Origin: Bradyrhizobium semiaridum
GTDB taxonomy: Bacteria > Pseudomonadota > Alphaproteobacteria > Rhizobiales > Xanthobacteraceae
DNA length: 64,000 nucleotides
Assembly (NCBI RefSeq): GCF_020329505.1
Contig: NZ_JAGKJJ010000004.1
Span: 186,001 to 250,000, forward strand
Reading direction: 5' to 3'
Positions 1 to 64,000 of the stretch are shown here, piece after piece. Every line of letters begins with the position of its first letter. The first letter of the stretch is position 1. Under the pieces are notes generated by a model, which saw only the letters and a program-made list of their open reading frames with translations, had not been told where the DNA came from and made no database searches. A program made the position numbers and the translations under genes.

Positions 1-393
1 TACCAGACGGCCTATGAAGGCGCGCGCGTCGTCGTCGAATGCGTCCAGCGTGCCAAGGGCTACCAGGCCTTCCGGATCGTCTCGATGGACGAGTCGACGG
101 CGATCCATCCGGCGCAGATGCTGCCGCCGCGAACCCACGTCACGGTGACCGCGACCAGCGGGCTCGAGCGCGCGCAGGTCAAGTGGTTCAACCGGCTGCG
201 CGGCTTCGGCTTCGTGACCTGCGGCGAGGGCACCCCCGACATCTTCGTGCACATGGAGACGCTGCGGCGTTTCGGCATGACCGAGCTGCGGCCCGGCCAG
301 TATGTGCTGGTGCGGTTCGGGCCCGGCTCCAAGGGAATGATGGCCGCCGAGATTCATCCCGAGACCGGCCCGTCGGCGCTGTCCTCGCACTAG
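1..393 (+). CDS. Cold-shock domain protein, 5' end outside window
   Basis: The reading frame is open from base 1, so the true start lies upstream. The visible 130 residues hold the tail of one domain (ending VVECVQRAKGYQAFRI) and then a complete second cold-shock domain with the RNP1-like stretch GFGFVTCGEGTPDIFVHME. Two-domain CspA-like proteins of about 200 residues are common in Bradyrhizobium and its relatives; the family binds single-stranded RNA or DNA and acts as an RNA chaperone in the cytoplasm. The KWFNR and FVH motifs are intact. A Met at base 85 would cut the first domain in half, so it is not taken as the start. No clear terminator follows. Confidence 0.88.
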   Translation, partial: YQTAYEGARVVVECVQRAKGYQAFRIVSMDESTAIHPAQMLPPRTHVTVTATSGLERAQVKWFNRLRGFGFVTCGEGTPDIFVHMETLRRFGMTELRPGQYVLVRFGPGSKGMMAAEIHPETGPSALSSH

Positions 394-540
394 CCCGAAT
401 TGTTGACCCGAGACCGCTGACCCAGTCCCCGGATTGCCTGACGAAACGTGAGGCGAGGGGCTGGCGGCAAAGCTCTGGCATTTGCCGCAATCATCGGGTT
501 AGGGTCCGCCGGAAAATTCCACCGGCATGAGTAACCTTCG

Positions 541-1020
541 ATGAATTTCGATCGCAATGTTGGGCGGCTTCGCCTGTGGCTGCTGGCCGCGCTCGTCATC
601 CTGTCCGGCGCGCTGCCGGCTCCGGCCGCGCAGGCCGCAAGTTTCCAGCCGCTCGAGATCGTCACCAAGTCCGGCGTTCATGTCTTCTCGGTCGAGATGG
701 CGATTACCGAGCAGGAGAAGGAGACCGGCCTGATGTACCGCAAGGAGCTGGCGGACGGCAAAGGCATGCTGTTCGACTTCTCGCCGGAGCAGGAGGTGTC
801 GATGTGGATGAAGAACACCTACATCTCGCTCGACATGATCTTCATCCGTGCCGACGGCCGCATCCTGCGCATCGCCGAGAATACCGAGCCGATGTCGACC
901 AAGATCATCCCGTCAAGGGGGCTCGCCAAGGGCGTCCTCGAGGTGATCGCCGGGACCGCGCAGAAATACGGCATCCAGCCCGGCGACCGGGTCGCCCATC
1001 CGTTGTTCAACGGCCGCTGA
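541..1020 (+). CDS. DUF192 family exported protein
   Basis: The 159-residue protein has an N-terminal signal peptide (hydrophobic LWLLAALVILSGALP, likely cleavage after AQA near residue 32) followed by one DUF192 domain. Hallmarks are GLMYRKELADGKGMLF, the MWMKNTYISLDMIF block and the closing KGVLEVIAGTAQKYGIQPGD. DUF192 proteins are small periplasmic or extracellular beta-rich proteins without an established reaction. The gene stands alone between the cold-shock gene and tRNA-Pro. A stem-loop follows within 10 bases of the stop. The family call is secure; the function is unknown. Confidence 0.9.
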   Translation: MNFDRNVGRLRLWLLAALVILSGALPAPAAQAASFQPLEIVTKSGVHVFSVEMAITEQEKETGLMYRKELADGKGMLFDFSPEQEVSMWMKNTYISLDMIFIRADGRILRIAENTEPMSTKIIPSRGLAKGVLEVIAGTAQKYGIQPGDRVAHPLFNGR

Positions 1021-1028
1021 GGGGCACC

Positions 1029-1054
1029 AAGCGGCGCCTTGCTGGCGCCGGCTT
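1029..1054 (+). terminator. Stem-loop after the DUF192 gene
   Basis: AAGCGGCGCC (1029-1038) pairs with GGCGCCGGCTT (1044-1054) with one bulge and a 5-base loop. It starts 9 bases after the stop codon and ends in TT, but no longer U-tract follows. It is a plausible weak terminator between the protein gene and the tRNA. Confidence 0.35.
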
Positions 1055-1086
1055 ATGCGTGTATCCACAGGGCCTCTCGGAAATGT

Positions 1087-1163
1087 CGGGGTATAGCGCA
1101 GCCTGGTAGCGCGGCAGTTTTGGGTACTGCAGGTCGTTGGTTCGAATCCAGCTGCCCCGACCA
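1087..1163 (+). tRNA. tRNA-Pro (anticodon UGG)
   Basis: A 77-base cloverleaf. The acceptor stem CGGGGTA pairs with TGCCCCG, followed by discriminator A and an encoded CCA. The D arm contains AGCGCAGCCTGGTAGCGC. The anticodon stem GCAGT/ACTGC holds loop TTTGGGT, giving anticodon TGG, which reads proline CCN codons. The T arm contains GGTTCGAATCC. The C1-G72 end pair and the G-rich acceptor agree with bacterial proline tRNAs. It lies alone on the plus strand. Confidence 0.96.
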
Positions 1164-1250
1164 AACCCTTTCTCTTGCTTTTTGCGATCGGCGGGAACCC
1201 GGCGCGCCGTCCCGCGGCAAGCGCCCGACGAGACTGCGCCGGCCGACGAG

Positions 1251-1278
1251 GAAAACCCCGCAACGAGGGCGGGTTTTC
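1251..1278 (+). terminator. Hairpin terminator downstream of tRNA-Pro
   Basis: GAAAACCC (1251-1258) pairs with GGGTTTTC (1271-1278) around a 12-base GC-rich loop. The T-run forms the 3' arm of the stem, an A-tract/T-tract arrangement that could end transcription in either direction. It begins 88 bases past the tRNA. Confidence 0.5.
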
Positions 1279-1353
1279 AGCTGGCGGCAATAGGGATTTA
1301 AGGGCAGCGCCGCCAGCGTGTTCCTAAACTAGAGATTGTATCGCGAAATGCAA

Positions 1354-1394
1354 CAGCGCCGTCTGGGCGGAATATGATCGTCCAGACAGCGCTG
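1354..1394 (+). repeat. Long imperfect inverted repeat upstream of the cyclase gene
   Basis: CAGCGCCGTCTGGGCG (1354-1369) and CGTCCAGACAGCGCTG (1379-1394) are inverted copies matching at 14 of 16 positions around a 9-base AT-rich loop. No T-run follows, so it is not a standard terminator. It lies about 190 bases before the cyclase start and could be a structured leader, a small RNA or a repeat remnant. Confidence 0.5.
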
Positions 1395-1586
1395 CGCGAA
1401 TTACTGGGCCCTCAAATCCCCAGCGTCGATGGGTCGCGCCAACCGCCGGTAAGGTTCAAGGAAATCCGTGGGCAGCTTCGCGCTGGTTCGCGCTGCGATC
1501 GGCATCGAGCGGACGTGCCTTGCCGATGGGACGCTCGGGCTGGCAGGCTGGCGCGTCCGCACAAGAACAATCCGCGAGGTAATGCC

Positions 1587-2363
1587 ATGGCGCGCAAACT
1601 GATCGACATCTCCGTCCCCCTGCAGAACGACGTTCCGGCCGATCCGCCCGGCAATCATCCGACCATCCAGTATATCGATCACCAGCAGGGCCTGCCGCGG
1701 ATGCTGCAGTTCTTCGAGGGATTGAAGGCGGAGGACCTGCCCGACGGCCAGGGTTGGGCCGTCGAACAGGTCTCGCTCTCGACCCATAACGGCACGCATC
1801 TCGACGCGCCCTGGCATTTTCACCCGACCATGAACCGCGGTGAGCGCTCGTGGACCATCGACGAGGTACCGCTGGAGTGGTGCTTTCAGCCCGGTGTGAA
1901 GCTCGACTTCCGCCATCTGCCCGACGGCTATGTCGCGACCGCCGCCGATGTCGAGGCCGAGCTGAAGCGCATCGGTCACACGCTGTCGCCGCTGGAGATC
2001 GTCCTCGTCAACACCAGCGCGGGCGCCAAATACGGCCGGCCGGACTATGTCACCTCGGGCTGCGGCATGGGCTACGAGGCGACGATGTATCTGCTCGAGC
2101 GCGGCGTGCGGCTGACCGGCATCGACGGCTGGAGCTGGGATGCGCCGTTCGTCTACACCGCGAAGAAATATGCCGAGACCAAGGATGCCAGCCTGATCTG
2201 GGAAGGGCACAAGGCCGGGCGGCACATCGGCTATTGCCACATCGAGAAGCTGCACAATCTGGAGCAGCTACCGTCAGTCGGCTTCATGGTGTCCTGCTTC
2301 CCGGTGAAGATCGAGCGCGCCTCGGCGGGATGGACGCGTGCGGTCGCGATCCTCGATGGCTAG
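1587..2363 (+). CDS. Cyclase family protein (kynurenine formamidase-like metal hydrolase)
   Basis: 258 residues starting MARKLIDISVPL. The start is chosen because CGAGGTAATGCC lies just before ATG 1587 and because the family begins with exactly this strand; the open frame upstream is not conserved. The motif HNGTHLDAPWHF (about residues 72-83) is the metal-binding HxGTHxDxPxH signature of the PF04199 cyclase/KynB superfamily, and the second half carries GIDGWSWDAPF. These enzymes hydrolyse amide or lactone bonds using a divalent metal. The gene stands alone, so its substrate cannot be told from context; assigning it as KynB itself would be over-reading. Confidence 0.88.
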   Translation: MARKLIDISVPLQNDVPADPPGNHPTIQYIDHQQGLPRMLQFFEGLKAEDLPDGQGWAVEQVSLSTHNGTHLDAPWHFHPTMNRGERSWTIDEVPLEWCFQPGVKLDFRHLPDGYVATAADVEAELKRIGHTLSPLEIVLVNTSAGAKYGRPDYVTSGCGMGYEATMYLLERGVRLTGIDGWSWDAPFVYTAKKYAETKDASLIWEGHKAGRHIGYCHIEKLHNLEQLPSVGFMVSCFPVKIERASAGWTRAVAILDG

Positions 2364-2698
2364 GGCGCCGGTCGGGCGGTCGTATCCGAAGGCTTTTGCG
2401 GCTCGCCCGTCATTCCGGCAGGTTGTTGCCGCGACGCCACAGCCTGAGGCATCAAGATGTGTATTGATGCACGCAGTGGTAGCGAACGATTGATCAGCCG
2501 GCCGCGGCCGCCTGCCATCAATCCTGACTTCCGCAGTTCTCTCCCGCAGACTAGAGCCCCGGCGTCCTCCGGGGCTCTTTCTTGCCTGCCGGGCAGACTT
2601 GGCCATTCCATCAGGATCGCGCGCATAAAAATTCAGGCGCGCCGCAGCCGGCGCGCCTGATCGGCTGTTGCTGATCCGCTTGCGTCAGCGGGCGGCTG
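2364..2698. other. Intergenic stretch ending in a terminator
   Basis: These 335 bases hold no supported gene. A perfect rho-independent terminator lies at 2553-2583, 190 bases after the cyclase stop. The distance leaves room for a short transcript of its own, but no promoter is obvious. Confidence 0.55.
2553..2583 (+). terminator. Rho-independent terminator
   Basis: AGAGCCCCGG (2553-2562) and CCGGGGCTCT (2569-2578) form a perfect 10-bp stem with loop CGTCCT, followed by the T-rich TTCTT. Orientation is plus. Confidence 0.85.
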
Positions 2699-2971
2699 TC
2701 ACCAGCGGCACACGCGCACGCCGCGCGGGGTCCACCAGCAGCGCGGGCCCGGCGCATAGAAACCATAGCCGCGAGGATAAAAGCCACGGCCACGATAGCC
2801 GCCGCGATAGCCCCAGCCGCCGCCACGATAACCCCAGCCGCCGCGTCCGCGATAGGCTTGGGCAGGCGAGGTGGTGGCACCCACCAGGATGGCCGACGTG
2901 CTTGCGACATAGACGAACAACAAAGCGACCGCTGCGAGGCAACGCGTCAGGATATTGTAGCGTTTAGTCAT
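2699..2971 (-). CDS. Small secreted Gly/Arg/Tyr-rich protein
   Basis: 90 residues from ATG 2971, preceded by a GGGAG Shine-Dalgarno; the frame is open 10 codons further up without a better site. The N-terminal half is a signal peptide (RCLAAVALLFVYVASTSAIL, cleavage probably after AQA). The mature part consists of RGGWGYRGG-type repeats rich in Gly, Arg and Tyr, ending with two Cys in PRCWWTPRGVRVCRW. Such short GRY-rich exported proteins are frequent in Bradyrhizobium and have no assigned role. It is a single-gene unit facing the cyclase gene across the terminator. Confidence 0.75.
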   Translation of the reverse strand: MTKRYNILTRCLAAVALLFVYVASTSAILVGATTSPAQAYRGRGGWGYRGGGWGYRGGYRGRGFYPRGYGFYAPGPRCWWTPRGVRVCRW

Positions 2972-3295
2972 TCTGGATATCTCCCGGTCACTTCCAAACA
3001 TCTCACCGATGCCGGCTGTCTCGCTTGGACGCGCGAGACCAGCATGCGGTTCGTACGCCCCAAGACAATTTTTTCACTAAGGTTCTTACGAGCTTTGACG
3101 ACTCTATTGAGAGGGCGAGGTAAGGTCAAGTTACGGACCGGATTACTTTGGATTATCATGTTGTTACGTTCATCTTGCCGTTCATCTGCCGTTCAGCCTG
3201 TTCATCTTGATCTATGTTAGTTCGGTTTGTGCACCGCGGAAGCTGAGCTTCCCGAACGCGTCGATCGAGTCGTTGAGTCGTCCTGAAGAGTCCCC
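2972..3295. other. AT-richer intergenic region before the carbamoyltransferase gene
   Basis: These 324 bases are visibly poorer in G+C than the flanks and hold no gene. Near 3168-3206 the word GTTCATC occurs three times (3168, 3180, 3200) with a variant GTTCAGC at 3191, spaced 9-12 bases apart. The region probably holds the divergent promoters of the GRY-rich gene and the carbamoyltransferase. Confidence 0.5.
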
Positions 3296-5113
3296 ATGCC
3301 GAAACAACACACCTACGTCCTTGGTCTCAACACCTACGACCATGACGTGAGCGCCTGCCTGCTGCGTGACGGCGCGATTGCCTTTGCGATCGCGAAAGAG
3401 CGCATCACCCGCGAGAAGCATGCGTCCGGCTTCTACAAGGAGGTGATCGACTACTGCCTTGGGGCTGAGGGCATCACGCTCGACGACGTCGATCTCGTGG
3501 TGCGCAACAGCTACATCCTGCCGGTGCCGGAGATGGAAGAGCGGCTGGCGCATCAAGACATGCCGGGCTTCCTGCCGATCGCCGAGCGCGACGAGGCGGA
3601 GAAGCACCCGCTGTTTCGCTCGAAGTCCGACAAGGTGGTGTCGATCTCGCATCACCTCGCGCATGCCTACAGCGCGTTCGCGGTGTCGCCGTTCAGGGAC
3701 GGCGTGGTGATGGTCGTCGACGGCGTCGGCAACTACCAGTCCGACGTCATGGAGTCCTATCCCGGCGATGCGGCGACGCCGCTGGCCCGCGAGTCCGAGA
3801 GCTACTACAAATTCGACGACGCCAGGCTCGAATGCCTGAAGAAGGTCTGGATGGAGCCGGCGCGCGGCCTGTTGTCGGACGAGTTCTACAACATGCCGGG
3901 TCTGGGCGCTCTTTACAGCCGGGTGTCGACCTATGTGTTCGGCGACTGGAACAAGTGCGGCGAGCTGATGGGGCTGGCACCCTATGGCCGCCGCGAGCAG
4001 GTCGGCCATCTGCTCGAGATGACGGACGGCAAGCTCAGCATCCCGTTCTGGAGCGCCGAGAACCAGCGGCCTTATGTGCTCGACAGCGGCAGCTGGGACA
4101 AGAATCCGGCGATGCGGCACTGGGAGGACATCGCCTGCCGGGTGCAGGACGACACCGAGAATGTGCTGCTGGCGCGGGCGCGCTGGCTGCGCGAGACCAC
4201 CGGCGCCAAGAACCTGTGCATCGCCGGCGGCGTCGCGCTGAACTGCGTGGCGAATGGGCGCATCGCGCGCGAGGCCGGCTTCGAGAATATCTGGATCCAG
4301 CCCGCCGCCGGCGACGACGGCATCGCGATCGGCTGCGCCTATTACGGCTGGCTGGAAGTGCTCAAGCAGCGCCGCTCCTTCGTGATGGAGCATGCCTATG
4401 TCGGCCGGCCCTACAGCGACGCCGAGGTAGCCGCCGCGCTCGGCGATTTCCTGGTCCGCATCCAAGTCGACGCGCGGCGCAGCGACAATGTCTGTCGCGA
4501 TACCGCGAAGTTGCTGGCCGAGCAGCGCGTGATCGGCTGGTTCCAGGGATCGTCCGAGTTCGGGCCGCGCGCGCTCGGCAATCGCAGCCTGATTGCCGAC
4601 CCGCGCCGGGCCGAGATGAAGGACATCCTCAACAGCCGGGTCAAGCACCGCCAGGCGTTCCGCCCGTTCGCGCCGATCGTGCTCGCCGAGCGCATGAAGG
4701 AGATTTTCGAAGGCGAGGAGGACTCGCCTTTCATGCTGATCGCAAAGCCGGTACGCCCCGAGTGGCGCGACAAGATCCCGGCGATCGTGCATGTCGACGG
4801 CTCGGCACGCGTGCAGAGCGTGCGCGAGGAGACCAACCCGAAACTCTATCGCCTGCTGAAGGAGTTCGAGGCGCTAACCGGCGTGCCGGTGCTGATCAAC
4901 ACCTCCTTCAACGTCAAGGGCGAGCCGATCATCGAGACGCCGCAGGATGCCGTGAGCTGCTTCCTGACCACCGGGATCGACAACCTCGTGCTGCACGACA
5001 CCGTGGTATCGAAGACCTGGATGCACAAGGTCGTCGCGCCGATCATGACCACGTTCGGCGACGTCTCGACCATCGTCGCCTCGACCACGCAGGACCGCAA
5101 CCGCGGCGGCTAA
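3296..5113 (+). CDS. Carbamoyltransferase, NodU/CmcH family
   Basis: 605 residues, a full-length member of the family that transfers a carbamoyl group from carbamoyl phosphate to a sugar or other hydroxyl. The N-terminal ASKHA-like half has LGLNTYDHDVSACLL near the start and the metal-site motif HHLAHAYSAF beginning at His119. The C-terminal YrdC-like half has FGPRALGNRSLIADP, the lead-in to the conserved RVKHRQAFRPFAP. The start is supported by GAAGAG upstream. In rhizobia NodU carbamoylates Nod factors, but no nod gene is nearby; the neighbour opgC suggests a surface or periplasmic glycan as acceptor, which is inference. The stop codon coincides with the edge of a dispersed repeat. Confidence 0.92.
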   Translation: MPKQHTYVLGLNTYDHDVSACLLRDGAIAFAIAKERITREKHASGFYKEVIDYCLGAEGITLDDVDLVVRNSYILPVPEMEERLAHQDMPGFLPIAERDEAEKHPLFRSKSDKVVSISHHLAHAYSAFAVSPFRDGVVMVVDGVGNYQSDVMESYPGDAATPLARESESYYKFDDARLECLKKVWMEPARGLLSDEFYNMPGLGALYSRVSTYVFGDWNKCGELMGLAPYGRREQVGHLLEMTDGKLSIPFWSAENQRPYVLDSGSWDKNPAMRHWEDIACRVQDDTENVLLARARWLRETTGAKNLCIAGGVALNCVANGRIAREAGFENIWIQPAAGDDGIAIGCAYYGWLEVLKQRRSFVMEHAYVGRPYSDAEVAAALGDFLVRIQVDARRSDNVCRDTAKLLAEQRVIGWFQGSSEFGPRALGNRSLIADPRRAEMKDILNSRVKHRQAFRPFAPIVLAERMKEIFEGEEDSPFMLIAKPVRPEWRDKIPAIVHVDGSARVQSVREETNPKLYRLLKEFEALTGVPVLINTSFNVKGEPIIETPQDAVSCFLTTGIDNLVLHDTVVSKTWMHKVVAPIMTTFGDVSTIVASTTQDRNRGG

Positions 5114-5213
5114 AGCATGATCCAGAAAAGTGCGAAGCGGTTTTCCGGAAAGATCATGCTCAAACAAGGAGCTAATGCGCGATGACGATTCAACCCAATC
5201 ACATCGCGCTTAG
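5110..5213. repeat. Dispersed palindromic element, copy 1
   Basis: About 104 bases closely matching the copy at 40311-40415. It begins CTAAAGCATGATCC and ends CATCGCGCTTAG, so the termini are near-inverted. Inside are GCATGATC...GATCATGC with a nested AAAA/TTTT stem, and a second hairpin of GCGCGATGA against a near-inverted CATCGCGC. Its left TAA is the stop codon of the carbamoyltransferase and its right TTA is the reverse-strand stop codon of opgC. Confidence 0.88.
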
Positions 5214-6373
5214 CCCGTCTTGGCCGGCGCAGCCGCCTTGGGCGCCGGCGGCTTGACGGGCTTGTCCTGCCGCTTCGACCAGGAGATGTAGTAGGCCACG
5301 ATCGTCATGATCGCGATGCCGGAAATCGACACGAAGATCTGCGCGAATAGCGAGCCCGAGCTCATCGAGAGCTCGAAATGCCCGACGAACGACAGGAACA
5401 CGCCGACGCAGAACACCGCGAGCGATTGCTGGCCGCAGACGATCAGCGGATCGAAGATCTTCCACTCCAGCGCTGCCCAGTCCTTCGGGATGAAACGGAT
5501 CACCAGCACGGTGATCACCACGAAGTGCAGGAAGCGGTAAGGCGCGAGGTTGGTCTTGTCGTTCGGATTGAACGCCGAATAGAGCCAATCCGGAAACATC
5601 GCGCCGAAGTCCGGGAAGCGGCCGGCCATCGTCATGATCAACGCGAAGATCAGATAGGCGATGCAGAACCAAAGCGTGTAGGGCGAGTTGATGATGTGCA
5701 TGTTCTTGCGGGCGCCGCCCATCGCGCACCACGAGCCGAACACGAACAGCACCTGCCAGGCGAACGGATTGAAGTACCAGGTGCCGGCCGGGTAGGCCGC
5801 CAGGTTCCAGCCCATCTGCCGCGACATCAGCCAGAGCGCGATCGAGGCCAGCATGGTCCAGTTCGGCTGGCGCAGCATGAACCACAGCACCGGCGGGAAC
5901 AGACCCATCAGCACGATGTAGAGCGGCAGCACGTCGAGGTTGACCGGCTTGAACTTCAGGAACAGGCCCTGACGCAGCGTCTCGGTGGCGTTGTCGACGA
6001 GGCCGGCGACGTTGAACTCGTTGATGATCTCGGAATCACCGAAGCGCAATGCCAGATAGCTGATCGAGGCAATGTAGATCACGAACAGGATGATGTGGGC
6101 GACATAGAGCTGCCAGACCCGCTTGGTCAGCCGGGTGGCGCCGACGATGAAGCCGCGCTCCAGCATCATGCGGGCATAGACGAAGGACGCGGTGTAGCCG
6201 GAGATGAAGACGAACAGGTCGGCGGCGTCGCTGAAGCCGTAATTGCGGGTTGTGATCCAGTTCACGACGTTGTCGGGGATGTGATCGAGATAGATCGCCC
6301 AGTTCGCGATGCCGCGGAACAGGTCGAGCCGGAGGTCACGTCCTTTGTCGGGCAGGGTGGCGTGGATTTCCAT
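5210..6373 (-). CDS. opgC: OpgC-type membrane protein (periplasmic glucan succinyl/acyl transferase)
   Basis: 387 residues starting MEIHATLPDKGRDLRLDLFR. ATG 6373 is preferred over an upstream Met because the family signature LDLFRGIANWAIYLDHIPDN directly follows. About ten transmembrane helices fill the protein, which ends in a Lys/Pro/Ala-rich cytoplasmic tail. OpgC_C proteins (PF10129, related to acyltransferase 3) add succinyl groups to osmoregulated periplasmic glucans at the inner membrane. The gene is convergent with the carbamoyltransferase and shares the dispersed repeat as its end; both modify glycans, though a joint role is only suggested. No opgGH backbone genes are in the window. 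Confidence 0.9.
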   Translation of the reverse strand: MEIHATLPDKGRDLRLDLFRGIANWAIYLDHIPDNVVNWITTRNYGFSDAADLFVFISGYTASFVYARMMLERGFIVGATRLTKRVWQLYVAHIILFVIYIASISYLALRFGDSEIINEFNVAGLVDNATETLRQGLFLKFKPVNLDVLPLYIVLMGLFPPVLWFMLRQPNWTMLASIALWLMSRQMGWNLAAYPAGTWYFNPFAWQVLFVFGSWCAMGGARKNMHIINSPYTLWFCIAYLIFALIMTMAGRFPDFGAMFPDWLYSAFNPNDKTNLAPYRFLHFVVITVLVIRFIPKDWAALEWKIFDPLIVCGQQSLAVFCVGVFLSFVGHFELSMSSGSLFAQIFVSISGIAIMTIVAYYISWSKRQDKPVKPPAPKAAAPAKTG

Positions 6374-6620
6374 AGGGCGCGCCGCTTCTTCGAGGTGGTG
6401 ATGCTGCCAAGAAGGCCGCGCCGCGGGCCCAAGGGACTTCAAGGACGGTCCCGGGGAGCCAGATTGTCACAGCGCGGTAGAATGACTATACCGGTCCGGC
6501 GAAGGGTACCTCCGAGAATACGGAATCACCGATCACGTTGCTGAACGGTGTCTCTATACTATCCCGGCGGTTTCCTCCAAACGCTTCCATGTCGCATATT
6601 TCACGGGACCCCCACCATCC

Positions 6621-6926
6621 ATGACCGCACGCATTTTTAAGCCCGCCAAAAACGCGATGCAATCGGGACGCGCCAAGACCAAAGCGTGGCAACTGGACTA
6701 CGAGCCCGAGCAGCCGCGCACCGTGGAGCCCTTGATGGGCTGGACCTCTTCGACCGACATGAAGCAGCAGCTCACGCTGCATTTCGAAACCAAGGAGGAG
6801 GCGGTGGCCTATTGCGAGCGCAAGGGCATCGCCTACCAGGTGATCGAGCCGAAGGATTCGGCGCACCGCCAGATTGCCTATGCCGACAATTTTGCCTTCC
6901 GCCGCTGGGAGCCGTGGACGCACTGA
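6621..6926 (+). CDS. ETC complex I subunit, NDUFS4-like
   Basis: 101 residues matching the ETC_C1_NDUFS4 family, the bacterial homologue of the mitochondrial 18-kDa accessory subunit. Seen are the N-terminal ARIFKPAKNAMQSGRAKTK, the MGWTSSTDMKQQLTLHFETK core, the EEAVAYCERKGIAYQV helix and the C-terminal FAFRRWEPWTH. In alphaproteobacteria this protein is a peripheral subunit near the N-module of NADH:ubiquinone oxidoreductase, encoded away from the nuo operon, as here. Single gene; the start is the only Met in place. Confidence 0.94.
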   Translation: MTARIFKPAKNAMQSGRAKTKAWQLDYEPEQPRTVEPLMGWTSSTDMKQQLTLHFETKEEAVAYCERKGIAYQVIEPKDSAHRQIAYADNFAFRRWEPWTH

Positions 6927-7002
6927 GAGGGTGTGAAGTCTTGTCCCACCCACCGCTGTCATTGCCCGGCCGCGGCTGTGTGCAGCCGCCTGTGGCTGGA
7001 AT

Positions 7003-7497
7003 TCAGGTGGGGGCTGAGATGGCGAGGCTGCCGGGGATCGGCAGCGGCGCATCCTTGGAGACGCCGAGCACCGGAAAACTTCTAATCTTGCGCACATTGG
7101 GCAAGCCCGCGAATTGCAGCAGCTGCTGGCGCATGTCGTCGACGCTGGGCGCGACGCATCTCAGCATGAAGTCGGCATCGCCGGAAATTCGCCAGCATTG
7201 TAGGAAGCGCGGCACGACCGCCACCGCTGCCTCGAAGGCCTCGATCGCGCTCAGCGTTTGGCTGTCGAGCTGAATCAGGACGAAGGTCGTGACCTCGTAG
7301 CCGAGCTGGCGCTCGTCGAGGGTTGCGCGGACCGCCTGGATCACGCCGCGGCCGCGCAGCGCACGGACCCGGCGCAAGCAGGGCGGGGCGGTGATGCCGA
7401 CCCGCGCGGCGAGCTCGTTGATCCGCATCCGGCCGTCCGTCTGCAGTTGGGACAGGATCTTGAGATCGATGTCATCGAACTGTTGGCGTTCTGTCAC
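7003..7497 (-). CDS. Lrp/AsnC family transcriptional regulator
   Basis: 164 residues. The N-terminal winged helix-turn-helix covers DIDLKILSQLQTDGRMRINE and the following LAARVGITAPPCLRRV segment (about residues 7-60); the RAM/AsnC_trans_reg effector domain follows to residue 150. The start overlaps the stop of the upstream TetR gene by four bases (ATGA), so the two regulators form one transcript. Lrp-type proteins commonly sense branched-chain amino acids, which fits the leucine-degradation genes across the divergent promoter. Effector and targets are inferred from context only. Confidence 0.93.
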   Translation of the reverse strand: MTERQQFDDIDLKILSQLQTDGRMRINELAARVGITAPPCLRRVRALRGRGVIQAVRATLDERQLGYEVTTFVLIQLDSQTLSAIEAFEAAVAVVPRFLQCWRISGDADFMLRCVAPSVDDMRQQLLQFAGLPNVRKIRSFPVLGVSKDAPLPIPGSLAISAPT

Positions 7498-8156
7498 GGG
7501 CGCTCGCCCGCCACGGCGTCCTTCACGCGCTTGCTGGCCTTGTGCGGTTCGGCTGTCACGGCCGCGCCGGCGCCGACGCCCGACAGCACCAGCTTCTCAT
7601 GCGCCGCGATGATCGCCTCGCGGGTCAGGCGGCCGCCGGGGCGATACCAAGTGCAGAGCCCGGTCAGCAGCGCCAGGATCGCGAAGGTCGCGACCTGGAT
7701 GTCGACGACCTCGAAGACGCCGTCCGCGACGCCGTCGGCGAGGATCTGCGCCAGCCGCTGCTCGTAGGCGCCGCGCAGCGCGACCACCGCGTCGTAATTC
7801 TTGGACTCGAGGCTGCGCAGCTCGGAATTGGCGATGAAGACCTCGCGCTTCCGGCTCATGTGATAGGTGACGTGGAAGGCGACGAAGGCGCGCAGCTGCT
7901 CGACCGGGTCGGTCTTGTTCTCGAGGGCAAGATCAAGCGTGCGCAGCAGATCGTTGATATGGTCCTGCACCAGATCGAACAGCAAATCCTGCTTGGTTGA
8001 GATATGATTGTAGAGCGAGCCGGCCTGGATACCGACCTCGGCGGCGAGCTGGCGCAGGCTCATCGCCTCGTAGCCGTGCTCGTAGATCAGGCGCACGCCG
8101 GCCTTGCGGATCGCTTCGAGCGTCTTCGGGCCGTGTGAGCCGATCGTGCGTGCCAT
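7494..8156 (-). CDS. TetR/AcrR family regulator of the leucine catabolic divergon
   Basis: 220 residues from ATG 8156 (MARTIGSHGPKTLEAIRKAG); a Met 16 codons upstream is open but unneeded. The TetR_N helix-turn-helix reads YEAMSLRQLAAEVGIQAGSL and continues YNHISTKQDLLF; the C-terminal ligand domain is typical in size. It is divergent from ivd and co-transcribed with the lrp-like gene. Two matching 16-bp inverted repeats lie in the intergenic region, one near each promoter, as expected for an autoregulated local repressor. TetR regulators of this position (LiuQ-like in other proteobacteria) respond to acyl-CoA intermediates; the effector here is inference. Confidence 0.92.
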   Translation of the reverse strand: MARTIGSHGPKTLEAIRKAGVRLIYEHGYEAMSLRQLAAEVGIQAGSLYNHISTKQDLLFDLVQDHINDLLRTLDLALENKTDPVEQLRAFVAFHVTYHMSRKREVFIANSELRSLESKNYDAVVALRGAYEQRLAQILADGVADGVFEVVDIQVATFAILALLTGLCTWYRPGGRLTREAIIAAHEKLVLSGVGAGAAVTAEPHKASKRVKDAVAGERP

Positions 8157-8206
8157 CGGGGGCCTCGAATGGGTGTCAGCCTGCCAGGAGAGGTCCGGAA
8201 ACAAGC

Positions 8207-8222
8207 AAACGACCGTATGTTT
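8207..8222. promoter_or_regulatory. Putative TetR operator 1
   Basis: AAACGACCGTATGTTT. Its reverse complement, AAACATACGGTCGTTT, matches operator 2 (8305-8320) at 12 of 16 positions. The outer AAAC/GTTT arms form an inverted repeat. It lies 50 bases upstream of the TetR start codon, where it could serve autorepression. Confidence 0.6.
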
Positions 8223-8226
8223 ATTT

Positions 8227-8266
8227 CATGAAATCCAAGCAAATTCAATGGACTGCGGATTTCATG
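8227..8266. repeat. Perfect 10-bp inverted repeat between the operators
   Basis: CATGAAATCC (8227-8236) and GGATTTCATG (8257-8266) are perfect inverted copies with a 20-base spacer. The left arm overlaps a 12-base perfect palindrome, ATTTCATGAAAT (8223-8234). A second regulator site, possibly for the Lrp-type protein, is one reading. Confidence 0.55.
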
Positions 8267-8304
8267 CACTGATCATAGCAGATCGTCTTGCGAGGCCAAT
8301 AAAA

Positions 8305-8320
8305 AAACGTATGATCGTTT
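8305..8320. promoter_or_regulatory. Putative TetR operator 2
   Basis: AAACGTATGATCGTTT, a dyad with AAACG/CGTTT arms, sits 30 bases before the ivd start codon, a position suited to repressing ivd transcription. It pairs in sequence with operator 1; the two centres are 98 bases apart. Confidence 0.65.
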
Positions 8321-8350
8321 AATTGCAAGATGAATCCTTAGGGAGGGATC

Positions 8351-9523
8351 ATGGCGTCGAACCAGGCCGCAGTGTTCAATTTCGACCTTGGCGAAACCGC
8401 GGATGCGATCCGCGAGACGGTGCATGATTTCTCGACCAACGAGATCGCGCCGCGCGCGGCCGAGATCGACCGCAGCAACCAGTTTCCGCGCGACCTCTGG
8501 CCGAAGATCGGCGCGCTCGGCCTGCACGGCATCACGGTCGAGGAGGAGTATGGCGGCTCCGGCCTCGGCTATCTCGAGCACTGCATCGCGGTGGAGGAGA
8601 TCTCGCGGGCCTCGGCCGCGGTCGGCCTGTCCTACGGCGCCCATTCCAACCTCTGCGTCAACCAGATCCGCCGCAACGGCAACGAAGCCCAGAAGCGCAA
8701 ATATCTGCCGAAGCTGATCTCCGGCGAACATGTCGGCTCGCTGGCGATGTCGGAGCCGTCGGCCGGCTCGGACGTGGTCTCGATGAAGACCCGCGCTGAC
8801 AAGAAAGGCGACCGCTTCGTCCTCAACGGCAACAAGATGTGGATCACCAACGGCCCGGTCGCCGACACGCTCGTGGTCTACGCCAAGACCGATCCGAACG
8901 GCGGGCCGCGCGGCATCACCGCCTTCATCGTCGAAAAGGGCATGAAGGGCTTCTCCACCGCGCAGAAGCTCGACAAGCTCGGCATGCGTGGCTCCGACAC
9001 CTGCGAACTGGTGTTCGAGGACTGCGAGGTGCCCGAGGAGAACGTGCTCTCCGAGGTCGGCCGCGGCGTCAACGTGCTGATGTCTGGCCTCGACTACGAG
9101 CGCGCGGTGCTGGCGGCGGGGCCGATCGGCATCATGCAGGCCTGCATGGACGTGGTGCTGCCCTACGTCCATGAGCGCAAGCAGTTCGGCGAGCCGATCG
9201 GTTCGTTCCAGCTGGTGCAGGGCAAGATCGCCGACATGTACACCACGATGAACGCCTCGCGCGCGTACGTCTATGCAGTGGCGAAAGCCTGCGATCGCGG
9301 CGAGGCCACCCGCGAGGACGCCGCCGGCGCGATCCTCTACGCCGCCGAGAAGGCCACCCAATGCGCGCTGGATGCGATCCAGCTGCTCGGCGGCAACGGC
9401 TACATCAACGATTATCCGACCGGCCGCCTGCTGCGCGACGCCAAGCTCTACGAGATCGGCGCCGGCACCAGCGAAATCCGTCGCATGCTGATCGGCCGCG
9501 AGCTGTTCAACAAGACGGCGTAA
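8351..9523 (+). CDS. ivd: Isovaleryl-CoA dehydrogenase
   Basis: 390 residues, the usual length. It oxidises isovaleryl-CoA to 3-methylcrotonyl-CoA, passing electrons from FAD to electron-transfer flavoprotein, the third step of leucine breakdown. The three acyl-CoA dehydrogenase domains are complete: [19 protein letters not shown] and MWITNGP in the middle, and the C-terminal [20 protein letters not shown]. Glu250 in [12 protein letters not shown] occupies the position of the catalytic base specific to isovaleryl-CoA dehydrogenases, which sets it apart from short-chain homologues. A GGGAGG Shine-Dalgarno precedes the start. First gene of the catabolic group, under the putative TetR operator. 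Confidence 0.95.
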
Positions 9524-9529
9524 TGTTTC

Positions 9530-9683
9530 TTCTCCCTCGCCCCGCTCTTGCGGGGAGAGGGCTGGGGTGAGGGGCTGTCACCGCGTCAATGGTGGCAGAT
9601 GCGTTCGCGGAGGCTCCTCCTCACCCGGATCGCATCTTCGCTGCGATCCGACCTCTCCCCGCAAGCGGGGCGAGGTGAGGCTG
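9530..9683. repeat. Palindromic intergenic repeat between ivd and mccB
   Basis: Two arms made of CCCCGCTCTTGCGGGG-like and CTCCCCGCAAGCGGGG-like hairpins, each flanked by TGAGG or CCTCAC words, surround a shorter GGATCGCA/TGCGATCC hairpin (about 9628-9648). This is the style of the dispersed GC-rich palindromes found in many alphaproteobacteria. It interrupts the operon without an obvious promoter or U-tract. Confidence 0.7.
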
Positions 9684-9733
9684 GGCCTCCGTTCGTCGTT
9701 CTAACAAGTCCTCCAACGAAACGTGCAACACAG

Positions 9734-11338
9734 ATGCCGCTTCATTCGACGATCGATCCGACATCCCAGGAATTCGTCCGCAACGCTGAAGTTATGCGCG
9801 GCCTGGTCACAGAGCTCCGCGAAAAACTCAACGAGGTCGCCGGCGGTGGCGGCGCGGCCTCGCGCAAGCGCCACACCTCGCGCGGCAAGATGCTGGCCCG
9901 CGACCGCGTCGATCTCTTGGTCGATCCCGGCACCGCGTTCCTGGAACTGTCGCCACTCGCTGCCAACGGCCTCTACGGCGGCGACGTGCATTCGGCGAGC
10001 GTCATCACTGGCGTCGGGCGCATCTCGGGGCGCGAGTGCATCATCGTCGCCAATGATGCCACCATCAAGGGCGGCACTTATTACCCGATGACGGTGAAGA
10101 AGCATCTGCGCGCCCAGGACATCGCGCGGCAGAACAATCTGCCCTGCGTCTACATGGTGGATTCCGGCGGCGCCTTCCTGCCGCTGCAGGACGAGATTTT
10201 CCCGGACGAGCGGCACTTCGGCCGCATCTTCTATAACCAGGCCCAGATGTCCTCGCAGGGCATCCCGCAGATCGCAATCGTGATGGGCTCCTGCACGGCG
10301 GGCGGCGCCTATGTACCGGCGATGTCGGACGAGAGCATCATCGTGCGCAATCAAGGCACCATCTTTCTCGGCGGTCCGCCGCTGGTGAAGGCGGCGACCG
10401 GCGAGGTCGTGACCGCCGAGGAGCTCGGCGGCGCCGACGTCCATTCGCGGCAGTCGGGCGTCACCGACCACTACGCCCAGAACGACGCCCACGCGATCGG
10501 CATCGCCCGGCGCATCGTCGCCACGCTGAAACAGCCGGCGAAGGCACAGCTCAACATGCATCCGCCGCAGGAGCCGCTGTTCCCGGCCGAGGAGATCTAC
10601 GGCGTGGTCTCCGCCGACGGCAGAAAGCCGTTCGACGTGCACGACATCATCGCGCGGATCGTCGACGGCTCCGAATTCGATGAGTTCAAGAAGCTCTACG
10701 GCACCACGCTGATCTGCGGCTTCGCCCATATCTGGGGCTATCCCGTCGGTATCATTGCCAACAACGGCATCCTGTTCAGCGAGAGCTCGCTGAAGGGCGC
10801 GCATTTCATCGAGCTGTGCTGCCAGCGCGGCATCCCGCTGGTGTTCCTGCAAAACATCACTGGCTTCATGGTCGGGAAGAAGTACGAGGCCGGCGGCATC
10901 GCGCGCGACGGAGCCAAGCTGGTGACGGCGGTGGCCACCGCCGGCGTGCCGAAATTCACTGTTGTGATCGGCGGCTCCTACGGCGCCGGCAATTACGGCA
11001 TGTGCGGGCGGTCCTACAGCCCGCGGTTCCTCTGGCTGTGGCCGAACGCCCGCATCTCCGTGATGGGCGGCGAGCAGGCCTCGATGGTGCTGAGCCAGGT
11101 GCGCCGCGACGGCATCGAAGCCAAGGGCGAGAGCTGGTCGGCGGAGGAGGAAGAGAAATTCCGCGAGCCGATCCGGGCGCAATACGAGAAGCAGGGCAAC
11201 CCGTACTACGCGACGGCGCGGCTCTGGGACGATGGCGTGATCGACCCTGCCGACACCCGCCTGGTGCTCGGGCTCGGGCTGTCGGCCGCCGCCAATGCGC
11301 CGATCGAACCCACCAAGTTTGGCCTGTTCAGGATGTGA
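9734..11338 (+). CDS. mccB: 3-Methylcrotonyl-CoA carboxylase beta subunit (carboxyltransferase)
   Basis: 534 residues from ATG 9734; the frame is open further upstream only through the palindromic repeat. It transfers carboxyl from biotin to 3-methylcrotonyl-CoA, giving 3-methylglutaconyl-CoA. Both crotonase-fold carboxyltransferase domains are present, with conserved [45 protein letters not shown] and [16 protein letters not shown]. The GE(V)[17 protein letters not shown] segment is typical of MccB and its relatives. It is followed after 2 bases by the alpha subunit. Confidence 0.95.
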
Positions 11339-11340
11339 TC

Positions 11341-13350
11341 ATGGACCGCTCAAAACTCTACCGGCGTTTCCGGACGCTCCTGATCGCCAACCGCGGCGAG
11401 ATCGCCTGCCGTGTCATCCGCTCCGCGCGGGCCATGGGCCTGCGGACGGTCGCGGTGTATTCCGAAGCCGATCGCGATGCGATGCATGTCGCGCTGGCCG
11501 ACGAGGCCGTGCTGCTCGGGCCTGCACGTGCCCGCGACAGCTATCTCAACATCGAGCGGGTGATCGCCGCAGCGAAGGAGACCGGCGCCGAGGCGGTGCA
11601 TCCCGGCTATGGTTTCCTGTCGGAGAATGCCGAGTTCGCGCAGGCCTGCCTGGAGGCGGGGCTCGTGTTCGTGGGCCCGACCGCCGAGATGATGACGGCG
11701 ATGGGCTCAAAGTCGGGCTCGAAGGCGCTGATGGAGAAGGCTGGCGTGCCGCTGGTGCCCGGCTATCACGGCGAGGCGCAGGACGAGGCCGTACTGGCGG
11801 AGGCGGCCAACCGGATCGGCTTCCCGGTGCTGGTCAAGGCATCGGCCGGCGGCGGCGGCCGCGGCATGCGCGTGGTCAATTCTGCAAGCGAATTGTCGGC
11901 TGCGATCACCAGCGCCAAGCGCGAGGCCAAGGCCGCGTTCGGCGACGACCGGATGCTGATCGAGAAATACGTGCGGAACCCGCGCCATATCGAGGTGCAG
12001 ATCATCGGCGACAGTCACGGCAATCTGCTCTCGCTGTGGGAGCGCGAATGCACACTGCAGCGGCGGCACCAGAAGGTGATCGAGGAGGCGCCGTCGCCGA
12101 CCCTCAATGCCGCGCAGCGAGACACGGTCTGTGAGGCCGCGCGCAAGGCGGCCGGTGCGGTCAACTATGTCGGCGCCGGCACCATCGAGTTCGTCTCCGA
12201 CGGCAAGGACGTGTTCTTCATCGAGATGAACACGCGCCTGCAGGTCGAGCATCCCGTCACCGAGCTGATCACCGGTGTCGATCTGGTCGAATGGCAATTG
12301 CGGGTTGCTTTCGGCGAGGCGCTGCCGCTCAAGCAGGACGAGATCAGGCTGAACGGCCACGCCATCGAGGCGCGCGTCTACGCCGAGAATCCGCAGAAGA
12401 ATTTCATGCCCTCGGTCGGCCGCATCAAGACCTGGCGGACGCCCCCTGAGGGTGACGGCCTGCGCATCGATGCCGGCTATCGCAGCGGCGACAATGTCTC
12501 GCCTTACTACGACGCGATGCTGGCCAAGCTGATCGCCTGGGCGCCGACCCGCGAGGGTGCGATCGAGAAGCTCAATCGCGGGCTGGAAGAGACCGACGTC
12601 CGCGGCATCGTCACCAACATCCCGTTCCTGTCGGCGCTGGTGACGCATCCCGACGTCAGAACCAATGCGATCGATACCGGCTTCATCGAACGCGAGCTGA
12701 AGAACCTGACCGCGGGTACCGGCGCGGCCGGCGAGTTCGAGCTCTGCGCGGCGGTCGCCGCGATTGTCAACGCGGAGCAGCAGGCTGCGCGCAGCGAGGC
12801 CAATTCGCCCTGGCAGACGTTTGGCTGGCAGCCGGTCGGCCGCCGCCAGCGTGTCTTCTCGCTCCGGCAGGGCCACGAGCCCGCGCAGACCATCACGCTG
12901 CATTACGGCAGCGGACCATCGACGCTCTCCGTGGCCGGACGCGAGCTGACGTTTGCGATTTCGTCGCCCGACGAGAGCGGTTTCGACCTGACGCTCAACG
13001 GCGTGAAGTCGCGTGTCGCCTCCGTGATCGACGGCCATGAGCTCTATCTGCGCACCCGCAACGGCCGCTTCGACCTGCATTGGGTCGATCCGTTCGGCGG
13101 CGAGACCGACGAGCAGGTCGGCGAGGACAAGATCGTGGCGCCCCTGCCGGGCACCGTGGTCGCGCTGCTGGCCCAGGAGGGCGCGACGCTGGAGAAGGGC
13201 GCTCCGATCCTCACCCTGGAAGTGATGAAGATGGAGCAGACGCTGCGCGCGCCCTATGCCGGCGTGCTGAAGAAGCTCAGATGCAAGGTCGGCGATATCG
13301 TCGGCGAGGGCGTCGAGCTTGCCGAAGTCGAAGCGGCGGCGGCGCCATGA
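11341..13350 (+). CDS. mccA: 3-Methylcrotonyl-CoA carboxylase alpha subunit (biotin carboxylase and biotin carrier)
   Basis: 669 residues from ATG 11341, two bases after the mccB stop. It uses ATP and bicarbonate to carboxylate biotin. The order is biotin carboxylase N-terminal domain (LLIANRGEIACRVIRSA), ATP-grasp (KASAGGGGRGMRVV, EMNTRLQVEHPVTE), biotin carboxylase C-terminal domain, an MCC-type linker, and a C-terminal biotinyl domain with the attachment Lys630 in EVMKMEQ. The fused carrier and pairing with mccB distinguish it from the stand-alone AccC. It overlaps mvaB by four bases. Confidence 0.95.
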   Translation: MDRSKLYRRFRTLLIANRGEIACRVIRSARAMGLRTVAVYSEADRDAMHVALADEAVLLGPARARDSYLNIERVIAAAKETGAEAVHPGYGFLSENAEFAQACLEAGLVFVGPTAEMMTAMGSKSGSKALMEKAGVPLVPGYHGEAQDEAVLAEAANRIGFPVLVKASAGGGGRGMRVVNSASELSAAITSAKREAKAAFGDDRMLIEKYVRNPRHIEVQIIGDSHGNLLSLWERECTLQRRHQKVIEEAPSPTLNAAQRDTVCEAARKAAGAVNYVGAGTIEFVSDGKDVFFIEMNTRLQVEHPVTELITGVDLVEWQLRVAFGEALPLKQDEIRLNGHAIEARVYAENPQKNFMPSVGRIKTWRTPPEGDGLRIDAGYRSGDNVSPYYDAMLAKLIAWAPTREGAIEKLNRGLEETDVRGIVTNIPFLSALVTHPDVRTNAIDTGFIERELKNLTAGTGAAGEFELCAAVAAIVNAEQQAARSEANSPWQTFGWQPVGRRQRVFSLRQGHEPAQTITLHYGSGPSTLSVAGRELTFAISSPDESGFDLTLNGVKSRVASVIDGHELYLRTRNGRFDLHWVDPFGGETDEQVGEDKIVAPLPGTVVALLAQEGATLEKGAPILTLEVMKMEQTLRAPYAGVLKKLRCKVGDIVGEGVELAEVEAAAAP

Positions 13351-14255
13351 GCGATCATATCCGCATCATCGAGATGGGGCCGCGCGACGGCCTGCAGAAC
13401 GAGAAGACGCAGATCAGTGTCGAAGCGCGCATTGCGTTCGTCGAGGCGCTGGTCGCGGCGGGACTCAACACCGTCGAGGTCGGCGCCTTCGTGTCGCCGA
13501 AGGCGATCCCGCAGATGGCAAGTTCAGATGCCGTGCTGCGCGGCGTCAGTCACGTCAGGGACGCCGAGTTCCACGTGCTGGTACCGAACGAGAAGGGCTA
13601 CGAGACCGCACGCGCCGCCGGCGCTCAGGTGGTCTCGGTGTTCGCCGCGGCCTCCGAAGGCTTCTCCCGCGCCAACATCAACTGCTCGGTCGCGGAATCG
13701 ATCGAGCGGTTCAAGCCGGTGCTGGCGCGGGCCAAGGCCGACGGCGTCAGGGTGCGCGGCTATATCTCCTGCGTGCTCGGCTGTCCGTTCGACGGCGAGA
13801 TCAAGCCGAAGGCGGTTGCCGACCTTGCCGTGACGCTATGGGACCTCGGCTGCTACCAAATCTCGCTCGGCGACACCATCGGCGCCGGCACGCCGCGTAA
13901 GGCGAGGCAGATGCTGCGCGCGGTCGGCGCCGAGCTGCCGGTCGCCAACCTCGCGATGCATTTCCACGACACTTACGGCCAGGCGCTCGCCAACCTCTAT
14001 GCCGGCATGGAGGAGGGCGTCCGCGTCATCGACAGTGCCGCCGGCGGTCTCGGCGGCTGCCCGTATGCGCCCGGCGCGACCGGCAACGTCGCGACCGAGG
14101 ATGTGGTCTATATGCTCGAGGGCATGGGCGTCAGCACAGGCGTCGACATGGACAGGCTGCTGGCCGCGACGAACGAGGTCGCCGGCTTGCTCGGCCGCCC
14201 GCCGGTGAGCCGCGTCGCGTCTGCGCTGAACGCCAAGAAGCAGCGCGTCTCGTAG
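13347..14255 (+). CDS. mvaB: Hydroxymethylglutaryl-CoA lyase
   Basis: 302 residues, standard for the bacterial enzyme, beginning at an ATGA overlap with mccA. It cleaves HMG-CoA to acetoacetate and acetyl-CoA, the last step of leucine catabolism. The HMGL-like TIM barrel starts EMGPRDGLQNEKT; metal ligands are in the HFHDTYGQALAN region; the active-site loop GGLGGCPYAPGATGN carries Cys238. The methylglutaconyl-CoA hydratase needed between MCC and this enzyme is not encoded in the cluster. Confidence 0.95.
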   Translation: MSDHIRIIEMGPRDGLQNEKTQISVEARIAFVEALVAAGLNTVEVGAFVSPKAIPQMASSDAVLRGVSHVRDAEFHVLVPNEKGYETARAAGAQVVSVFAAASEGFSRANINCSVAESIERFKPVLARAKADGVRVRGYISCVLGCPFDGEIKPKAVADLAVTLWDLGCYQISLGDTIGAGTPRKARQMLRAVGAELPVANLAMHFHDTYGQALANLYAGMEEGVRVIDSAAGGLGGCPYAPGATGNVATEDVVYMLEGMGVSTGVDMDRLLAATNEVAGLLGRPPVSRVASALNAKKQRVS

Positions 14256-14257
14256 CG

Positions 14258-14312
14258 TGGGCGTTGAGCGAAACCCACCGACGTGATGGGTTTCGTTGCG
14301 CTCCGCCCATCC
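14258..14312. repeat. Long palindrome between convergent mvaB and dctM
   Basis: CGAAACCC and GGGTTTCG are the cores of two inverted arms (14258-14280 and 14287-14312) around GACGTG; flanking GTGGGCG and CGCCCAT extend the pairing. This resembles rhizobial dispersed palindromes. Its position, 3 bases after mvaB and 12 before the dctM end, suits a bidirectional terminator. Confidence 0.65.
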
Positions 14313-14323
14313 TTGTATTGGCG

Positions 14324-15682
14324 CTATCTGCTTCCGTCCGGCCCCATCACGAGGTCCGGCAGCCCGGTCGATATCCCCGGGAAGAAGCACAGCAGCAGCA
14401 CCGCGAGCATCATCAGCAGCACGAAGGGCAGCGTGCCCCAGATCACCTCGCCGAGCGGGATATCGGGCGCGACGTTGCGGATGACGAAGATGTTGAGCCC
14501 GACCGGCGGGTGGATCAGGCCCATCTCCATCACGATGGTCATGACGACGCCGAACCAGATGATGTCGAAATTGGCGGCGCGCAGCGGCGGCAGGATGATC
14601 GGCGCGGTCATCAGGATGATCGAGACCGGCGGCAGGAAGAAGCCGAGCACGACAACCATCACCAGGATCGCGAACAGCAGCTCCCAGCGCGGCAGGTGCA
14701 TCGCCACGATCGCTTCCGCGGCCGACTGCGAGATGTGCAGGTAGCTCATCACGTAGGAATAGAGCAGCGACATGCCGATGATCATCATCAGCATGGTCGA
14801 CTCGCGGATCGTCGATTTCAGGATCGGTGACAGGTCGCTCGGCTTCCAGACGCTGTAGATCACCGCGATCAGCGCCAGCGCCAGCAGGCCACCGAGACCG
14901 GCGGTCTCCGATGGCGTGGCGTAGCCGCCATAGAGCGCGATCATCACGCCGGTGAGCAGCAGCACGAACGGGATCACGCGCGGCAGGGCGCTGAAACGCT
15001 CGGCCATGGTGAACTCGTCGCGTTGCAGGATCGCGGCGTCCTTGCCGGTCGCCTCATAGGCGGCCTTGGCCGTGGCATATTCCTTGCGGAAGCGGAACAC
15101 GGCGTAGAGGCCGAACAGCGTTACCAGCAAAAGGCCGGGGCCGATGCCGGCCAGGAACAACCGGCCCAGCGATTTCTCGGCGGCGACCGCGAACAGGATC
15201 ATCGTGATCGAAGGCGGCAGCAGGATGCCGAGCGTGCCGCCGGCGGCGATGATGCCGGCCGCGAAGCCGCCGGAATAGCCGCGCTTGCGCATCTCCGGGA
15301 TGCCGGCCGAGCCGATCGCCGAGCAGGTCGCAGGCGAGGAGCCCGCCATCGCCGCGAACAGCGCGCAGGCGAACACATTGGCGACGCCGAGTCCGCCGGG
15401 CACGCGATGCAGCCAGGCATGCAGCGCAGAATAGAGGTCCTGGCCGGCGCGCGACTTGCCGATCGCCGCGCCTTTGAGGATGAACAGCGGGATCGACAGC
15501 AGCGTGATCGAGGCCATCTCCTCGTAGACGTTCTGCGTCACGGTATCGAGCGAGGCCGAAGGCATGTAGATCGCCATGAAGACGACGGCGACGGCGCCCA
15601 GAGCAAATGCGATGGGCATGCCCGAGAACATCGCGAGCAGGGTGGCGAGGCCGTAGGACAGGCCAATTCCAAACACGGTCAT
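14324..15682 (-). CDS. TRAP transporter large permease (DctM type)
   Basis: 452 residues from ATG 15682, overlapping the small-permease stop by four bases. About twelve to thirteen transmembrane helices are present, with the DctM hallmarks FAAMAGSSPATCSAIGSAGI, GIIAAGGTLGILLPPSITMI and GLIHPPVGLNIFVI. It forms the ion-coupled channel of a tripartite ATP-independent periplasmic transporter, importing an organic acid bound by the DctP protein. Stop is next to the palindrome shared with mvaB. Substrate not recognisable. Confidence 0.93.
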   Translation of the reverse strand: MTVFGIGLSYGLATLLAMFSGMPIAFALGAVAVVFMAIYMPSASLDTVTQNVYEEMASITLLSIPLFILKGAAIGKSRAGQDLYSALHAWLHRVPGGLGVANVFACALFAAMAGSSPATCSAIGSAGIPEMRKRGYSGGFAAGIIAAGGTLGILLPPSITMILFAVAAEKSLGRLFLAGIGPGLLLVTLFGLYAVFRFRKEYATAKAAYEATGKDAAILQRDEFTMAERFSALPRVIPFVLLLTGVMIALYGGYATPSETAGLGGLLALALIAVIYSVWKPSDLSPILKSTIRESTMLMMIIGMSLLYSYVMSYLHISQSAAEAIVAMHLPRWELLFAILVMVVVLGFFLPPVSIILMTAPIILPPLRAANFDIIWFGVVMTIVMEMGLIHPPVGLNIFVIRNVAPDIPLGEVIWGTLPFVLLMMLAVLLLCFFPGISTGLPDLVMGPDGSR

Positions 15683-16233
15683 CGGCGTGCGCCACCGGTC
15701 AGCGGGATCAGGATTTGCAGCAGGATCTGAACGCAGAGCAGCGTCATGCCCACCGCCATCAGCACATAGGGGATCGCGAGCGGCGGCGACCACATCGAGT
15801 TCGAGACCTGGCCGTCGACATAGGCCTCATGGGCCAGGGTCCAGGACTTCCAGGCGAAGAAGGCGCAGAACGCGAAGCTCGCGACATCGACCAGCCACAG
15901 CCGGATGCCGTTCGCCCGCGCCGACAGCAGGCCGACGAACGCCTCGATGCTGACATGGCCGCGCTGGCTCTGCACATAGGCCGAGGTCATGAAGGTGGCG
16001 CCGACCAGGAGAAACACTGCGGCCTCGTCCTGCCAGTAGTTCGGGCTATGGAACAGGGCGCGGCCAAGCACGCTGTAGCTCAGGATAATGCAGGCCGCGA
16101 TCAGGGCGATCGCGGCGAACACCACGATGACGTTGTTGCAGACGCCAAGCGCGCGCTCGAGCACCGCCAGGGGCGTGTTGCCCGCGGCAGTGCTTGTGCG
16201 TTCCTCTTGATCCGCGACCGGACCATGCATCAT
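15679..16233 (-). CDS. TRAP transporter small permease (DctQ type)
   Basis: 184 residues with four transmembrane helices, matching the DctQ family (YWQDEAAVFLLVGATFMTSA is typical). The start codon overlaps the stop of the substrate-binding gene by four bases, so the start MMHGPV is favoured. DctQ joins DctM in the membrane part of the TRAP transporter. Gene order on the minus strand is binding protein, small permease, large permease. Confidence 0.93.
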   Translation of the reverse strand: MMHGPVADQEERTSTAAGNTPLAVLERALGVCNNVIVVFAAIALIAACIILSYSVLGRALFHSPNYWQDEAAVFLLVGATFMTSAYVQSQRGHVSIEAFVGLLSARANGIRLWLVDVASFAFCAFFAWKSWTLAHEAYVDGQVSNSMWSPPLAIPYVLMAVGMTLLCVQILLQILIPLTGGARR

Positions 16234-17252
16234 GCGGCGACGTCGGTTGCGAGCTTCAGCAGATTGGCTGCGGTCGTCGTCTTAGCACTGTAGTCCTTCC
16301 AGGCGGTATCGCGCGCAATGTCGCGCCACTTGCCGACGGTCGCGGCGTCGAGCGCAGAGACTTTGGCGCCGGCCTTCTCGTAGACCTTGGCGACCTCGAC
16401 GTCGTCGTCCTGCGCGCCCTTGCGGCCGAATGCTTCCAGCTCGGCGCCGACGGCGAGAATGACGTCCTGCTGGTTCTTCGGCAGCTTGTCGAAGATCGCC
16501 TTCGACATCATCAGCGGCTCCAGCATGAACCAGTAGGAGGCGCCGGCGCCCGAGGTCAGCGATTTGGCGACTTCCTCGAGGCGGAACGAGATCAGGCTGG
16601 TGGAGGAGGTGATGCCGGCGTCGCAGGCGCCGGTCTGCATCGCGGCGTAGAGCTCGTTGGAGGGCACCGACAGCACCGCGGCGCCGGCGGTTTGCAGCAC
16701 CATGTCCATCTCGCGCGAGCCGCCGCGCACCTTCAGGCCCTTGGCATCTTCGGGCGCCACGATCGGCCTGGAGCGGCTGGCGACGCCGCCGGCCTGCCAG
16801 ACCCAGGAGATCAGCAGGATGCCCTTGTCGGCGAGGAAGTCGGTGAGCGCCTTGCCGACCGGCTCGTTCTTCCAGCGCAGGCCCTGGTCGTAGGTGGTGA
16901 CGAGGCCCGGCATCAGGCCGATGTTGGTCTCCGGCAGCTCGCCGCCGGCATAGGGCATCGGATAGAGGCTGAGGTCGAGCGCGCCCTTGCGCATCGCCGA
17001 GAACTGCGCGTTGGTCTTGATCAGCGAGGAGTTCGGATAGACCTCGGCGGCGATCTCGCCGCCCGAGCGCTTCGCCACCTCGGCGGCGAACATCCGGCAC
17101 AGCCTGTCGCGGAAGTCGCCCTTGTCGATGGTGCCGCCGGGAAATTGGTGCGAGATCTTCAGCGTGATGGCGGCATGCGCGGTGCCGATGCCCATCCGCA
17201 GGACGGCAGGTGCGGCGAGGGCGGATGCGAGGACGTGGCGGCGTGTGAGCAT
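16230..17252 (-). CDS. TRAP transporter substrate-binding protein (DctP type)
   Basis: 340 residues from ATG 17252, preceded by GGGGAG; a much longer frame upstream lacks similarity and a signal peptide. The N-terminus MLTRRHVLASALAAPAVLRM is a Tat-like signal peptide with paired Arg, cleaved after THA. The mature part has DctP features, including KVRGGSREMDMVLQTAGAA around the conserved carboxylate-binding Arg, and PSNELYAAMQTGACDAG. It captures the substrate in the periplasm for DctQM. The ligand may be a keto- or hydroxy-acid given the adjacent leucine genes, but this is speculative. Confidence 0.92.
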   Translation of the reverse strand: MLTRRHVLASALAAPAVLRMGIGTAHAAITLKISHQFPGGTIDKGDFRDRLCRMFAAEVAKRSGGEIAAEVYPNSSLIKTNAQFSAMRKGALDLSLYPMPYAGGELPETNIGLMPGLVTTYDQGLRWKNEPVGKALTDFLADKGILLISWVWQAGGVASRSRPIVAPEDAKGLKVRGGSREMDMVLQTAGAAVLSVPSNELYAAMQTGACDAGITSSTSLISFRLEEVAKSLTSGAGASYWFMLEPLMMSKAIFDKLPKNQQDVILAVGAELEAFGRKGAQDDDVEVAKVYEKAGAKVSALDAATVGKWRDIARDTAWKDYSAKTTTAANLLKLATDVAA

Positions 17253-17490
17253 GGTTCTCCCCTGAAGAGCTTCTTGATGGCTGTTAGGCCGGGCCGAGCG
17301 CCAGCTTAGCCGGACTTCACGTGAATCTTCTCTAGTCTGATAGTTCGAGGCGCCCTGATAGGCGGGCGGACCCGCGGCGGCAAGCCCTTGGCGTTGCTGC
17401 GGCGCACACCTTGCCGCGCGAGTATCGGTCCGATCATCCTGGCACCGGCGGCACCCGCCGTGACTCAAGAATTCGTCATCGGAGGTAACA
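17253..17490. other. Divergent promoter region between dctP and the MKKD gene
   Basis: 238 bases up to the leader peptide and 312 up to the next named gene. No gene seen. It should hold the TRAP operon promoter (minus) and the promoter for the leader/MKKD unit (plus); no consensus boxes stand out. Confidence 0.45.
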
Positions 17491-17568
17491 ATGGGGCGCC
17501 CGATGCGTCGAGAACAGAGCGGCAGATGTCGCGCTCACACTCGACCACACAAGGGATCATCGTCATGA
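17491..17568 (+). CDS. Putative leader peptide upstream of the MKKD-repeat gene
   Basis: A 25-codon open frame starting at ATG 17491, five bases after a near-perfect GGAGG Shine-Dalgarno (17481-17485), which is stronger than the site of the following gene. The product is very basic: six Arg, one Lys and two His, starting MGRPMRREQ and ending KGSSS. Its stop TGA overlaps the ATG of the MKKD gene (ATGA), so translation of the two would be coupled. No match to a known leader is recognised. It may be a regulatory upstream frame or simply a ribosome loader. Confidence 0.5.
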   Translation: MGRPMRREQSGRCRAHTRPHKGSSS

Positions 17569-17798
17569 CCAGCAAGACCTCCATCGGCCTTTCCGCCGCG
17601 CTTCTGTCGCTGAGCCTCGCGCTCGCACCCGCCGCCTTCGCTCAGGATAAGATGGGCAAGGACGACGCGATGAAGAAGGACACGATGTCCAAGGATCACA
17701 TGAAGAAGGAAGACGGGGGCATGATGAAGAAGGACGACGCCATGAAGAAGGACGGCGGCGCGATGATGAAGAAGGACGACGGCATGAAGAAGAACTGA
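17565..17798 (+). CDS. Pentapeptide MXKDX repeat protein, secreted
   Basis: 77 residues. The signal peptide (LSAALLSLSLALAPAAFAQ) is followed by a low-complexity mature chain built of MKKD, MMKKDD and MGKDD units, about ten Met-Lys-Asp repeats in 50 residues. It fits the MXKDX repeat family of short exported proteins, whose function is not established; the Met-rich chain could bind metals, which is inference. ATG 17565 has AAGGGAT upstream and overlaps the stop of a putative leader peptide. Confidence 0.82.
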   Translation: MTSKTSIGLSAALLSLSLALAPAAFAQDKMGKDDAMKKDTMSKDHMKKEDGGMMKKDDAMKKDGGAMMKKDDGMKKN

Positions 17799-17856
17799 CG
17801 CCGTCGGCTTTCCATATTGCCGCAGGTCCGCCGACTCGCCGGGCCTGCTGCCACGC

Positions 17857-18213
17857 TTACCGCTTCTTCTTGCCGCGCTCCTTGCGCGCGGCATAGCGGG
17901 CGTCGCGCTTGGCCTTCTGCTCGGCGAGCAGCGCCTCTTGCCGCGCCGCTTCCTCTTTCTTTTCCCGCGCGATGCGGGCGGCCTCGGCGGCGGCGGCCTC
18001 TTCCTCGCGGCGCTTCTGCTCGGCCTTCTCGGCCTCACGGGCTTCCTTGGCTTTGGCGCGGCGTTCGGCGATCGCCGCGCGCTCCTCGGCCCGCGCCTTC
18101 ACGGCCGGGTCGTCAGCGCCCGGTTGGGCACGAAACTTGTTGAGGAGGTTCTGCCGTGCCTGCTGGGCCGCCTTCGCGCGGTCGGCAAAACCCGGTTCCT
18201 TGAAGCCACTCAT
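17857..18213 (-). CDS. DUF6481 family charged helical protein
   Basis: 118 residues from ATG 18213; an open stretch of 44 codons upstream is unrelated. The start MSGFKEPGFADRAKAAQQAR is the family signature. The rest is a long Ala/Glu/Lys/Arg helix (EREAAIAERR-like repeats) ending in GKKKR, likely coiled coil and nucleic-acid or ribosome associated, by charge only. Similar genes often sit near cold-shock genes in alphaproteobacteria; no such neighbour is here. Cytoplasmic. Confidence 0.8.
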   Translation of the reverse strand: MSGFKEPGFADRAKAAQQARQNLLNKFRAQPGADDPAVKARAEERAAIAERRAKAKEAREAEKAEQKRREEEAAAAEAARIAREKKEEAARQEALLAEQKAKRDARYAARKERGKKKR

Positions 18214-18419
18214 AGAGGAAGCCTGCTGCTTTCTGTTGATGCTGAAATTGGGGGAGTCGGTTCGGCGCTTCAATAAGCGAAGCCCGGTGAAAACACCAGC
18301 GCCTGAGGCCTGCCGCCAAGCAGGAGAGATATGAGCCAACAGCAAATGCCGCAGGCAGCGCGCAGCCGCGCGAATGACAGCTCCGTGGTGAGCGGATGGT
18401 CACCACGCCGGCGAACGCG

Positions 18420-18644
18420 CTAATTGCGCTGGGAAAGCTCGCGCCGGCCGTTGCCCAGCACCTTGGCGACGGTCTCGGCGGTCATCGCCGCCCGGTCGGA
18501 GGCGCGCTGCGCCTCCAGGCGGTCGCGGGCCCTTTCTCTGATCAAGAGGGCGATCAGCTGCAGCCGGCTCTCCTCGTCGCCGGCTTGCAGGAGCAGCTGC
18601 CGGTAACGGCGATAATCGTAGCTCGCGTCGTCCTGTTCGCTCAT
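18420..18644 (-). CDS. Hypothetical small helical protein
   Basis: 74 residues starting MSEQDDASYDYRRYRQLLLQ from ATG 18644. It is predicted to be all helix, with LLLQAGDEESRLQLIALLIR and RARDRLEAQRASDRAA, and looks like a compact cytoplasmic helical hairpin. No family recognised. It is preferred over a same-size frame in another register because its composition is protein-like and it starts with a GGGGC-preceded ATG. It is in the same orientation as the DUF6481 gene but 206 bases upstream of it. Confidence 0.6.
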   Translation of the reverse strand: MSEQDDASYDYRRYRQLLLQAGDEESRLQLIALLIRERARDRLEAQRASDRAAMTAETVAKVLGNGRRELSQRN

Positions 18645-18817
18645 CGGCACGCCCCGCACACGCGCTTCTCTGCAGCAACATTTTTCAGCAAGCCGCTGCA
18701 TCCGGCAATGCGCGCACGCTCACGCCGTCAATTTGGTGCGCGACTGTTGCAGATTTGATCGCACGCCATCGGGCAAAGCGGTCATGATGGTCAGGTCAAC
18801 TGGAACCCGAAGCGGTT

Positions 18818-18994
18818 ATGAGCGATCCTGAAGACGAAGGCAGCCGCCGCGGCGCGCTGGCCGGACTGCTGGTGGCGGTGGTGATGCTGGCGGTCGGGCT
18901 CTGGCTCGCCCATGACCTGACCGCGGCAAGCAAGCTGCAGGATTGCGTGATGTCCGGCCGCACCAACTGCAATGTGATCGAGCCGGCGCGCTGA
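18818..18994 (+). CDS. Hypothetical single-pass membrane microprotein
   Basis: 58 residues, MSDPEDEGSRRGALAGLLVA onward. A short acidic and basic N-terminus is followed by one transmembrane helix (LAGLLVAVVMLAVGLWLAHDL) and an exported C-terminus with two Cys in LQDCVMSGRTNC that could form a disulfide. The charge pattern suggests N-in, C-out topology. A similar architecture (one helix, then two Cys) is found in the next plus-strand gene at 19136, so the two may be related. No family known to me. Confidence 0.6.
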   Translation: MSDPEDEGSRRGALAGLLVAVVMLAVGLWLAHDLTAASKLQDCVMSGRTNCNVIEPAR

Positions 18995-19135
18995 CGTTCT
19001 TGCGGCAGTGCACTATCGACCCCAGATCCAGGTCCAAAGGTCAGTCCGAAATATTTGGGCCGGTTTGTGATTCCCTTCACAGGGGCCCGGGCAGGCTGTT
19101 CCTAGACTCCCAGGGGATCGACGGGAACCAAGGCC

Positions 19136-19384
19136 ATGATGTCCAAGCTGTGGTCCGGACGGGGCGTGGCAATTGCCACTGCCGTTGTGACGTGCGCTGC
19201 TTTGGTGGTCCTCGTGTCGTGGAGCGTCGTCTCGCCTGCGGCCGTGTCGAGCGGAGCCCTCGGGCCGGAGTGGCAATGCAGCCGGGTGGCGTTCGTGCTC
19301 ACCACCTGTATCCGCGCGGCCGAGGCCAGGCGCCAGGTGATTCCGGTGCGGGCGAAGCAGGATGATTGTCCGCCAGGGATCTAG
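19136..19384 (+). CDS. Hypothetical small membrane-anchored or secreted protein
   Basis: 82 residues. One hydrophobic helix (VAIATAVVTCAALVVLVSWS) follows a short basic N-terminus; the outer part contains WQCSRVAFVLTTC with two Cys and a final DDCPPG. A start two codons in (second Met) is equally possible. The architecture echoes the 58-residue protein 140 bases upstream. It ends 13 bases from a convergent small gene. Function unknown. Confidence 0.55.
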   Translation: MMSKLWSGRGVAIATAVVTCAALVVLVSWSVVSPAAVSSGALGPEWQCSRVAFVLTTCIRAAEARRQVIPVRAKQDDCPPGI

Positions 19385-19397
19385 CTCCGATCGCGGC

Positions 19398-19577
19398 CTA
19401 CTTCTTGGTGCCTCGCTGCTTCGGCTTGATCGACAGGCCGAGGCGCATCGCCATCTTCTTGATACGGTCGGGCGAGCGTCCGGTGGCTTTCGCAACCTCC
19501 TCGAGCGACTTGGAGGCGCGTGCCAGTTCCATCAGTCGACGATCCTCCTTGAACGACCAGCGCGGCTTTCGGGCCAT
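19398..19577 (-). CDS. Small SANT/Myb-like helix-turn-helix protein
   Basis: 59 residues: MARKPRWSFKEDRRLMELAR onward, then EEVAKATGRSPDRIKKMAMR and a basic tail ending TKK. The pattern W-S-x-x-E-D-x-x-L...L-E-E-V-A...R-S-x-x-x-I resembles a single SANT/Myb-like DNA-binding unit, and the protein is highly basic. GAAAGAAG precedes the ATG. Similar tiny proteins occur in Bradyrhizobium. It might bind DNA or act as a regulator; nothing nearby tells the target. The frame is below common ORF-length cut-offs. Confidence 0.65.
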   Translation of the reverse strand: MARKPRWSFKEDRRLMELARASKSLEEVAKATGRSPDRIKKMAMRLGLSIKPKQRGTKK

Positions 19578-19773
19578 CTTCTTTCATGTCCTTGCATTGC
19601 TAGCCCAACAAAGCCGCCAAGCAGGAGGGCCTGACGGCTTTGCCGGTGTGGGCCCGGACCTTGGGGAATTGTCCGGTGGGTAAGCAATACTGCTTCCGGA
19701 TAAGGCTGCAATTTAAACCGGAATTTAACCTAACCTATCAAGGTTACTCGGGTAGACGTGGCAGGAAGGCCCT

Positions 19774-19989
19774 ATGCGCAAGGTCGCCATTCTGAGTGCC
19801 GCACTTTGCCTGTCCGGTTGCTGGTCCGAGCCGGAGGTCACAGGCTCGACCAACAATGCCTGCACGACCAACCTCTACAGCCGCTACAATCCGAAGATCA
19901 TGGAGCAGTGCGTCAACGCCTGCATCAAGTGCGAGCGCGGCAACGTCACGACCTGCACGACGTCCTGCACGCTCAAGGGCGCGCGGTAG
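19774..19989 (+). CDS. Small Cys-rich lipoprotein
   Basis: 71 residues with a lipoprotein signal (ILSAALCLSGC, lipobox LSGC, acylated Cys16). The mature part contains CTTNLYSRYNPKIMEQCVNA and CIKCERGNVTTCTTSC, six further Cys in addition to the lipid Cys, likely paired into disulfides. AGGAAGG lies upstream of the ATG. The family is not recognised and no partner gene is adjacent; its cellular place is the periplasmic face of a membrane. Confidence 0.75.
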   Translation: MRKVAILSAALCLSGCWSEPEVTGSTNNACTTNLYSRYNPKIMEQCVNACIKCERGNVTTCTTSCTLKGAR

Positions 19990-20141
19990 CCGCGGCGCGT
20001 CGGTCCGGCAAAAGCACCCGTCCTACTGTTGCTGAGTTGGCCGCCAGCGTCGCGCGCTTGCACGGCGGGGTGAACACCGGTATCGCCATCCCGGCGGCCA
20101 GGGCCGGCCCATATGGAAACGTTTGGCGATTGGAACACAGC

Positions 20142-21053
20142 ATGCGCGGGCCTGCTCATGTCGCGGTCGACTGGGGCACAAGCAGTTTTCGGCTCTGGGT
20201 CATGGACGCTGCCGGCGATGTGCTCGGCGAGCGCCGCAGCGACCAGGGCATGACGGCGGCCGCAAAAGCGGGCTTTGCGCCGGTGCTGCAATCGCATCTC
20301 GACGCACTTGGCGTCGCGGCGGAGGTGCCGGTTGTGATCTGCGGCATGGCGGGCGCGCGACAGGGCTGGGTCGAGGCCGGCTATCTCGATACCCCGGCCC
20401 ACCTTTCCGATGTCCTCGGCCGTGCGGTCGTGGTGGGTGGGCAGAATCGCGACATCCGGATCCTGCCGGGAATCGCCCAGCGCGACGCCGCAGCACCCGA
20501 CGTGATGCGTGGCGAGGAAACCCAGCTGCTCGGTGCGCTGGGCCTGGATGCAGCCGGAGATGCGCTCGTCTGCATGCCAGGGACGCATTCCAAATGGGTG
20601 CATGTCGCGGGCGGGACAGTCGAGCGCTTCGCGACCTTCATGACCGGAGAGCTGTTCGGCGCGGTCGCGCGCGACACCATCCTGTCGCATGCCGTGGCCG
20701 GTGCGGAGGAAGCGGTGGACCAGGATGCATTCCGGTCGGCGGTCGCGGATGCTTTTGCCGCGCCGGCGCGCACCGCCAATCTGCTGTTCCGCGTGCGCGC
20801 GCGGCAATTGCTGTTCGGCGGCAGCGCAGCGGCCGCGCGCGAGACCATTTCAGGCACGCTGATCGGCGCGGAATTGGCGGCATCGCTCGCCGGCTGCGCG
20901 CCGGGAGCAGTTACCTTGATTGCATCAGGACGGCTGCAACAATTGTATCAACTGGCCTTCGACACGCTGTCGACACCGGTTCGCTCGGTCGATGCCGATG
21001 AAGCGGTGCGCCGCGGTCTCGCCATTGCTGCGGGCGCGATCTGGAAACGCTGA
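20142..21053 (+). CDS. dgoK: 2-Dehydro-3-deoxygalactonokinase
   Basis: 303 residues from ATG 20142 (MRGPAHVAVDWGTSSFRLWV), the phosphate-binding start of the ASKHA sugar kinase fold; the open frame further upstream is unrelated. DgoK signatures include VPVVICGMAGARQGW, RGEETQLLGAL and CMPGTHSKWVHV. It phosphorylates 2-keto-3-deoxygalactonate with ATP in D-galactonate catabolism (De Ley-Doudoroff route). Followed after 10 bases by dgoA, so the two form an operon. The dehydratase and regulator are not next to it. Confidence 0.93.
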   Translation: MRGPAHVAVDWGTSSFRLWVMDAAGDVLGERRSDQGMTAAAKAGFAPVLQSHLDALGVAAEVPVVICGMAGARQGWVEAGYLDTPAHLSDVLGRAVVVGGQNRDIRILPGIAQRDAAAPDVMRGEETQLLGALGLDAAGDALVCMPGTHSKWVHVAGGTVERFATFMTGELFGAVARDTILSHAVAGAEEAVDQDAFRSAVADAFAAPARTANLLFRVRARQLLFGGSAAAARETISGTLIGAELAASLAGCAPGAVTLIASGRLQQLYQLAFDTLSTPVRSVDADEAVRRGLAIAAGAIWKR

Positions 21054-21063
21054 GGATCAACGC

Positions 21064-21699
21064 ATGAGCATTCCGTTTCCGCCAATGAAGCGTCCGCTGG
21101 TTGCGATCTTGCGTGGCGTCGGGCCGGATGAAACCGACGGCATCGTCGGCGCGCTGATCGAAGCCGGCATGACCGCGATCGAGATCCCGCTCAACTCGCC
21201 GGAGCCGTTCCGCTCGATCGCGACGGCGGCCAAGCGCGCGCCGGCCGAGGTGCTGATCGGCGCCGGCACGGTGCTGTCGGCCGAGGACGTCGATCGTCTG
21301 CACGATGCCGGCGGACGGCTGATGGTGTCGCCCAATGTCGATGTCGAGGTGCTGGCGCGCGCCAAGCTGCACGGCATGGTGACAATGCCCGGCGTGTTCT
21401 CGCCGACCGAGGCGCTGCTGGCCGCAAGGGCCGGGGCGTCGAGCCTCAAATTCTTCCCGGCCAGCGTGCTCGGCGCTGCCGGTATTACCGCGATCCGCGC
21501 CGTGCTGCCGCCGGAGGCGATGATCGCGGCGGTTGGTGGCGTCTCGGACCAGAATTTTGCCGAGTATGTCCGCGCGGGAATTCGCGCCTTCGGCCTCGGC
21601 AGCAGCCTCTACAAGCCGGGCATGACGGCGGCGGAGATCGCGGTTAGGGCGAGGGTGACGATCGAGGCTTATGACCGGGCCGTGCAGGGACCCGGCTAG
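21064..21699 (+). CDS. dgoA: 2-Dehydro-3-deoxy-6-phosphogalactonate aldolase
   Basis: 211 residues, KDPG/KDPGal aldolase family TIM barrel. It cleaves the DgoK product into pyruvate and glyceraldehyde 3-phosphate. Conserved elements are LVAILRGV with Arg17, AIEIPLNSPEP with Glu40, IGAGTVLS, and the Schiff-base Lys129 in SLKFFPAS. LNSPEP after IEIP is the DgoA pattern, as opposed to TLRTP in the Entner-Doudoroff aldolase, and the dgoK neighbour supports the assignment. Confidence 0.93.
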   Translation: MSIPFPPMKRPLVAILRGVGPDETDGIVGALIEAGMTAIEIPLNSPEPFRSIATAAKRAPAEVLIGAGTVLSAEDVDRLHDAGGRLMVSPNVDVEVLARAKLHGMVTMPGVFSPTEALLAARAGASSLKFFPASVLGAAGITAIRAVLPPEAMIAAVGGVSDQNFAEYVRAGIRAFGLGSSLYKPGMTAAEIAVRARVTIEAYDRAVQGPG

Positions 21700-21741
21700 C
21701 TGACCTCGCGGGCTTTGTGGAGGGGCGGCAGCCTGCCGGCG

Positions 21742-22047
21742 CTACTCGTCGCGCTTGCCGCCGTCGATCACCCGGAACAGCGGCGCCGCCTCGCGGGGCT
21801 GCTCGAGCAGTTCGTCGACCATCGCCATGGCGGCGGCAACGTATTTCGTGGTCGCGCGGTCGAGCGGCCGCTCGGCTTCGTCCGACAGTGCGAGCTTGGC
21901 GCCCTCGAGCAGCTGGCGGGTTCGCCCGGCCGCCTCGTCGCCGGCGGTCAGGGACGCCCGGGCGATCGACCGCAGGACGAACAACTCGCCCTCCAGCCGC
22001 AGCAGCCGGTCGTTGAGCTTGCTCACGATGGCATTCAGGTTCTGCAT
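21742..22047 (-). CDS. Hypothetical helical protein
   Basis: 101 residues, MQNLNAIVSKLNDRLLRLEG onward, nearly all helix with heptad-like Leu/Ile spacing at the N-terminus (coiled coil about residues 1-40) and a short charged tail FRVIDGGKRDE. No signal or membrane segment. Composition and a clean start suggest a real cytoplasmic protein, convergent with dgoA across 42 bases. No family recognised. Confidence 0.6.
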   Translation of the reverse strand: MQNLNAIVSKLNDRLLRLEGELFVLRSIARASLTAGDEAAGRTRQLLEGAKLALSDEAERPLDRATTKYVAAAMAMVDELLEQPREAAPLFRVIDGGKRDE

Positions 22048-22234
22048 CGATGTCCTCTCGGCGCGGGCCGGGGCTCGATCGGTCGAGGCCCCGGCACCCT
22101 GGCTTTACACCGCCGTTCCTTTACAGGGTCCTTCCTGCCGAAATCCTTGCTCGGTCTAAGCCGCCGGCCCGGCACTATCCGGATCGCTTGGCCCGATTCC
22201 TGCTTTGCCAAACTCGGCAACGGAAGGGGCAGGC

Positions 22235-22324
22235 ATGATCGCGGAGCACTTCGTGGTGTGGGCTGGACTGTTGAGCGTCGTCACCTTGCTGGCGTTCAAT
22301 TCGAACCGGACGAAGGGCTGGTAG
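22235..22324 (+). CDS. Putative 29-residue membrane microprotein
   Basis: An open frame of 29 codons preceded by GGAAGGGGCAGGC. It encodes MIAEHFVVWAGLLSVVTLLA and a short NSNRTKGW tail: one hydrophobic helix with a basic end. The Shine-Dalgarno and the clean helix argue for a real microprotein, but the length makes chance possible. Confidence 0.35.
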   Translation: MIAEHFVVWAGLLSVVTLLAFNSNRTKGW

Positions 22325-22458
22325 CGGCGCAGGGGCGTCCTGCGAGGACCCCTGCTCGACGCTGGATCGTCCAAGGACGCGGAACTGCACGCGAAAGGCC
22401 ATTAGGAACCAGCCCCGGGCACGTGCTGTTGACCCTCCTCACAGATGGAGGACACAGC

Positions 22459-22704
22459 ATGTATCTCAAACCGTTGATTGCGGTGACGGCGCTTGTATTC
22501 GCATCGTCGGCGTTCGCACAGGGCGTCTCGAACAAGACGCCGGGCCACCAAATGCAAAGGGCGACAAAGTCCACCGCCCCTGGTGCGTCCGAATATGCAC
22601 CCGGTCACAAGATGCAGAACGCGACCAAGTCGACTGCGCCCGGTGCATCCGAATATGCGCCTGGTCATCAGACCACGGGCAGCAACACCCGCACGCGCCG
22701 CTGA
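22459..22704 (+). CDS. Secreted tandem-repeat protein
   Basis: 81 residues. The signal peptide MYLKPLIAVTALVFASSAFA is cleaved after AFA. The mature part is two tandem 20-residue repeats (33-52 and 53-72) containing ATKSTAPGASEYAPGH, with a shortened copy NKTPGHQM before them. A GGAGG-type Shine-Dalgarno lies 8 bases upstream and a terminator follows. Short APGH-repeat exported proteins occur in Bradyrhizobium; the role is unknown. The long upstream frame is not part of the gene. Confidence 0.75.
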   Translation: MYLKPLIAVTALVFASSAFAQGVSNKTPGHQMQRATKSTAPGASEYAPGHKMQNATKSTAPGASEYAPGHQTTGSNTRTRR

Positions 22705-22718
22705 GGCGCTTCGGGAAA

Positions 22719-22743
22719 AGGCCCGCAACGGGGCCTCTTTTTT
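22719..22743 (+). terminator. Rho-independent terminator of the tandem-repeat gene
   Basis: AGGCCC (22719-22724) pairs with GGGCCT (22731-22736), loop GCAACG, followed by C and six T (22738-22743). It starts 14 bases after the stop codon. Confidence 0.85.
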
Positions 22744-22920
22744 GCCGGCGGCGGAGCAGGGTTGTTTCCGTTCATCCGTACGCGCCAAACAGCACAACGC
22801 CGCACCAGCCGAGTATGATGGCTGAGCGGCGTTGCCTCGAAGCTGGGCCCTGAAATCCCCAGCAATCATTCTGTCTGCAGTCCGGGTGCCGACGTTCGAG
22901 CCACCCGTGATCACACGGGC

Positions 22921-23004
22921 TTACTTCGCGAGCTCGAGCTTGCGGATCTCCTGCAGGCGAGCCATGCAATAGTCACGATAAAGCGTGTTGATGAAATCCC
23001 ACAT
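22921..23004 (-). CDS. Putative 27-residue microprotein
   Basis: A frame from ATG 23004 with AAGGGGA seven bases upstream encodes MWDFINTLYRDYCMARLQEI plus RKLELAK. The N-terminal WDF-x3-LYRDYC motif looks like the short, often duplicated microproteins of rhizobia, but I cannot place it in a named family. Good ribosome site and aromatic/charged composition argue that it is real; it is in no operon. Confidence 0.5.
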   Translation of the reverse strand: MWDFINTLYRDYCMARLQEIRKLELAK

Positions 23005-23165
23005 GGCCAATCCCCTTTGGTTCAATGGGGAGAGGCTAATCCCGGATTGTTTCGGGCCGGCTTCGCGCGGTCTGGAAAATGGTTTCATGACCTCCAAAAA
23101 TGGAACCGATCCTGTGGTGTCGGCGTTTGCTCGCGCGCCATAGAAGGCCCAACGGGAGGACGCGG

Positions 23166-23441
23166 ATGCGTAGAATGCTCTTGGTCACAGCGCTCACACT
23201 GCCAATCGGCCTCATCCCTGCGGCTTCGGCAATGCCGCTCGGCCATCCCACGCTGCACGATCAGGCCCGCAATGCCGATGTGATCGAGGTCAAAGGCGGG
23301 CACGGTCATGGCGGCCATGGCCACGGACACGGCTGGGGTCGCGGCCACGGAGCGCATCCCTATGGCTGGAGCCGCGGCCGCAAAGTTGGCTGGGGCCATC
23401 GCGGCTGTCCGCCCGGTCACTGGAAGAAGGGCTGGTGCTGA
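23166..23441 (+). CDS. Secreted His/Gly-rich protein
   Basis: 91 residues from ATG 23166 with GGGAGGA upstream. A signal peptide (MLLVTALTLPIGLIPAASA) precedes a His/Gly-rich stretch, GGHGHGGHGHGHGWGRGHG, then basic Trp/Gly-rich sequence ending RGCPPGHWKKGWC with two Cys. Histidine density suggests metal binding in the periplasm, by composition only. Related short exported proteins are common in Bradyrhizobium. It is a single gene upstream of tRNA-Arg. Confidence 0.75.
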   Translation: MRRMLLVTALTLPIGLIPAASAMPLGHPTLHDQARNADVIEVKGGHGHGGHGHGHGWGRGHGAHPYGWSRGRKVGWGHRGCPPGHWKKGWC

Positions 23442-23547
23442 GCGCCGTCTCGCGTACGCCAGTCTGGCGGCTCGCGTGCCTCGTCAATCGCTTTCGCCGC
23501 GCCAGCGCGGTTGTCCGTGCACGTTAATAAGTTCTCGAATCCCGGAT

Positions 23548-23624
23548 TGGCGATCCCGGCAGGATTCGAACCTGCAACCCGCGGAGTAGAAATCCGCTAC
23601 TCTATCCAGTTGAGCTACGGGACC
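23548..23624 (-). tRNA. tRNA-Arg (anticodon UCU)
   Basis: A 77-base cloverleaf on the minus strand including an encoded CCA (complement of 23548-23550). The acceptor GGTCCCG pairs with CGGGATC with discriminator G; the anticodon stem GCGGA/TCCGC holds loop TTTCTAC, giving TCT, which reads AGA/AGG arginine codons; the T arm contains GGTTCGAATCC. No integrase or repeated 3' end nearby suggests island integration. Confidence 0.96.
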
Positions 23625-23766
23625 GTGGCCGTCTTGTAGCACCGGCATTATGAAAAATCTGCTTGTCCGCCAAGCCCGTCCGAGCCGATTTTTTGTGATT
23701 TCGCAACGGGTGCGAGTGGACGCCGGCGACGGTGCCGGGCCGATCGGTGCCGGCCCGGCTTGCAGG

Positions 23767-24693
23767 CTACTGCGTGCCGAGTGCGTCGGTCGCGGCGCCC
23801 GCGGGACTCGGTGAGGTACCGGAGGTGCCCACGATCCGGTTCAGGCCGAAGGAGGTTGTCGCGCCGCTGATCGCAGCCGTCGTGTTGAACATGATGCTGT
23901 TGTCGTACAGGCGGACCGTGCCGGAGGAGACCTGCACGCCGACATTGTTGCTGGAGATGGTGCTGTTCATCACCGCCATCTGCCCGCCTTGCGCGTCGAT
24001 GCCGTTGGTCGAATTGCCCGAGATGACCGATCGCGATATCACGACGTTCACATTGCTCGCCGCGGCGATGCCGATGCCGTTGCCCTCGATGGCCGTGCCG
24101 TCGACGGACACGTTGAGCGTGCCGCTGGTCGGCGCCATGCCCATCCCGACCCCGTTGTTGCGGAAGTTCGAATTGGTCACAAACAGTTTGCCCGCGCCGG
24201 TGCGGACGTCGCCGACTGCCTGCTGCACGAAGTTGTCGATCACGACGTTGTCGAGATGAACCTCGAGCGCCGACACGATGCTGACGCCCCTGATCCCGGC
24301 GCGGTTGCTGCTGCCCGATCCGTTGATGGTGATGCCGCGAAGCCGCACGATCCGCAACGGATCGGTGCCGCCGCTACCGGTGGCATTGATCACGACGCCG
24401 TTGACGAAGGACGCCAGGATCGAGCCGAAGGTGCCGGTGCAGTCGATGGTGATCGACTTGGTGATGGTCACGGCGCCGTAGCCGCCGGGATCGATGCAAT
24501 TGATCTCGCCGTTGATCGCCGTCTTGGAAATCGCGCCGGCAAAGGTCTTGCAGGGCGCCGTCCGGCTGCACGGGTTGGCGTCATTGCCGACCCCGGAGAC
24601 CCAGGTCCGGGTCGCCTGGGCGTGGGCCGGAGCTGTGGCGAGGACAGGCAGGACCAGGCCGACGGCCGCGGCGAACAAGGCAAAGCGTTTCAT
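23767..24693 (-). CDS. Secreted right-handed parallel beta-helix protein
   Basis: 308 residues from ATG 24693, preceded by AAAGGGAAG. The signal peptide is MKRFALFAAAVGLVLPVLAT with cleavage after AHA. The start of the mature part, TWVSGVGNDANPCSRTAPCK, carries paired Cys; the body is a series of Val/Ile/Asn repeats (VHLDNVVIDNF, ISRSVISGNSTNGID, MNSTISSNNVGVQ) typical of pectate-lyase-like beta-helices. No catalytic residues can be assigned; it may bind or process polysaccharide or be structural. Monocistronic. Confidence 0.83.
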   Translation of the reverse strand: MKRFALFAAAVGLVLPVLATAPAHAQATRTWVSGVGNDANPCSRTAPCKTFAGAISKTAINGEINCIDPGGYGAVTITKSITIDCTGTFGSILASFVNGVVINATGSGGTDPLRIVRLRGITINGSGSSNRAGIRGVSIVSALEVHLDNVVIDNFVQQAVGDVRTGAGKLFVTNSNFRNNGVGMGMAPTSGTLNVSVDGTAIEGNGIGIAAASNVNVVISRSVISGNSTNGIDAQGGQMAVMNSTISSNNVGVQVSSGTVRLYDNSIMFNTTAAISGATTSFGLNRIVGTSGTSPSPAGAATDALGTQ

Positions 24694-25378
24694 GATTGAA
24701 CTTCCCTTTGAAAATTGACCCAGCAGTGAACCCTCCCGGAATCGCACCGCAAACAGTTGGTGCGACCGGCGAAAAAAGACGCGCTTCCGGTTAGGTTTAG
24801 CGAGCGTGCCGGCACAACCCGGCTAACCCTGTAGGCGGGGAAACCGCAAAATGGTTCAGCCGCCGCTGTCGTCAGCTCCAGAGCGGGCGATTTTGTCGCA
24901 CCGGGCTGGGCGTCCAGGCGAGGATCGGCGGTCGCCGGGGCATCGCTATCAAAATGTGAAAAACAACCCCATGCTAAGGAGCCGGCGGCTGCCGGCTTTC
25001 GATATGGCAACTCGACGGGCGACTTGACATGTCGGGCAACTCACGATGACGGGTTGGTCCGCTCAACTTGCTCGGTGTCGTCGCCCGGCTTGCCGCCTCC
25101 GCTAAAGCTCCGGCGTGCCCGAGATCGCAAGCCTCGTCGAAGCCTTGGCGCAGACGGGACCGGGCGATCCAGTATTGCAGAGACGGCAGTGATTGAATCG
25201 AGGGGGCGCCGCGTACTCGATCGCCCGGTCCATGTGCGCAATTGTGCGCAGGCCGGGCGATGACAGCGATGGGTGGTACAAAGCTTCACGCCCCGTCGGG
25301 GGAGGGGGGATTTCCATTATTCAGAAGTTGCGCATGTGTCTCGAGCCGCCCGCGACATCCGAGCGGTCTCGCATCTGC
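24694..25378. other. 685-base intergenic region with repeat remnants
   Basis: No gene supported. Near 24953-24975 the words AATGTGAAAAACAACCCCAT recall a dispersed Bradyrhizobium intergenic repeat (from memory, not checked). At 25220-25261, ATCGCCCGG and CCGGGCGAT form a perfect inverted repeat enclosing two TGCGCA palindromes (25235, 25245). The rest is unremarkable and probably decayed repeat sequence plus the promoter of the beta-helix gene. Confidence 0.5.
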
Positions 25379-25606
25379 TCACCAATCGGTTCGCAGCTGA
25401 TACCGATGCTTCAGCTTGCTGGTGGTCACCCGAACGGCATATTGAATACGATCGAGATCCGCACCGTCGCGGACTGTCGCGCGAAGTCGCCAGTCCGCGT
25501 CCAGCAGATCGACCTCCAGATAGCAGACGTATTCCCCGCCGGGGAAGCAGCGAATCTCGCGCAGGGCGATCGACTCCAAGTCCCTCACGGATATCGGCGT
25601 CTTCAT
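25379..25606 (-). CDS. Hypothetical protein, last gene of the hsp20 group
   Basis: 75 residues from ATG 25606 (MKTPISVRDLESIALREIRC). Mixed alpha/beta with EYVCYLEVDLLDADWRLRAT in the middle; acidic, with no signal peptide. It lies 52 bases after the preceding gene in the same direction and may be the fifth member of the hsp20 transcript. The frame extends 44 codons upstream without support. No known family; its beta-rich core might be a small sensor or chaperone fold. Confidence 0.62.
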   Translation of the reverse strand: MKTPISVRDLESIALREIRCFPGGEYVCYLEVDLLDADWRLRATVRDGADLDRIQYAVRVTTSKLKHRYQLRTDW

Positions 25607-25658
25607 GGCGCAGCCTCGGCATTTTGGTTGCGGCCGAAGGAGCTTCCCAGAAACGACG

Positions 25659-25838
25659 TCAGGCGGCGCGGGCCGGCTGATCAGACTCTGCGAGCAGCCG
25701 GTCCAGAATACGACGCTCCTGCTCAATTCTCTTCGCATACGTCTCCCGCTCGTGTTCCGACTTTGCCGTGTCGAGCAGGAACTGGTAGTGGCCCAGGATC
25801 TTCTCGCTTGCGCGTATCAGGAATTGCGCCGCTGTCAT
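25659..25838 (-). CDS. Hypothetical small helical protein in the hsp20 group
   Basis: 59 residues: MTAAQFLIRASEKILGHYQF, then a strongly charged helix (AKSEHERETYAKRIEQERRI) and a DQPARAA tail. It looks like a helical hairpin. Its ATG overlaps the stop of the upstream gene (ATGA), which is good evidence for translation and co-transcription. No family known. Too short for many gene finders. Confidence 0.65.
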   Translation of the reverse strand: MTAAQFLIRASEKILGHYQFLLDTAKSEHERETYAKRIEQERRILDRLLAESDQPARAA

Positions 25839-26146
25839 AGGCGGGCCTCCTGCGCTCGGGCGACACCACGCGGAAGTAGCTGCTCCTGGGTGATGAGAGG
25901 CGGCATATCTTCCGCGACGGTCTTCATCGCCGAGAGTTCCTCGGTGAGGCGCCGTTCGATGAAGCTGCGCTCAAGCTCGGTCAGTTGCGTGCGGAGCAGT
26001 CGTCGATACCGCTGGATATTGTTGCGATGCGCGCGGAGTTGTTCAAGCCGGCGGTCGACGATCGCGCCGCGCTTTGCCGCATGCCTGGCGGACCAGCGGG
26101 CTTCGATCCTGTCCACGATCTGCTTTGGGAGTTTGATGTCACTCAT
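25835..26146 (-). CDS. Hypothetical basic helical protein in the hsp20 group
   Basis: 103 residues, MSDIKLPKQIVDRIEARWSA onward. It is very rich in Arg and Glu, with a long helix RRLEQLRAHRNNIQRYRRLL and then LTELERSFIERRLTEELSAM. Its start region resembles short basic proteins that bind nucleic acid or membranes, but nothing specific is seen. It starts 9 bases after the upstream gene and overlaps the downstream one by four, so it is part of a tight operon. Confidence 0.65.
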   Translation of the reverse strand: MSDIKLPKQIVDRIEARWSARHAAKRGAIVDRRLEQLRAHRNNIQRYRRLLRTQLTELERSFIERRLTEELSAMKTVAEDMPPLITQEQLLPRGVARAQEARL

Positions 26147-26155
26147 GGCACGCTC

Positions 26156-26476
26156 CTAGGCCGCGAGCGGACGCACTGTGGAGCGCAGACGGAATGGCTT
26201 GCCGCCGGGGGGATTATGAGGATCGCGGTCGAGGCGACATAGCGCATCGAGGATCGCATCGATCTTCACAGGCGATCTTAAATCCCTCGGCGCCCGGAGA
26301 GCGGGATTGCCCGGGACGGCGGCAGCATCGGACGCCCAGGAAGCCAGAAGCGCGCGCTTTTCGTCCGTGGTCAGCGATGTGTTCGCCAGGACATCGCGGG
26401 GATGGCTGAACAGCCAGTCCTTGTGGCGCAATGATTGAAGTGAAACGATGTCAGCATTCGCGGTCGTCGGCCGCAT
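26156..26476 (-). CDS. Hypothetical protein following hsp20
   Basis: 106 residues from ATG 26476. The centre reads HPRDVLANTSLTTDEKRALLASWASDAAAV, a pattern I have seen in short rhizobial proteins with 'VL...EKRA.LASWASDA.AV' but not in a named family. It ends in KIDAILDALCRLDRD and a basic tail. It is 78 bases downstream of hsp20 in the same direction, followed after 9 bases by the next gene. Cytoplasmic. Confidence 0.65.
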   Translation of the reverse strand: MRPTTANADIVSLQSLRHKDWLFSHPRDVLANTSLTTDEKRALLASWASDAAAVPGNPALRAPRDLRSPVKIDAILDALCRLDRDPHNPPGGKPFRLRSTVRPLAA

Positions 26477-26554
26477 GGTTGCCTCCGTTCTGAAGACGAA
26501 ATGTCGGACAGGTGAAGCCGCGTCCCGCAATTCTGGAGCGCGGCTTCAGATCGG

Positions 26555-27010
26555 TCAGGCTGCAGCAGCCTCGAGCTGTTGAGGCCGGCTCGGCTGCACT
26601 GTGTTGATCGCGATCCGGCGCGGTTTCATCGCTTCGGGAATTTCGCGCGCCAGCTCGATCTTCAGCAAGCCGTTGTCGAATGAGGCGTTCTTGACGAGGA
26701 CGTGGTCAGCCAGGCTGAACTGCCGCCGGAATCGGCGGGTGGAAATGCCCTGGTACAGGTAGTCGCGATCAGCCTTTTCGACCTTGTTGCCTTCGATCGT
26801 CAGGACGTTCTGCTCAGCGGTGACCGAGATCTCGTCCGGCGAAAAGCCCGCGACGGCCAGCGCGATCTGGTAGCGGTCCTCGGACAGTCGTTCGATGTTG
26901 TAAGGCGGATAGTTGTCCTCGGTGGCGCGCTGGGCGGTTTCAGCGAGGTCGAAAAGGCGGTCGAAGCCGATGGTCGACCGGAAGAGGGGAGTGAAGTCGT
27001 ATGTGCGCAT
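26555..27010 (-). CDS. Hsp20/alpha-crystallin small heat-shock protein
   Basis: 151 residues from ATG 27010, which follows AAGGAGGA. ATP-independent holdase that keeps heat-denatured proteins refoldable. The N-terminal MRTYDFTPLFRSTIGFDRLF is the class A (IbpA-like) start; the alpha-crystallin domain (about 35-130) includes YQIALAVAGFSPDEISVTAE, GISTRRFRRQFSLADHVLV and FDNGLLKIELARE; a short C-terminal extension follows. The 5' leader is a ROSE-type thermosensor, so translation should rise on heat shock. Four small unknown genes follow. Confidence 0.95.
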   Translation of the reverse strand: MRTYDFTPLFRSTIGFDRLFDLAETAQRATEDNYPPYNIERLSEDRYQIALAVAGFSPDEISVTAEQNVLTIEGNKVEKADRDYLYQGISTRRFRRQFSLADHVLVKNASFDNGLLKIELAREIPEAMKPRRIAINTVQPSRPQQLEAAAA

Positions 27011-27119
27011 AGCCAAATCCTCCTTGGAGCAAGATGGGTATGAACGGCACCGGACACGACCGGTGCCCGTCTCGCCTGGGCCCGATTGGCGCCCAGAAGC
27101 CGCCCTCGCGGGCTAGCCA
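27011..27119 (-). promoter_or_regulatory. ROSE-type RNA thermometer in the hsp20 leader
   Basis: The 109-base leader holds several hairpins. One is a perfect 8-bp stem GGCACCGG/CCGGTGCC (27046-27067) with a 6-base loop. The 3' hairpin brings TTGCTCC next to AAGGAGGA just before the start codon: the U(U)GCU/ AGGAGG pairing that masks the ribosome site is the hallmark of rhizobial ROSE elements. At higher temperature the helix opens and hsp20 is translated. Confidence 0.82.
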
Positions 27120-27125
27120 GCAAAA

Positions 27126-27154
27126 AAATTAGAAAACAGCCGTTCGGAGTCAAG
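27126..27154 (-). promoter_or_regulatory. Putative hsp20 promoter
   Basis: On the minus strand, CTTGAC (27154-27149) and TAATTT (27131-27126) are separated by 17 bases, giving a transcript start near 27119 and a leader of about 109 bases. CTTGA(A/C) is used by both RpoD and RpoH in alphaproteobacteria; which factor acts cannot be decided. Confidence 0.55.
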
Positions 27155-27501
27155 AAGTGCGGTGAAAAATTTTTGAGGGGTCGTTGGCTGGACGTATCGA
27201 CCACAGGTCTTCCCGCACACCCCGGAAGGACCGATGGCCGGCGAATAAATTCGATTCCCTGGCAAACCCTCCGAACCGATATTTGCGGTCGAACGACAAA
27301 GGCGAGCAGGGGGCCGCTTCCGGTCGCCCGCCGGCTTGCCGCGCCGGCACGATGGGTGCCGCCGGAAGCCTGGTCGAAGGATTGCCGGCAATGGAATCTG
27401 TGACGTTTTCGTCCGTTCATCTCGACGCCTTCACGCCGTCACCTTTTCGCGCCCTCTTATCCGCCCCGCGACGTTCGTCCGTGGTCCTCAGGAGCTCCGT
27501 C
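27155..27501. other. Upstream region of the alpha-2-macroglobulin gene
   Basis: About 347 bases with no gene. The frame of the following gene is open through it but shows no signal peptide or family similarity, so the region is taken as its promoter/leader. No clear -35/-10 was picked out. Confidence 0.45.
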
Positions 27502-30500
27502 ATGATCGGTCTGGTTCGTGCCGCCGCAGTTTGCGCCGCGCTGGCGCTCGGTATTGGCCTTGATGTCGCGCAGGCGGCGGACAAGGCGTTCAAGCGCGAC
27601 GACCTCGCCGATTCCGCGATCAAGCTGGAGGCGCAGATCAAGAGCGAGGCGGGCGCCGTCAACAAGCCCGCGGCGACCCTGCGCAGCGACGCCGATGCCG
27701 CGTTCAGGCGCGGTGATAACCGCACCGGCTTGCAGCTTCTCGGCCAGATCGCGGCGGCGACGCCGGACGACGGCGCCAACTGGCTGAAGCTCGCGAAGGC
27801 CGTTTTCCAGATCCGCTCAGCCAGCTCCAGCGAACAGACCTTCCTGATGGAGCGCGCCTCGACCGCGGCCTACATCGCCTATCAACGCGCCGGCAATCAG
27901 GGCGAGGAGGCGGACGCGCTGGCGATGCTCGGCAAGGCGATGTCGGAACGCAAGCTGTGGCGGCCGGCGCTGGATGCGCTGCGGCTGTCGCTCGACATGC
28001 GCGAGGTCGCCGATGTCAGAGGCCAATATGAGAAGATGCGCGACGAGCACGGTTTTCGGCTGCTCGATTATACCGTCGATTCCGATTCGGCCTCGCCGCG
28101 GGCCTGCTTCCAGTTCTCGGAGGAATTGGCAAAGCGCGTCGACTTCGCGCCGTTCCTGGCGCTGGCCGGCACCGACAAGCCGGCGCTGTCGACCGAGGGC
28201 AAGCAGCTCTGTGTCGACGGGCTGAAGCACGGCGAGCGCTACAACATCAATCTGCGCGCCGGCCTGCCGTCGACCGTGAAGGAGACGCTGCCGAAATCGG
28301 CCGAATTCAACATCTATGTCCGCGACCGCAAGCCGTTCGTGCGCTTCACCGGCCGCGCCTATGTGCTGCCGCGGACCGGGCAGCGCGGCATCCCGCTGGT
28401 CAGCGTCAACACGCCGGCGGCGAAGATCGACGTGTTCCGGATCGGCGACCGCAACCTGATCAACACGGTGATCGACTCTGATTTCCAGAGCGCGCTGAGC
28501 CGCTACCAGCTGTCCGATCTTGGCGATCAGCGCGGCGTCAAGGTCTGGTCCGGCGAGCTCTCCACCGCGACCACGCTGAACCAGGATGTCGTGACGGCAT
28601 TCCCGGTCGACCAGGCACTCGGCGATCTGCAGCCGGGCGTCTATGTGATGACCGCCTCGGCGAAGGGGCCGGGCTCCGACGACGACAGCTCGCTGGCAAC
28701 ACAATGGTTCATCGTCTCGGACATGGGCCTGTCGGCATTCTCCGGCAATGACGGGATCCATGTCTTCGTCAACTCGCTGGCGTCGACAGAGCCGGTCGCC
28801 AATGCCGAGGTCAAGCTGGTCGCCCGCAACAACGAGATCCTGGCCGCCCGCAAGACCGATGCGGCCGGGCATGTGCTGTTCGAGCAAGGGCTGGCGCGCG
28901 GCGAGGGCGGGCTGTCGCCGGCGATGCTCACCGTGATGGGCGAGAAGGCGGACTATGCGTTTCTCAGCCTGAAGGCCAATGCCTTCGACCTCACCGACCG
29001 CGGCGTCTCCGGCCGCGCGATTCCCGCCGGCGCGGACGCGTTCGTCTATGCCGAGCGTGGTGTTTACCGCTCCAGCGAAACCGTCTACCTGACCGCGCTG
29101 CTGCGCGACGGGCAGGGCAATGCGCTGAACGGCACGCCGCTGACCATGGTGATCGAGCGGCCCGACGGCGTCGAATTCCGCCGCGCCGTGCTGCCGGATC
29201 AGGGCGCCGGCGGCCGCACGCTGGCGGTGGCGCTGAACTCGGCGGTGCCGTCGGGCACCTGGCGCGCCCGTGTCTTCACCGATCCCAGGGGGAATTCGGT
29301 CGGCGAGACCACCTTCATGGTCGAGGATTACATCCCCGAGCGGATCGAATTCGACCTCACGGCCAAGGACAAGATGATCAAAGCTGAAGCTCCAGTGGAA
29401 CTTCAGGTCAGCGGCCATTTCCTCTACGGCGCGCCGGCTTCCGGTTTGCAGCTCGAGGGCGACATGCTGGTCGCGCCGGCGTCCGCCGGCCGGCCCGGCT
29501 ATCCCGGCTACCAGTTCGGCGTCGCCGATGAGGAGACCGCGAGCAACGAGCGCACCCCGATCGGCGACCTGCCGGAAGCCGACGCCAACGGCGCGGCGAC
29601 CTTCCCGGTCAAGCTCGAGAAGGCGCCGACCTCGACCCGGCCGCAGGAAGCCCAGATATTCATCCGTATGGCGGAGACCGGCGGCCGCTCGGTCGAGCGC
29701 AAGATCGTGCTGCCGGTGGCGCCCACGGCCTCGCTGATCGGCGTCAAGCCTGTGTTCGGCGACAAGAGCGTGGCCAAGGGTGACAAGGCCGAGTTCGACG
29801 TGGTGTTCGTGTCGCCCGACGGCAAGCAATTGCCGCGCGACGGGCTGCGCTACGAGCTGTTGAAGCTGGAGTCGCGCTATCAATGGTACCGGCAGGACTC
29901 GTCCTGGAATTACGAGCCGGTCAAGTCGACCCGCCGCGTCGCCGACGGCGATGTCAACCTCGCGGCCGACAAGCCGCGGCGGCTGACGTTCCAGCCGGAG
30001 CCGGGCCGTTACCGGCTCGACGTCAAGTCGACCGATGCCGACGGTCCGCTGACTTCGGTGCAGTTCGACGTCGGCTGGTATTCCGACGGCAGCGCCGACA
30101 CGCCCGACCTTCTGGAGACGTCGATCGACCGGGCGGAATATGCCTCGGGCGACACCATGACGGTGTCGGTGAATGCGCGCACCGCGGGCAAGCTAACAGT
30201 CTACGTGCTTGGCGACCGCCTGCTGACGACGCAGAGCGTCGACGTCAAGGAAGGTACCCAGCAGGTGAAGATTCCGGTCGGCAAGGACTGGGGCACCGGC
30301 GCCTATGTGCTGACCACGCTGCGGCGTCCGCTCGATGTCGCCGCCGGCCGCATGCCGGGCCGCGCGATCGGCCTGAAATGGTTCGGCATCGACAGGAAGA
30401 GCCGCACGCTCGCGGTCACACTGTCGCCGCCCGCGCTGGTGCGGCCGGGCACGACGCTGAAGATTCCGGTCAAGCTCGGCGGGCTCAATCCCGGCGAGGA

Positions 30501-32715
30501 CGCCAAGGTGGTGCTCGCCGCCGTCGACGTCGGCATCCTCAACCTCACCAACTACAAGCCGCCGGCGCCCGACGATTATTATCTCGGCCAGCGCCGCCTC
30601 ACCGCCGAGATCCGCGACCTTTATGGCCAGCTGATCGACGGCATGCAGGGCAGCCGCGGCCAGATCAGGAGCGGCGGTGATGCAGCCGGCGCTGAGCTGC
30701 AGGGGTCGCCGCCGACGCAAAAGCCGCTGGCGCTGTATTCCGGCATCGTCACCGTCGGTCCCGACGGCACCGCCGAGGTCAGCTTCGACATCCCGGAATT
30801 CGCCGGCACCGCGCGGGTGATGGCGGTGGCGTGGAGCGCGACAAAACTCGGCCGCGCCACCACTGACGTGACCGTGCGCGATCCCGTCGTGCTGACCGCG
30901 ACCTTGCCGCGCTTCGTGCTGACCGGCGACAAGGCCACCATGAGCATGGACATCGACAACGTCGAAGGCGCTGCCGGCGATTATGCCATCAGCGTCAAGG
31001 CCGGCGGTCCGATCAAGATTTCCGGCAATCCGACCACCAAGGTGAAGCTCGCCGCCAAGCAGCGCGCGTCGCTCTCGCTCGGCCTCGAGGCAGGCGGCGC
31101 CGGCCGTGCCGAATTCGACGTCGACATCGCAGGGCCGAACGGGCTGACCTTGGCGCGGCACTATGCGCTCGACGTCAAGCCGGCGACGCAAGTGCTGGCG
31201 CGGCGCTCGATCCGCACGCTGGCGAAGGGCGAGAGCCTGACGCTGACCGCTGACATGTTCTCCGACCTCGTGCCCGGCACCGGCAGCGTCTCGATCTCGG
31301 CGTCGCTGTCGACCGCGCTCGATGCCGCCAGCATCCTGAAAGCGCTCGACCGCTATCCCTATGGCTGCTCCGAGCAGATCACGAGCCGCGCGCTGCCGCT
31401 GCTCTATGTCAACGATCTCGCCGCTGGCGCGCATCTGGCCATGGACACCGCGGTCGATCAGCGCATCCGCGACGCGATCGAGCGGCTCTTGGCGCGCCAA
31501 GGCTCGAACGGTTCGTTCGGCCTGTGGTCGGCGGGCGGCGATGACGCCTGGCTCGACGCCTACGTCACGGACTTCCTGACGAGGGCCCGCGAAAAGGGCT
31601 TTGCCGTGCCGGACGTGCTGTTCAAGAACGCGCTCGACCGGATCAGGAATTCGGTGGTCAACGCCAACGAGCCGGAGAAGGACGGTGGCCGCGACCTGGC
31701 CTACGGCCTCTACGTGCTGGCGCGCAACGGCGCGGCGCCGATCGGCGATCTGCGCTATCTCGCCGACACCAAGCTGAACAATCTGGCGACGCCGATCTCC
31801 AAGGCGCAGCTCGCCGCCGCGCTGGCGCTGGTCGGCGACAAGGGCAGGGCCGAGCGGGTCTACAGCGCGGCGCTCGACGCGCTGAACCCGAAGCCGGTGC
31901 TCGAGTTCGGCCGGGTCGACTACGGCTCGGCGCTGCGCGATGCGGCGGCGCTGGTCTCGCTGGCCGGCGAGGGCAACGCGCCGCGCGCGACGCTGACCCA
32001 GGCCGTCCAGCGCGTCGAGGCCGCGCGCGGGCTGTCGAACTACACCTCGACGCAGGAGAATGCGTGGATGGTGCTGGCGGCGCGCGCGCTCGCCAAGGAG
32101 ACGATGACGCTCGACATCAACGGCCAGCCGGTGAAGTCAGCGGTCTATCGCAGCTACAAGGCCGACGAGATGGTGGGGCAGCCGCTGAAGATCACCAACA
32201 CCGGCGATGCGCCGGTGCAGGCGGTGGTCTCGGTGTCGGGCTCGCCGGTGACGCCGGAGCCCGCGGCGTCCAACGGCTTCAAGATCGAGCGCAGCTATTT
32301 CACGCTCGACGGCAAGCCGGCCGACGTCACCAAGGCCAAGCAGAACGACCGCTTCGCGGTGGTGCTGAAGGTCACCGAGGCCCGGCCGGAATTCGGTCAC
32401 ATCATGGTCGCCGACTATCTGCCCGCCGGGCTCGAGATCGACAATCCGCATCTGGTGTCGTCGGGCGATTCCGGCACGCTGAGCTGGATCGAGGACGGCG
32501 TCGAGGCCAAGAACACCGAGTTCCGCGATGATCGCTTCACCGCGGCGATCGACCGTGCCGCCAACGACAAGTCGGTGTTCACGGTCGCCTATGTCGTGCG
32601 CGCGGTGTCGCCCGGCAAATACGTGCTGCCGCAGGCCTATGTCGAGGACATGTACAATCCCTCGCGCTATGGCCGCAGCGGCACCGGTGCGGTCGAAGTC
32701 AAGCCGGCGAAATGA
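27502..32715 (+). CDS. Alpha-2-macroglobulin family protein (YfhM/ECAM type)
   Basis: 1737 residues from ATG 27502, with AGGAGC upstream and a signal peptide (MIGLVRAAAVCAALALGIGL, cleavage after AQA); the frame continues further 5' but the signal peptide fixes the start. The N-terminus carries TPR-like helices, then MG domains, bait region, A2M domain (around KPLALYSGIVTVGPDG and FAGTARVMAVAWS), and the thioester domain with CSEQ at 1289-1292 in YPYGCSEQITSR; Cys and Gln of the thioester are retained. There is no lipobox, so it is periplasmic rather than lipid anchored. Such proteins trap proteases in the periplasm and partner with PbpC, whose gene overlaps its stop. Confidence 0.93.
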   Translation: MIGLVRAAAVCAALALGIGLDVAQAADKAFKRDDLADSAIKLEAQIKSEAGAVNKPAATLRSDADAAFRRGDNRTGLQLLGQIAAATPDDGANWLKLAKAVFQIRSASSSEQTFLMERASTAAYIAYQRAGNQGEEADALAMLGKAMSERKLWRPALDALRLSLDMREVADVRGQYEKMRDEHGFRLLDYTVDSDSASPRACFQFSEELAKRVDFAPFLALAGTDKPALSTEGKQLCVDGLKHGERYNINLRAGLPSTVKETLPKSAEFNIYVRDRKPFVRFTGRAYVLPRTGQRGIPLVSVNTPAAKIDVFRIGDRNLINTVIDSDFQSALSRYQLSDLGDQRGVKVWSGELSTATTLNQDVVTAFPVDQALGDLQPGVYVMTASAKGPGSDDDSSLATQWFIVSDMGLSAFSGNDGIHVFVNSLASTEPVANAEVKLVARNNEILAARKTDAAGHVLFEQGLARGEGGLSPAMLTVMGEKADYAFLSLKANAFDLTDRGVSGRAIPAGADAFVYAERGVYRSSETVYLTALLRDGQGNALNGTPLTMVIERPDGVEFRRAVLPDQGAGGRTLAVALNSAVPSGTWRARVFTDPRGNSVGETTFMVEDYIPERIEFDLTAKDKMIKAEAPVELQVSGHFLYGAPASGLQLEGDMLVAPASAGRPGYPGYQFGVADEETASNERTPIGDLPEADANGAATFPVKLEKAPTSTRPQEAQIFIRMAETGGRSVERKIVLPVAPTASLIGVKPVFGDKSVAKGDKAEFDVVFVSPDGKQLPRDGLRYELLKLESRYQWYRQDSSWNYEPVKSTRRVADGDVNLAADKPRRLTFQPEPGRYRLDVKSTDADGPLTSVQFDVGWYSDGSADTPDLLETSIDRAEYASGDTMTVSVNARTAGKLTVYVLGDRLLTTQSVDVKEGTQQVKIPVGKDWGTGAYVLTTLRRPLDVAAGRMPGRAIGLKWFGIDRKSRTLAVTLSPPALVRPGTTLKIPVKLGGLNPGEDAKVVLAAVDVGILNLTNYKPPAPDDYYLGQRRLTAEIRDLYGQLIDGMQGSRGQIRSGGDAAGAELQGSPPTQKPLALYSGIVTVGPDGTAEVSFDIPEFAGTARVMAVAWSATKLGRATTDVTVRDPVVLTATLPRFVLTGDKATMSMDIDNVEGAAGDYAISVKAGGPIKISGNPTTKVKLAAKQRASLSLGLEAGGAGRAEFDVDIAGPNGLTLARHYALDVKPATQVLARRSIRTLAKGESLTLTADMFSDLVPGTGSVSISASLSTALDAASILKALDRYPYGCSEQITSRALPLLYVNDLAAGAHLAMDTAVDQRIRDAIERLLARQGSNGSFGLWSAGGDDAWLDAYVTDFLTRAREKGFAVPDVLFKNALDRIRNSVVNANEPEKDGGRDLAYGLYVLARNGAAPIGDLRYLADTKLNNLATPISKAQLAAALALVGDKGRAERVYSAALDALNPKPVLEFGRVDYGSALRDAAALVSLAGEGNAPRATLTQAVQRVEAARGLSNYTSTQENAWMVLAARALAKETMTLDINGQPVKSAVYRSYKADEMVGQPLKITNTGDAPVQAVVSVSGSPVTPEPAASNGFKIERSYFTLDGKPADVTKAKQNDRFAVVLKVTEARPEFGHIMVADYLPAGLEIDNPHLVSSGDSGTLSWIEDGVEAKNTEFRDDRFTAAIDRAANDKSVFTVAYVVRAVSPGKYVLPQAYVEDMYNPSRYGRSGTGAVEVKPAK

Positions 32716-34934
32716 GCGGGATCGAGAACCAGCAACAGCCGTCATCCCCGGGCAAAAGCGCGAAGCGCGTCTTCGCGCAGATGACCCGGGGATCCACGTC
32801 TGCGGCTGCGGCGAAGGAAGACGTGGATGGCCGGGTCAAGCCCGGCCATGACGGATGGAAAAAGCGGATCGCCCTCCACGCCATTGCTTGTATCGCTGTC
32901 GTTCTGATCATCACGGCCGGTGCCCTCGGCGCGTGGGTCGTCTCGCTCGGGCCGCTGCCGCTCGACAAGGCGAAGCAGGTCTCGACCACCGTGATCGACC
33001 GCAACGGCAAATTGCTGCGCGCCTACGCGATGGCCGATGGACGCTGGCGACTGCCGGCCGACGCGAAGGCATCAGTCGATCCGACCTATCTAAAACTGCT
33101 GTTCGCCTATGAGGACAAGCGCTTCTACGAGCATCACGGCGTCGATCCGCTGGCGCTGGCGCGCGCCGCGTTTCAGCTCGGCACAAGCGGCCATATCGTC
33201 TCGGGCGGCTCGACCATTACCATGCAGCTCGCGCGGCTGATGGAGCCGCGGCAGCAGCGCTCGGTCTATGCCAAGCTGCGCCAGATGGTGCGCGCCGTGG
33301 AGTTGGAGCAGCAGCTCTCGAAGGAGCAGATCCTCGATCTTTATCTCGCGCTGGCGCCGTTCGGCGGCAATCTCGAAGGCGTGCGCGCCGCCTCGATCGC
33401 CTATTTCGGCAAGGAGCCGAAGCGGCTGTCGCTCGCGGAAGCCGCGCTTCTGGTGGCGCTGCCGCAATCGCCGGAGCGACGGCGGCTCGACCGCTATCCG
33501 GAAGCCGCCCACATCGCGCGCGACCGCGTGCTCGACCGCATGGTCGAGGACGGCGTGGTCTCGCAGGAGGACGCCACACAGGCCAAGGCGACGGCCGTGC
33601 CGAAGATGCGCAAACAGATCCCGATCCTGGCGCCGCATTCCGCCGACCAGGCGGTCGCGACGATGAAGGATACGCCGGTCATCAAGCTGACGCTGGACGC
33701 CACGCTGCAGAGGAACCTCGAGGCGCTGGCGCATGACCGCGCGATCGCGCAAGGGCCGGACGTCTCGGTCGCGATTATCGCGATCGACAATCAGAGCGGC
33801 GACGTGCTGGCGCGGGTCGGCTCGGCGGATTATTTCGACGACCGGCGGGCCGGGCAGGTCGACATGACCCGCGCGGTGCGCTCGCCGGGCTCGACCTTGA
33901 AGCCGTTCATCTATGGCCTCGCCTTCGAGGACGGTTTCGTTCATCCGGACAGTCTGATCGAGGATCGCCCGATCCGCTTCGGCTCCTACGCGCCGGAAAA
34001 TTTCGACATGACGTTCCAGGGCACGGTACCGGTGCGCAAGGCGCTGCAATTGTCATTGAACGTGCCGGCGATCGCGCTGCTGGATCGCGTCGGGGCGAGT
34101 CGGCTGTCGTCGCGCTTGAAGCAGGCCGGCACCAGCCTGGTGCTGCCCAAGGACGAGACACCGGGCCTTGCGATGGGCCTCGGCGGCGTCGGCGTGACCT
34201 TGCAGGACCTTACCCAGCTCTATGTCGGATTGCCGCGGCTCGGCGCCACCAGGCCGCTGCGTGAGATCGTGCGCGACAGCGATGAGCGCGAGACGATGCG
34301 GCTGATGGACCAGGCCGCAGCCTGGCAGGTCGGCAACGTCCTGCTCGGCACGCCGCCGCCGGAGAACGGCGTGCACAACCGGATCGCGTTCAAGACCGGC
34401 ACCAGCTACGGCTATCGCGACGCCTGGTCGGTCGGCTTCGACGGCCGCATCACCATCGGCGTCTGGGTCGGCCGTCCCGACGGTGCGCCGGTGCCGGGGC
34501 TGGTCGGCCGCGTCTCGGCGGCGCCGATCCTGTTCGATGCCTTCGCACGCACCGGGAAAATTCCGGCTGCGCTGCCGAAGCCGCCGAAAGGCGTGCTGGT
34601 CGCCAGCAACGCCAAGCTGCCGCCACCGCTGCGCCGCTTCCGACCGCTCGGCGAGCTGGTTCGCAGCGGCAGCGACCAGGCGCCGCACATCCAGTTCCCG
34701 CTCAACGGCTCGCGCATCGACGTCGATCGTTCCGAAGGCGGCCGCTATGCGGCGATGCCGGTCAAGGTCGCCGGCGGCGTGCTGCCGCTCACGGTATTGG
34801 TCAACGGTGTCTCAGCCGGGGACATCGACAGCCGCCGCCAGCGCCTGATCGATCCCCCCGGACCGGGCTTTGCGCGCGTGACCGTGATCGATGCAACTGG
34901 CGCCGCGGACACAGTTGTGATCCGCGTGCAATGA
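32712..34934 (+). CDS. pbpC: Penicillin-binding protein 1C
   Basis: 740 residues, overlapping the alpha-2-macroglobulin stop by four bases. A membrane anchor (HAIACIAVVLIITAGALGAW, about residues 60-80) is followed by a GT51 transglycosylase domain (AYEDKRFYEHHGVDP, GGSTITMQLARL), a transpeptidase domain with the active-site Ser394-Thr-Leu-Lys397 in SPGSTLKPF and KTGTSYG, and a C-terminal BiPBP_C domain. It builds and crosslinks peptidoglycan, probably for wall repair after attack together with the macroglobulin. The first about 48 residues are encoded by a palindromic repeat, an unusual feature noted separately. Confidence 0.94.
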   Translation: MSGIENQQQPSSPGKSAKRVFAQMTRGSTSAAAAKEDVDGRVKPGHDGWKKRIALHAIACIAVVLIITAGALGAWVVSLGPLPLDKAKQVSTTVIDRNGKLLRAYAMADGRWRLPADAKASVDPTYLKLLFAYEDKRFYEHHGVDPLALARAAFQLGTSGHIVSGGSTITMQLARLMEPRQQRSVYAKLRQMVRAVELEQQLSKEQILDLYLALAPFGGNLEGVRAASIAYFGKEPKRLSLAEAALLVALPQSPERRRLDRYPEAAHIARDRVLDRMVEDGVVSQEDATQAKATAVPKMRKQIPILAPHSADQAVATMKDTPVIKLTLDATLQRNLEALAHDRAIAQGPDVSVAIIAIDNQSGDVLARVGSADYFDDRRAGQVDMTRAVRSPGSTLKPFIYGLAFEDGFVHPDSLIEDRPIRFGSYAPENFDMTFQGTVPVRKALQLSLNVPAIALLDRVGASRLSSRLKQAGTSLVLPKDETPGLAMGLGGVGVTLQDLTQLYVGLPRLGATRPLREIVRDSDERETMRLMDQAAAWQVGNVLLGTPPPENGVHNRIAFKTGTSYGYRDAWSVGFDGRITIGVWVGRPDGAPVPGLVGRVSAAPILFDAFARTGKIPAALPKPPKGVLVASNAKLPPPLRRFRPLGELVRSGSDQAPHIQFPLNGSRIDVDRSEGGRYAAMPVKVAGGVLPLTVLVNGVSAGDIDSRRQRLIDPPGPGFARVTVIDATGAADTVVIRVQ
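32739..32854. repeat. Palindromic repeat element inside the 5' end of pbpC
   Basis: The ends CCGTCATCCCCGGG (32739-32752) and CCCGGCCATGACGG (32841-32854) are inverted copies matching at 12 of 14 positions, with an internal AGCGCG/CGCGCT-like hairpin and GACGTGGAT/ATCCACGT arms. The wording matches dispersed Bradyrhizobium intergenic palindromes. Here it is translated in frame as roughly residues 10-48 of PbpC. Confidence 0.75.
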
Positions 34935-35076
34935 TGGCGCGGGAAAGCGGAACAGCACCATTGTTTGCGCTGCGGTTTCATCGTATGCGAAACCCATGGT
35001 GGATGGCCTCCAACCCCGGCGCTTCGGAGCGGGGCAACAGTCTGTAAGACCTGCGCATTCCAGCCGCAGGCTGTTC

Positions 35077-36741
35077 ATGGCGTTCGAGTTCGCAACGGCC
35101 AGCCAGTGGCGCTCGATCCTGTTCCTGACACTGGCCTGTCTGGTCTTGTTCCTGCCGGGCGTCTTCACCATCCCGCCGATCGACCGCGACGAGGTGCGCT
35201 TCGCGCAGGCCACCAAGCAGATGGTCGAAAGCGGCGATTTCGTCGACATCCGCTTTCAGGACGACGTTCGCTACAAGAAGCCGGTCGGCATCTACTGGAT
35301 GCAGGCGGCGGCGCTGAAGACCGTTTCGGCGCTCGGAGTCCAGCGCGCCCAGGTCCGCATCTGGGTCTACCGGCTGCCGTCGCTGCTCGGTGCCATCGGC
35401 GCGGTGTTGCTGACTTACTGGACGGCGCTGGCCTTCGTGACGCGACAGGGCGCGGTGCTCGCCGCGCTGATGATGGCGAGTTGCGTGCTGCTCGGGGTCG
35501 AGGCGCGGCTGGCCAAGACCGACGCCATGCTGCTGCTATCCGTCACCGCGGCGATGGGCGCGATGGCGCGGGTTTATCTGTCCTGGCAGCGCGGCGAGGA
35601 GCCGGCGCATCCGCCCTGGCTGCCGCCCGCGGTGTTCTGGACCGCGCTCGCGGTCGGCATCCTGCTCAAGGGTCCCCTGATCCTGATGTTCGTCGGCCTT
35701 GCGATGGCCGTGCTCGCGTTCTTCGACAAGTCGGCGGCCTGGTTCTGGCGCATGCGTCCGGTCTGGGGTCTGATGTGGACGCTGGTGCTGGTGCTGCCGT
35801 GGTTCGTGCTGATCTTCCTGCGCGCCGGCGAGACCTTCTTTGCCGATTCCGTCGGCGGCGACATGCTGAGCAAGCTCGGCGCCCAGGAATCCCACGGCGC
35901 GCCGCCCGGCATGTATCTCTTGCTGTTCTGGGTCACGTTTTGGCCGGGGGCGCCGCTGGCCGGCATGGCGGCGCCGGCGATCTGGCGGGCGCGGCGCGAG
36001 CCGGGCGCCCAATTCCTGCTGGCCTGGCTGATCCCGTCCTGGATCGTGTTCGAGGCGGTGCTGACCAAGCTGCCGCATTACGTGCTGCCGCTCTATCCGG
36101 CGATCGCGATCCTGACCATCGGCGCGCTGGAGCGGCGCGTGCTGTCGCGCAATTCGTGGCTGGTGCGCGGCGCCGCCTGGTGGTTCGCGCTGCCGGCGAT
36201 CGCCTCGGTGCTGGTGATCGTCGGCGCCATCAAGGCGATCCATCAGCCGGTGTTTCCGGCCTGGCCGCTGTTCGCCTTCGCGATGGTGTTCGGCCTGGTC
36301 GCCTGGTGGCTGTTCGAGGACAGCCGCGCCGAGCGCTCGCTGCTCAATGCCGTGATCGCCGCCGCGCTGCTGGCAGCCGCCACCTATGGCGTGGTGCTGC
36401 CGCGGCTCACCACGGTGTTCCCGAGCCAGGAGGTGGCGCGCGCGCTGCGCAACGTGACCTGCGTCGGCCCAAAGGCGGCCGCCGCCGGCTTCCACGAGCC
36501 GAGCCTCGTGTTCATGACCGACACCTCGACCTTGCTCACCGACGGCTCCGGCGCCGCCGATTTCCTCGCCCACGGCAGCTGCCGCTTTGCGCTGATCGAG
36601 CAGCGCTCGGAGCGCGCCTTCGTGCAACGCGCCGAGGCGATCGGGCTGCGCTACAACGCGCCGGTGCGGGTCGAAGGCTACAACATCTCGCAGGGCAAGG
36701 CGGTCTCGATCGCGATCTTCCGTTCCGAAGGGACGGAGTGA
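35077..36741 (+). CDS. ArnT-like/PMT-family glycosyltransferase
   Basis: 554 residues from ATG 35077. The N-terminal periplasmic loop after helix 1 holds PPIDRDEVRFAQATKQM, with the acidic pair of PMT/ArnT-type GT-C enzymes, followed by RYKKPVGIYWMQAAALK. About eleven to twelve transmembrane helices; C-terminal soluble domain from about residue 460. Members move a sugar from a polyprenyl phosphate to lipid A, proteins or other acceptors at the outer face of the inner membrane. Adjacent GT2, LAB_N and PAP2 genes support a lipid-linked sugar pathway. The sugar is not evident. Confidence 0.9.
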   Translation: MAFEFATASQWRSILFLTLACLVLFLPGVFTIPPIDRDEVRFAQATKQMVESGDFVDIRFQDDVRYKKPVGIYWMQAAALKTVSALGVQRAQVRIWVYRLPSLLGAIGAVLLTYWTALAFVTRQGAVLAALMMASCVLLGVEARLAKTDAMLLLSVTAAMGAMARVYLSWQRGEEPAHPPWLPPAVFWTALAVGILLKGPLILMFVGLAMAVLAFFDKSAAWFWRMRPVWGLMWTLVLVLPWFVLIFLRAGETFFADSVGGDMLSKLGAQESHGAPPGMYLLLFWVTFWPGAPLAGMAAPAIWRARREPGAQFLLAWLIPSWIVFEAVLTKLPHYVLPLYPAIAILTIGALERRVLSRNSWLVRGAAWWFALPAIASVLVIVGAIKAIHQPVFPAWPLFAFAMVFGLVAWWLFEDSRAERSLLNAVIAAALLAAATYGVVLPRLTTVFPSQEVARALRNVTCVGPKAAAAGFHEPSLVFMTDTSTLLTDGSGAADFLAHGSCRFALIEQRSERAFVQRAEAIGLRYNAPVRVEGYNISQGKAVSIAIFRSEGTE

Positions 36742-36742
36742 G

Positions 36743-37588
36743 ATGCCGGCGCCGCCAGCAGTCCCGGACTCCGCCAATTATGTCGGGCGATTGCTGACGC
36801 TGGTCTGGCTGTCGCTTGCCCAGCTGGTGCGCGCGCCGTCGCATTCGCGCCGGGCCGAGGCGGCGCGGCGCTCGGCGCGCCACGTGCTGCTGCTGTTCGT
36901 CATCCTCGGGACCGTCATCATCATGCTGATGTACGCGCTCGACGTCGCCGAGATCAGCCTGATGCCGCCGCGCGACACGCCGAGCCTGTGGTGGGTGAAG
37001 AAGCTGACCAATTTCGGCAAGGACGAGTACGTGCTGTCCGTGCTTGGCGTTCTCTTGATCGCCGTCTCCCTCGCGGCTCCGGCGCTGCGCGGCACCTCAC
37101 GCATGGCGCTGCTCGGCCTCGGCACGCGGCTGCAATATCTGTTCCTGTCGGTCGCGCTGTCGGTGGCCGCGGGTGAAGTGTTGAAGTGGATCATCGGCCG
37201 CGGCCGACCGTTCGTCGGCGGCAAGCCCAATGCCTTCAACTTCCAGCACTTCAGCGGCAGCGAGGCCTATTCGAGCCTGCCGTCGGGGCACGCGATCACC
37301 GCGTTTGCGCTGGCATTCGCCGTCTCGGCGGTATGGCCGCGGATGCGGATCGCGATGCTCATCTATGCGCTGATCATCGCGGCGACGCGGCTGGTGCTGC
37401 TGGCGCATCATCCGAGCGACGTGGTGGCCGGCGCGCTGGTCGGCGTGATCGGCGCCGTGGCCGTGCGCTACTGGTTTGCCGCCCGCCGCCTCGGTTTTGC
37501 CATCCGGCAGGATGGCACCGTGGTGGCGCTGTCCGGGCCGCCGGAAGGGCACCTCAAAAGGGTTGCGAGGACCGCCTTCGCCCCATAA
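36743..37588 (+). CDS. PAP2-family membrane phosphatase
   Basis: 281 residues, starting one base after the ArnT-like stop. Six transmembrane segments carry the three PAP2 motifs: KWIIGRGRPF, SSLPSGH and RLVLLAHHPSDVVAGAL, with the catalytic His residues present. Members remove phosphate from lipid pyrophosphates or lipid A. In this operon it could recycle the polyprenyl carrier or trim lipid A phosphate; the choice is open. The cytoplasmic N-terminus of about 50 residues is Arg-rich. Confidence 0.92.
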   Translation: MPAPPAVPDSANYVGRLLTLVWLSLAQLVRAPSHSRRAEAARRSARHVLLLFVILGTVIIMLMYALDVAEISLMPPRDTPSLWWVKKLTNFGKDEYVLSVLGVLLIAVSLAAPALRGTSRMALLGLGTRLQYLFLSVALSVAAGEVLKWIIGRGRPFVGGKPNAFNFQHFSGSEAYSSLPSGHAITAFALAFAVSAVWPRMRIAMLIYALIIAATRLVLLAHHPSDVVAGALVGVIGAVAVRYWFAARRLGFAIRQDGTVVALSGPPEGHLKRVARTAFAP

Positions 37589-37645
37589 AAGCGGTCGCCC
37601 GGCGGCCGGATCGGGCAGGTTCCCGCCGCGCCCCCTTAACCAACC

Positions 37646-38437
37646 ATGAGTGCCGATTTGTCTGCTTCCGACCCGACGCCGGTCGCCGTTTCCATCGTCG
37701 TGCCCGTGCGCAACGAGGCGGACAATATCGCGCCGCTGATCGCCGAGATCGCGGTCGCGCTCGACGGCCGCTGGGCCTACGAGATCATCTACGTCAACGA
37801 CGGCTCGACCGACGCCACCGGCGACCGGCTCGCCGCGATCATGGCGCGGCAGCCCAATCTCCGGCAGCTCCGGCACGCCGTGTCGACGGGCCAATCGGCG
37901 GCGGTACGCAGCGGCGTGCGCGCCGCGCGCGGCGCGATCGTGGCGACGCTCGACGGCGACGGCCAGAACGATCCGGCATTCCTGCCGAGCCTGATCTCCG
38001 CGGTCGAAAGCGGAGGCGGCCGCGTCGGCCTCGCCGCCGGCCAGCGGGTCGGGCGCAAGGATACCGGCTTCAAGAAGATGCAGTCGCGGATCGCCAACGC
38101 GGTGCGCGGCATGATCCTGCGCGACGGCACCCGCGACACCGGCTGCGGATTGAAGGCGTTTCCGCGCGAGGTGTTCCTGTCGATGCCCTATTTCGACGGA
38201 CTGCACCGCTTCCTGCCGGCGCTGGTCCGCCGCGAGGGGTTCGACATCGCCTATGTCGACGTCATCGACCGACCGCGTCATGCCGGCGTGTCGAACTACG
38301 GATTCTTCGACCGGCTGTGGATCGGGATCATGGATCTCGCCGGCGTGTGGTGGCTGATCCGCCGCAAGAAGCCGACGCCGGTTGTCACCGAGGTGACAAA
38401 GGTCACTGAAGTGCCTGATGCGACCAAGGTGAAGTGA
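37646..38437 (+). CDS. GT2 family glycosyltransferase (polyprenyl-phosphate sugar synthase-like)
   Basis: 263 residues. GT-A fold with SIVVPVRNEADNIAPLIAEI, IIYVNDGSTDATGDRL, the TLDGDGQNDP DxD-type metal site and RDTGCGLKAFPREVF, close to dolichol-phosphate mannose synthase and ArnC. It lacks the C-terminal two helices of ArnC; the only hydrophobic part is DLAGVWWLIRR. The tail is Lys/Thr/Val-rich. It probably makes a polyprenyl-phosphate sugar donor, with the LAB_N protein encoded next as its membrane partner (inference). Stop overlaps the next start (TGATG). Confidence 0.9.
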   Translation: MSADLSASDPTPVAVSIVVPVRNEADNIAPLIAEIAVALDGRWAYEIIYVNDGSTDATGDRLAAIMARQPNLRQLRHAVSTGQSAAVRSGVRAARGAIVATLDGDGQNDPAFLPSLISAVESGGGRVGLAAGQRVGRKDTGFKKMQSRIANAVRGMILRDGTRDTGCGLKAFPREVFLSMPYFDGLHRFLPALVRREGFDIAYVDVIDRPRHAGVSNYGFFDRLWIGIMDLAGVWWLIRRKKPTPVVTEVTKVTEVPDATKVK

Positions 38438-38775
38438 TGCTGATTCAATACGGGCAGGCGCTGAGCGCCTATCTCTACGACGTGTTCGTCGCCAAGTTCG
38501 ATTTTTGGCTGGCGTTCGGCCTCATCGCGCAATTGTTCTTCACTGCGCGCTTTCTGGTGCAGTGGATCTCGAGCGAACGCGCCGGGCAGAGCGTGGTGCC
38601 GATGGCGTTCTGGTTCTTCTCGATGGGCGGCGGCCTGATGACGCTGATCTACGGCCTTGCCAAGCGCGAGCCGGTGATCATCGTCGGGCAAGGGCTCGCC
38701 ACCTTGATCTACGTCCGCAACATCATGCTGATCCTGAAGAACCGCGGCAGCGCCTCGAAGACGCTCGATCGCTGA
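38437..38775 (+). CDS. LAB_N-domain small membrane protein
   Basis: 112 residues from ATG 38437 (a GTG one codon upstream is also open). Three to four short helices with FWLAFGLIAQLFFTARFLVQ, SSERAGQSVVPMAFWFFSMG and VGQGLATLIYVRN are those of the family named after the LpxB N-terminus (PF07578). It is not LpxB itself, whose catalytic part is absent. Such proteins are usually next to a DPM-like GT2 gene and are thought to anchor or assist it. Last gene of the envelope operon. Confidence 0.9.
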   Translation: MLIQYGQALSAYLYDVFVAKFDFWLAFGLIAQLFFTARFLVQWISSERAGQSVVPMAFWFFSMGGGLMTLIYGLAKREPVIIVGQGLATLIYVRNIMLILKNRGSASKTLDR

Positions 38776-38786
38776 GTGAGCACACG

Positions 38787-38803
38787 GCGAAAACGATTTT
38801 CGC
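38787..38803 (+). terminator. Short hairpin after the LAB_N gene
   Basis: GCGAAAACGATTTTCGC, a 7-bp stem with a 3-base loop, lies 11 bases after the stop codon. No U-tract beyond the stem, so it is a weak terminator candidate for the envelope operon. Confidence 0.4.
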
Positions 38804-38883
38804 AGGCAAAGCCTGGCATGCGGATGGACAACCTGAGGTTGGGTCGATTATAGTCGTTCGTCGCATCGGCTGGGGCGAGCGGC

Positions 38884-40314
38884 ATGACAAACCATTTCGG
38901 ACATCGATATTTGGCAGCGCCGCGCATCGCCACGCTGCCTGTTCGGCAGTTATGCCGACTGACCGCCTGGGTGCCGGCACTGTGTTTCATGACCGTGTCC
39001 GTGGCCCTCGCGCAGCAGCCATCGCCATCACCGCAAGCCGGCCCCACGGCACCCGCGCCAATTGCGGCGACGCCTACGCCTGTGCCGACACCGACAGCCG
39101 TCCCGATGCCGAGTGCCACCGCTGTGCCGCCCGTCGTCACCGTCAACATAGCGCCGTCACCGGCGAAATCGTTCGGCCAGTTGATGGTCGAGGCGTTGCC
39201 GGGCGCGATCATTGGCCTTGCGGCGGCTGTCGCCGGTACGCTGCTGGCGTGGATGATCGGGCTGCGATTGTCCGCGGGCTGGGACATGCGCAAGAAGCGC
39301 GCGGAATTCGACCAGGCGCTGGTCCAGGAATTCAACAAGGTCGTCGCTGAATTCAAGGCCGTCAGCCGTGAGCGCGAGATTCTGAACGCGCGCGTCGCCG
39401 CCACGCAAACCCCGTCCGCGGACCAGCAAAAGGCCTTCGACGAAACGCGGCGCGACCTCGTCAAGCGCGCCGTGGCTGCGGAAAGCGCGCTCGAGGCGAT
39501 CTTCCTCCGGCTGCTGTCGGAAATGGACTCCTGGCTGGCCGCGCACGGTGGCAACGCGGACCAGAAGGTGGCAGCCCGGGAACGGCAGTTGCGGTTGATG
39601 GGACTATTCCGCGTCGCGTTTCGCAATCTGAGGGAGGCGATCGTCGATGCCGCGCCGACGGCTCCCGCATTCGGCGATCCGGAACTCTGGCTGTTCAACC
39701 GGCTTGCCGCTGAGTTGTCCGGTCTCATCTACGAGCAAGCGACAGCACCGTCCCTTCCTGCATTCTGGAAACCCTGGGACATCACGTCGACGCTCGCCAG
39801 ACCGGATCCGGCGGCATATTTGCGGCTGATCGCCTATCGTACAACGGATCTCCGAATGGCGGCCGCATCGATCCTGCCGGACCTGATGGTGCTCAGTTCC
39901 CGGCGCACCGACGCACGGCGCGCCGGGCGCAAGGACAACATCGAAAGCTTGTTCGTCGCCGGCAGTGTCAAAGTGCTGGACAACCTGACCGACACGATCG
40001 ACGATAACGTTTCCCTCGCGATTCACTTCGGCGATCAGAAGGCCAATCGCGACCCTGAGATCGCGATTGTCGCCGGCGGCATTTTCCCGCGTTGGCCAAA
40101 CCTCAAATACTTCATGAGCATTTCCGACGGGCCGCCTCGGATCGTGCTGGTAAAGGCAGGTGGTGCGCTACAGACCTTTACCGAGCTCGATGTGCTTCCA
40201 CCCGATCTGCCGTATGCGCCGGATGCGTCGCATCTGGGAGCGGCCATCCTGACCTGGCAGCAAAGCCCGGCGATGATCGATGCCATCAAATCGATGGCGA
40301 CGAAGCCGCTCTAA
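38884..40314 (+). CDS. Unrecognised single-pass membrane protein with Pro/Thr-rich linker
   Basis: 476 residues. A signal-like hydrophobic segment (LTAWVPALCFMTVSVALAQ, about 27-45) leads to a Pro/Ala/Thr-rich linker with repeated PTPVP/PSPSP words (to about 90), a transmembrane helix (PGAIIGLAAAVAGTLLAWMI), a coiled-coil-like stretch RKKRAEFDQALVQEFNKVVA, then a large soluble domain with LMGLFRVAFRNLREAIVDAA and IAIVAGGIFPRWPNLKYFMS. If the first helix is cleaved, the big domain is cytoplasmic. No enzyme motif or family recognised. Single gene; its stop codon is formed by the edge of a dispersed repeat. Confidence 0.72.
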   Translation: MTNHFGHRYLAAPRIATLPVRQLCRLTAWVPALCFMTVSVALAQQPSPSPQAGPTAPAPIAATPTPVPTPTAVPMPSATAVPPVVTVNIAPSPAKSFGQLMVEALPGAIIGLAAAVAGTLLAWMIGLRLSAGWDMRKKRAEFDQALVQEFNKVVAEFKAVSREREILNARVAATQTPSADQQKAFDETRRDLVKRAVAAESALEAIFLRLLSEMDSWLAAHGGNADQKVAARERQLRLMGLFRVAFRNLREAIVDAAPTAPAFGDPELWLFNRLAAELSGLIYEQATAPSLPAFWKPWDITSTLARPDPAAYLRLIAYRTTDLRMAAASILPDLMVLSSRRTDARRAGRKDNIESLFVAGSVKVLDNLTDTIDDNVSLAIHFGDQKANRDPEIAIVAGGIFPRWPNLKYFMSISDGPPRIVLVKAGGALQTFTELDVLPPDLPYAPDASHLGAAILTWQQSPAMIDAIKSMATKPL

Positions 40315-40415
40315 AGCATGATCCGGAAAAGTGTGAAGCGGTTTTCCGAAAAGATCATGCCCAAACAAAGGGCTGAAGCGCGATGACGATTCAACCAAAT
40401 CTCATCGCGCTTTAG
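40311..40415. repeat. Dispersed palindromic element, copy 2
   Basis: 105 bases bounded by CTAAAGC and GCTTTAG, exact terminal inverted repeats. Two internal hairpins: GCATGATC/GATCATGC with nested CGGAAAA/TTTTCCG, and AAGCGCGATGA/TCATCGCGCTT. Matches copy 1 at 5110-5213. Its left TAA is the stop codon of the preceding membrane protein. Confidence 0.9.
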
Positions 40416-40463
40416 CGGCGCGGGTGTGGGTAAGGCAAGGGAAAGTCTTTCAGCGGATCCTCT

Positions 40464-40820
40464 CTATGGCTTGTCTTCCGGACGGCCTGCGTCCAGGTCT
40501 TCGCCCTTGGGTGGCTCTGCAAGCTTCTTCATATTGACGTAACGCCGCTTCTCATCCGGCGTGATTGACTCGCCCGGACGCCCCGCGAGGTCGGCCGCGA
40601 CCTCGAACGGATCGGCATGATAAAATGCCGTTTGAGTGTCGGGCGATGCACCGTCGACGTTCTTGCGAAGGTCATCCGCGACGGAAGAATCTGAACGGAA
40701 CACATCCGTCATAATGTCTTTCACGCGGCGCCAATATTCGTTCTTGAACTGCTCGTTCAGAGGCTCGCCTCGGCGCACGATTTCATAGTTGCCTTCAGGT
40801 GACTTAATCTCCGCGATCAT
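40464..40820 (-). CDS. Hypothetical partner protein of the DUF3990 gene (possible antitoxin)
   Basis: 118 residues from ATG 40820, with TGGAGGTCTC upstream. Acidic and charged: NYEIVRRGEPLNEQFKNEYW, VKDIMTDVFRSDSSVADDLR, then FYHADPFEVAADLAGRPGES and a Glu/Pro/Asp-rich tail. No DNA-binding or catalytic motif. It starts 46 bases after the stop of the DUF3990 gene and is therefore its likely operon partner. It is not recognisably the DUF3791 protein that accompanies DUF3990 in other bacteria. An antitoxin or immunity role is inference. Confidence 0.68.
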   Translation of the reverse strand: MIAEIKSPEGNYEIVRRGEPLNEQFKNEYWRRVKDIMTDVFRSDSSVADDLRKNVDGASPDTQTAFYHADPFEVAADLAGRPGESITPDEKRRYVNMKKLAEPPKGEDLDAGRPEDKP

Positions 40821-40866
40821 GAGACCTCCATGCAGTTCCAGACCATGCCCGGGCAAGTGTCCGTGA

Positions 40867-41412
40867 TCAGAACATGCCGCCATTGGCGGGCGAGCCGGTC
40901 GAATGAATAACTGGAGCTTTCAGGCCGCGCACCGCGCGCTGCGTGTGAAAGCTGATTTGATCGCAATCCTGGATCACCAGCCGCTGCGGCCAGATCGTCA
41001 CGGGTCCGTAAACCACATCATAGCACACATTATGCGGAGCCATTCGCTGATGCGGGGTGAACCCGTTACGGCAATCGTTCACGAGATCCCAGAAATCGTT
41101 GATCGGCCGCACGAAAGCCAGCGTCTCGAGTGACGCCAGCCAGTCCCGGCTGAGCCCGAACTCCAGCACAATCGCACACCGCGCCGTCCCGGTCGGAGCC
41201 AACGTACGAACGATGCGAGCATTTGCCCATTGCTGTGCCTGGTGAAGGGACGTTGTGCAGTAGAAGCCCTGTCCGAAATCCGTGAAGGGACGGCAATGGG
41301 CGAGGTTGATCGTCAACGATAAACCGTAGCCCGGGCGCTGGCCTTGTGCGCCGACGGAGATATCATCGGTTCCGTGGTACAGGACGATATCCTTGTTGCC
41401 CCAAACCGGCAT
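40867..41412 (-). CDS. DUF3990 domain protein, ADP-ribosyltransferase-like (possible toxin)
   Basis: 181 residues from ATG 41412 with a GGGGG-type site upstream; a Met ten codons earlier is possible. Near the start is DIVLYHGTDD; in the middle FGQGFYCTTSLHQAQQWANA; near the end VVYGPVTIWPQRLVIQDCDQ followed by ISFHTQRAV. YHGxD, GFYxTTxxxQAxxWA and QISFHTxxA are the recurring blocks of DUF3990, a family with an ADP-ribosyltransferase-like fold often found in toxin-antitoxin style pairs. The His of YHG and Tyr of GFY would correspond to NAD-binding residues. Activity here is inference; the modest GC of this stretch supports acquisition. Confidence 0.78.
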   Translation of the reverse strand: MPVWGNKDIVLYHGTDDISVGAQGQRPGYGLSLTINLAHCRPFTDFGQGFYCTTSLHQAQQWANARIVRTLAPTGTARCAIVLEFGLSRDWLASLETLAFVRPINDFWDLVNDCRNGFTPHQRMAPHNVCYDVVYGPVTIWPQRLVIQDCDQISFHTQRAVRGLKAPVIHSTGSPANGGMF

Positions 41413-41512
41413 GTGCGAGCCCCCGCGATGTCGCCCGTTCATACCGCATGGCGTGTAACGTGTCTAGCCATCAACCACAGGGTGATCGCGGACCGAACCC
41501 TCGTCGCCCGCC

Positions 41513-43201
41513 TTACGAACCCCCGGCCGCCGGGGCCGGAAGCTCCGCGGCTGCGGCGGCAGCTTCCCGAATGGCCGCGAGCTCGCCGGCGGCATCCAGC
41601 ACGGGATAGGCCACCGAGCAGATATGCGAATGGATGCGGCGGAGGTCGCGCAGCACGTCGAGATGCAGCGAGGTGGTCTCGATGGTCTCGGGACGGCCTT
41701 CGCGCAGCCGCTCGAGATGGCGGTCGACGGCGGCGAGTTCGGCGGCGCGCAGTGCGGCTTTCTCGGTCAGCAGCTTGCGCGCCTCGCTGGCGTCGCCCGA
41801 CATGAACACGCCGAACGCAAGCCGCAGCGAGTCGATGGTCCGCCTGTGGAACGCTGACAATTCCTCGGCGCCTTCGGCCGAGAAATGCATGCGGTGCTTG
41901 ATCTTCTTGGTCGCCAGCTCGCTCAGATTCTTGTCGATGATGTCGCCGACATGCTCGAGATTGATCGCGAAGGCGACGATCTCCATCGCGCGCTGGCCCT
42001 CGCGCTCGTCGAGGCTGCCGCGGGTCAGCTTGGTCACGTAGAGCTTGATCGCCTCGTTCAGGCTATCGACGGTGTTGTCCATCTTGGACACCTGGTCGAC
42101 CAGCGCGCGGTCGTTGGTCGTCATTGCCGCCATCACCTTGCGCAGCATGGCCTCGACATGGTCGCCCATGTACAGCACCTCTCGCGCGGCGTCGGCCAGT
42201 GCGAGCGACGGCGTCTCCAGCGCGCTCTCGTCGATATAGCGCGGCCGCGACGGATCGGTCTCCTGCGCCCGCTTCGGCAGCAGGCGCTCGAGCAACCGCG
42301 CCATGGTGTCGAGCACGCCGATGAAGAGCGCCGCGGTGGCGACGTTGAACGCGATGTGGAACAGGGCGGTCGCCTTGGCGAGGTCAGGTTGCCACGCCTC
42401 GACATGCTCGGTGATCGGACGCAGGAACGGCGCCACCAGCGCGATGCCAATCAGGCGGTTGACGAGATTGCCGATCGGCAGGCGGTAGCTCGCCGGATTG
42501 TCGCGCCGGGCGCCTTCCAGCAGCGGATTGATGGCGCTGCCGAGATTGGCGCCGAGCACCAGCGCGAACGCCGCATAGGGCGAGATGAACTGCGAATAGG
42601 CCAGCGACATCACCAGCAGGACGCTGGCGACGCTGGAATGCACCAGCCAGGTGACGACGGCACCGATCAGGATGCACAGCACGGGATCGCCGGTGATCGC
42701 GGCCATGAAGACGCGCACCCCGGGCGCGCTCTCGGCCGGCGCCAGCGTGTCGAGCAGGATGTGCAGCGCCAACAGCATCAGGCCGAGCCCGATCGAGACG
42801 CGGCCGAGATCCTTGATCCGGGAGCGCGGTCCGCTGCGGAACGCGACCAGCCCGACGATGAACAGCACGGGGGCCACCGCCGCGACATTGAACGACAGCA
42901 CCTGCACGATCAGGGTGGTGCCGACATTGGCGCCGAGCATGATGGCGAGCGCCGGCGCCAGGCTGACCAGCCCTTCGGCGGCGAACGAGCTGGTGATCAA
43001 GGCGGTCGCGGTCGAGCTCTGGAGCAGGGCGGTCAGGCCGAGGCCGGCGGCGAACGCGGAGAAGCGGTTGTGCAGCGCCTTGGCCAGGAAGAGCCGCAGG
43101 TCGGGCCCGAAGGCGCGCAGAATCCCACTGTGGACCATGTGCAGGCCCCACAGCAGGAGGGCGACGCCCCCCATCAGATCGAGCAGAACGATGCTTCCCA
43201 T
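41513..43201 (-). CDS. Na/Pi-cotransporter family protein with PhoU-like C-terminus
   Basis: 562 residues from ATG 43201 (MGSIVLLDLMGGVALLLWGL), preceded by GAAGGAAG; the 55 codons open upstream lack support. Two inverted Na_Pi_cotrans repeats carry the QSS motifs: GLTALLQSSTATALITSSFA in repeat one and, in repeat two, LVHSSVASVLLVMSLAY with Gln replaced by His. A C-terminal PhoU-like helical domain (about 330-550) follows. It probably moves phosphate with sodium, with the PhoU part regulating. Single gene. Confidence 0.92.
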   Translation of the reverse strand: MGSIVLLDLMGGVALLLWGLHMVHSGILRAFGPDLRLFLAKALHNRFSAFAAGLGLTALLQSSTATALITSSFAAEGLVSLAPALAIMLGANVGTTLIVQVLSFNVAAVAPVLFIVGLVAFRSGPRSRIKDLGRVSIGLGLMLLALHILLDTLAPAESAPGVRVFMAAITGDPVLCILIGAVVTWLVHSSVASVLLVMSLAYSQFISPYAAFALVLGANLGSAINPLLEGARRDNPASYRLPIGNLVNRLIGIALVAPFLRPITEHVEAWQPDLAKATALFHIAFNVATAALFIGVLDTMARLLERLLPKRAQETDPSRPRYIDESALETPSLALADAAREVLYMGDHVEAMLRKVMAAMTTNDRALVDQVSKMDNTVDSLNEAIKLYVTKLTRGSLDEREGQRAMEIVAFAINLEHVGDIIDKNLSELATKKIKHRMHFSAEGAEELSAFHRRTIDSLRLAFGVFMSGDASEARKLLTEKAALRAAELAAVDRHLERLREGRPETIETTSLHLDVLRDLRRIHSHICSVAYPVLDAAGELAAIREAAAAAAELPAPAAGGS

Positions 43202-43454
43202 GCTTCCTTCATCTTCCCCGGCAAATGCGCGTCGAAAGCCGGCCGAATTCGAGTCGAAGGGGGCGAACTTATTGCCAATCGCCCGCCGATCAACCCCTTT
43301 TTGTTCTCGTGGAACCGGGCTGTGGAGGGCGCGTGCGGTAAACGAACCTGCAAGACAACCGCTCAATTGTGCGGGGTTCCGCTAGGCAGTTTCCAATCTT
43401 TCCCCGCTATCACGGTTGGACGCGAATTTGTCTAGCGAGGGCTTGGGGATCAGG

Positions 43455-43700
43455 ATGTTTGTGAATCGCCGCAAGAGCGAACGTCGTGTGTGCCGGAGCG
43501 TTGCCAAGATCCAGATCGGGACCGGCTCGCTTCCGAGGGATTGCATGATCACCGATATCTCGTCCGGCGGGGTCAAGGTGATCGCTGAATATCTGGAGAT
43601 TCCTCCGGAATTCACCATCATCTTCTCGAGCGGCAGCCCCCGTCAGTGCCGTCTGGCGTGGCGGATCGGGCACGAATTCGGCGCCCAGTTCGTCGACTGA
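43455..43700 (+). CDS. PilZ domain protein
   Basis: 81 residues from ATG 43455 (GGGGATCAGG before it); an upstream TTG at 43416 would add 13 residues. The single PilZ domain shows RRKSERR at the start and DISSGG near residue 37, equivalent to the RxxxR and D/NxSxxG motifs that bind c-di-GMP. The C-terminal half is a beta barrel ending RIGHEFGAQFVD. It probably links c-di-GMP to surface behaviour; the neighbouring Tad pilus genes are a possible target. Monocistronic. Confidence 0.85.
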   Translation: MFVNRRKSERRVCRSVAKIQIGTGSLPRDCMITDISSGGVKVIAEYLEIPPEFTIIFSSGSPRQCRLAWRIGHEFGAQFVD

Positions 43701-43849
43701 TCGCGACACACGGGACCGGCTCGGCCGCGCCGCCGCAGGCCCGGCGGGCCGTCAGCCGTTGGTATGACGGCGGCATGCTGTCGGCCTTAACCCGCCCTTA
43801 GGGTTAAACTGTGAGCATCCCGGAACCTTCGCTGTTCCGAGTCCCGTTG

Positions 43850-45307
43850 ATGCTTCAGAAATCATCCCGAACGCCTGGCCGCGTCAGCCGTCTTGCAGGC
43901 ACGGTATCCGCCGCGATCGTGCTGATCGGGCTGTCCGCCTGCCAGACCTCGGGTCCATCCGACATCACGGGGTCATTGGGCGAGCCCGCGGAAACCGGCC
44001 AGGCGTCGGCCGATCCAAGGCGCGACATCGAGAGCTATCACGAGCGCGTCCGCGCCAACCCGAAGGATGCCGACGCCGCGCTGAAATACGCCAAGGCGCT
44101 GCGCGCCACCGGCCAGCGCGCGCAGGCGGTCGCCGTGCTGGAGCAGGCAGTGCTGGGCCAGCCCGGCAACAAGGCGCTGCTCGCGGGTTATGGACGGGCA
44201 CTCGCCGACAACGGCAATTTCCAACAAGCCTTCGACGTGCTCGGCCGCGCCCATACGCCGGAGGATCCGGACTGGCGCATCCTGTCGGCGCAAGGCGCCG
44301 TGCTCGACCAGATGGACCGCCATGACGAGGCCCGCCAGTACTACTCGAGCGCGTTGAAGATCGTGCCGGACGAAGCGTCGGTGCTCTCCAATCTCGGCCT
44401 GTCCTATCTGCTCGCCAAGGACCTGCCGATGGCCGAGGAGACGCTGCGCCGCGCCCAGAAGCGTGCGCCCGGCGATGCGCGCGTGCGCAACAATCTGGCT
44501 CTGGTGGTGGGCCTGCAGGGCCGCCAGTCCGAGGCGGAGACCATCGTGAAGGCGGACCTGTCGCCGGACCAGGGCGCGACCAATGTCGCCGCGCTGAAGC
44601 GGCTGCTGGCGCGCAGCAAGGAAGCGAACCGCGCGGACGCGGACAGGATCCCGGTCGCAGCCAGTCGCCGCGACCAGCCGGCAGTCGAACGGAATGGTGG
44701 CGATCGGCTGGCTCTCGATGGTCTTGGCGAATTCCTTGACCTCGATCTCGGGGCGCTTCGGCATGCCGACCTGGTTCAGGCAGTACAGCGGCGGCCGGTC
44801 GTTGGGCCGCGCCGATTTCAGCGTGTTCAGCATGTTCTTGGTGTTGCGCAGATTGGCGAGGTCGGGCTCGGCGACGATCAGGATGTCGTCGGCGCCGACC
44901 AGCGTGCGCTTGGTCCAGGCGGTCCATTGATGCGGGACGTCGAGCACGACGCAGGAGGTGGTCATGCGCATGGTGTCGAAGATGGCTTCGAACGCATCGG
45001 CGCCGAAATCATAGACTTGATCGAGCGTAGCGGGCGCTGCCAGCAGGCTGAGATGGTCGCTGCATTTGGCGAGCAGGCGTTCCATATAGGCGGTGTCCGG
45101 GCGCTCGGGCGAGAACACCGCGTTGGCGATGCCCTGCACGGGGTCCTGGTTGTAGTCGAGGCCGGCGGTGCCGAAGGCGAGATCGAGATCGATCACGACG
45201 GAATCGAGCCCGAGGTCGCGCGCGATGGTCCAGGCGACGTTGTGGGCGACGCTGGAAGCGCCGACGCCGCCCTTCGCGCCGGTGACGGCGATGATACGGC
45301 CGACTGA
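43850..45307 (+). CDS. tadD: TadD tetratricopeptide lipoprotein with an abnormal antisense-derived tail
   Basis: The Tad-like part runs from ATG 43850 (a GTG at 43811 is also possible) to about 44674, some 275 residues. It has a lipoprotein signal with lipobox LSAC, then four or so TPR units (AALKYAKALRATGQRAQAVA, VLSNLGLSYLLAKDLPMAEE, ARVRNNLALVVGLQGRQSEA), as in TadD, the pilotin-like assembly factor of tight-adherence pili. From 44675 to the stop at 45307 the frame reads the antisense of cpaE, adding about 210 low-complexity residues that are not TadD. The true stop codon has been lost at a rearrangement junction. Confidence 0.75.
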   Translation: MLQKSSRTPGRVSRLAGTVSAAIVLIGLSACQTSGPSDITGSLGEPAETGQASADPRRDIESYHERVRANPKDADAALKYAKALRATGQRAQAVAVLEQAVLGQPGNKALLAGYGRALADNGNFQQAFDVLGRAHTPEDPDWRILSAQGAVLDQMDRHDEARQYYSSALKIVPDEASVLSNLGLSYLLAKDLPMAEETLRRAQKRAPGDARVRNNLALVVGLQGRQSEAETIVKADLSPDQGATNVAALKRLLARSKEANRADADRIPVAASRRDQPAVERNGGDRLALDGLGEFLDLDLGALRHADLVQAVQRRPVVGPRRFQRVQHVLGVAQIGEVGLGDDQDVVGADQRALGPGGPLMRDVEHDAGGGHAHGVEDGFERIGAEIIDLIERSGRCQQAEMVAAFGEQAFHIGGVRALGREHRVGDALHGVLVVVEAGGAEGEIEIDHDGIEPEVARDGPGDVVGDAGSADAALRAGDGDDTAD

Positions 45308-45751
45308 AGCCTCGTCGGAGGTGGAGAACAGGCTGCAGATCGTGCGTACGATGTCGAGCACCTTGAAGGGGCCGACGACATAGTCGTTGACGCCGCGCCG
45401 CACCAGCTCGCGATAGGGCGCGACGTCGCCGGCGCTGCCGAGCACGACGACGCGGGTGCCGGGATCGCAGACGGTCGCGAGCTCGTCGAGGCCGGCGAGG
45501 AAGTCCTGGTCGGGCTCGGTCTCCAGCATGATGACGTTGGGCGTCGGAGCCTTGTGGTAGGCGTCGATCGCCGCCGTGATGCCGCCCATATGGACCGAGA
45601 GGTGAGCCTTGGCGAGCCGGCGGTCCTCGGCGGCGGCGCGCGCCGCTGCGGCGGTCGCGACGGTGGCGCAGAACGCCTGCACGGAGATTCGCGGCGCCGG
45701 CGCGATGTAATCGTCGGCGTGCGAAGGCTCGTCTTGCTGTGGGGCGGTCAT
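44675..45751 (-). pseudogene. cpaE: Truncated CpaE/TadZ-like pilus localisation ATPase
   Basis: From ATG 45751 (ATGA overlap with cpaD) the product matches CpaE for 359 residues: a receiver-like N-terminal domain (VIMLETEPDQDFLAGLDELA), the deviant Walker A TGAKGGVGASSVAHNVAW, VVIDLDLAFGTAGLDYNQDP and LYCLNQVGMPKRPEIE. It then stops matching right after IATIPFDCRL; roughly 60 C-terminal residues are missing and the frame runs on through the antisense of tadD to 43973. CpaE places the Tad machine at the cell pole. Loss of its end and of cpaF, tadB and tadC next to it suggests the pilus system is broken. Confidence 0.82.
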
Positions 45752-46470
45752 TTCGCGGCGTCGCTCAGCTTGGCCTTGTCGGTTTCGGGATAGGTGGTCG
45801 TGGTCGGCTCGCCCTTGCGGTAGCGGTCGAACGCCACGGTGCGGCGCGGCGTGTAGGCCGCGGTCTCGGTGCGCGGCTGCTCGAGGTCGGACGGATTGGC
45901 GACCATGGCGGCGAGGTTGCGCTGCGTGGCGCAGCCGAAATTGTCGAACTGCTTGTTCTGGTTGTAATTGGGATTGTCGATCGAGGGGCCGAGATCGGCC
46001 GGCCACAGGCCGCACGGGCCGGCGACGGCCGCCATCTTGGGATAACTGAGGCGGATGGTGGCGAGCGCACGCGGATCGTCCGACGGGTAGGTGCGCTTGA
46101 CGATGGCGTGCGCGGGCACGCCCATCGATGCCAGCAGGCCGCGGATATCCTGATAGACCGCCTGCGCGGAGCGCGCGTTCGGCGTGTCGACGGGAACGTC
46201 GATCGCGATCGCGCCGGTGCCTTCGCGGCGCCAGCTGCGCGCCAGCCCCATCACGTCGTCGCGCTGCGGCTCGGTCAGGTTGCCGCGGCTGCGGCCGACG
46301 AACACCACGATCGACTGCTCACCTTCGGTGATCGCGATCGGATGGCGCTGACGGTAATTGTCCGGCGGGATCGTTCCGGTGACGGTATCGCCGGTCAGGT
46401 TGCAGCCGCCGAGCGCGATCGCCGCAGCGAGGAGGGCGCCGGCACCGGCGGTCTTTGTGGTGCGTGTCAT
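45748..46470 (-). CDS. cpaD: CpaD pilus lipoprotein
   Basis: 240 residues from ATG 46470, with GGGGGATC upstream. The lipoprotein signal has lipobox LGGC. The CpaD/TadO domain follows with RQRHPIAITEGEQSIVVFVG, an OmpA-like SYPKMAAVAGPCGLWPADLG and the typical NFGCATQRNLAAMVANPSDL. It is an outer-membrane accessory of the CpaC secretin. It overlaps cpaE by four bases and lies 29 bases after cpaC, so it belongs to the cpaBCDE transcript. Confidence 0.93.
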   Translation of the reverse strand: MTRTTKTAGAGALLAAAIALGGCNLTGDTVTGTIPPDNYRQRHPIAITEGEQSIVVFVGRSRGNLTEPQRDDVMGLARSWRREGTGAIAIDVPVDTPNARSAQAVYQDIRGLLASMGVPAHAIVKRTYPSDDPRALATIRLSYPKMAAVAGPCGLWPADLGPSIDNPNYNQNKQFDNFGCATQRNLAAMVANPSDLEQPRTETAAYTPRRTVAFDRYRKGEPTTTTYPETDKAKLSDAAK

Positions 46471-46499
46471 CGTTCGATCCCCCAGGCTGAGCCGCAACG

Positions 46500-47972
46500 T
46501 CAGTCGATGATGAAGCCGAAATTGACCGGCGTGGCCCCGACCGGTTCGGCACGGGCGGCGACGCCGTAGAGGCGATTGATGCGTCCGAGCAGCGCCGACT
46601 GCGCATCAGACGCCGGCGCAAATCCGTCATCGGGGCGCGACAGCTCCTTCTGGGCGACCGCGCGCACCACGTAGGGCGTCACGATGACCATCAGCTCGGT
46701 CTCGTTGTTGACGAAGTCCTGGCTGCGGAACAGCTGGCCGAGCACCGGGATCTGATCGACGCCGGGCATGCCGTTGATCGCCTGTTTGGTCTGCTGCTGG
46801 ATCAGGCCGGCCATCGCGATCGAGCCGCCGGACGGGACTTCCAGCGTGGTGTCGGCGCGGCGGGTCTTGATCGAGGGGATCGTGGTGCCGCCGGCGCCGC
46901 CGGTGAGCGCGTTCTCGGTCGAGACTTCGGAGACTTCCGTCATCACCTTCAGGCTGATGCGTCCCTCGGACAGCACCACCGGCGTGAAGTTAAGCGAGAT
47001 GCCGAATTTCTTGAAGCTGACGGTCTGCACGCAATTGCCGATCGCGCCCGAGGTCGAGGTCTGGCAGGTCACGCCGGTCGGGATCGGAAACTCGCCGCCC
47101 GACACGAAGGTCGCGGACTCGCCGGAGATCGCCGTGAGATTGGGTTCGGCCAGCGTCTTGACCACGCCGGCGCTTTCCATCGCGCGCAGCGTTGCGGTCA
47201 CCGAGGCCTGGCCCAGCTTGTTGAGGGCCGCGCCGGTCAACTGATTGGCGACCAGCGGGCCGCTATTCGCGGTGAACGGGTTGCTGTTGTTGAACACCAC
47301 GGCCGCAGTGCCGAAGTTCATGCTGGCGCTGAGATCGACGCCGAGCTGCTTGATGACGTCGCGCCGCACCTCCGCCACGGTGACCTTGAGCATCACCTGG
47401 TCGCGGCCGCGCACCACGATCGAGTTGACGACCTTGTCGGCGCTGCCGACCAGCTTGGCGGCGACGTCGCCGGCCTGCTGGGCCTCGATCGGGCTGGCCA
47501 CCGTGCCGGTCAGCACCACGCTGTCGCCGACGCCCTCGATATTGACGCCCGGCAGCATCTGCTTCAGCGCCGAGCGCATGCCGTTGAGGTCGCGCTTGAT
47601 CGCGATGTCGTAGGAGCCGACCTGCTGGCCCTCGGCATCGAAGAACACGACGTTGGTCTGGCCGACCGCGGCGCCGATGATGTAGGCGCGCTGCGCCGAG
47701 CGGATCACCGCGTTGGCGATCTTGGGATCGGCGACCAGCACGTCCTTGGCTTCGCGCGGCAGGTCGACCACGACCGACTTGCCGACGCCGAGCGAGAGGA
47801 AGCGGGTCTTGACGGGAAGGCCGCCGGTGACCGCGATATCGGCGTTCTTGTCGGTATCGGCGGCGATCGCCGGTGCCAGGATCGGCAGCAGCATCAGCGC
47901 AGCGACGGCCGTGAAGGGTAGGGCGCGGGCCCGTGCGCTCCGCATCGTGAATTGTCGCGCAGCCGATGTCAT
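46500..47972 (-). CDS. cpaC: CpaC/RcpA type II/IV secretin
   Basis: 490 residues, with a signal peptide (PFTAVAALMLLPILAPAIAA), an N-terminal secretin domain with BON-like segment (VNIEGVGDSVVLTGTVASPI), and the secretin core (AMESAGVVKTLAEPNLTAIS, FVSGGEFPIP, IPVLGQLFRSQDFVNNETEL, MVIVTPYVV). It forms the outer-membrane pore of the Tad pilus. A GGGGGC site lies before the start; 13 bases separate it from cpaB. Confidence 0.95.
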   Translation of the reverse strand: MTSAARQFTMRSARARALPFTAVAALMLLPILAPAIAADTDKNADIAVTGGLPVKTRFLSLGVGKSVVVDLPREAKDVLVADPKIANAVIRSAQRAYIIGAAVGQTNVVFFDAEGQQVGSYDIAIKRDLNGMRSALKQMLPGVNIEGVGDSVVLTGTVASPIEAQQAGDVAAKLVGSADKVVNSIVVRGRDQVMLKVTVAEVRRDVIKQLGVDLSASMNFGTAAVVFNNSNPFTANSGPLVANQLTGAALNKLGQASVTATLRAMESAGVVKTLAEPNLTAISGESATFVSGGEFPIPTGVTCQTSTSGAIGNCVQTVSFKKFGISLNFTPVVLSEGRISLKVMTEVSEVSTENALTGGAGGTTIPSIKTRRADTTLEVPSGGSIAMAGLIQQQTKQAINGMPGVDQIPVLGQLFRSQDFVNNETELMVIVTPYVVRAVAQKELSRPDDGFAPASDAQSALLGRINRLYGVAARAEPVGATPVNFGFIID

Positions 47973-47985
47973 GTCGAAGCCCCCA

Positions 47986-48789
47986 TCACTTCTGTGTCGT
48001 CTGAGAGCTGGGCACGCCGTAGCGCACCACCCTGATGCTCTCGCCCCGCTTCGGGGCCTGGTCGTTGTTCGCGATCTCGTCCGGCTTCTCGTTGGCGTCG
48101 ACGATGCTGCGCAGCGCCAGCGTGACGATGCCGCTCTGCCGGGCCCGTGCCAGCGTCTCGGCCTGCTCCGGCTTGAGCTCGAGGGTTACGGTCTTGCCGA
48201 CCAGCGAGTTGCTGCCGTCCTTCTCCTTCGGCGCCTGGTCGATCGCGAGCACGCGGACGTTGGCCAGCAGGACTTCGGTCGAGACGACGTCGGTGCCGGA
48301 CTTGTCGGGATTCTTCTCGCGCTTGGAGAAGATCACGTCGACGCGGTCGCCGGGCAGGATGAAGCCGCCGGCGCCGGTCTCCGGCGAAATTTCGGTGGAG
48401 ATCGCGCGCATGCCGGACGGCAGGATCGCGGCCATGAAGCCGCTGCCATTGGCCTTCACCAGCTTCTGCTCGCGGATCGGTTCGCCGACGATGAAGGGGA
48501 AGCGCGCGATCGAGCCGATCACGTCCTTCATCGCATCGGGATTGGTGTCCTGGCGCAGGAAAGCGGTGCTGGCGGTCTCGGCCGGCCAGCGCTGCCATTG
48601 CAGATCTTCCGGCTTGATCGCCTGGCCGAGGCCGATGTCGGTCTTGGCCACCAGCACCTCGACGGTCGGCAATTGCACGACCGGCGGCGCGACGGCCACC
48701 GGTTTCTGTTCGCCCACGCTCGCGAGATAGGTGGCCGCGAGGCCTGCGACGCCGGCAATGGCGAGGACCACGATGCGTGCCGTCTTCAT
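47986..48789 (-). CDS. cpaB: CpaB/RcpC pilus assembly protein
   Basis: 267 residues. An N-terminal membrane anchor (ARIVVLAIAGVAGLAATYLA) leads to a SAF domain (LVAKTDIGLGQAIKPEDLQW) and the RcpC domain with ISPETGAGGFILPGDRVDVI. CpaB acts at the periplasmic base of the secretin. First gene of the cpaBCDE operon. Prepilin (flp), prepilin peptidase cpaA and tadE/G are not upstream here; the region beyond encodes metC. Confidence 0.94.
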   Translation of the reverse strand: MKTARIVVLAIAGVAGLAATYLASVGEQKPVAVAPPVVQLPTVEVLVAKTDIGLGQAIKPEDLQWQRWPAETASTAFLRQDTNPDAMKDVIGSIARFPFIVGEPIREQKLVKANGSGFMAAILPSGMRAISTEISPETGAGGFILPGDRVDVIFSKREKNPDKSGTDVVSTEVLLANVRVLAIDQAPKEKDGSNSLVGKTVTLELKPEQAETLARARQSGIVTLALRSIVDANEKPDEIANNDQAPKRGESIRVVRYGVPSSQTTQK

Positions 48790-48975
48790 GCGACTGACTG
48801 AATGCCCTTGCAGCGGGCGGTCGCGACCTTGCGGTGCTGACAGCCCTTCCCGAGAGCATGACTACGGCCGCAAAAGTATAAGGGAACTTGCCAGCAGCTC
48901 CTGCTGATTAAGGGATTGGTGGGGATGGTGAACGGCTGGTTAGTGGTGCGGCCGCATCTCCGCAGAATCCCGGAG

Positions 48976-49000
48976 GTTGCGCGCGAACGATGCGCGCAAC
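48976..49000 (-). terminator. Perfect hairpin downstream of metC
   Basis: GTTGCGCGC (48976-48984) and GCGCGCAAC (48992-49000) form a perfect 9-bp stem with a 7-base loop. It lies 68 bases after the metC stop on the minus strand, but no U-tract follows. It is either a rho-independent-like terminator or a protein-binding palindrome upstream of cpaB. Confidence 0.5.
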
Positions 49001-49067
49001 GCCCACCGCGGCGCGCGATGCACGCGCGGATCGGCCGTGGTTAATATCGTCTAACGCGCGCGGCGGA

Positions 49068-50264
49068 TCAGAGCGCGGCCTTCAGCGCCGCGAAGCCGCG
49101 ATCGAGATCGGCCTTGAGGTCGTCGACATTCTCGAGCCCGATATGCAGCCGCAGCATGGGCCCGCCGGGTGCCCATTTGGTCGCGGTACGATACTCGCTG
49201 CAGTCGAACGGGATCGCCAGACTCTCGAAGCCGCCCCAGGAAAAACCCATGCCGAATAGTTTGAGCGTGTTGAGCATGGTGTCGACGGCCTGCTGCGGCG
49301 CGGGCTTCAGCACGATGCTGAACAGGCCGGAGGCGCCGGTGAAGTCGCGCTTCCAGATCGCGTGGCCCGGATCGCTCTCGAGGCCGGGATGCAGCACGCG
49401 CGCGACCTCGGGGCGGGCGGCGAGCCAGCGCGCCATCTCGAGGCCGGACTGGTGATGCTGCGCGAGCCGCACCGACAGCGTGCGCACGCCGCGCAGCGCG
49501 AGATAGACATCGTCGGGGCCGGCACAGACGCCGAGCAGGCGGATCGCCTCGCTGACCAGCGGCCAGGCCCTGGCATTCGCCGAGATGGTGCCGAACATGA
49601 TGTCGGAATGACCGCCGATATATTTGGTGCCGGCCTGCATGCTGATGTCGACGCCCTGTTCGAGCGAGCGGTGATACAACGGCGTCGCCCAAGTGTTGTC
49701 GTCGATCACGAGCGCGCCGTGTGCATGCGCCGCCGCCGCGATCGCACGTATGTCAGGCATCTCGAAGGATTGCGAGCCCGGCGCCTCGACCAGCACCGCG
49801 CGGGTGTTCGGCTTGAACAGCGCTGCGATGCCGGCGCCGATCATGGGATCGAAATAGTCGGTCTCGATGCCGAGGCGCTTGAGCATGCCGTTGCAGAAAT
49901 TGCGCGTCGGCCGGTAGGCGTTGTCGCAGACCAGTAGATGGTCGCCGGCTTTGAGCACCGCGAGCAGCGTGGTCGAGATCGCGGCCAGTCCCGACGGGGC
50001 GAGGCCGACGCCGGCGCATTGCGGCCCCTCCAGCGCCATCAGCACGTCCTGTAGCGCGCGCGTCGTCGGAGAGCCGTGACGGCCATAGGTAAACTCGGCG
50101 CGGTGGGCGTGCAGGTCCTCGGCGGTCGGGTAGAGCACCGTCGAGCCGTGGAATACCGGCGGATTGACAAAACCCTTCTGGGCCTTGGTGTCGCGGCCGG
50201 CCGTGACCAGGCGGGTCGCGGCATGCTGCGGGCGGGAGGGGTCGGAGCCGTCGGAGGAGGTCAT
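49068..50264 (-). CDS. metC: Cystathionine beta-lyase
   Basis: 398 residues from ATG 50264. PLP-dependent Cys/Met metabolism fold type I enzyme that splits cystathionine to homocysteine, pyruvate and ammonia in methionine synthesis. Evidence: TRLVTAGRD start, YGRHGSPTTRALQDVLMALE, the PLP-lysine motif with Lys214 in MQAGTKYIGGHSD, and the C-terminal SWGGFESLAIPFD and RLHIGLENVDDLKADLDRGF. The SWGGFESL signature and spacing are those of bacterial MetC rather than of MetB or MetZ. The frame is open upstream without similarity. Confidence 0.93.
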   Translation of the reverse strand: MTSSDGSDPSRPQHAATRLVTAGRDTKAQKGFVNPPVFHGSTVLYPTAEDLHAHRAEFTYGRHGSPTTRALQDVLMALEGPQCAGVGLAPSGLAAISTTLLAVLKAGDHLLVCDNAYRPTRNFCNGMLKRLGIETDYFDPMIGAGIAALFKPNTRAVLVEAPGSQSFEMPDIRAIAAAAHAHGALVIDDNTWATPLYHRSLEQGVDISMQAGTKYIGGHSDIMFGTISANARAWPLVSEAIRLLGVCAGPDDVYLALRGVRTLSVRLAQHHQSGLEMARWLAARPEVARVLHPGLESDPGHAIWKRDFTGASGLFSIVLKPAPQQAVDTMLNTLKLFGMGFSWGGFESLAIPFDCSEYRTATKWAPGGPMLRLHIGLENVDDLKADLDRGFAALKAAL

Positions 50265-50584
50265 GAGGTCGTCGCCATTAGACTTTTTGCCACCGGCCTC
50301 GCGCGTCGGGAGGACCACAGCCGGGGAGCTGTTACTAACAGGACGCGGAAGAGCCACGTCAACCCCTTGACCCGGCACGTCAGTCGCTATGTGATGCGCC
50401 GCAACTACCAGTCGCCGCACGTTGAGGGGCTTGCCGCGACCTGCGATCCGTTGCCTGACCGCCGTGCACGTCCAGATTGCCGGCCGGCTCAGTCCTATCA
50501 GCCGCAGGGGATCCATTGGGCTGGCCCGTGAACGCGAGGCGATCGCACGTAAACGTCCAACGGACGACCCCTGAAAGGCTGCCC
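50265..50584. other. Divergent promoter region between metC and aapJ
   Basis: 320 bases with no supported gene. A 46-codon frame on the plus strand (near 50392-50531) has no good ribosome site. TTGACC near 50372 may be a -35 element for aapJ, without a clear -10 at the right spacing. Confidence 0.4.
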
Positions 50585-51601
50585 ATGAAACGCGTTTCCC
50601 TGGTTTTGACATTTGCCGCTGTCGCCGCCCTGTCGGCTCAAGCCGCCTCGGCGCAAACCCTCAAGACGGTCAAGGAGCGGGGTCAGCTGTCCTGCGGCGT
50701 CAGCGGCGGCCTGCCGGGCTTCTCGACGCCCGATGACAAGGGCAACTGGACCGGCATCGACGTCGATCTGTGCCGCGGCATCGCCGCGGCGATCTTCGAC
50801 GATCCGACCAAGGTCAAGTTCGTGCCGCTGTCGGCCAAGGACCGCTTCACGGCGCTGCAGTCCGGCGAGATCGACGTGCTGTCGCGCAACACCACCTGGA
50901 CGCTGTCGCGCGACACCTCGCTCGGCGCCAACTTCACCGGCGTGACCTATTACGATGGGCAGGGTTTCCTGGTGAAGAAGTCGCTGAAGGTGAACTCGGC
51001 GCTGGAGCTGAACAGCGCCTCGGTCTGCGTGCAGACCGGCACCACGACCGAGCAGAACCTCGCCGACTACTTCAAGGGCAACAACATGAAGTATGAGGTG
51101 ATTGCGTTCGCCGGCGCCGACGAGACCGTGAAGGCCTACGAGACCGGCCGCTGCGACGTGTTCACGTCGGACGTCTCCCAGCTCTACGCGCAGCGCCTCA
51201 AGCTCGCCAACCCGGCGGATCACGTCGTGCTGCCCGAGGTGATCTCCAAGGAGCCGCTCGGCCCGATGGTGCGCCACGGCGACGACCAGTGGTTCGACAT
51301 CGTCAAATGGGTGCTGTTCGCCCAGATCAATGCCGAGGAGCTCGGCGTCAACATGAAGAACGTCGACGAGATGGCGAAGTCCGACAAGCCGGACCTGAAG
51401 CGCGCCTTCGGCACCGACGGCAATCTCGGCGAACAGCTCGGCCTGACCAAGGACTGGTTCTCACGGATCATCAAGGCGGTCGGCAATTACGGCGAGATGT
51501 ATGACCGCAACGTCGGCGCCGGCTCGAAACTGCAGATCGCGCGCGGGCTCAACAATCTCTGGAGCAAGGGCGGCATCCAGTACGCGCCTCCGATCCGCTG
51601 A
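50585..51601 (+). CDS. aapJ: General L-amino acid ABC transporter, substrate-binding protein
   Basis: 338 residues from ATG 50585. Signal peptide MKRVSLVLTFAAVAALSAQA followed by the SBP_bac_3 fold: RGQLSCGVSGGLPGFSTPDD, GIDVDLCRGIAAAIFDDPTK, the ligand-contact LSRNTTWTLSRDTSLGANFT, and DVFTSDVSQLYAQRL. This is close to AapJ, the periplasmic receptor for the broad-range amino acid permease central to rhizobium-legume amino acid exchange. First gene of aapJQMP. Confidence 0.95.
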   Translation: MKRVSLVLTFAAVAALSAQAASAQTLKTVKERGQLSCGVSGGLPGFSTPDDKGNWTGIDVDLCRGIAAAIFDDPTKVKFVPLSAKDRFTALQSGEIDVLSRNTTWTLSRDTSLGANFTGVTYYDGQGFLVKKSLKVNSALELNSASVCVQTGTTTEQNLADYFKGNNMKYEVIAFAGADETVKAYETGRCDVFTSDVSQLYAQRLKLANPADHVVLPEVISKEPLGPMVRHGDDQWFDIVKWVLFAQINAEELGVNMKNVDEMAKSDKPDLKRAFGTDGNLGEQLGLTKDWFSRIIKAVGNYGEMYDRNVGAGSKLQIARGLNNLWSKGGIQYAPPIR

Positions 51602-51624
51602 TCGGCGACGAGGCGGCTGCGGCG

Positions 51625-52830
51625 ATGACGTCTGAGCCCCGAAAACCACCGCCGCAATTCATCTTCCGCCTGAAGCGGATGCTGGGCGGCAAGTCCGGCT
51701 GGACCGGACTTGCCGTGCAGATCGTGTTCGCCGCGGTGCTGGCCTGGGTCGCCTATGAGATCGTGGCCAATGCCCGCGCCAATCTGGAGACGCAGCGCAT
51801 CGCCTCCGGATTCGGCTTCATGAGGAATACCGCGGGCTTCGACGTCAGCCTGAACCTGATCCCGTATTCGGGATCGGACACCTATACGCGGGTGTTCCTG
51901 GTCGGCCTGCTGAACACGCTGCTGGTCGCGGTGATCGGCATCGTGTTCGCCACCATCATCGGCTTCATCCTGGCGCTGTGCCGGCTGTCGCCGAACTGGC
52001 TCTTGGCGCGGATCGGCGAGATCTATGTCGAGACCGTGCGCAACCTGCCGCTGCTGTTCCAGCTGTTGTTCTGGTATCTTGCGGTGCTGGCGGCGCTGCC
52101 GGGCCCGCGCCAGAGCATCTCGCTGTTCAACGCCTTCTTCCTCTCCAACCGCGGCCTCGTGATCCCGAAGCCGATCGGCGAGCCGGGTCTCGATCCGTTC
52201 CTGGCCGCGATCGCGATCGGCATCGTCGGCGCGCTCGTGCTGCGCAGCTATGCCCGGCGGGCGCTGTTCCAGCGCGGGCAGGCGATCCGGATCTGGCCCT
52301 ATGTGCTGGGCCTCGTGTTCGGCTTGCCGCTCGTGACGATGCTGGTGTTCGGGGTGCCGCTGACTTTCGAAATGCCGCAATTGAAGGGCTTCAACTTCGC
52401 CGGCGGGGCGCGGTTCATTCCGGAGCTGGTGGCGCTCTTGGTCGCGCTGTCGACCTACACCGCGGCCTTCATCGCCGAGATCGTCCGCGCCGGCATCCTG
52501 TCCGTTCACAAGGGCCAGATGGAGGCCGGCTCGTCGCTCGGCCTGTCGCGCGGCGCCACGCTGCGGCTGATCGTGGTGCCGCAGGCGATGCGCGTGATCG
52601 TGCCGCCGCTGACCAACCAGTATCTCAACCTGACCAAGAACTCGTCGCTGGCGGTCGCGATCGGCTATCCCGACCTGGTCTCGGTGTTCGCCGGCACCAC
52701 GCTGAGCCAGACCGGGCAGGCGATCGAGATCATCGCCATCACGATGGGCGTCTATCTGATGATCTCGCTGGTCACCAGCTCGGTCATGAGCGTCTATGGC
52801 TGGCGCATCAACCGGAGCCTGGAGGCATGA
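51625..52830 (+). CDS. aapQ: General L-amino acid ABC transporter, permease
   Basis: 401 residues. HisM-type permease with the AapQ/BztB architecture: an N-terminal anchor ([20 protein letters not shown]), a long periplasmic loop, the permease core with [20 protein letters not shown] and [16 protein letters not shown], and the EAA-like loop [20 protein letters not shown]. It pairs with AapM in the membrane. It starts 23 bases after aapJ and overlaps aapM by four. Confidence 0.95.
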
Positions 52831-54347
52831 CGGACATCACCGCGTCGTCCTTCGTCCGCCAGGACCTCGTGCCGGAGCGCCCGGCGCCGGTGAAGACCAC
52901 CGGCCTGATCGGCTTCTTGCGCACGCGGCTGTTCAATTCGCCGAGCAACATCCTGCTGACGATCCTGGGCGTGTTGCTGCTCTGGTACACGATCGTTCCG
53001 GCGTTGAAATTCCTGCTGGTCGATGCGGTCTGGAGCGGCAAGGACCGCAACGCGTGCCTCGCAGAGACTGTCGGGCATCCGGTCGGCGCCTGCTGGCCCT
53101 ACATCCAGGCCAAGCTCACGCAGCTGATCTACGGCTTCTATCCGGAAGCCGAGCGCTGGCGCGTCAATTTGACCTTCATCCTCGCGGTCGTGCTGCTGCT
53201 GCCGCTGCTGATCCCGCGGCTGCCGGCCAAGGGCATCAATGCCAGCCTGTTCTTCTTCGCCTTTCCGGTGGTCGCGTTCTTCCTGCTGCGCGGCGGCGGG
53301 CTGGCCGGTTTCGGCGTCAGCTGGGTCGCGAGCCTGCTGCAGCTGTTCGACGAGAGCATCGTCAATGCCGGGACCGTGCTGGTCAATCTCAGCCAGAACT
53401 CGGCGATCGGTCCCTTGCTGTGGGGCATCGGCAAGCTGATCGTCTTCATCGGCAGCCTGATCGGCTGGGTGATCTCTCCGCTGGCCTGGCTCCGCGAGCA
53501 GCTCCAGATGTCGAGCCAGCCGCTGTGGTTCGACTTCCTGCTCACTGCGGTGATCGTCTCGCTGATCCTGTTCTTCCTCGGCGGAGGCCTGCGCACCGGG
53601 CATCGCGCGCTGCTTGCGAGCCTTGCGACCTTTGCCGGCATCGCCGCCGTGATCAAGCTGCTGGGACTCGACCGCGGCGGATTGCCTCTGGTCGACACCC
53701 GGCTCTGGGGCGGCCTTCTGGTCACGCTGGTGGTGTCGGTCACCGGCATCGTCACCTCGATGCCGATCGGCATCGCGCTGGCGCTCGGCCGCCGCTCGAC
53801 CATCCCGCTGATCCGGATCTTCTCGATCGCGTTCATCGAGTTCTGGCGCGGCGTCCCCCTGATCACAGTGCTGTTCTTCGCGACCTACATGCTGCCGCTG
53901 TTCCTGCCCGGCAATTTCAACGTCGACGGCCTGGTCCGCGCGCTGATCGGTATCGCGCTGTTCGCCGGCGCCTATCAGGCCGAGGTGGTGCGCGGCGGCC
54001 TCGCGGCGATCCCGCGCGGGCAGGGCGAGGCGGCGAGCGCGCTCGGCCTGTCCTGGTGGAAGACGACGTCGCTGATCGTGATGCCGCAGGCGCTCCGCCA
54101 CGTCATTCCCGGCCTCGTCAACAGCTTCATCGCGCTGTTCAAGGACACCTCGCTGGTCTCAATCGTGGCGCTGTTCGACCTGCTCGGGTCGCTGCACGCG
54201 ACCTTCTCCGACCCGACCTGGTCGACCCCGACAACGGCCTTTACCGGCTTTGCATTTGCCGGGATGATCTACTTCGTGTTCTGCTTTGGCATGTCGCGCT
54301 ACTCGCTGTTCGTCGAAAACCGGCTCAACGCCCACCGCCGCAACTGA
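52827..54347 (+). CDS. aapM: General L-amino acid ABC transporter, permease
   Basis: 506 residues starting at an ATGA overlap with aapQ. The C-terminal third is the canonical HisM-type core: [40 protein letters not shown] and the EAA-like [21 protein letters not shown]-terminal to it lies an extra hydrophobic region (about residues 110-290) with several added helices, such as [18 protein letters not shown] and [20 protein letters not shown]. That makes it longer than the about 380-400 residues I recall for the Rhizobium protein; the enlarged form may be usual in Bradyrhizobium. Confidence 0.94.
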
Positions 54348-54358
54348 ACAAGGTCACC

Positions 54359-55099
54359 ATGTCCACAGATCCGATCGTCAACATATCCGGTCTCAACAAA
54401 TGGTACGGCGACTTCCACGTGCTGCGCGACATCAACCTCGAGGTCGGCCGCGGTGAGCGCATCGTGATCTGCGGGCCCTCGGGCTCGGGCAAATCGACCC
54501 TGATCCGCTGCATCAACGCGCTGGAGGAATTCCAGGAAGGCGAGATCGTGGTCGACGGCATCGAGCTCGGCCCGAATCTGCGCCGGGTCGACGAAGTGCG
54601 TCGCGAGGTCGGCATGGTGTTCCAGAGCTTCAATCTGTTCCCGCATCTCACCGTGCTGGACAATTGCACGCTGGCGCCGATCTGGGTGCGCAACATCCCG
54701 AAGAAGGACGCCGAGGCGACCGCGATGAAATTCCTGGAGCGGGTCAAGATCCCGCATCAGGCCAGCAAATTCCCCGGCCAGATGTCGGGCGGCCAGCAGC
54801 AGCGCGTCGCGATCGCCCGCGCGCTCACGATGAATCCGAAGGTGATGCTGTTCGACGAGCCGACCTCGGCGCTCGACCCGGAAATGGTCAAGGAGGTGCT
54901 CGACACCATGGTCGATCTCGCGAAGGAAGGCATGACCATGCTGGTGGTGACCCACGAAATGGGCTTTGCTCGCGAGGTCGCCAACCGCGTCGTGTTCATG
55001 GACGCCGGCCAGATCATCGAGTCGAACACGCCGCAGGAGTTCTTCGCGAACCCGCAGCATGCACGGTCGAAGCTGTTCCTCAGTCAGATTTTGAGGTGA
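54359..55099 (+). CDS. aapP: General L-amino acid ABC transporter, ATPase
   Basis: 246 residues. ABC ATPase of the polar amino acid (GlnQ/HisP) group: Walker [10 protein letters not shown] (39-47), Q-loop [16 protein letters not shown], signature [15 protein letters not shown], Walker [13 protein letters not shown] and switch His in VVTHEMGFA. It energises AapQM. Starts 11 bases after aapM, last gene of the operon. Followed directly by an inverted repeat shared with cysK. Confidence 0.96.
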
Positions 55100-55166
55100 G
55101 CGAATAGAGAATAGCGAATGGCGAATAGGGATTCCCGCTATTCGCTACTCACCATTCGCTATTCGC
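55100..55166. repeat. Inverted-repeat element between convergent aapP and cysK
   Basis: GCGAATAGAGAATAGCGAAT-type words on the left arm and their reverse complements (CTATTCGCTACTCACCATTC...) on the right arm form a long, AT-richer palindrome of iterated GCGAATAG/CTATTCGC units around GGATTCCC. It starts at the last base of aapP and ends 3 bases before the cysK stop; likely a bidirectional terminator. Confidence 0.75.
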
Positions 55167-55169
55167 GTC

Positions 55170-56204
55170 TCACACGAACGGCAGTTCGATCTTGCTGCGC
55201 TTCTCCAGCCATTCCGGGACCGGCAGGTTCTTCGAGCGCATGAAGGCCGGGTTGAACAGCTTGGACTGATAGCGGTTGCCGGAGTCGCAGAGGATGGTGA
55301 CGATGGTCTTGCCAGGGCCGAGCTGCTTGGCGAGCTGGATTGCGCCCGCGATGTTGACGCCGGTCGAGCCGCCGAGGCACAGGCCTTCGTGCTCCAACAG
55401 CTCATAGATGATGGTGACGGCTTCCTCGTCGGAGATCAGGAACGCTGTGTCGACATTCGCGGTCTCGACGACCGCGGTTTTGCGTCCGAGGCCGATGCCT
55501 TCGGTGATGGAGTCGCCGGGGGTCGACTTGACCTCGCCGTTCTTGAACAGCTCGTACATCGCAAAGCCGTGCGGATCGGCGCAGGCGGTGACGATGTCCT
55601 TGTTCCTTTCCTTCAGGTAGCGGCTGACGCCGGCGAGGGTGCCGCCGGTGCCGACCGAGCAGATGAAACCGTCGACCTTACCGCCGGTCTGCTGCCAGAT
55701 TTCCGGGCCCGTCGATTCGTAATGCGCCTTGGGATTGTCGAGGTTGTTCCACTGGTCGGCGAACAGCACGCCGTTCGGCTCGGTCTTGCGCAACTGGTCG
55801 GCGAGACGGCGACCGAGATGCTGGTAGTTGTTCTGGTTGGAGAAGGGCAGCGCCGGGGCCTCGACCAGCTCGGCGCCGCAGAGCCGCAGCATGTCCTTCT
55901 TTTCTTGGCTCTGCGTCTCCGGAATCACGATCAGGGTGCGATAGCCGCGCGCGCTCGCCACCACCGCGAGCCCGATGCCGGTATTGCCGGCGGTCGATTC
56001 GACGACGAGACCGCCCGGTTTGAGGTCACCCCTCTTCTCGGCCTCCAGGATCATCCATTTGCCGGCGCGGTCCTTCACCGACTGGCCGGGGTTCATGAAC
56101 TCGGCCTTGCCGAGGATGGTGCAGCCGGTCAGCTCGGAAGCGCGCTTCAGCTTGATCAGCGGCGTGTTGCCGATCGCTTCGATGACGTCTTTGTTGAATG
56201 TCAT
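55170..56204 (-). CDS. cysK: Cysteine synthase A (O-acetylserine sulfhydrylase)
   Basis: 344 residues from ATG 56204. PLP fold type II: MTFNKDVIEAIGNTPLIKLK start, PLP Lys44 in NPGQSVKDRAGKW, the substrate loop ESTAGNTGIGLAVVA, and the phosphate-binding VGTGGTLAGVSRYL. It makes cysteine from O-acetylserine and sulfide. It is somewhat longer than the about 310-320 residue enteric CysK, with an extra stretch around SNQNNYQHLGRRLADQL, as in the group often annotated as cysteine synthase A in rhizobia. No strong ribosome site before the ATG. Confidence 0.93.
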   Translation of the reverse strand: MTFNKDVIEAIGNTPLIKLKRASELTGCTILGKAEFMNPGQSVKDRAGKWMILEAEKRGDLKPGGLVVESTAGNTGIGLAVVASARGYRTLIVIPETQSQEKKDMLRLCGAELVEAPALPFSNQNNYQHLGRRLADQLRKTEPNGVLFADQWNNLDNPKAHYESTGPEIWQQTGGKVDGFICSVGTGGTLAGVSRYLKERNKDIVTACADPHGFAMYELFKNGEVKSTPGDSITEGIGLGRKTAVVETANVDTAFLISDEEAVTIIYELLEHEGLCLGGSTGVNIAGAIQLAKQLGPGKTIVTILCDSGNRYQSKLFNPAFMRSKNLPVPEWLEKRSKIELPFV

Positions 56205-56804
56205 GTCGGGGAATTTCTTTGCCGGTCCAAGCCTTACTTGCAGAGTCTTGCCTGCAGCGAACCTAGTGTGCCGAGCAAAAAAGGAAAGGGCTTTTGCACT
56301 GCGGCGAAGGGCCGGATCCGCGTGAACGGAAAGACGCCGCGCTGCTTCGAGAACCGCGGAGAATGCGCTTTTGCCACGATGCGGTTGTTTGGCAGGATCT
56401 GGTTGCAGCTCGGCGTTTTGCGTCAGTTCGCGCGCGAGACCGCAACGATCCGCTCGGGATCGAAACGTCGTGATGATCGCCGATATCTGCACCCGGACAC
56501 GGCTGGCTGCGGATTCGGCGCAACAGGGGCGGGAAATCCCCATGAAATCTTCGTAAGGATGGCGCCGCCATTGCGATCGCCGATCACACGAAAATGCCTT
56601 GAAAAATAGGGCAAGGCTAGGCTCCGGCGTGTCTGAGAACGCCGTGGATGCGGTCCTGGCGGGACTGTCCGCTGCATTGTCCGAAGGGTAGGATGGGACA
56701 GACCGGTTCCATTGGAAGTATCGCCCCGTGAACGTCTCTCAGACCATCCCCCAACGCGTCATTGGTGCGCCACGGGCGAGGTTTGTGCTCGGCGGAGAAC
56801 GGGT
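56205..56804. other. 600-base intergenic region upstream of cysK and the efflux operon
   Basis: No gene supported; the open frames are short and have poor starts. It should contain the cysK promoter (minus) and, near 56690-56800, the promoter of the RND operon (plus). I see no clear operator dyad and no adjacent regulator gene. Confidence 0.45.
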
Positions 56805-58295
56805 GTGACCCAGTCTCCATTCGCGACGGTACCTGAGGGCCGGCTTGGCCTTGCTCTCCGCGCGCGGCGGGTTGCGGGACGGTCGTTGGTCGCGCTCGGG
56901 CTGCTCGCCAGTTCCGCCGGCTGCATTTTGACCCAGGACATCCCCGATCCGGCGCTCGACGTGCCGCAGGGCTACAAGGCCGCGCGGCTCGGCAAGCCGG
57001 GCGATGCCGTGCCGACGCTGGATTGGTGGCGCAGCTTCCGTTCGGCCGAACTGACACAGCTGATGCAGGAGGCGCAGACCGTCAACCTCGACATTGCCGC
57101 CGCGGTGGCACGGTTTCGCCAGGCCGATGCGCTGGCGCGGCAGGCCGGCGCGGCGCTGCTGCCGACCCTCAACGGCACCGGACAGGAGACCTATTCGCGG
57201 ACCTCGGGCTCGAGCGCCAGCGGCCTCACCAATGGCGGCCGCGAGGTGGTCAACTACAGCGCCTCGCTGAGCGCGAGCTATCAGCTCGACTTCTGGGGCC
57301 AGAACCGCGACGCGCTGCAGGCCGCCGAGGAGACCGCGATCGCCAGCCGGTTCGACCGCGAGGTGACGGCGCTGACCACGCTGACCACGCTCGCCAATGC
57401 CTATTTCACCGTGCTTGCCGCCCAGGACCGGCTGCGGACCGCCCAGCGCAACATCGCCAGCGCCGAGCGCATCCTCAATGCGATCAAGGACCGCTTCAAG
57501 GCCGGCACCGGCACCGATCTCGACGTCGCCCAGCAGGAGAGCGTGCTCGCCAACCAGCGCGCGCTGGTGCCGCCGCTGCGGCAGACGCTGGACCAGAACA
57601 TCAACGCGCTGGCGGTCTTGGTGTCGCGGCCGCCGGAAAGCGTGCGCATCGCCGGCGGCACGCTCAATGCGATCGCCATTCCGAAGGTGACGCCGGGCCT
57701 GCCGTCGGAATTGCTGACGCAGCGTCCGGACATCCGCCGGCAGGAGGCGCAACTCGCCTCGGCGACCGCCAATGTCGGCAGCGCGCGGGCGCAGTTCTTC
57801 CCGAGCATCCAGCTGACCGGGCAGGGTGGCTACCAGAGCCAGGCGCTGGTCTCGCTGTTCCAGCCGCATGCGGCGTTCTTCAGCCTGGTCGGCAGTGCGA
57901 CCCAGCCGATCTTCGACGGCGGACGGATTTTGGGCAATTTCGAGAATGCGAAAGCGCGGCAGGACGAGCTGCTGCAAACCTATCGCAAGACGGTGGTGCA
58001 GTCGTTCACCGACGTGGACAATGCGCTGGTCGCGATTCGCGAAACCACGCGGAGGCTGCAATTGCAGCGTGACGTGCTGTCGGCCTCGCGCCGCGCGTTC
58101 CAGCTGGCCGAGCAGCAGCTGCGCGCCGGCACCGCCGATATCGTAACTGTGCTAAACACGCAGCTGACCCTATTCCAGGCGGAAGATGCCTATTCGCAGG
58201 CCCAGCTGGCCCGGCTTTTGGCAATCGTGAGCCTGTATCAGGCGCTGGGGGGCGGCTGGGAACCGAAGATGGAAAGACCGGTCGATGCTCTTTAA
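56805..58295 (+). CDS. RND efflux outer-membrane lipoprotein (NodT/OprM family)
   Basis: 496 residues from GTG 56805 with GGCGGAG upstream; an earlier TTG at 56712 is less likely. The signal region SLVALGLLASSAGC ends in a lipobox Cys. Two OEP repeats follow, with typical YQLDFWGQNRDALQAAEETA, LPSELLTQRPDIRRQEAQLA and VQSFTDVDNALVAIRETTRR. It forms the outer-membrane duct of the tripartite pump encoded downstream; it overlaps the adaptor gene by 11 bases. Confidence 0.93.
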   Translation: MTQSPFATVPEGRLGLALRARRVAGRSLVALGLLASSAGCILTQDIPDPALDVPQGYKAARLGKPGDAVPTLDWWRSFRSAELTQLMQEAQTVNLDIAAAVARFRQADALARQAGAALLPTLNGTGQETYSRTSGSSASGLTNGGREVVNYSASLSASYQLDFWGQNRDALQAAEETAIASRFDREVTALTTLTTLANAYFTVLAAQDRLRTAQRNIASAERILNAIKDRFKAGTGTDLDVAQQESVLANQRALVPPLRQTLDQNINALAVLVSRPPESVRIAGGTLNAIAIPKVTPGLPSELLTQRPDIRRQEAQLASATANVGSARAQFFPSIQLTGQGGYQSQALVSLFQPHAAFFSLVGSATQPIFDGGRILGNFENAKARQDELLQTYRKTVVQSFTDVDNALVAIRETTRRLQLQRDVLSASRRAFQLAEQQLRAGTADIVTVLNTQLTLFQAEDAYSQAQLARLLAIVSLYQALGGGWEPKMERPVDAL

Positions 58296-59712
58296 GCCCG
58301 ACGCGAAAGACGACGACAAAAGCAAGGCACCGCCGAGGCGCAGCGTGCTCTCGCGCGTGCTTGGGCGCCTGGTGTCGCTGCTCGTCACGCTCGTCATCCT
58401 CGGCGGGCTCGGCTATCTCGGCTGGCTTGCGTTCCAGCCCAAGCAGGGCGGCGGCAATGGCCGCGGCGCCTTCGGCCGGCCCGATCTGCCGGTGCCGGTG
58501 CTGGCGGCGACGCCGCGCGTGCAGGACGTGCCGGTCTATCTCGACGGCGTCGGCTCGGTAAAGGCGCTCAACACGGTGACGGTGCGCTCGCAGGTCGACG
58601 GCAAGCTGATCAAGGTGAATTTCGTCGAGGGGCAGGACGTCAAGAAGGACGACGTGCTCGCCGAGATCGATCCCGCGATCTATCAGGCGCAGTACGACCA
58701 GGCGGTGGCCAAGAAGGCGCAGGACGTCGCGCTGCTCGCCAACCAGAAGCTCGACCTTGCGCGCTATGAACAGCTTGCCGCCAGCAACGCCGGCTCCAAG
58801 CAGCAGGCCGACACCCAGCGCGCGCTGGTCGCGCAGCAGGAGGCGCTGATCAAGTCCGACCAGGCCGCGATCGACAACGCCGCCGCGACCTTGAGCTACA
58901 CCAAGATCGTGGCGCCGATGTCGGGCCGCGCCGGCCTGCGCCAGGTCGATCAGGGCAACATCATCCACGCGTCCGATACCACTGGGCTCGTGATCCTGAC
59001 GCAGTTGCAGCCGATCGCGGTGTGGTTCAGCCTGCCGCAGCAGCAGATCATGCGGGTCAATGCCGCCGCGGCAAAGGGCCAGCTTGCGGTCGACGTGTTC
59101 GGCAATGACGGCGTCACCGTGATCGACACCGGCAGGCTGACCGGCATCGACAACCAGGTCGATCCGACCACCGGCACGCTGAAGCTGAAGGCCGAATTCC
59201 CCAACGCCAATTACCAGCTCTGGCCCGGCCAGTTCGTCAATGTCCGCCTCAAGGTCGAGACGCTGCCGCAGGCCATCGTGGTGCCGACCTCGGCGGTGCA
59301 GCGCGGCCCGGCCGGCACCTTCAGTTACGTGATCGGCGAGGGCGACATCGTCACCGCCAAGCCGGTGACGGTGACCCAGCAGAACGAGCATGATGCCGTG
59401 ATCGCGAGCGGTCTCACCACATCCGATCGCGTCGTGACGACGGGTTTTGCCAATCTCGCCGACGGCGCCAAGGTCGTGGTCGGCAAGGACGACGGCGCGC
59501 CGGCCGCCGATCTCGCGCCGCGCAAGCGCAGCCGCAATCCCGACGGCAAGCGCGGCGGTGGCCAGGGCGGCGAGGGCAAGAAGGACTGGCAGGGCAGAGG
59601 TGGCGAGCATCGCGGCCGCCCTGAGCACAGCGAAGGCGATCAGAAGGGGCAGACCGGACCGGCACCGGCGGCAGGGGGCGAACAGTCGGGCGCGGCGAAG
59701 TCGCAGCCATGA
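58285..59712 (+). CDS. mdtA: RND efflux periplasmic adaptor (MdtA-like)
   Basis: 475 residues. An N-terminal anchor (LVSLLVTLVILGGLGYLGWL) precedes a lipoyl/hairpin/beta-barrel adaptor: VRSQVDGKLIKVNFVEGQDV, LSYTKIVAPMSGRAGLRQVD and PGQFVNVRLKVETLPQAIVV. The last about 75 residues are a Gly/Lys/Arg-rich low-complexity tail (RKRSRNPDGKRGGGQGGEGK) not found in classical MdtA. It bridges the OMF and the RND permeases. 48 bases separate it from the first permease. Confidence 0.92.
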   Translation: MLFKPDAKDDDKSKAPPRRSVLSRVLGRLVSLLVTLVILGGLGYLGWLAFQPKQGGGNGRGAFGRPDLPVPVLAATPRVQDVPVYLDGVGSVKALNTVTVRSQVDGKLIKVNFVEGQDVKKDDVLAEIDPAIYQAQYDQAVAKKAQDVALLANQKLDLARYEQLAASNAGSKQQADTQRALVAQQEALIKSDQAAIDNAAATLSYTKIVAPMSGRAGLRQVDQGNIIHASDTTGLVILTQLQPIAVWFSLPQQQIMRVNAAAAKGQLAVDVFGNDGVTVIDTGRLTGIDNQVDPTTGTLKLKAEFPNANYQLWPGQFVNVRLKVETLPQAIVVPTSAVQRGPAGTFSYVIGEGDIVTAKPVTVTQQNEHDAVIASGLTTSDRVVTTGFANLADGAKVVVGKDDGAPAADLAPRKRSRNPDGKRGGGQGGEGKKDWQGRGGEHRGRPEHSEGDQKGQTGPAPAAGGEQSGAAKSQP

Positions 59713-59760
59713 CGCAACCACCGGCCCCGTAATGATCGATCCGACAGCGAGCACGCAGCC

Positions 59761-62700
59761 ATGAGCGTCTCCGAACCGTTCATCCGCCGGCCGATCGCGA
59801 CCTCGCTACTCGGCATCGCCCTGATGATCGGCGGCGCGCTCGGCTATTGGGCGCTCCCGGTCTCGGCGCTGCCGCAGGTCGACTTCCCGACCGTGCAGGT
59901 GACGACGCAATTGCCCGGCGCCAGCCCCGACGTCGTGGCGTCGCTGATCACCGCGCCGCTGGAGCGGCAGCTCGGCCAGATCCCGTCGCTGTCGTCGATG
60001 AACTCGACGAGCTCGTTCGGCGTCAGCCAGATCTCGCTGCAGTTCGACCTCAACCGCGACATCGATGGCGCGACCCAGGACGTCCAAGCGGCGATCAACG
60101 CCGCCGCCGGCATCCTGCCGAAGACGCTGCCGTATCCGCCGGTCTACAACAAGGTGAACCCGGCGGACGCGCCGGTCATGACGCTGGCGCTGACCTCGGA
60201 CACGATCTCGCTGCGGGCGATGAGCGATCTCGCCGACACGCTGCTGGGGCAGCGGCTGGCGCAGATTTCCGGCGTCGGCCGAGTCTCGATCCTCGGCGGC
60301 CTGAAGCCGGCGGTGCGCGTGCAGGCGGATCTCGCCCGGCTTGCCGCCTATGGCATCTCGATGGAGGATTTGCGCAACGCGATCGCCGGCGCCAACGTCT
60401 CGGGGCCGAAGGGCTCGCTCGACGGCGCCCAGCAATCCTACACCATCTCCGCCAACGACCAAATCGCCGCCGCCGATGCCTACAGGCCGATCATCATCAC
60501 CTACCGCAACGGCTCGCCGGTGACGATCGGCGACGTCGCCCAGATCATCGACGGGCTGGAGAACGACCGCACCGGCGGCTGGTACAACGGCACGCCGGCC
60601 GTCATCATCGACATCCAGCGCCAGCCGGGCGCCAATGTGATCGACGTCGTCAAGCAGATCAGGAACGAGATCCCGCGGATGCAGCGCGCGGTTCCGGCCG
60701 GCGTCAACCTGACCATCGTCTCCGACCGCACCGTGACGATCCGCGCCTCGGTCCACGACGTCCAGTTCACGCTGGTGCTCAGCGTCGTGTTGGTGACCTT
60801 GGTGGTGCTGCTGTTCCTGCGGTCGCTGCGCGCCACCCTGATCGCCGGCGTGGCGCTGCCGCTGTCGCTGATCACCAGCTTCGGCATCATGTATTTCGCC
60901 GGCTTCAGCCTCGACAATCTGTCGCTGATGGCACTGACCATCGGAACCGGCTTTGTGGTCGACGACGCCATCGTCATGATCGAGAACATCGTCCGCCATA
61001 TGGAAGAAGGCGAGACGGTGATGGAGGCCTCGCTCAAGGGCGCCAGCGAGATCGGCTTCACCGTGATCTCGCTGACAGTGTCGCTGATCGCGGTGTTCAT
61101 CCCGCTGCTGTTCATGTCCGGCCTGGTCGGCCGCATGTTCCGCGAGTTCGCGCTGACCCTGACGATCGCGGTCGTGACCTCGGCGATCGTCTCGCTGACG
61201 CTGACGCCGATGATGTGCTCGCGGCTGCTCAAGAACATCCACGAGGAGGTCGCGATTCCCGGCCTTGCCGCGATCAGCCGGTTCATCGACTGGACCGTGA
61301 CGCTATATCACAGCACGCTGCTCTGGGTGCTGCAGCGCCAGCGCGCCACGCTGTTCGTGACGTTCGCCACCATCGCGCTGACGCTCGTGATGTATGTGCT
61401 GGCGCCGAAAGGGTTCCTGCCGCTGCAGGACACCTCCTCGATCACGGCGGTGACCGAGGCCGGTCCCGACGTGTCGTTCGCCGAGATGCAGCGCCGGCAG
61501 ACCGCGGTCTCCAACATCATCAAGGCCGACCCTGATGTGATCGGCGTGGTCTCGGTGATTGGCTCGGGCTCGGTCAACCCGACCACCAATGTCGGCCGCC
61601 TGGTGATGACGCTGAAACCGCTCGACGAGCGGAGCGACGGCGTTGCTAAAGTGGTCGAGCGGTTGAAGCAGAAGGTGGCAGCGGTTCCCGGCATGACCGT
61701 GTACTTCCAGCCGGTACAGGACGTGCAGATCTCGACGCAGTCGAGCCGCTCGCAATACCAGTACACGCTGACCGGCACCGATGCCGCCGAGATCGCGCAA
61801 TGGGCGCAGAAGCTGGTCGCGGAGATGCGGCGCGACCCGATCTTCCGCGACGTCTCCTCGGAGGCGCAGGAGGGCGGCCTGCGCGCGGCGCTCAACATCG
61901 ACCGCCAGCGCGCCGGCCAGCTCGGCGTTAGCCTGCAAGTCATCAACGACACGCTGAACGATGCCTTCGCACAGCGGCAGATCTCGACCATCTACGGCCA
62001 GGCCAACCAGTACCGCGTCGTGCTGGAAGCGCTGCCGATGTATCAGCGCGATCCGTCGATCCTGTCGAAGCTGTACGTTCCGGGCGTCGCGGCAACAGTG
62101 GGCAGCCCGGCCGGGCAGGTGCCGCTGTCGGCGGTGGCGACGTTGACGCGGACCACGGCGCCGCTGGCGATCTCGCACCAGGCCCAGTTCCCGTCGGCCT
62201 CGCTCAGCTTCAACCTGGCGCCGGGCGAGGCGCTCGGCGACGCGGTCGATGCGGTGAAGCTAATCGAGAGTAGGATCGGCATGCCCGGCAGCATCGCCGG
62301 CATCTATTCCGGCGATGCCGCCGAATTCGCCCGCTCGCTGGCCGGACAGCCCTGGCTGATATTGGCTGCGATCGTCACGATCTACATCGTGCTCGGGGTG
62401 CTCTACGAGAGCTACATCCACCCGATCACCATCCTCTCGACGCTGCCCTCGGCCGGCGTCGGCGCCATCCTCGCCTTGATGCTGTGCGGGCAGGATCTCT
62501 CGGTGATCGGGCTGATCGGCATCATTCTGTTGATGGGCATCGTCAAGAAGAACGCGATCATGATGATCGACTTCGCGCTGGATGCCGAGCGCCACCAGGG
62601 CATGTCGTCCTATGACGCGATCGTGCAGGCCTGCCTGCTGCGCTTCCGCCCGATCATGATGACGACGCTGGCGGCGCTGTTCGGCGCGCTGCCGCTCGCG

Positions 62701-62907
62701 ATCGAAAGCGGCACCGGCGCCGAGCTGCGCTTTCCGCTCGGCATCTCGATCATCGGCGGCCTGTTGCTGAGCCAGCTGCTGACGCTCTACACCACGCCGG
62801 TGATCTATCTCGCGCTCGACCGGCTCAACCGCCGGATCGAGAATGCGGTGCCGGATCCCGGTCCGCGTGGCCCGCCGACGGCGGGCGCGACCGAAGGCAT
62901 CCAGTGA
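59761..62907 (+). CDS. mdtB: RND efflux permease, MdtB-like
   Basis: 1048 residues, full length. HAE1-type RND pump with twelve transmembrane helices and two periplasmic loops: ISEPFIRRP-like start (VSEPFIRRPIATSLLGIALM), FPTVQVTTQLPGASPDVVAS, the proton-relay Asp pair in GTGFVVDDAIVMIENIVRHM and LMGIVKKNAIMMIDFAL. Two permeases in tandem indicate an MdtBC-type heteromeric pump, which in enterics exports bile salts and novobiocin; the substrate here is not known. Overlaps the next gene by TGATG. Confidence 0.94.
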   Translation: MSVSEPFIRRPIATSLLGIALMIGGALGYWALPVSALPQVDFPTVQVTTQLPGASPDVVASLITAPLERQLGQIPSLSSMNSTSSFGVSQISLQFDLNRDIDGATQDVQAAINAAAGILPKTLPYPPVYNKVNPADAPVMTLALTSDTISLRAMSDLADTLLGQRLAQISGVGRVSILGGLKPAVRVQADLARLAAYGISMEDLRNAIAGANVSGPKGSLDGAQQSYTISANDQIAAADAYRPIIITYRNGSPVTIGDVAQIIDGLENDRTGGWYNGTPAVIIDIQRQPGANVIDVVKQIRNEIPRMQRAVPAGVNLTIVSDRTVTIRASVHDVQFTLVLSVVLVTLVVLLFLRSLRATLIAGVALPLSLITSFGIMYFAGFSLDNLSLMALTIGTGFVVDDAIVMIENIVRHMEEGETVMEASLKGASEIGFTVISLTVSLIAVFIPLLFMSGLVGRMFREFALTLTIAVVTSAIVSLTLTPMMCSRLLKNIHEEVAIPGLAAISRFIDWTVTLYHSTLLWVLQRQRATLFVTFATIALTLVMYVLAPKGFLPLQDTSSITAVTEAGPDVSFAEMQRRQTAVSNIIKADPDVIGVVSVIGSGSVNPTTNVGRLVMTLKPLDERSDGVAKVVERLKQKVAAVPGMTVYFQPVQDVQISTQSSRSQYQYTLTGTDAAEIAQWAQKLVAEMRRDPIFRDVSSEAQEGGLRAALNIDRQRAGQLGVSLQVINDTLNDAFAQRQISTIYGQANQYRVVLEALPMYQRDPSILSKLYVPGVAATVGSPAGQVPLSAVATLTRTTAPLAISHQAQFPSASLSFNLAPGEALGDAVDAVKLIESRIGMPGSIAGIYSGDAAEFARSLAGQPWLILAAIVTIYIVLGVLYESYIHPITILSTLPSAGVGAILALMLCGQDLSVIGLIGIILLMGIVKKNAIMMIDFALDAERHQGMSSYDAIVQACLLRFRPIMMTTLAALFGALPLAIESGTGAELRFPLGISIIGGLLLSQLLTLYTTPVIYLALDRLNRRIENAVPDPGPRGPPTAGATEGIQ

Positions 62908-64000
62908 TGTCGATCTCGGAGCCGTTCATCCGCAGGCCGGTCGGCACCACGCTGCTTGCGATCGGACTGTTCCTGATCGGCGCGGTGGCCTATCAGTTCC
63001 TGCCGGTGTCGTCGGTTCCCAATGTCGACTTCCCGACCATCCGGGTCTCGGCGTCGCGGCCCGGCGCCGACCCTTCTGTGATGGCCGCGACCGTCGCCGC
63101 GCCGCTGGAGCGCAAGCTCGGCACCATCGCGGGCGTCGACCAGATCACCTCGACCAGCTCGCTCGGCACCACCAGCATCCAGGTACAGTTCTCGATCGGC
63201 CGCGACATCGACCGCGCCGCGCGCGACGTGCAGGCCGCGATCAACGCCTCGCTCGCCGATTTGCCGAGCGACCTGCCGTCGCTGCCAAAATTCCGCAAGG
63301 CCAATCCGGCCGCGGCGCCAGTGTTCGTGCTGGCGCTGACCTCGAAGACGATCTCGACCAGCGCGATGTACGACGTCGCCGACACCGTGCTGGCGCAGCG
63401 CATCTCGCAGGTGCCGGGGGTCGGCGAGGTGACCGTATCCGGTGCCGACCAGCCGGCGGTGCGGATCGCGCTCAACCCGGTCGCGCTCGCCAACGCCGGG
63501 ATCGCGACCGACGACGTCCGGCTTGCGATCATCAACGCCAACCCGCTCGGGCCGGTCGGCATCTTCAACGGCGGTCGGCAGAGCGAGACGCTGTCGATCA
63601 ACAAGCAGATGCGCACCGCAGCCGAGTTCCGCGATATCATCATCAAGAGCTCGAACGGCAATTTCGTTCGCCTCGCCGACGTCGCCGAGGTCGAGGATTC
63701 CGTCCGCAATTCGCGCTCGATCGCCTGGTTCAACAAGCAGCCGGCGGTGCTGATGCAGATCACCAAGCAGGGCGATGCCAACGTCATCGACACCGTCGAC
63801 CGCGTCCGCGCCCTGATCCCCGAGCTGAAGAAATGGATCCCCGCGGGGGTCGAGATCTCGACCCTGGTCGATCGCACCGGCACGATCCGCGCCAGCGTCG
63901 AGGACATGCAGTTCACGCTGCTGGCGACCGTGGTGCTTGTCATGGTCGTGGTGTTCGTGTTCCTGCGCCGCATGGTGCCGACGATTGCCGCCGGCGTCTC
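62907..64000 (+). CDS. mdtC: RND efflux permease, MdtC-like, 3' end outside window
   Basis: The first 364 residues of a second RND permease, starting in the TGATG overlap with the first. MSISEPFIRRPVGTTLLAIG start, FPTIRVSASRPGADPSVMAA, ITSTSSLGTTSIQVQFSIGR and the start of the helix block LLATVVLVMVVVFVFLRRMV are visible. It differs clearly in sequence from the upstream permease, as expected for the MdtB/MdtC pair. The gene is cut by the window end. Confidence 0.93.
   Translation, partial: MSISEPFIRRPVGTTLLAIGLFLIGAVAYQFLPVSSVPNVDFPTIRVSASRPGADPSVMAATVAAPLERKLGTIAGVDQITSTSSLGTTSIQVQFSIGRDIDRAARDVQAAINASLADLPSDLPSLPKFRKANPAAAPVFVLALTSKTISTSAMYDVADTVLAQRISQVPGVGEVTVSGADQPAVRIALNPVALANAGIATDDVRLAIINANPLGPVGIFNGGRQSETLSINKQMRTAAEFRDIIIKSSNGNFVRLADVAEVEDSVRNSRSIAWFNKQPAVLMQITKQGDANVIDTVDRVRALIPELKKWIPAGVEISTLVDRTGTIRASVEDMQFTLLATVVLVMVVVFVFLRRMVPTIAAGV

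Follow-up and report, generated by a model that had tools for sequence, protein, structure and literature searches.

A probable small, strain-specific deletion joins cpaE and tadD in the partial Tad cluster 1 of Bradyrhizobium semiaridum

Results

A Tad locus in which tadD and cpaE meet without an intergenic base

Our analysis covered a 64,000-nucleotide stretch of the Bradyrhizobium semiaridum draft genome (here, the window; contig NZ_JAGKJJ010000004.1, positions 186,001 to 250,000), which carries a group of Tad pilus genes. On the minus strand lie cpaB (47986..48789; TIGR03177, 3.2e-73, over the cut-off), the secretin gene cpaC (46500..47972; PF00263, 3.5e-43; PF13629, 4.3e-19), and cpaD (45748..46497; PF09476, 1.2e-65; TIGR02522, over the cut-off), each of them open throughout, followed by cpaE (44675..45751), which encodes a TadZ-type ATPase. 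Converging on these genes from the plus strand is tadD (43850..44674), encoding a TPR protein of 275 codons (Pfam TPR matches) that is complete to its last residue and has no stop codon. A small PilZ-domain gene (43416..43700, plus strand; PF07238, 1.1e-05) sits just upstream of tadD and is a conserved neighbor: it has a match in 97 of the 99 relative loci described below, and of the 96 loci that show both genes, all have it on the strand of tadD and 94 have it no more than 1 kb away from tadD. PilZ domains bind c-di-GMP. In B. diazoefficiens, Tad pili have been linked to c-di-GMP levels (PMC12918737).

The window thus has the secretin CpaC, CpaB, and CpaD of a Tad (type IVc) pilus locus. As the initial annotation had stated, the locus holds no cpaF, tadB, or tadC; using the proteins of a complete cluster on contig C3 of the same genome as queries (E ≤ 1e-3), we found no match to the motor CpaF or the platform proteins TadB and TadC in the window. 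There was likewise no match to the prepilin peptidase CpaA in the window or in the 99 relative loci, and the three matches to the Flp pilin family PF04964 in the genome fall on contigs C3, C66, and C46, with none in the window.

At the junction (44674..44675), the last codon of tadD (44672-44674) directly adjoins the last native codon of cpaE (Leu359, 44677-44675), with 0 bp between them and both stop codons absent. The tadD frame runs on in antisense to cpaE for 210 codons before it stops at 45305-45307 (44675..45307, plus strand), and the cpaE frame runs on in antisense to tadD for 233 codons to a stop at 43975-43973 (43973..44674, minus strand). The sequence therefore reads as first described, with zero intergenic bases, both stops lost, and each frame passing through the antisense of the other. 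There is no N in 44001-45500, and terminator scans found none in the window at 44300-45100 or at 7000-7800 of the corresponding locus of the nearest relative, Bradyrhizobium tropiciagri SZCCT0294 (L074).

What was lost at this junction differs between the two genes. TadD is 93% identical to its L074 counterpart and ends in ...SRRD, the same as in the nearest relatives; every residue is kept and only the stop codon is gone, contrary to the earlier suggestion that the tadD end had been deleted. TadD has been described as a secretin pilotin (PMC10934763, PMC13170226). CpaE is 97% identical to L074 CpaE over residues 1 to 358 and breaks off after codon 359 of about 419, so that its final 60 codons and its stop are missing; compared with L074 CpaE (419 amino acids [aa]) it is 60 residues short, which agrees with the initial estimate of about 60.

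The ATPase part of CpaE is present and its C terminus is missing

The CpaE of the window matches PF13614 over the cut-off, indicating that the ParA/MinD-type ATPase part is present, and the L074 protein matches PDB entries 4n0p (the CpaE N-terminal part) and 3ea0 (a ParA-family ATPase), in keeping with a receiver-like N-terminal part ahead of the ATPase. The conserved C-terminal block of CpaE/TadZ proteins is absent, all residues after 359 being deleted. This lost segment includes 12 residues that are invariant in a 38-row alignment, the paralogue on C3 included. Caulobacter CpaE has been described as having a C-terminal amphipathic helix that probably binds the membrane (PMC13170226). The hydrophobic moment over the last 45 CpaE residues is only suggestive of the same: the best 11-mer ranks first in L074 and within the top 10 in 22 of 38 proteins. 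Predicted models of the whole and truncated CpaE were of low confidence, with mean pLDDT values of 58.4 and 54.2. Because the conserved C-terminal block has been lost, we take the cluster 1 CpaE of this strain to be non-functional, a prediction made from sequence.

Long antisense frames are expected from codon register

The tadD and cpaE frames are in codon register, such that only TTA, CTA, or TCA codons in the partner gene would stop the run-on. There is one such codon in the 359 of the window cpaE and there are two in the 275 of the window tadD. The double read-through is thus unremarkable, since codon register, through codon bias, leaves few stopping codons. When we extended the tadD frame into cpaE in 96 distinct relatives, it stayed open for a median of 351 codons, compared with 210 in the window; the cpaE frame extended into tadD stayed open for a median of 225 codons in 95 relatives, compared with 233. 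Apparent cases of tadD running into cpaE in L125, L145, L146, and L153 were rejected, as these were tblastn matches that had passed the stops; read from the start, all four genes have normal stops.

These comparisons bear on whether CpaE and TadD are made with new antisense-coded tails that selection has kept. Frames open for 210 and 233 codons are what such a functional fusion would need, yet run-ons of this kind are the default of codon register, with 62 of the 96 relatives running at least 211 codons into cpaE, and the fusion would have come at the cost of 12 residues that do not vary among 38 CpaE proteins. We consider this reading very unlikely. Harder still to credit, with the open frames as its sole support, is a version in which the mutually antisense genes with their read-through tails, giving complementary RNA and two chimeric proteins, are used as a switch for a spare secretin locus.

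Related loci lack the motor genes and have whole cpaE and tadD ends

The initial annotation proposed a single deletion that took out cpaF-tadB-tadC together with the ends of cpaE and tadD. To examine this proposal we compared the locus with 99 relative loci, 19 from same-genus genomes and the best 80 of 147 further matches; the strains partly overlap, and the 99 loci hold 95 distinct CpaE proteins. None of the 99 contains cpaF, tadB, tadC, or cpaA at E ≤ 1e-15, nor at E ≤ 1e-3. In the 98 loci in which tadD is in view (the exception being L122, a 4.7-kb contig), it is always convergent with cpaE, tail to tail, and stops before reaching it. The stop-to-stop gap ranges from 0 to 5010 bp with a median of 38 bp, and is 250 bp or less in 93 of 98. 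CpaE is full length (414 to 429 residues) in all 99, compared with 359 native codons in the window.

Five loci (L056, L061, L106, L107, and L112) have 1.6 to 5.0 kb between cpaE and tadD. An ancestral motor in these gaps was considered and rejected, as they hold no CpaF, TadB, or TadC match; the gap open reading frames (ORFs) of L106, L056, L107, and L112, named by eye, seem unrelated to pili. L061 and L106 appear to represent the same strain.

A single large deletion from a complete Tad cluster in this lineage does have a plausible template, in that cpaE and tadD of the paralogous locus on C3 are about 3.7 kb apart, in the order cpaE-cpaF-tadB-tadC followed by a convergent tadD. However, none of the 99 loci has a motor, the gaps are short in relatives with whole genes, no TadD residue was lost, and the cluster has been published as partial (PMC12918737). 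For this lineage in particular, L074 and L075 keep whole cpaE and tadD ends with no motor between them. We therefore regard this scenario as highly improbable: the loss of the cpaE end stands, while cpaF-tadB-tadC would not have been taken with it. Because none of the 99 loci has a motor and the cluster is published as partial, motor loss from loci of this kind appears to be ancient, and it may have been an old, separate event at the origin of the cluster.

As to the remaining genes, best tblastn matches did not find cpaB in 4 of the 99 loci (one of them a short contig) and recovered part of it in 2 others, one of which is truncated at a contig end; cpaC was partial in 2, which are the same contig twice, and cpaD in 1. 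The cpaB and cpaC gaps in L064, L067, L068, L097, and L059/L108 are perhaps scattered wear of a spare cluster.

Gene content and a cpaE tree assign the locus to partial Tad cluster 1

Nearly all Bradyrhizobium genomes are described as carrying a Tad cluster 1, a partial cluster that has no pilin and only some of the export components and that probably goes back to a duplication of cluster 2, the complete one, in a common ancestor (PMC12918737). On the basis of gene content and of a cpaE tree that includes the B. diazoefficiens strain L134, the window locus matches this cluster. It has cpaBCDE with a convergent tadD, is motor-less, and is orthologous to the genus-wide copy; a full-length CpaE and a separate tadD stop are missing from it. 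In the tree (129 CpaE proteins, quick method without bootstrapping), a branch with SH-aLRT support of 99 separates the 95 motor-less-type proteins from the remaining 34 rows, of which 16 are C3-type and 18 come from other genera. The window CpaE groups with that of L074 (SH-aLRT 99) inside the motor-less side.

Consistent with two copies per genome, two cpaE places were counted by eye in all of the 35 other same-genus genomes that were inspected for this. In a family sample of 198 genomes, the 11 of this genus (its own included) each have two CpaE matches at E ≤ 1e-60 (counted by eye); outside this genus, 140 genomes have a match, and in all but one of them it is the only one. A further 47 of the 198 have no CpaE match at this threshold. 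In one family member from another genus, a pair of CpaE matches lies on a single contig, separated by about 6 kb (G398:C104:295-8585).

Cluster 1 of B. diazoefficiens USDA 110 (Iglesias et al. 2026, PMC12918737) resembles the window locus in being partial and cluster 2-like, with no pilin and an incomplete export apparatus, as far as the published description goes. Unlike cluster 1 of USDA 110, the window has a truncated cpaE and a tadD with no stop.

Complete motor sets lie elsewhere in the genome

A genome-wide search for cpaF, tadB, and tadC identified cpaF and two platform genes as a set on each of two contigs, C3 and C88. In all, there are 6 PF00437 and 10 PF00482 matches in the genome, every one on a contig other than that of the window. 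The cluster on C3 (L051), of the cluster 2 type, is complete, with cpaA-B-C-D-E-F-tadB-tadC and a convergent tadD at the far end. It shares the cpaB-C-D-E order with the window, and its CpaE is 73% identical to the window CpaE. It differs in having cpaA, cpaF, tadB, tadC, and a nearby Flp pilin gene (C3:18655), and in its full-length CpaE of 422 aa. The Tad-type cluster on C88 (L053) has, besides the motor and two platform genes, cpaA-, cpaB-, cpaE-, and secretin-like genes (ORFs named by eye). Its gene order is different and its sequences are distant, so it is no copy of the window locus; it is perhaps the sporadic cluster 3 of PMC12918737. The view that a secretin had been left without a motor accordingly applies to the locus and not to the cell.

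A small loss, found in one genome

Compared with L074, the junction lacks 430 bp, including 244 bp of intergenic sequence; compared with L054, the loss is 213 bp. Zero bases are shared at the breakpoint when it is judged from L074, and the microhomology suggested by a 7-base alignment overlap was rejected on these grounds. From 38906 to 51753 (about 13 kb), the window is collinear with L074, and the junction is the sole loss; about 150 bp at 40314-40458 are present in the window and absent from L074. When 265 same-genus genomes were searched for a 30-mer spanning the junction, allowing up to 3 mismatches, this genome alone gave a match; such a search would miss distant versions. A limited literature search turned up no paper on the junction.

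The intergenic stretch of L074 (7260-7510) contains a dispersed inverted (hairpin) repeat of about 140 bp, which is common in this genome and makes up all but one of 80 segment matches (both strands counted). As these repeat matches crowded our first search for the missing stretch (first 40 of 233 candidates scored), we searched again using just the cpaE end (first 40 of 174 scored). Among the candidates scored, the missing cpaE end was found in the assembly only as a 76% paralogue on C3.

The uniqueness of the junction raises the question as to whether the true cpaE end is whole and a few hundred bases around the repeat were lost during assembly. The genome is known from a single draft assembly of 120 contigs, the repeat that L074 has here is common in this genome and is of a kind that can trouble assemblers, and the junction occurs in 1 of 265 same-genus genomes. 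Against this, the junction is in coding sequence, outside the repeat, with no N and with at least about 58 kb of contig on either side, and the non-repeat cpaE end is found nowhere else in the assembly among the candidates scored. We judge such a local error to be unlikely, with a small but appreciable chance of being correct, and we infer that the deletion is real. Of the mis-join offered as the main alternative in the initial annotation, only this local form is a possibility; a join between distant loci is very unlikely because the flanks are collinear with L074 and the lost cpaE end was found, among the candidates scored, only as the 76% paralogue.

The dN/dS values of the five locus genes against L074 are 0.075 to 0.27. 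Although this is a weak test, it gives no indication of decay beyond the junction, and the deletion would therefore have to be recent, as the sequence comparison suggests.

Discussion

Taken together, our results favor, with a probability of about 0.8, a reading in which the window holds the genus-wide partial cluster 1, long ago duplicated from the complete cluster 2, with one small strain-specific deletion of about 0.2 to 0.43 kb. Cluster 1 would consist of cpaB-cpaC-cpaD-cpaE and a convergent tadD, having no motor, platform, prepilin peptidase, or pilin. In this strain, one deletion would have taken the last 60 cpaE codons with the stop, the intergenic stretch, and the tadD stop. TadD may still work, carrying a 210-residue nonsense tail, and the cell would tolerate a broken cluster 1 because cluster 2 makes the pilus. 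Cluster 1 mutants of B. diazoefficiens were reported to resemble the wild type in biofilm formation, swimming, and twitching (PMC12918737), so that at most a mild effect is to be expected here.

The finding is an ordinary one, and the deletion is much smaller than was first proposed. A truncation confined to one strain, in a locus that is itself a partial duplicate, has little importance by itself, and it sets right the inference of a strain deprived of its Tad motor. If real, it provides a naturally occurring cluster 1 cpaE mutant. The dN/dS values of the five locus genes between L074 and L075 are 0.14 to 0.35, and such a mutant bears on the question of why a motor-less Tad locus stays under purifying selection across the genus.
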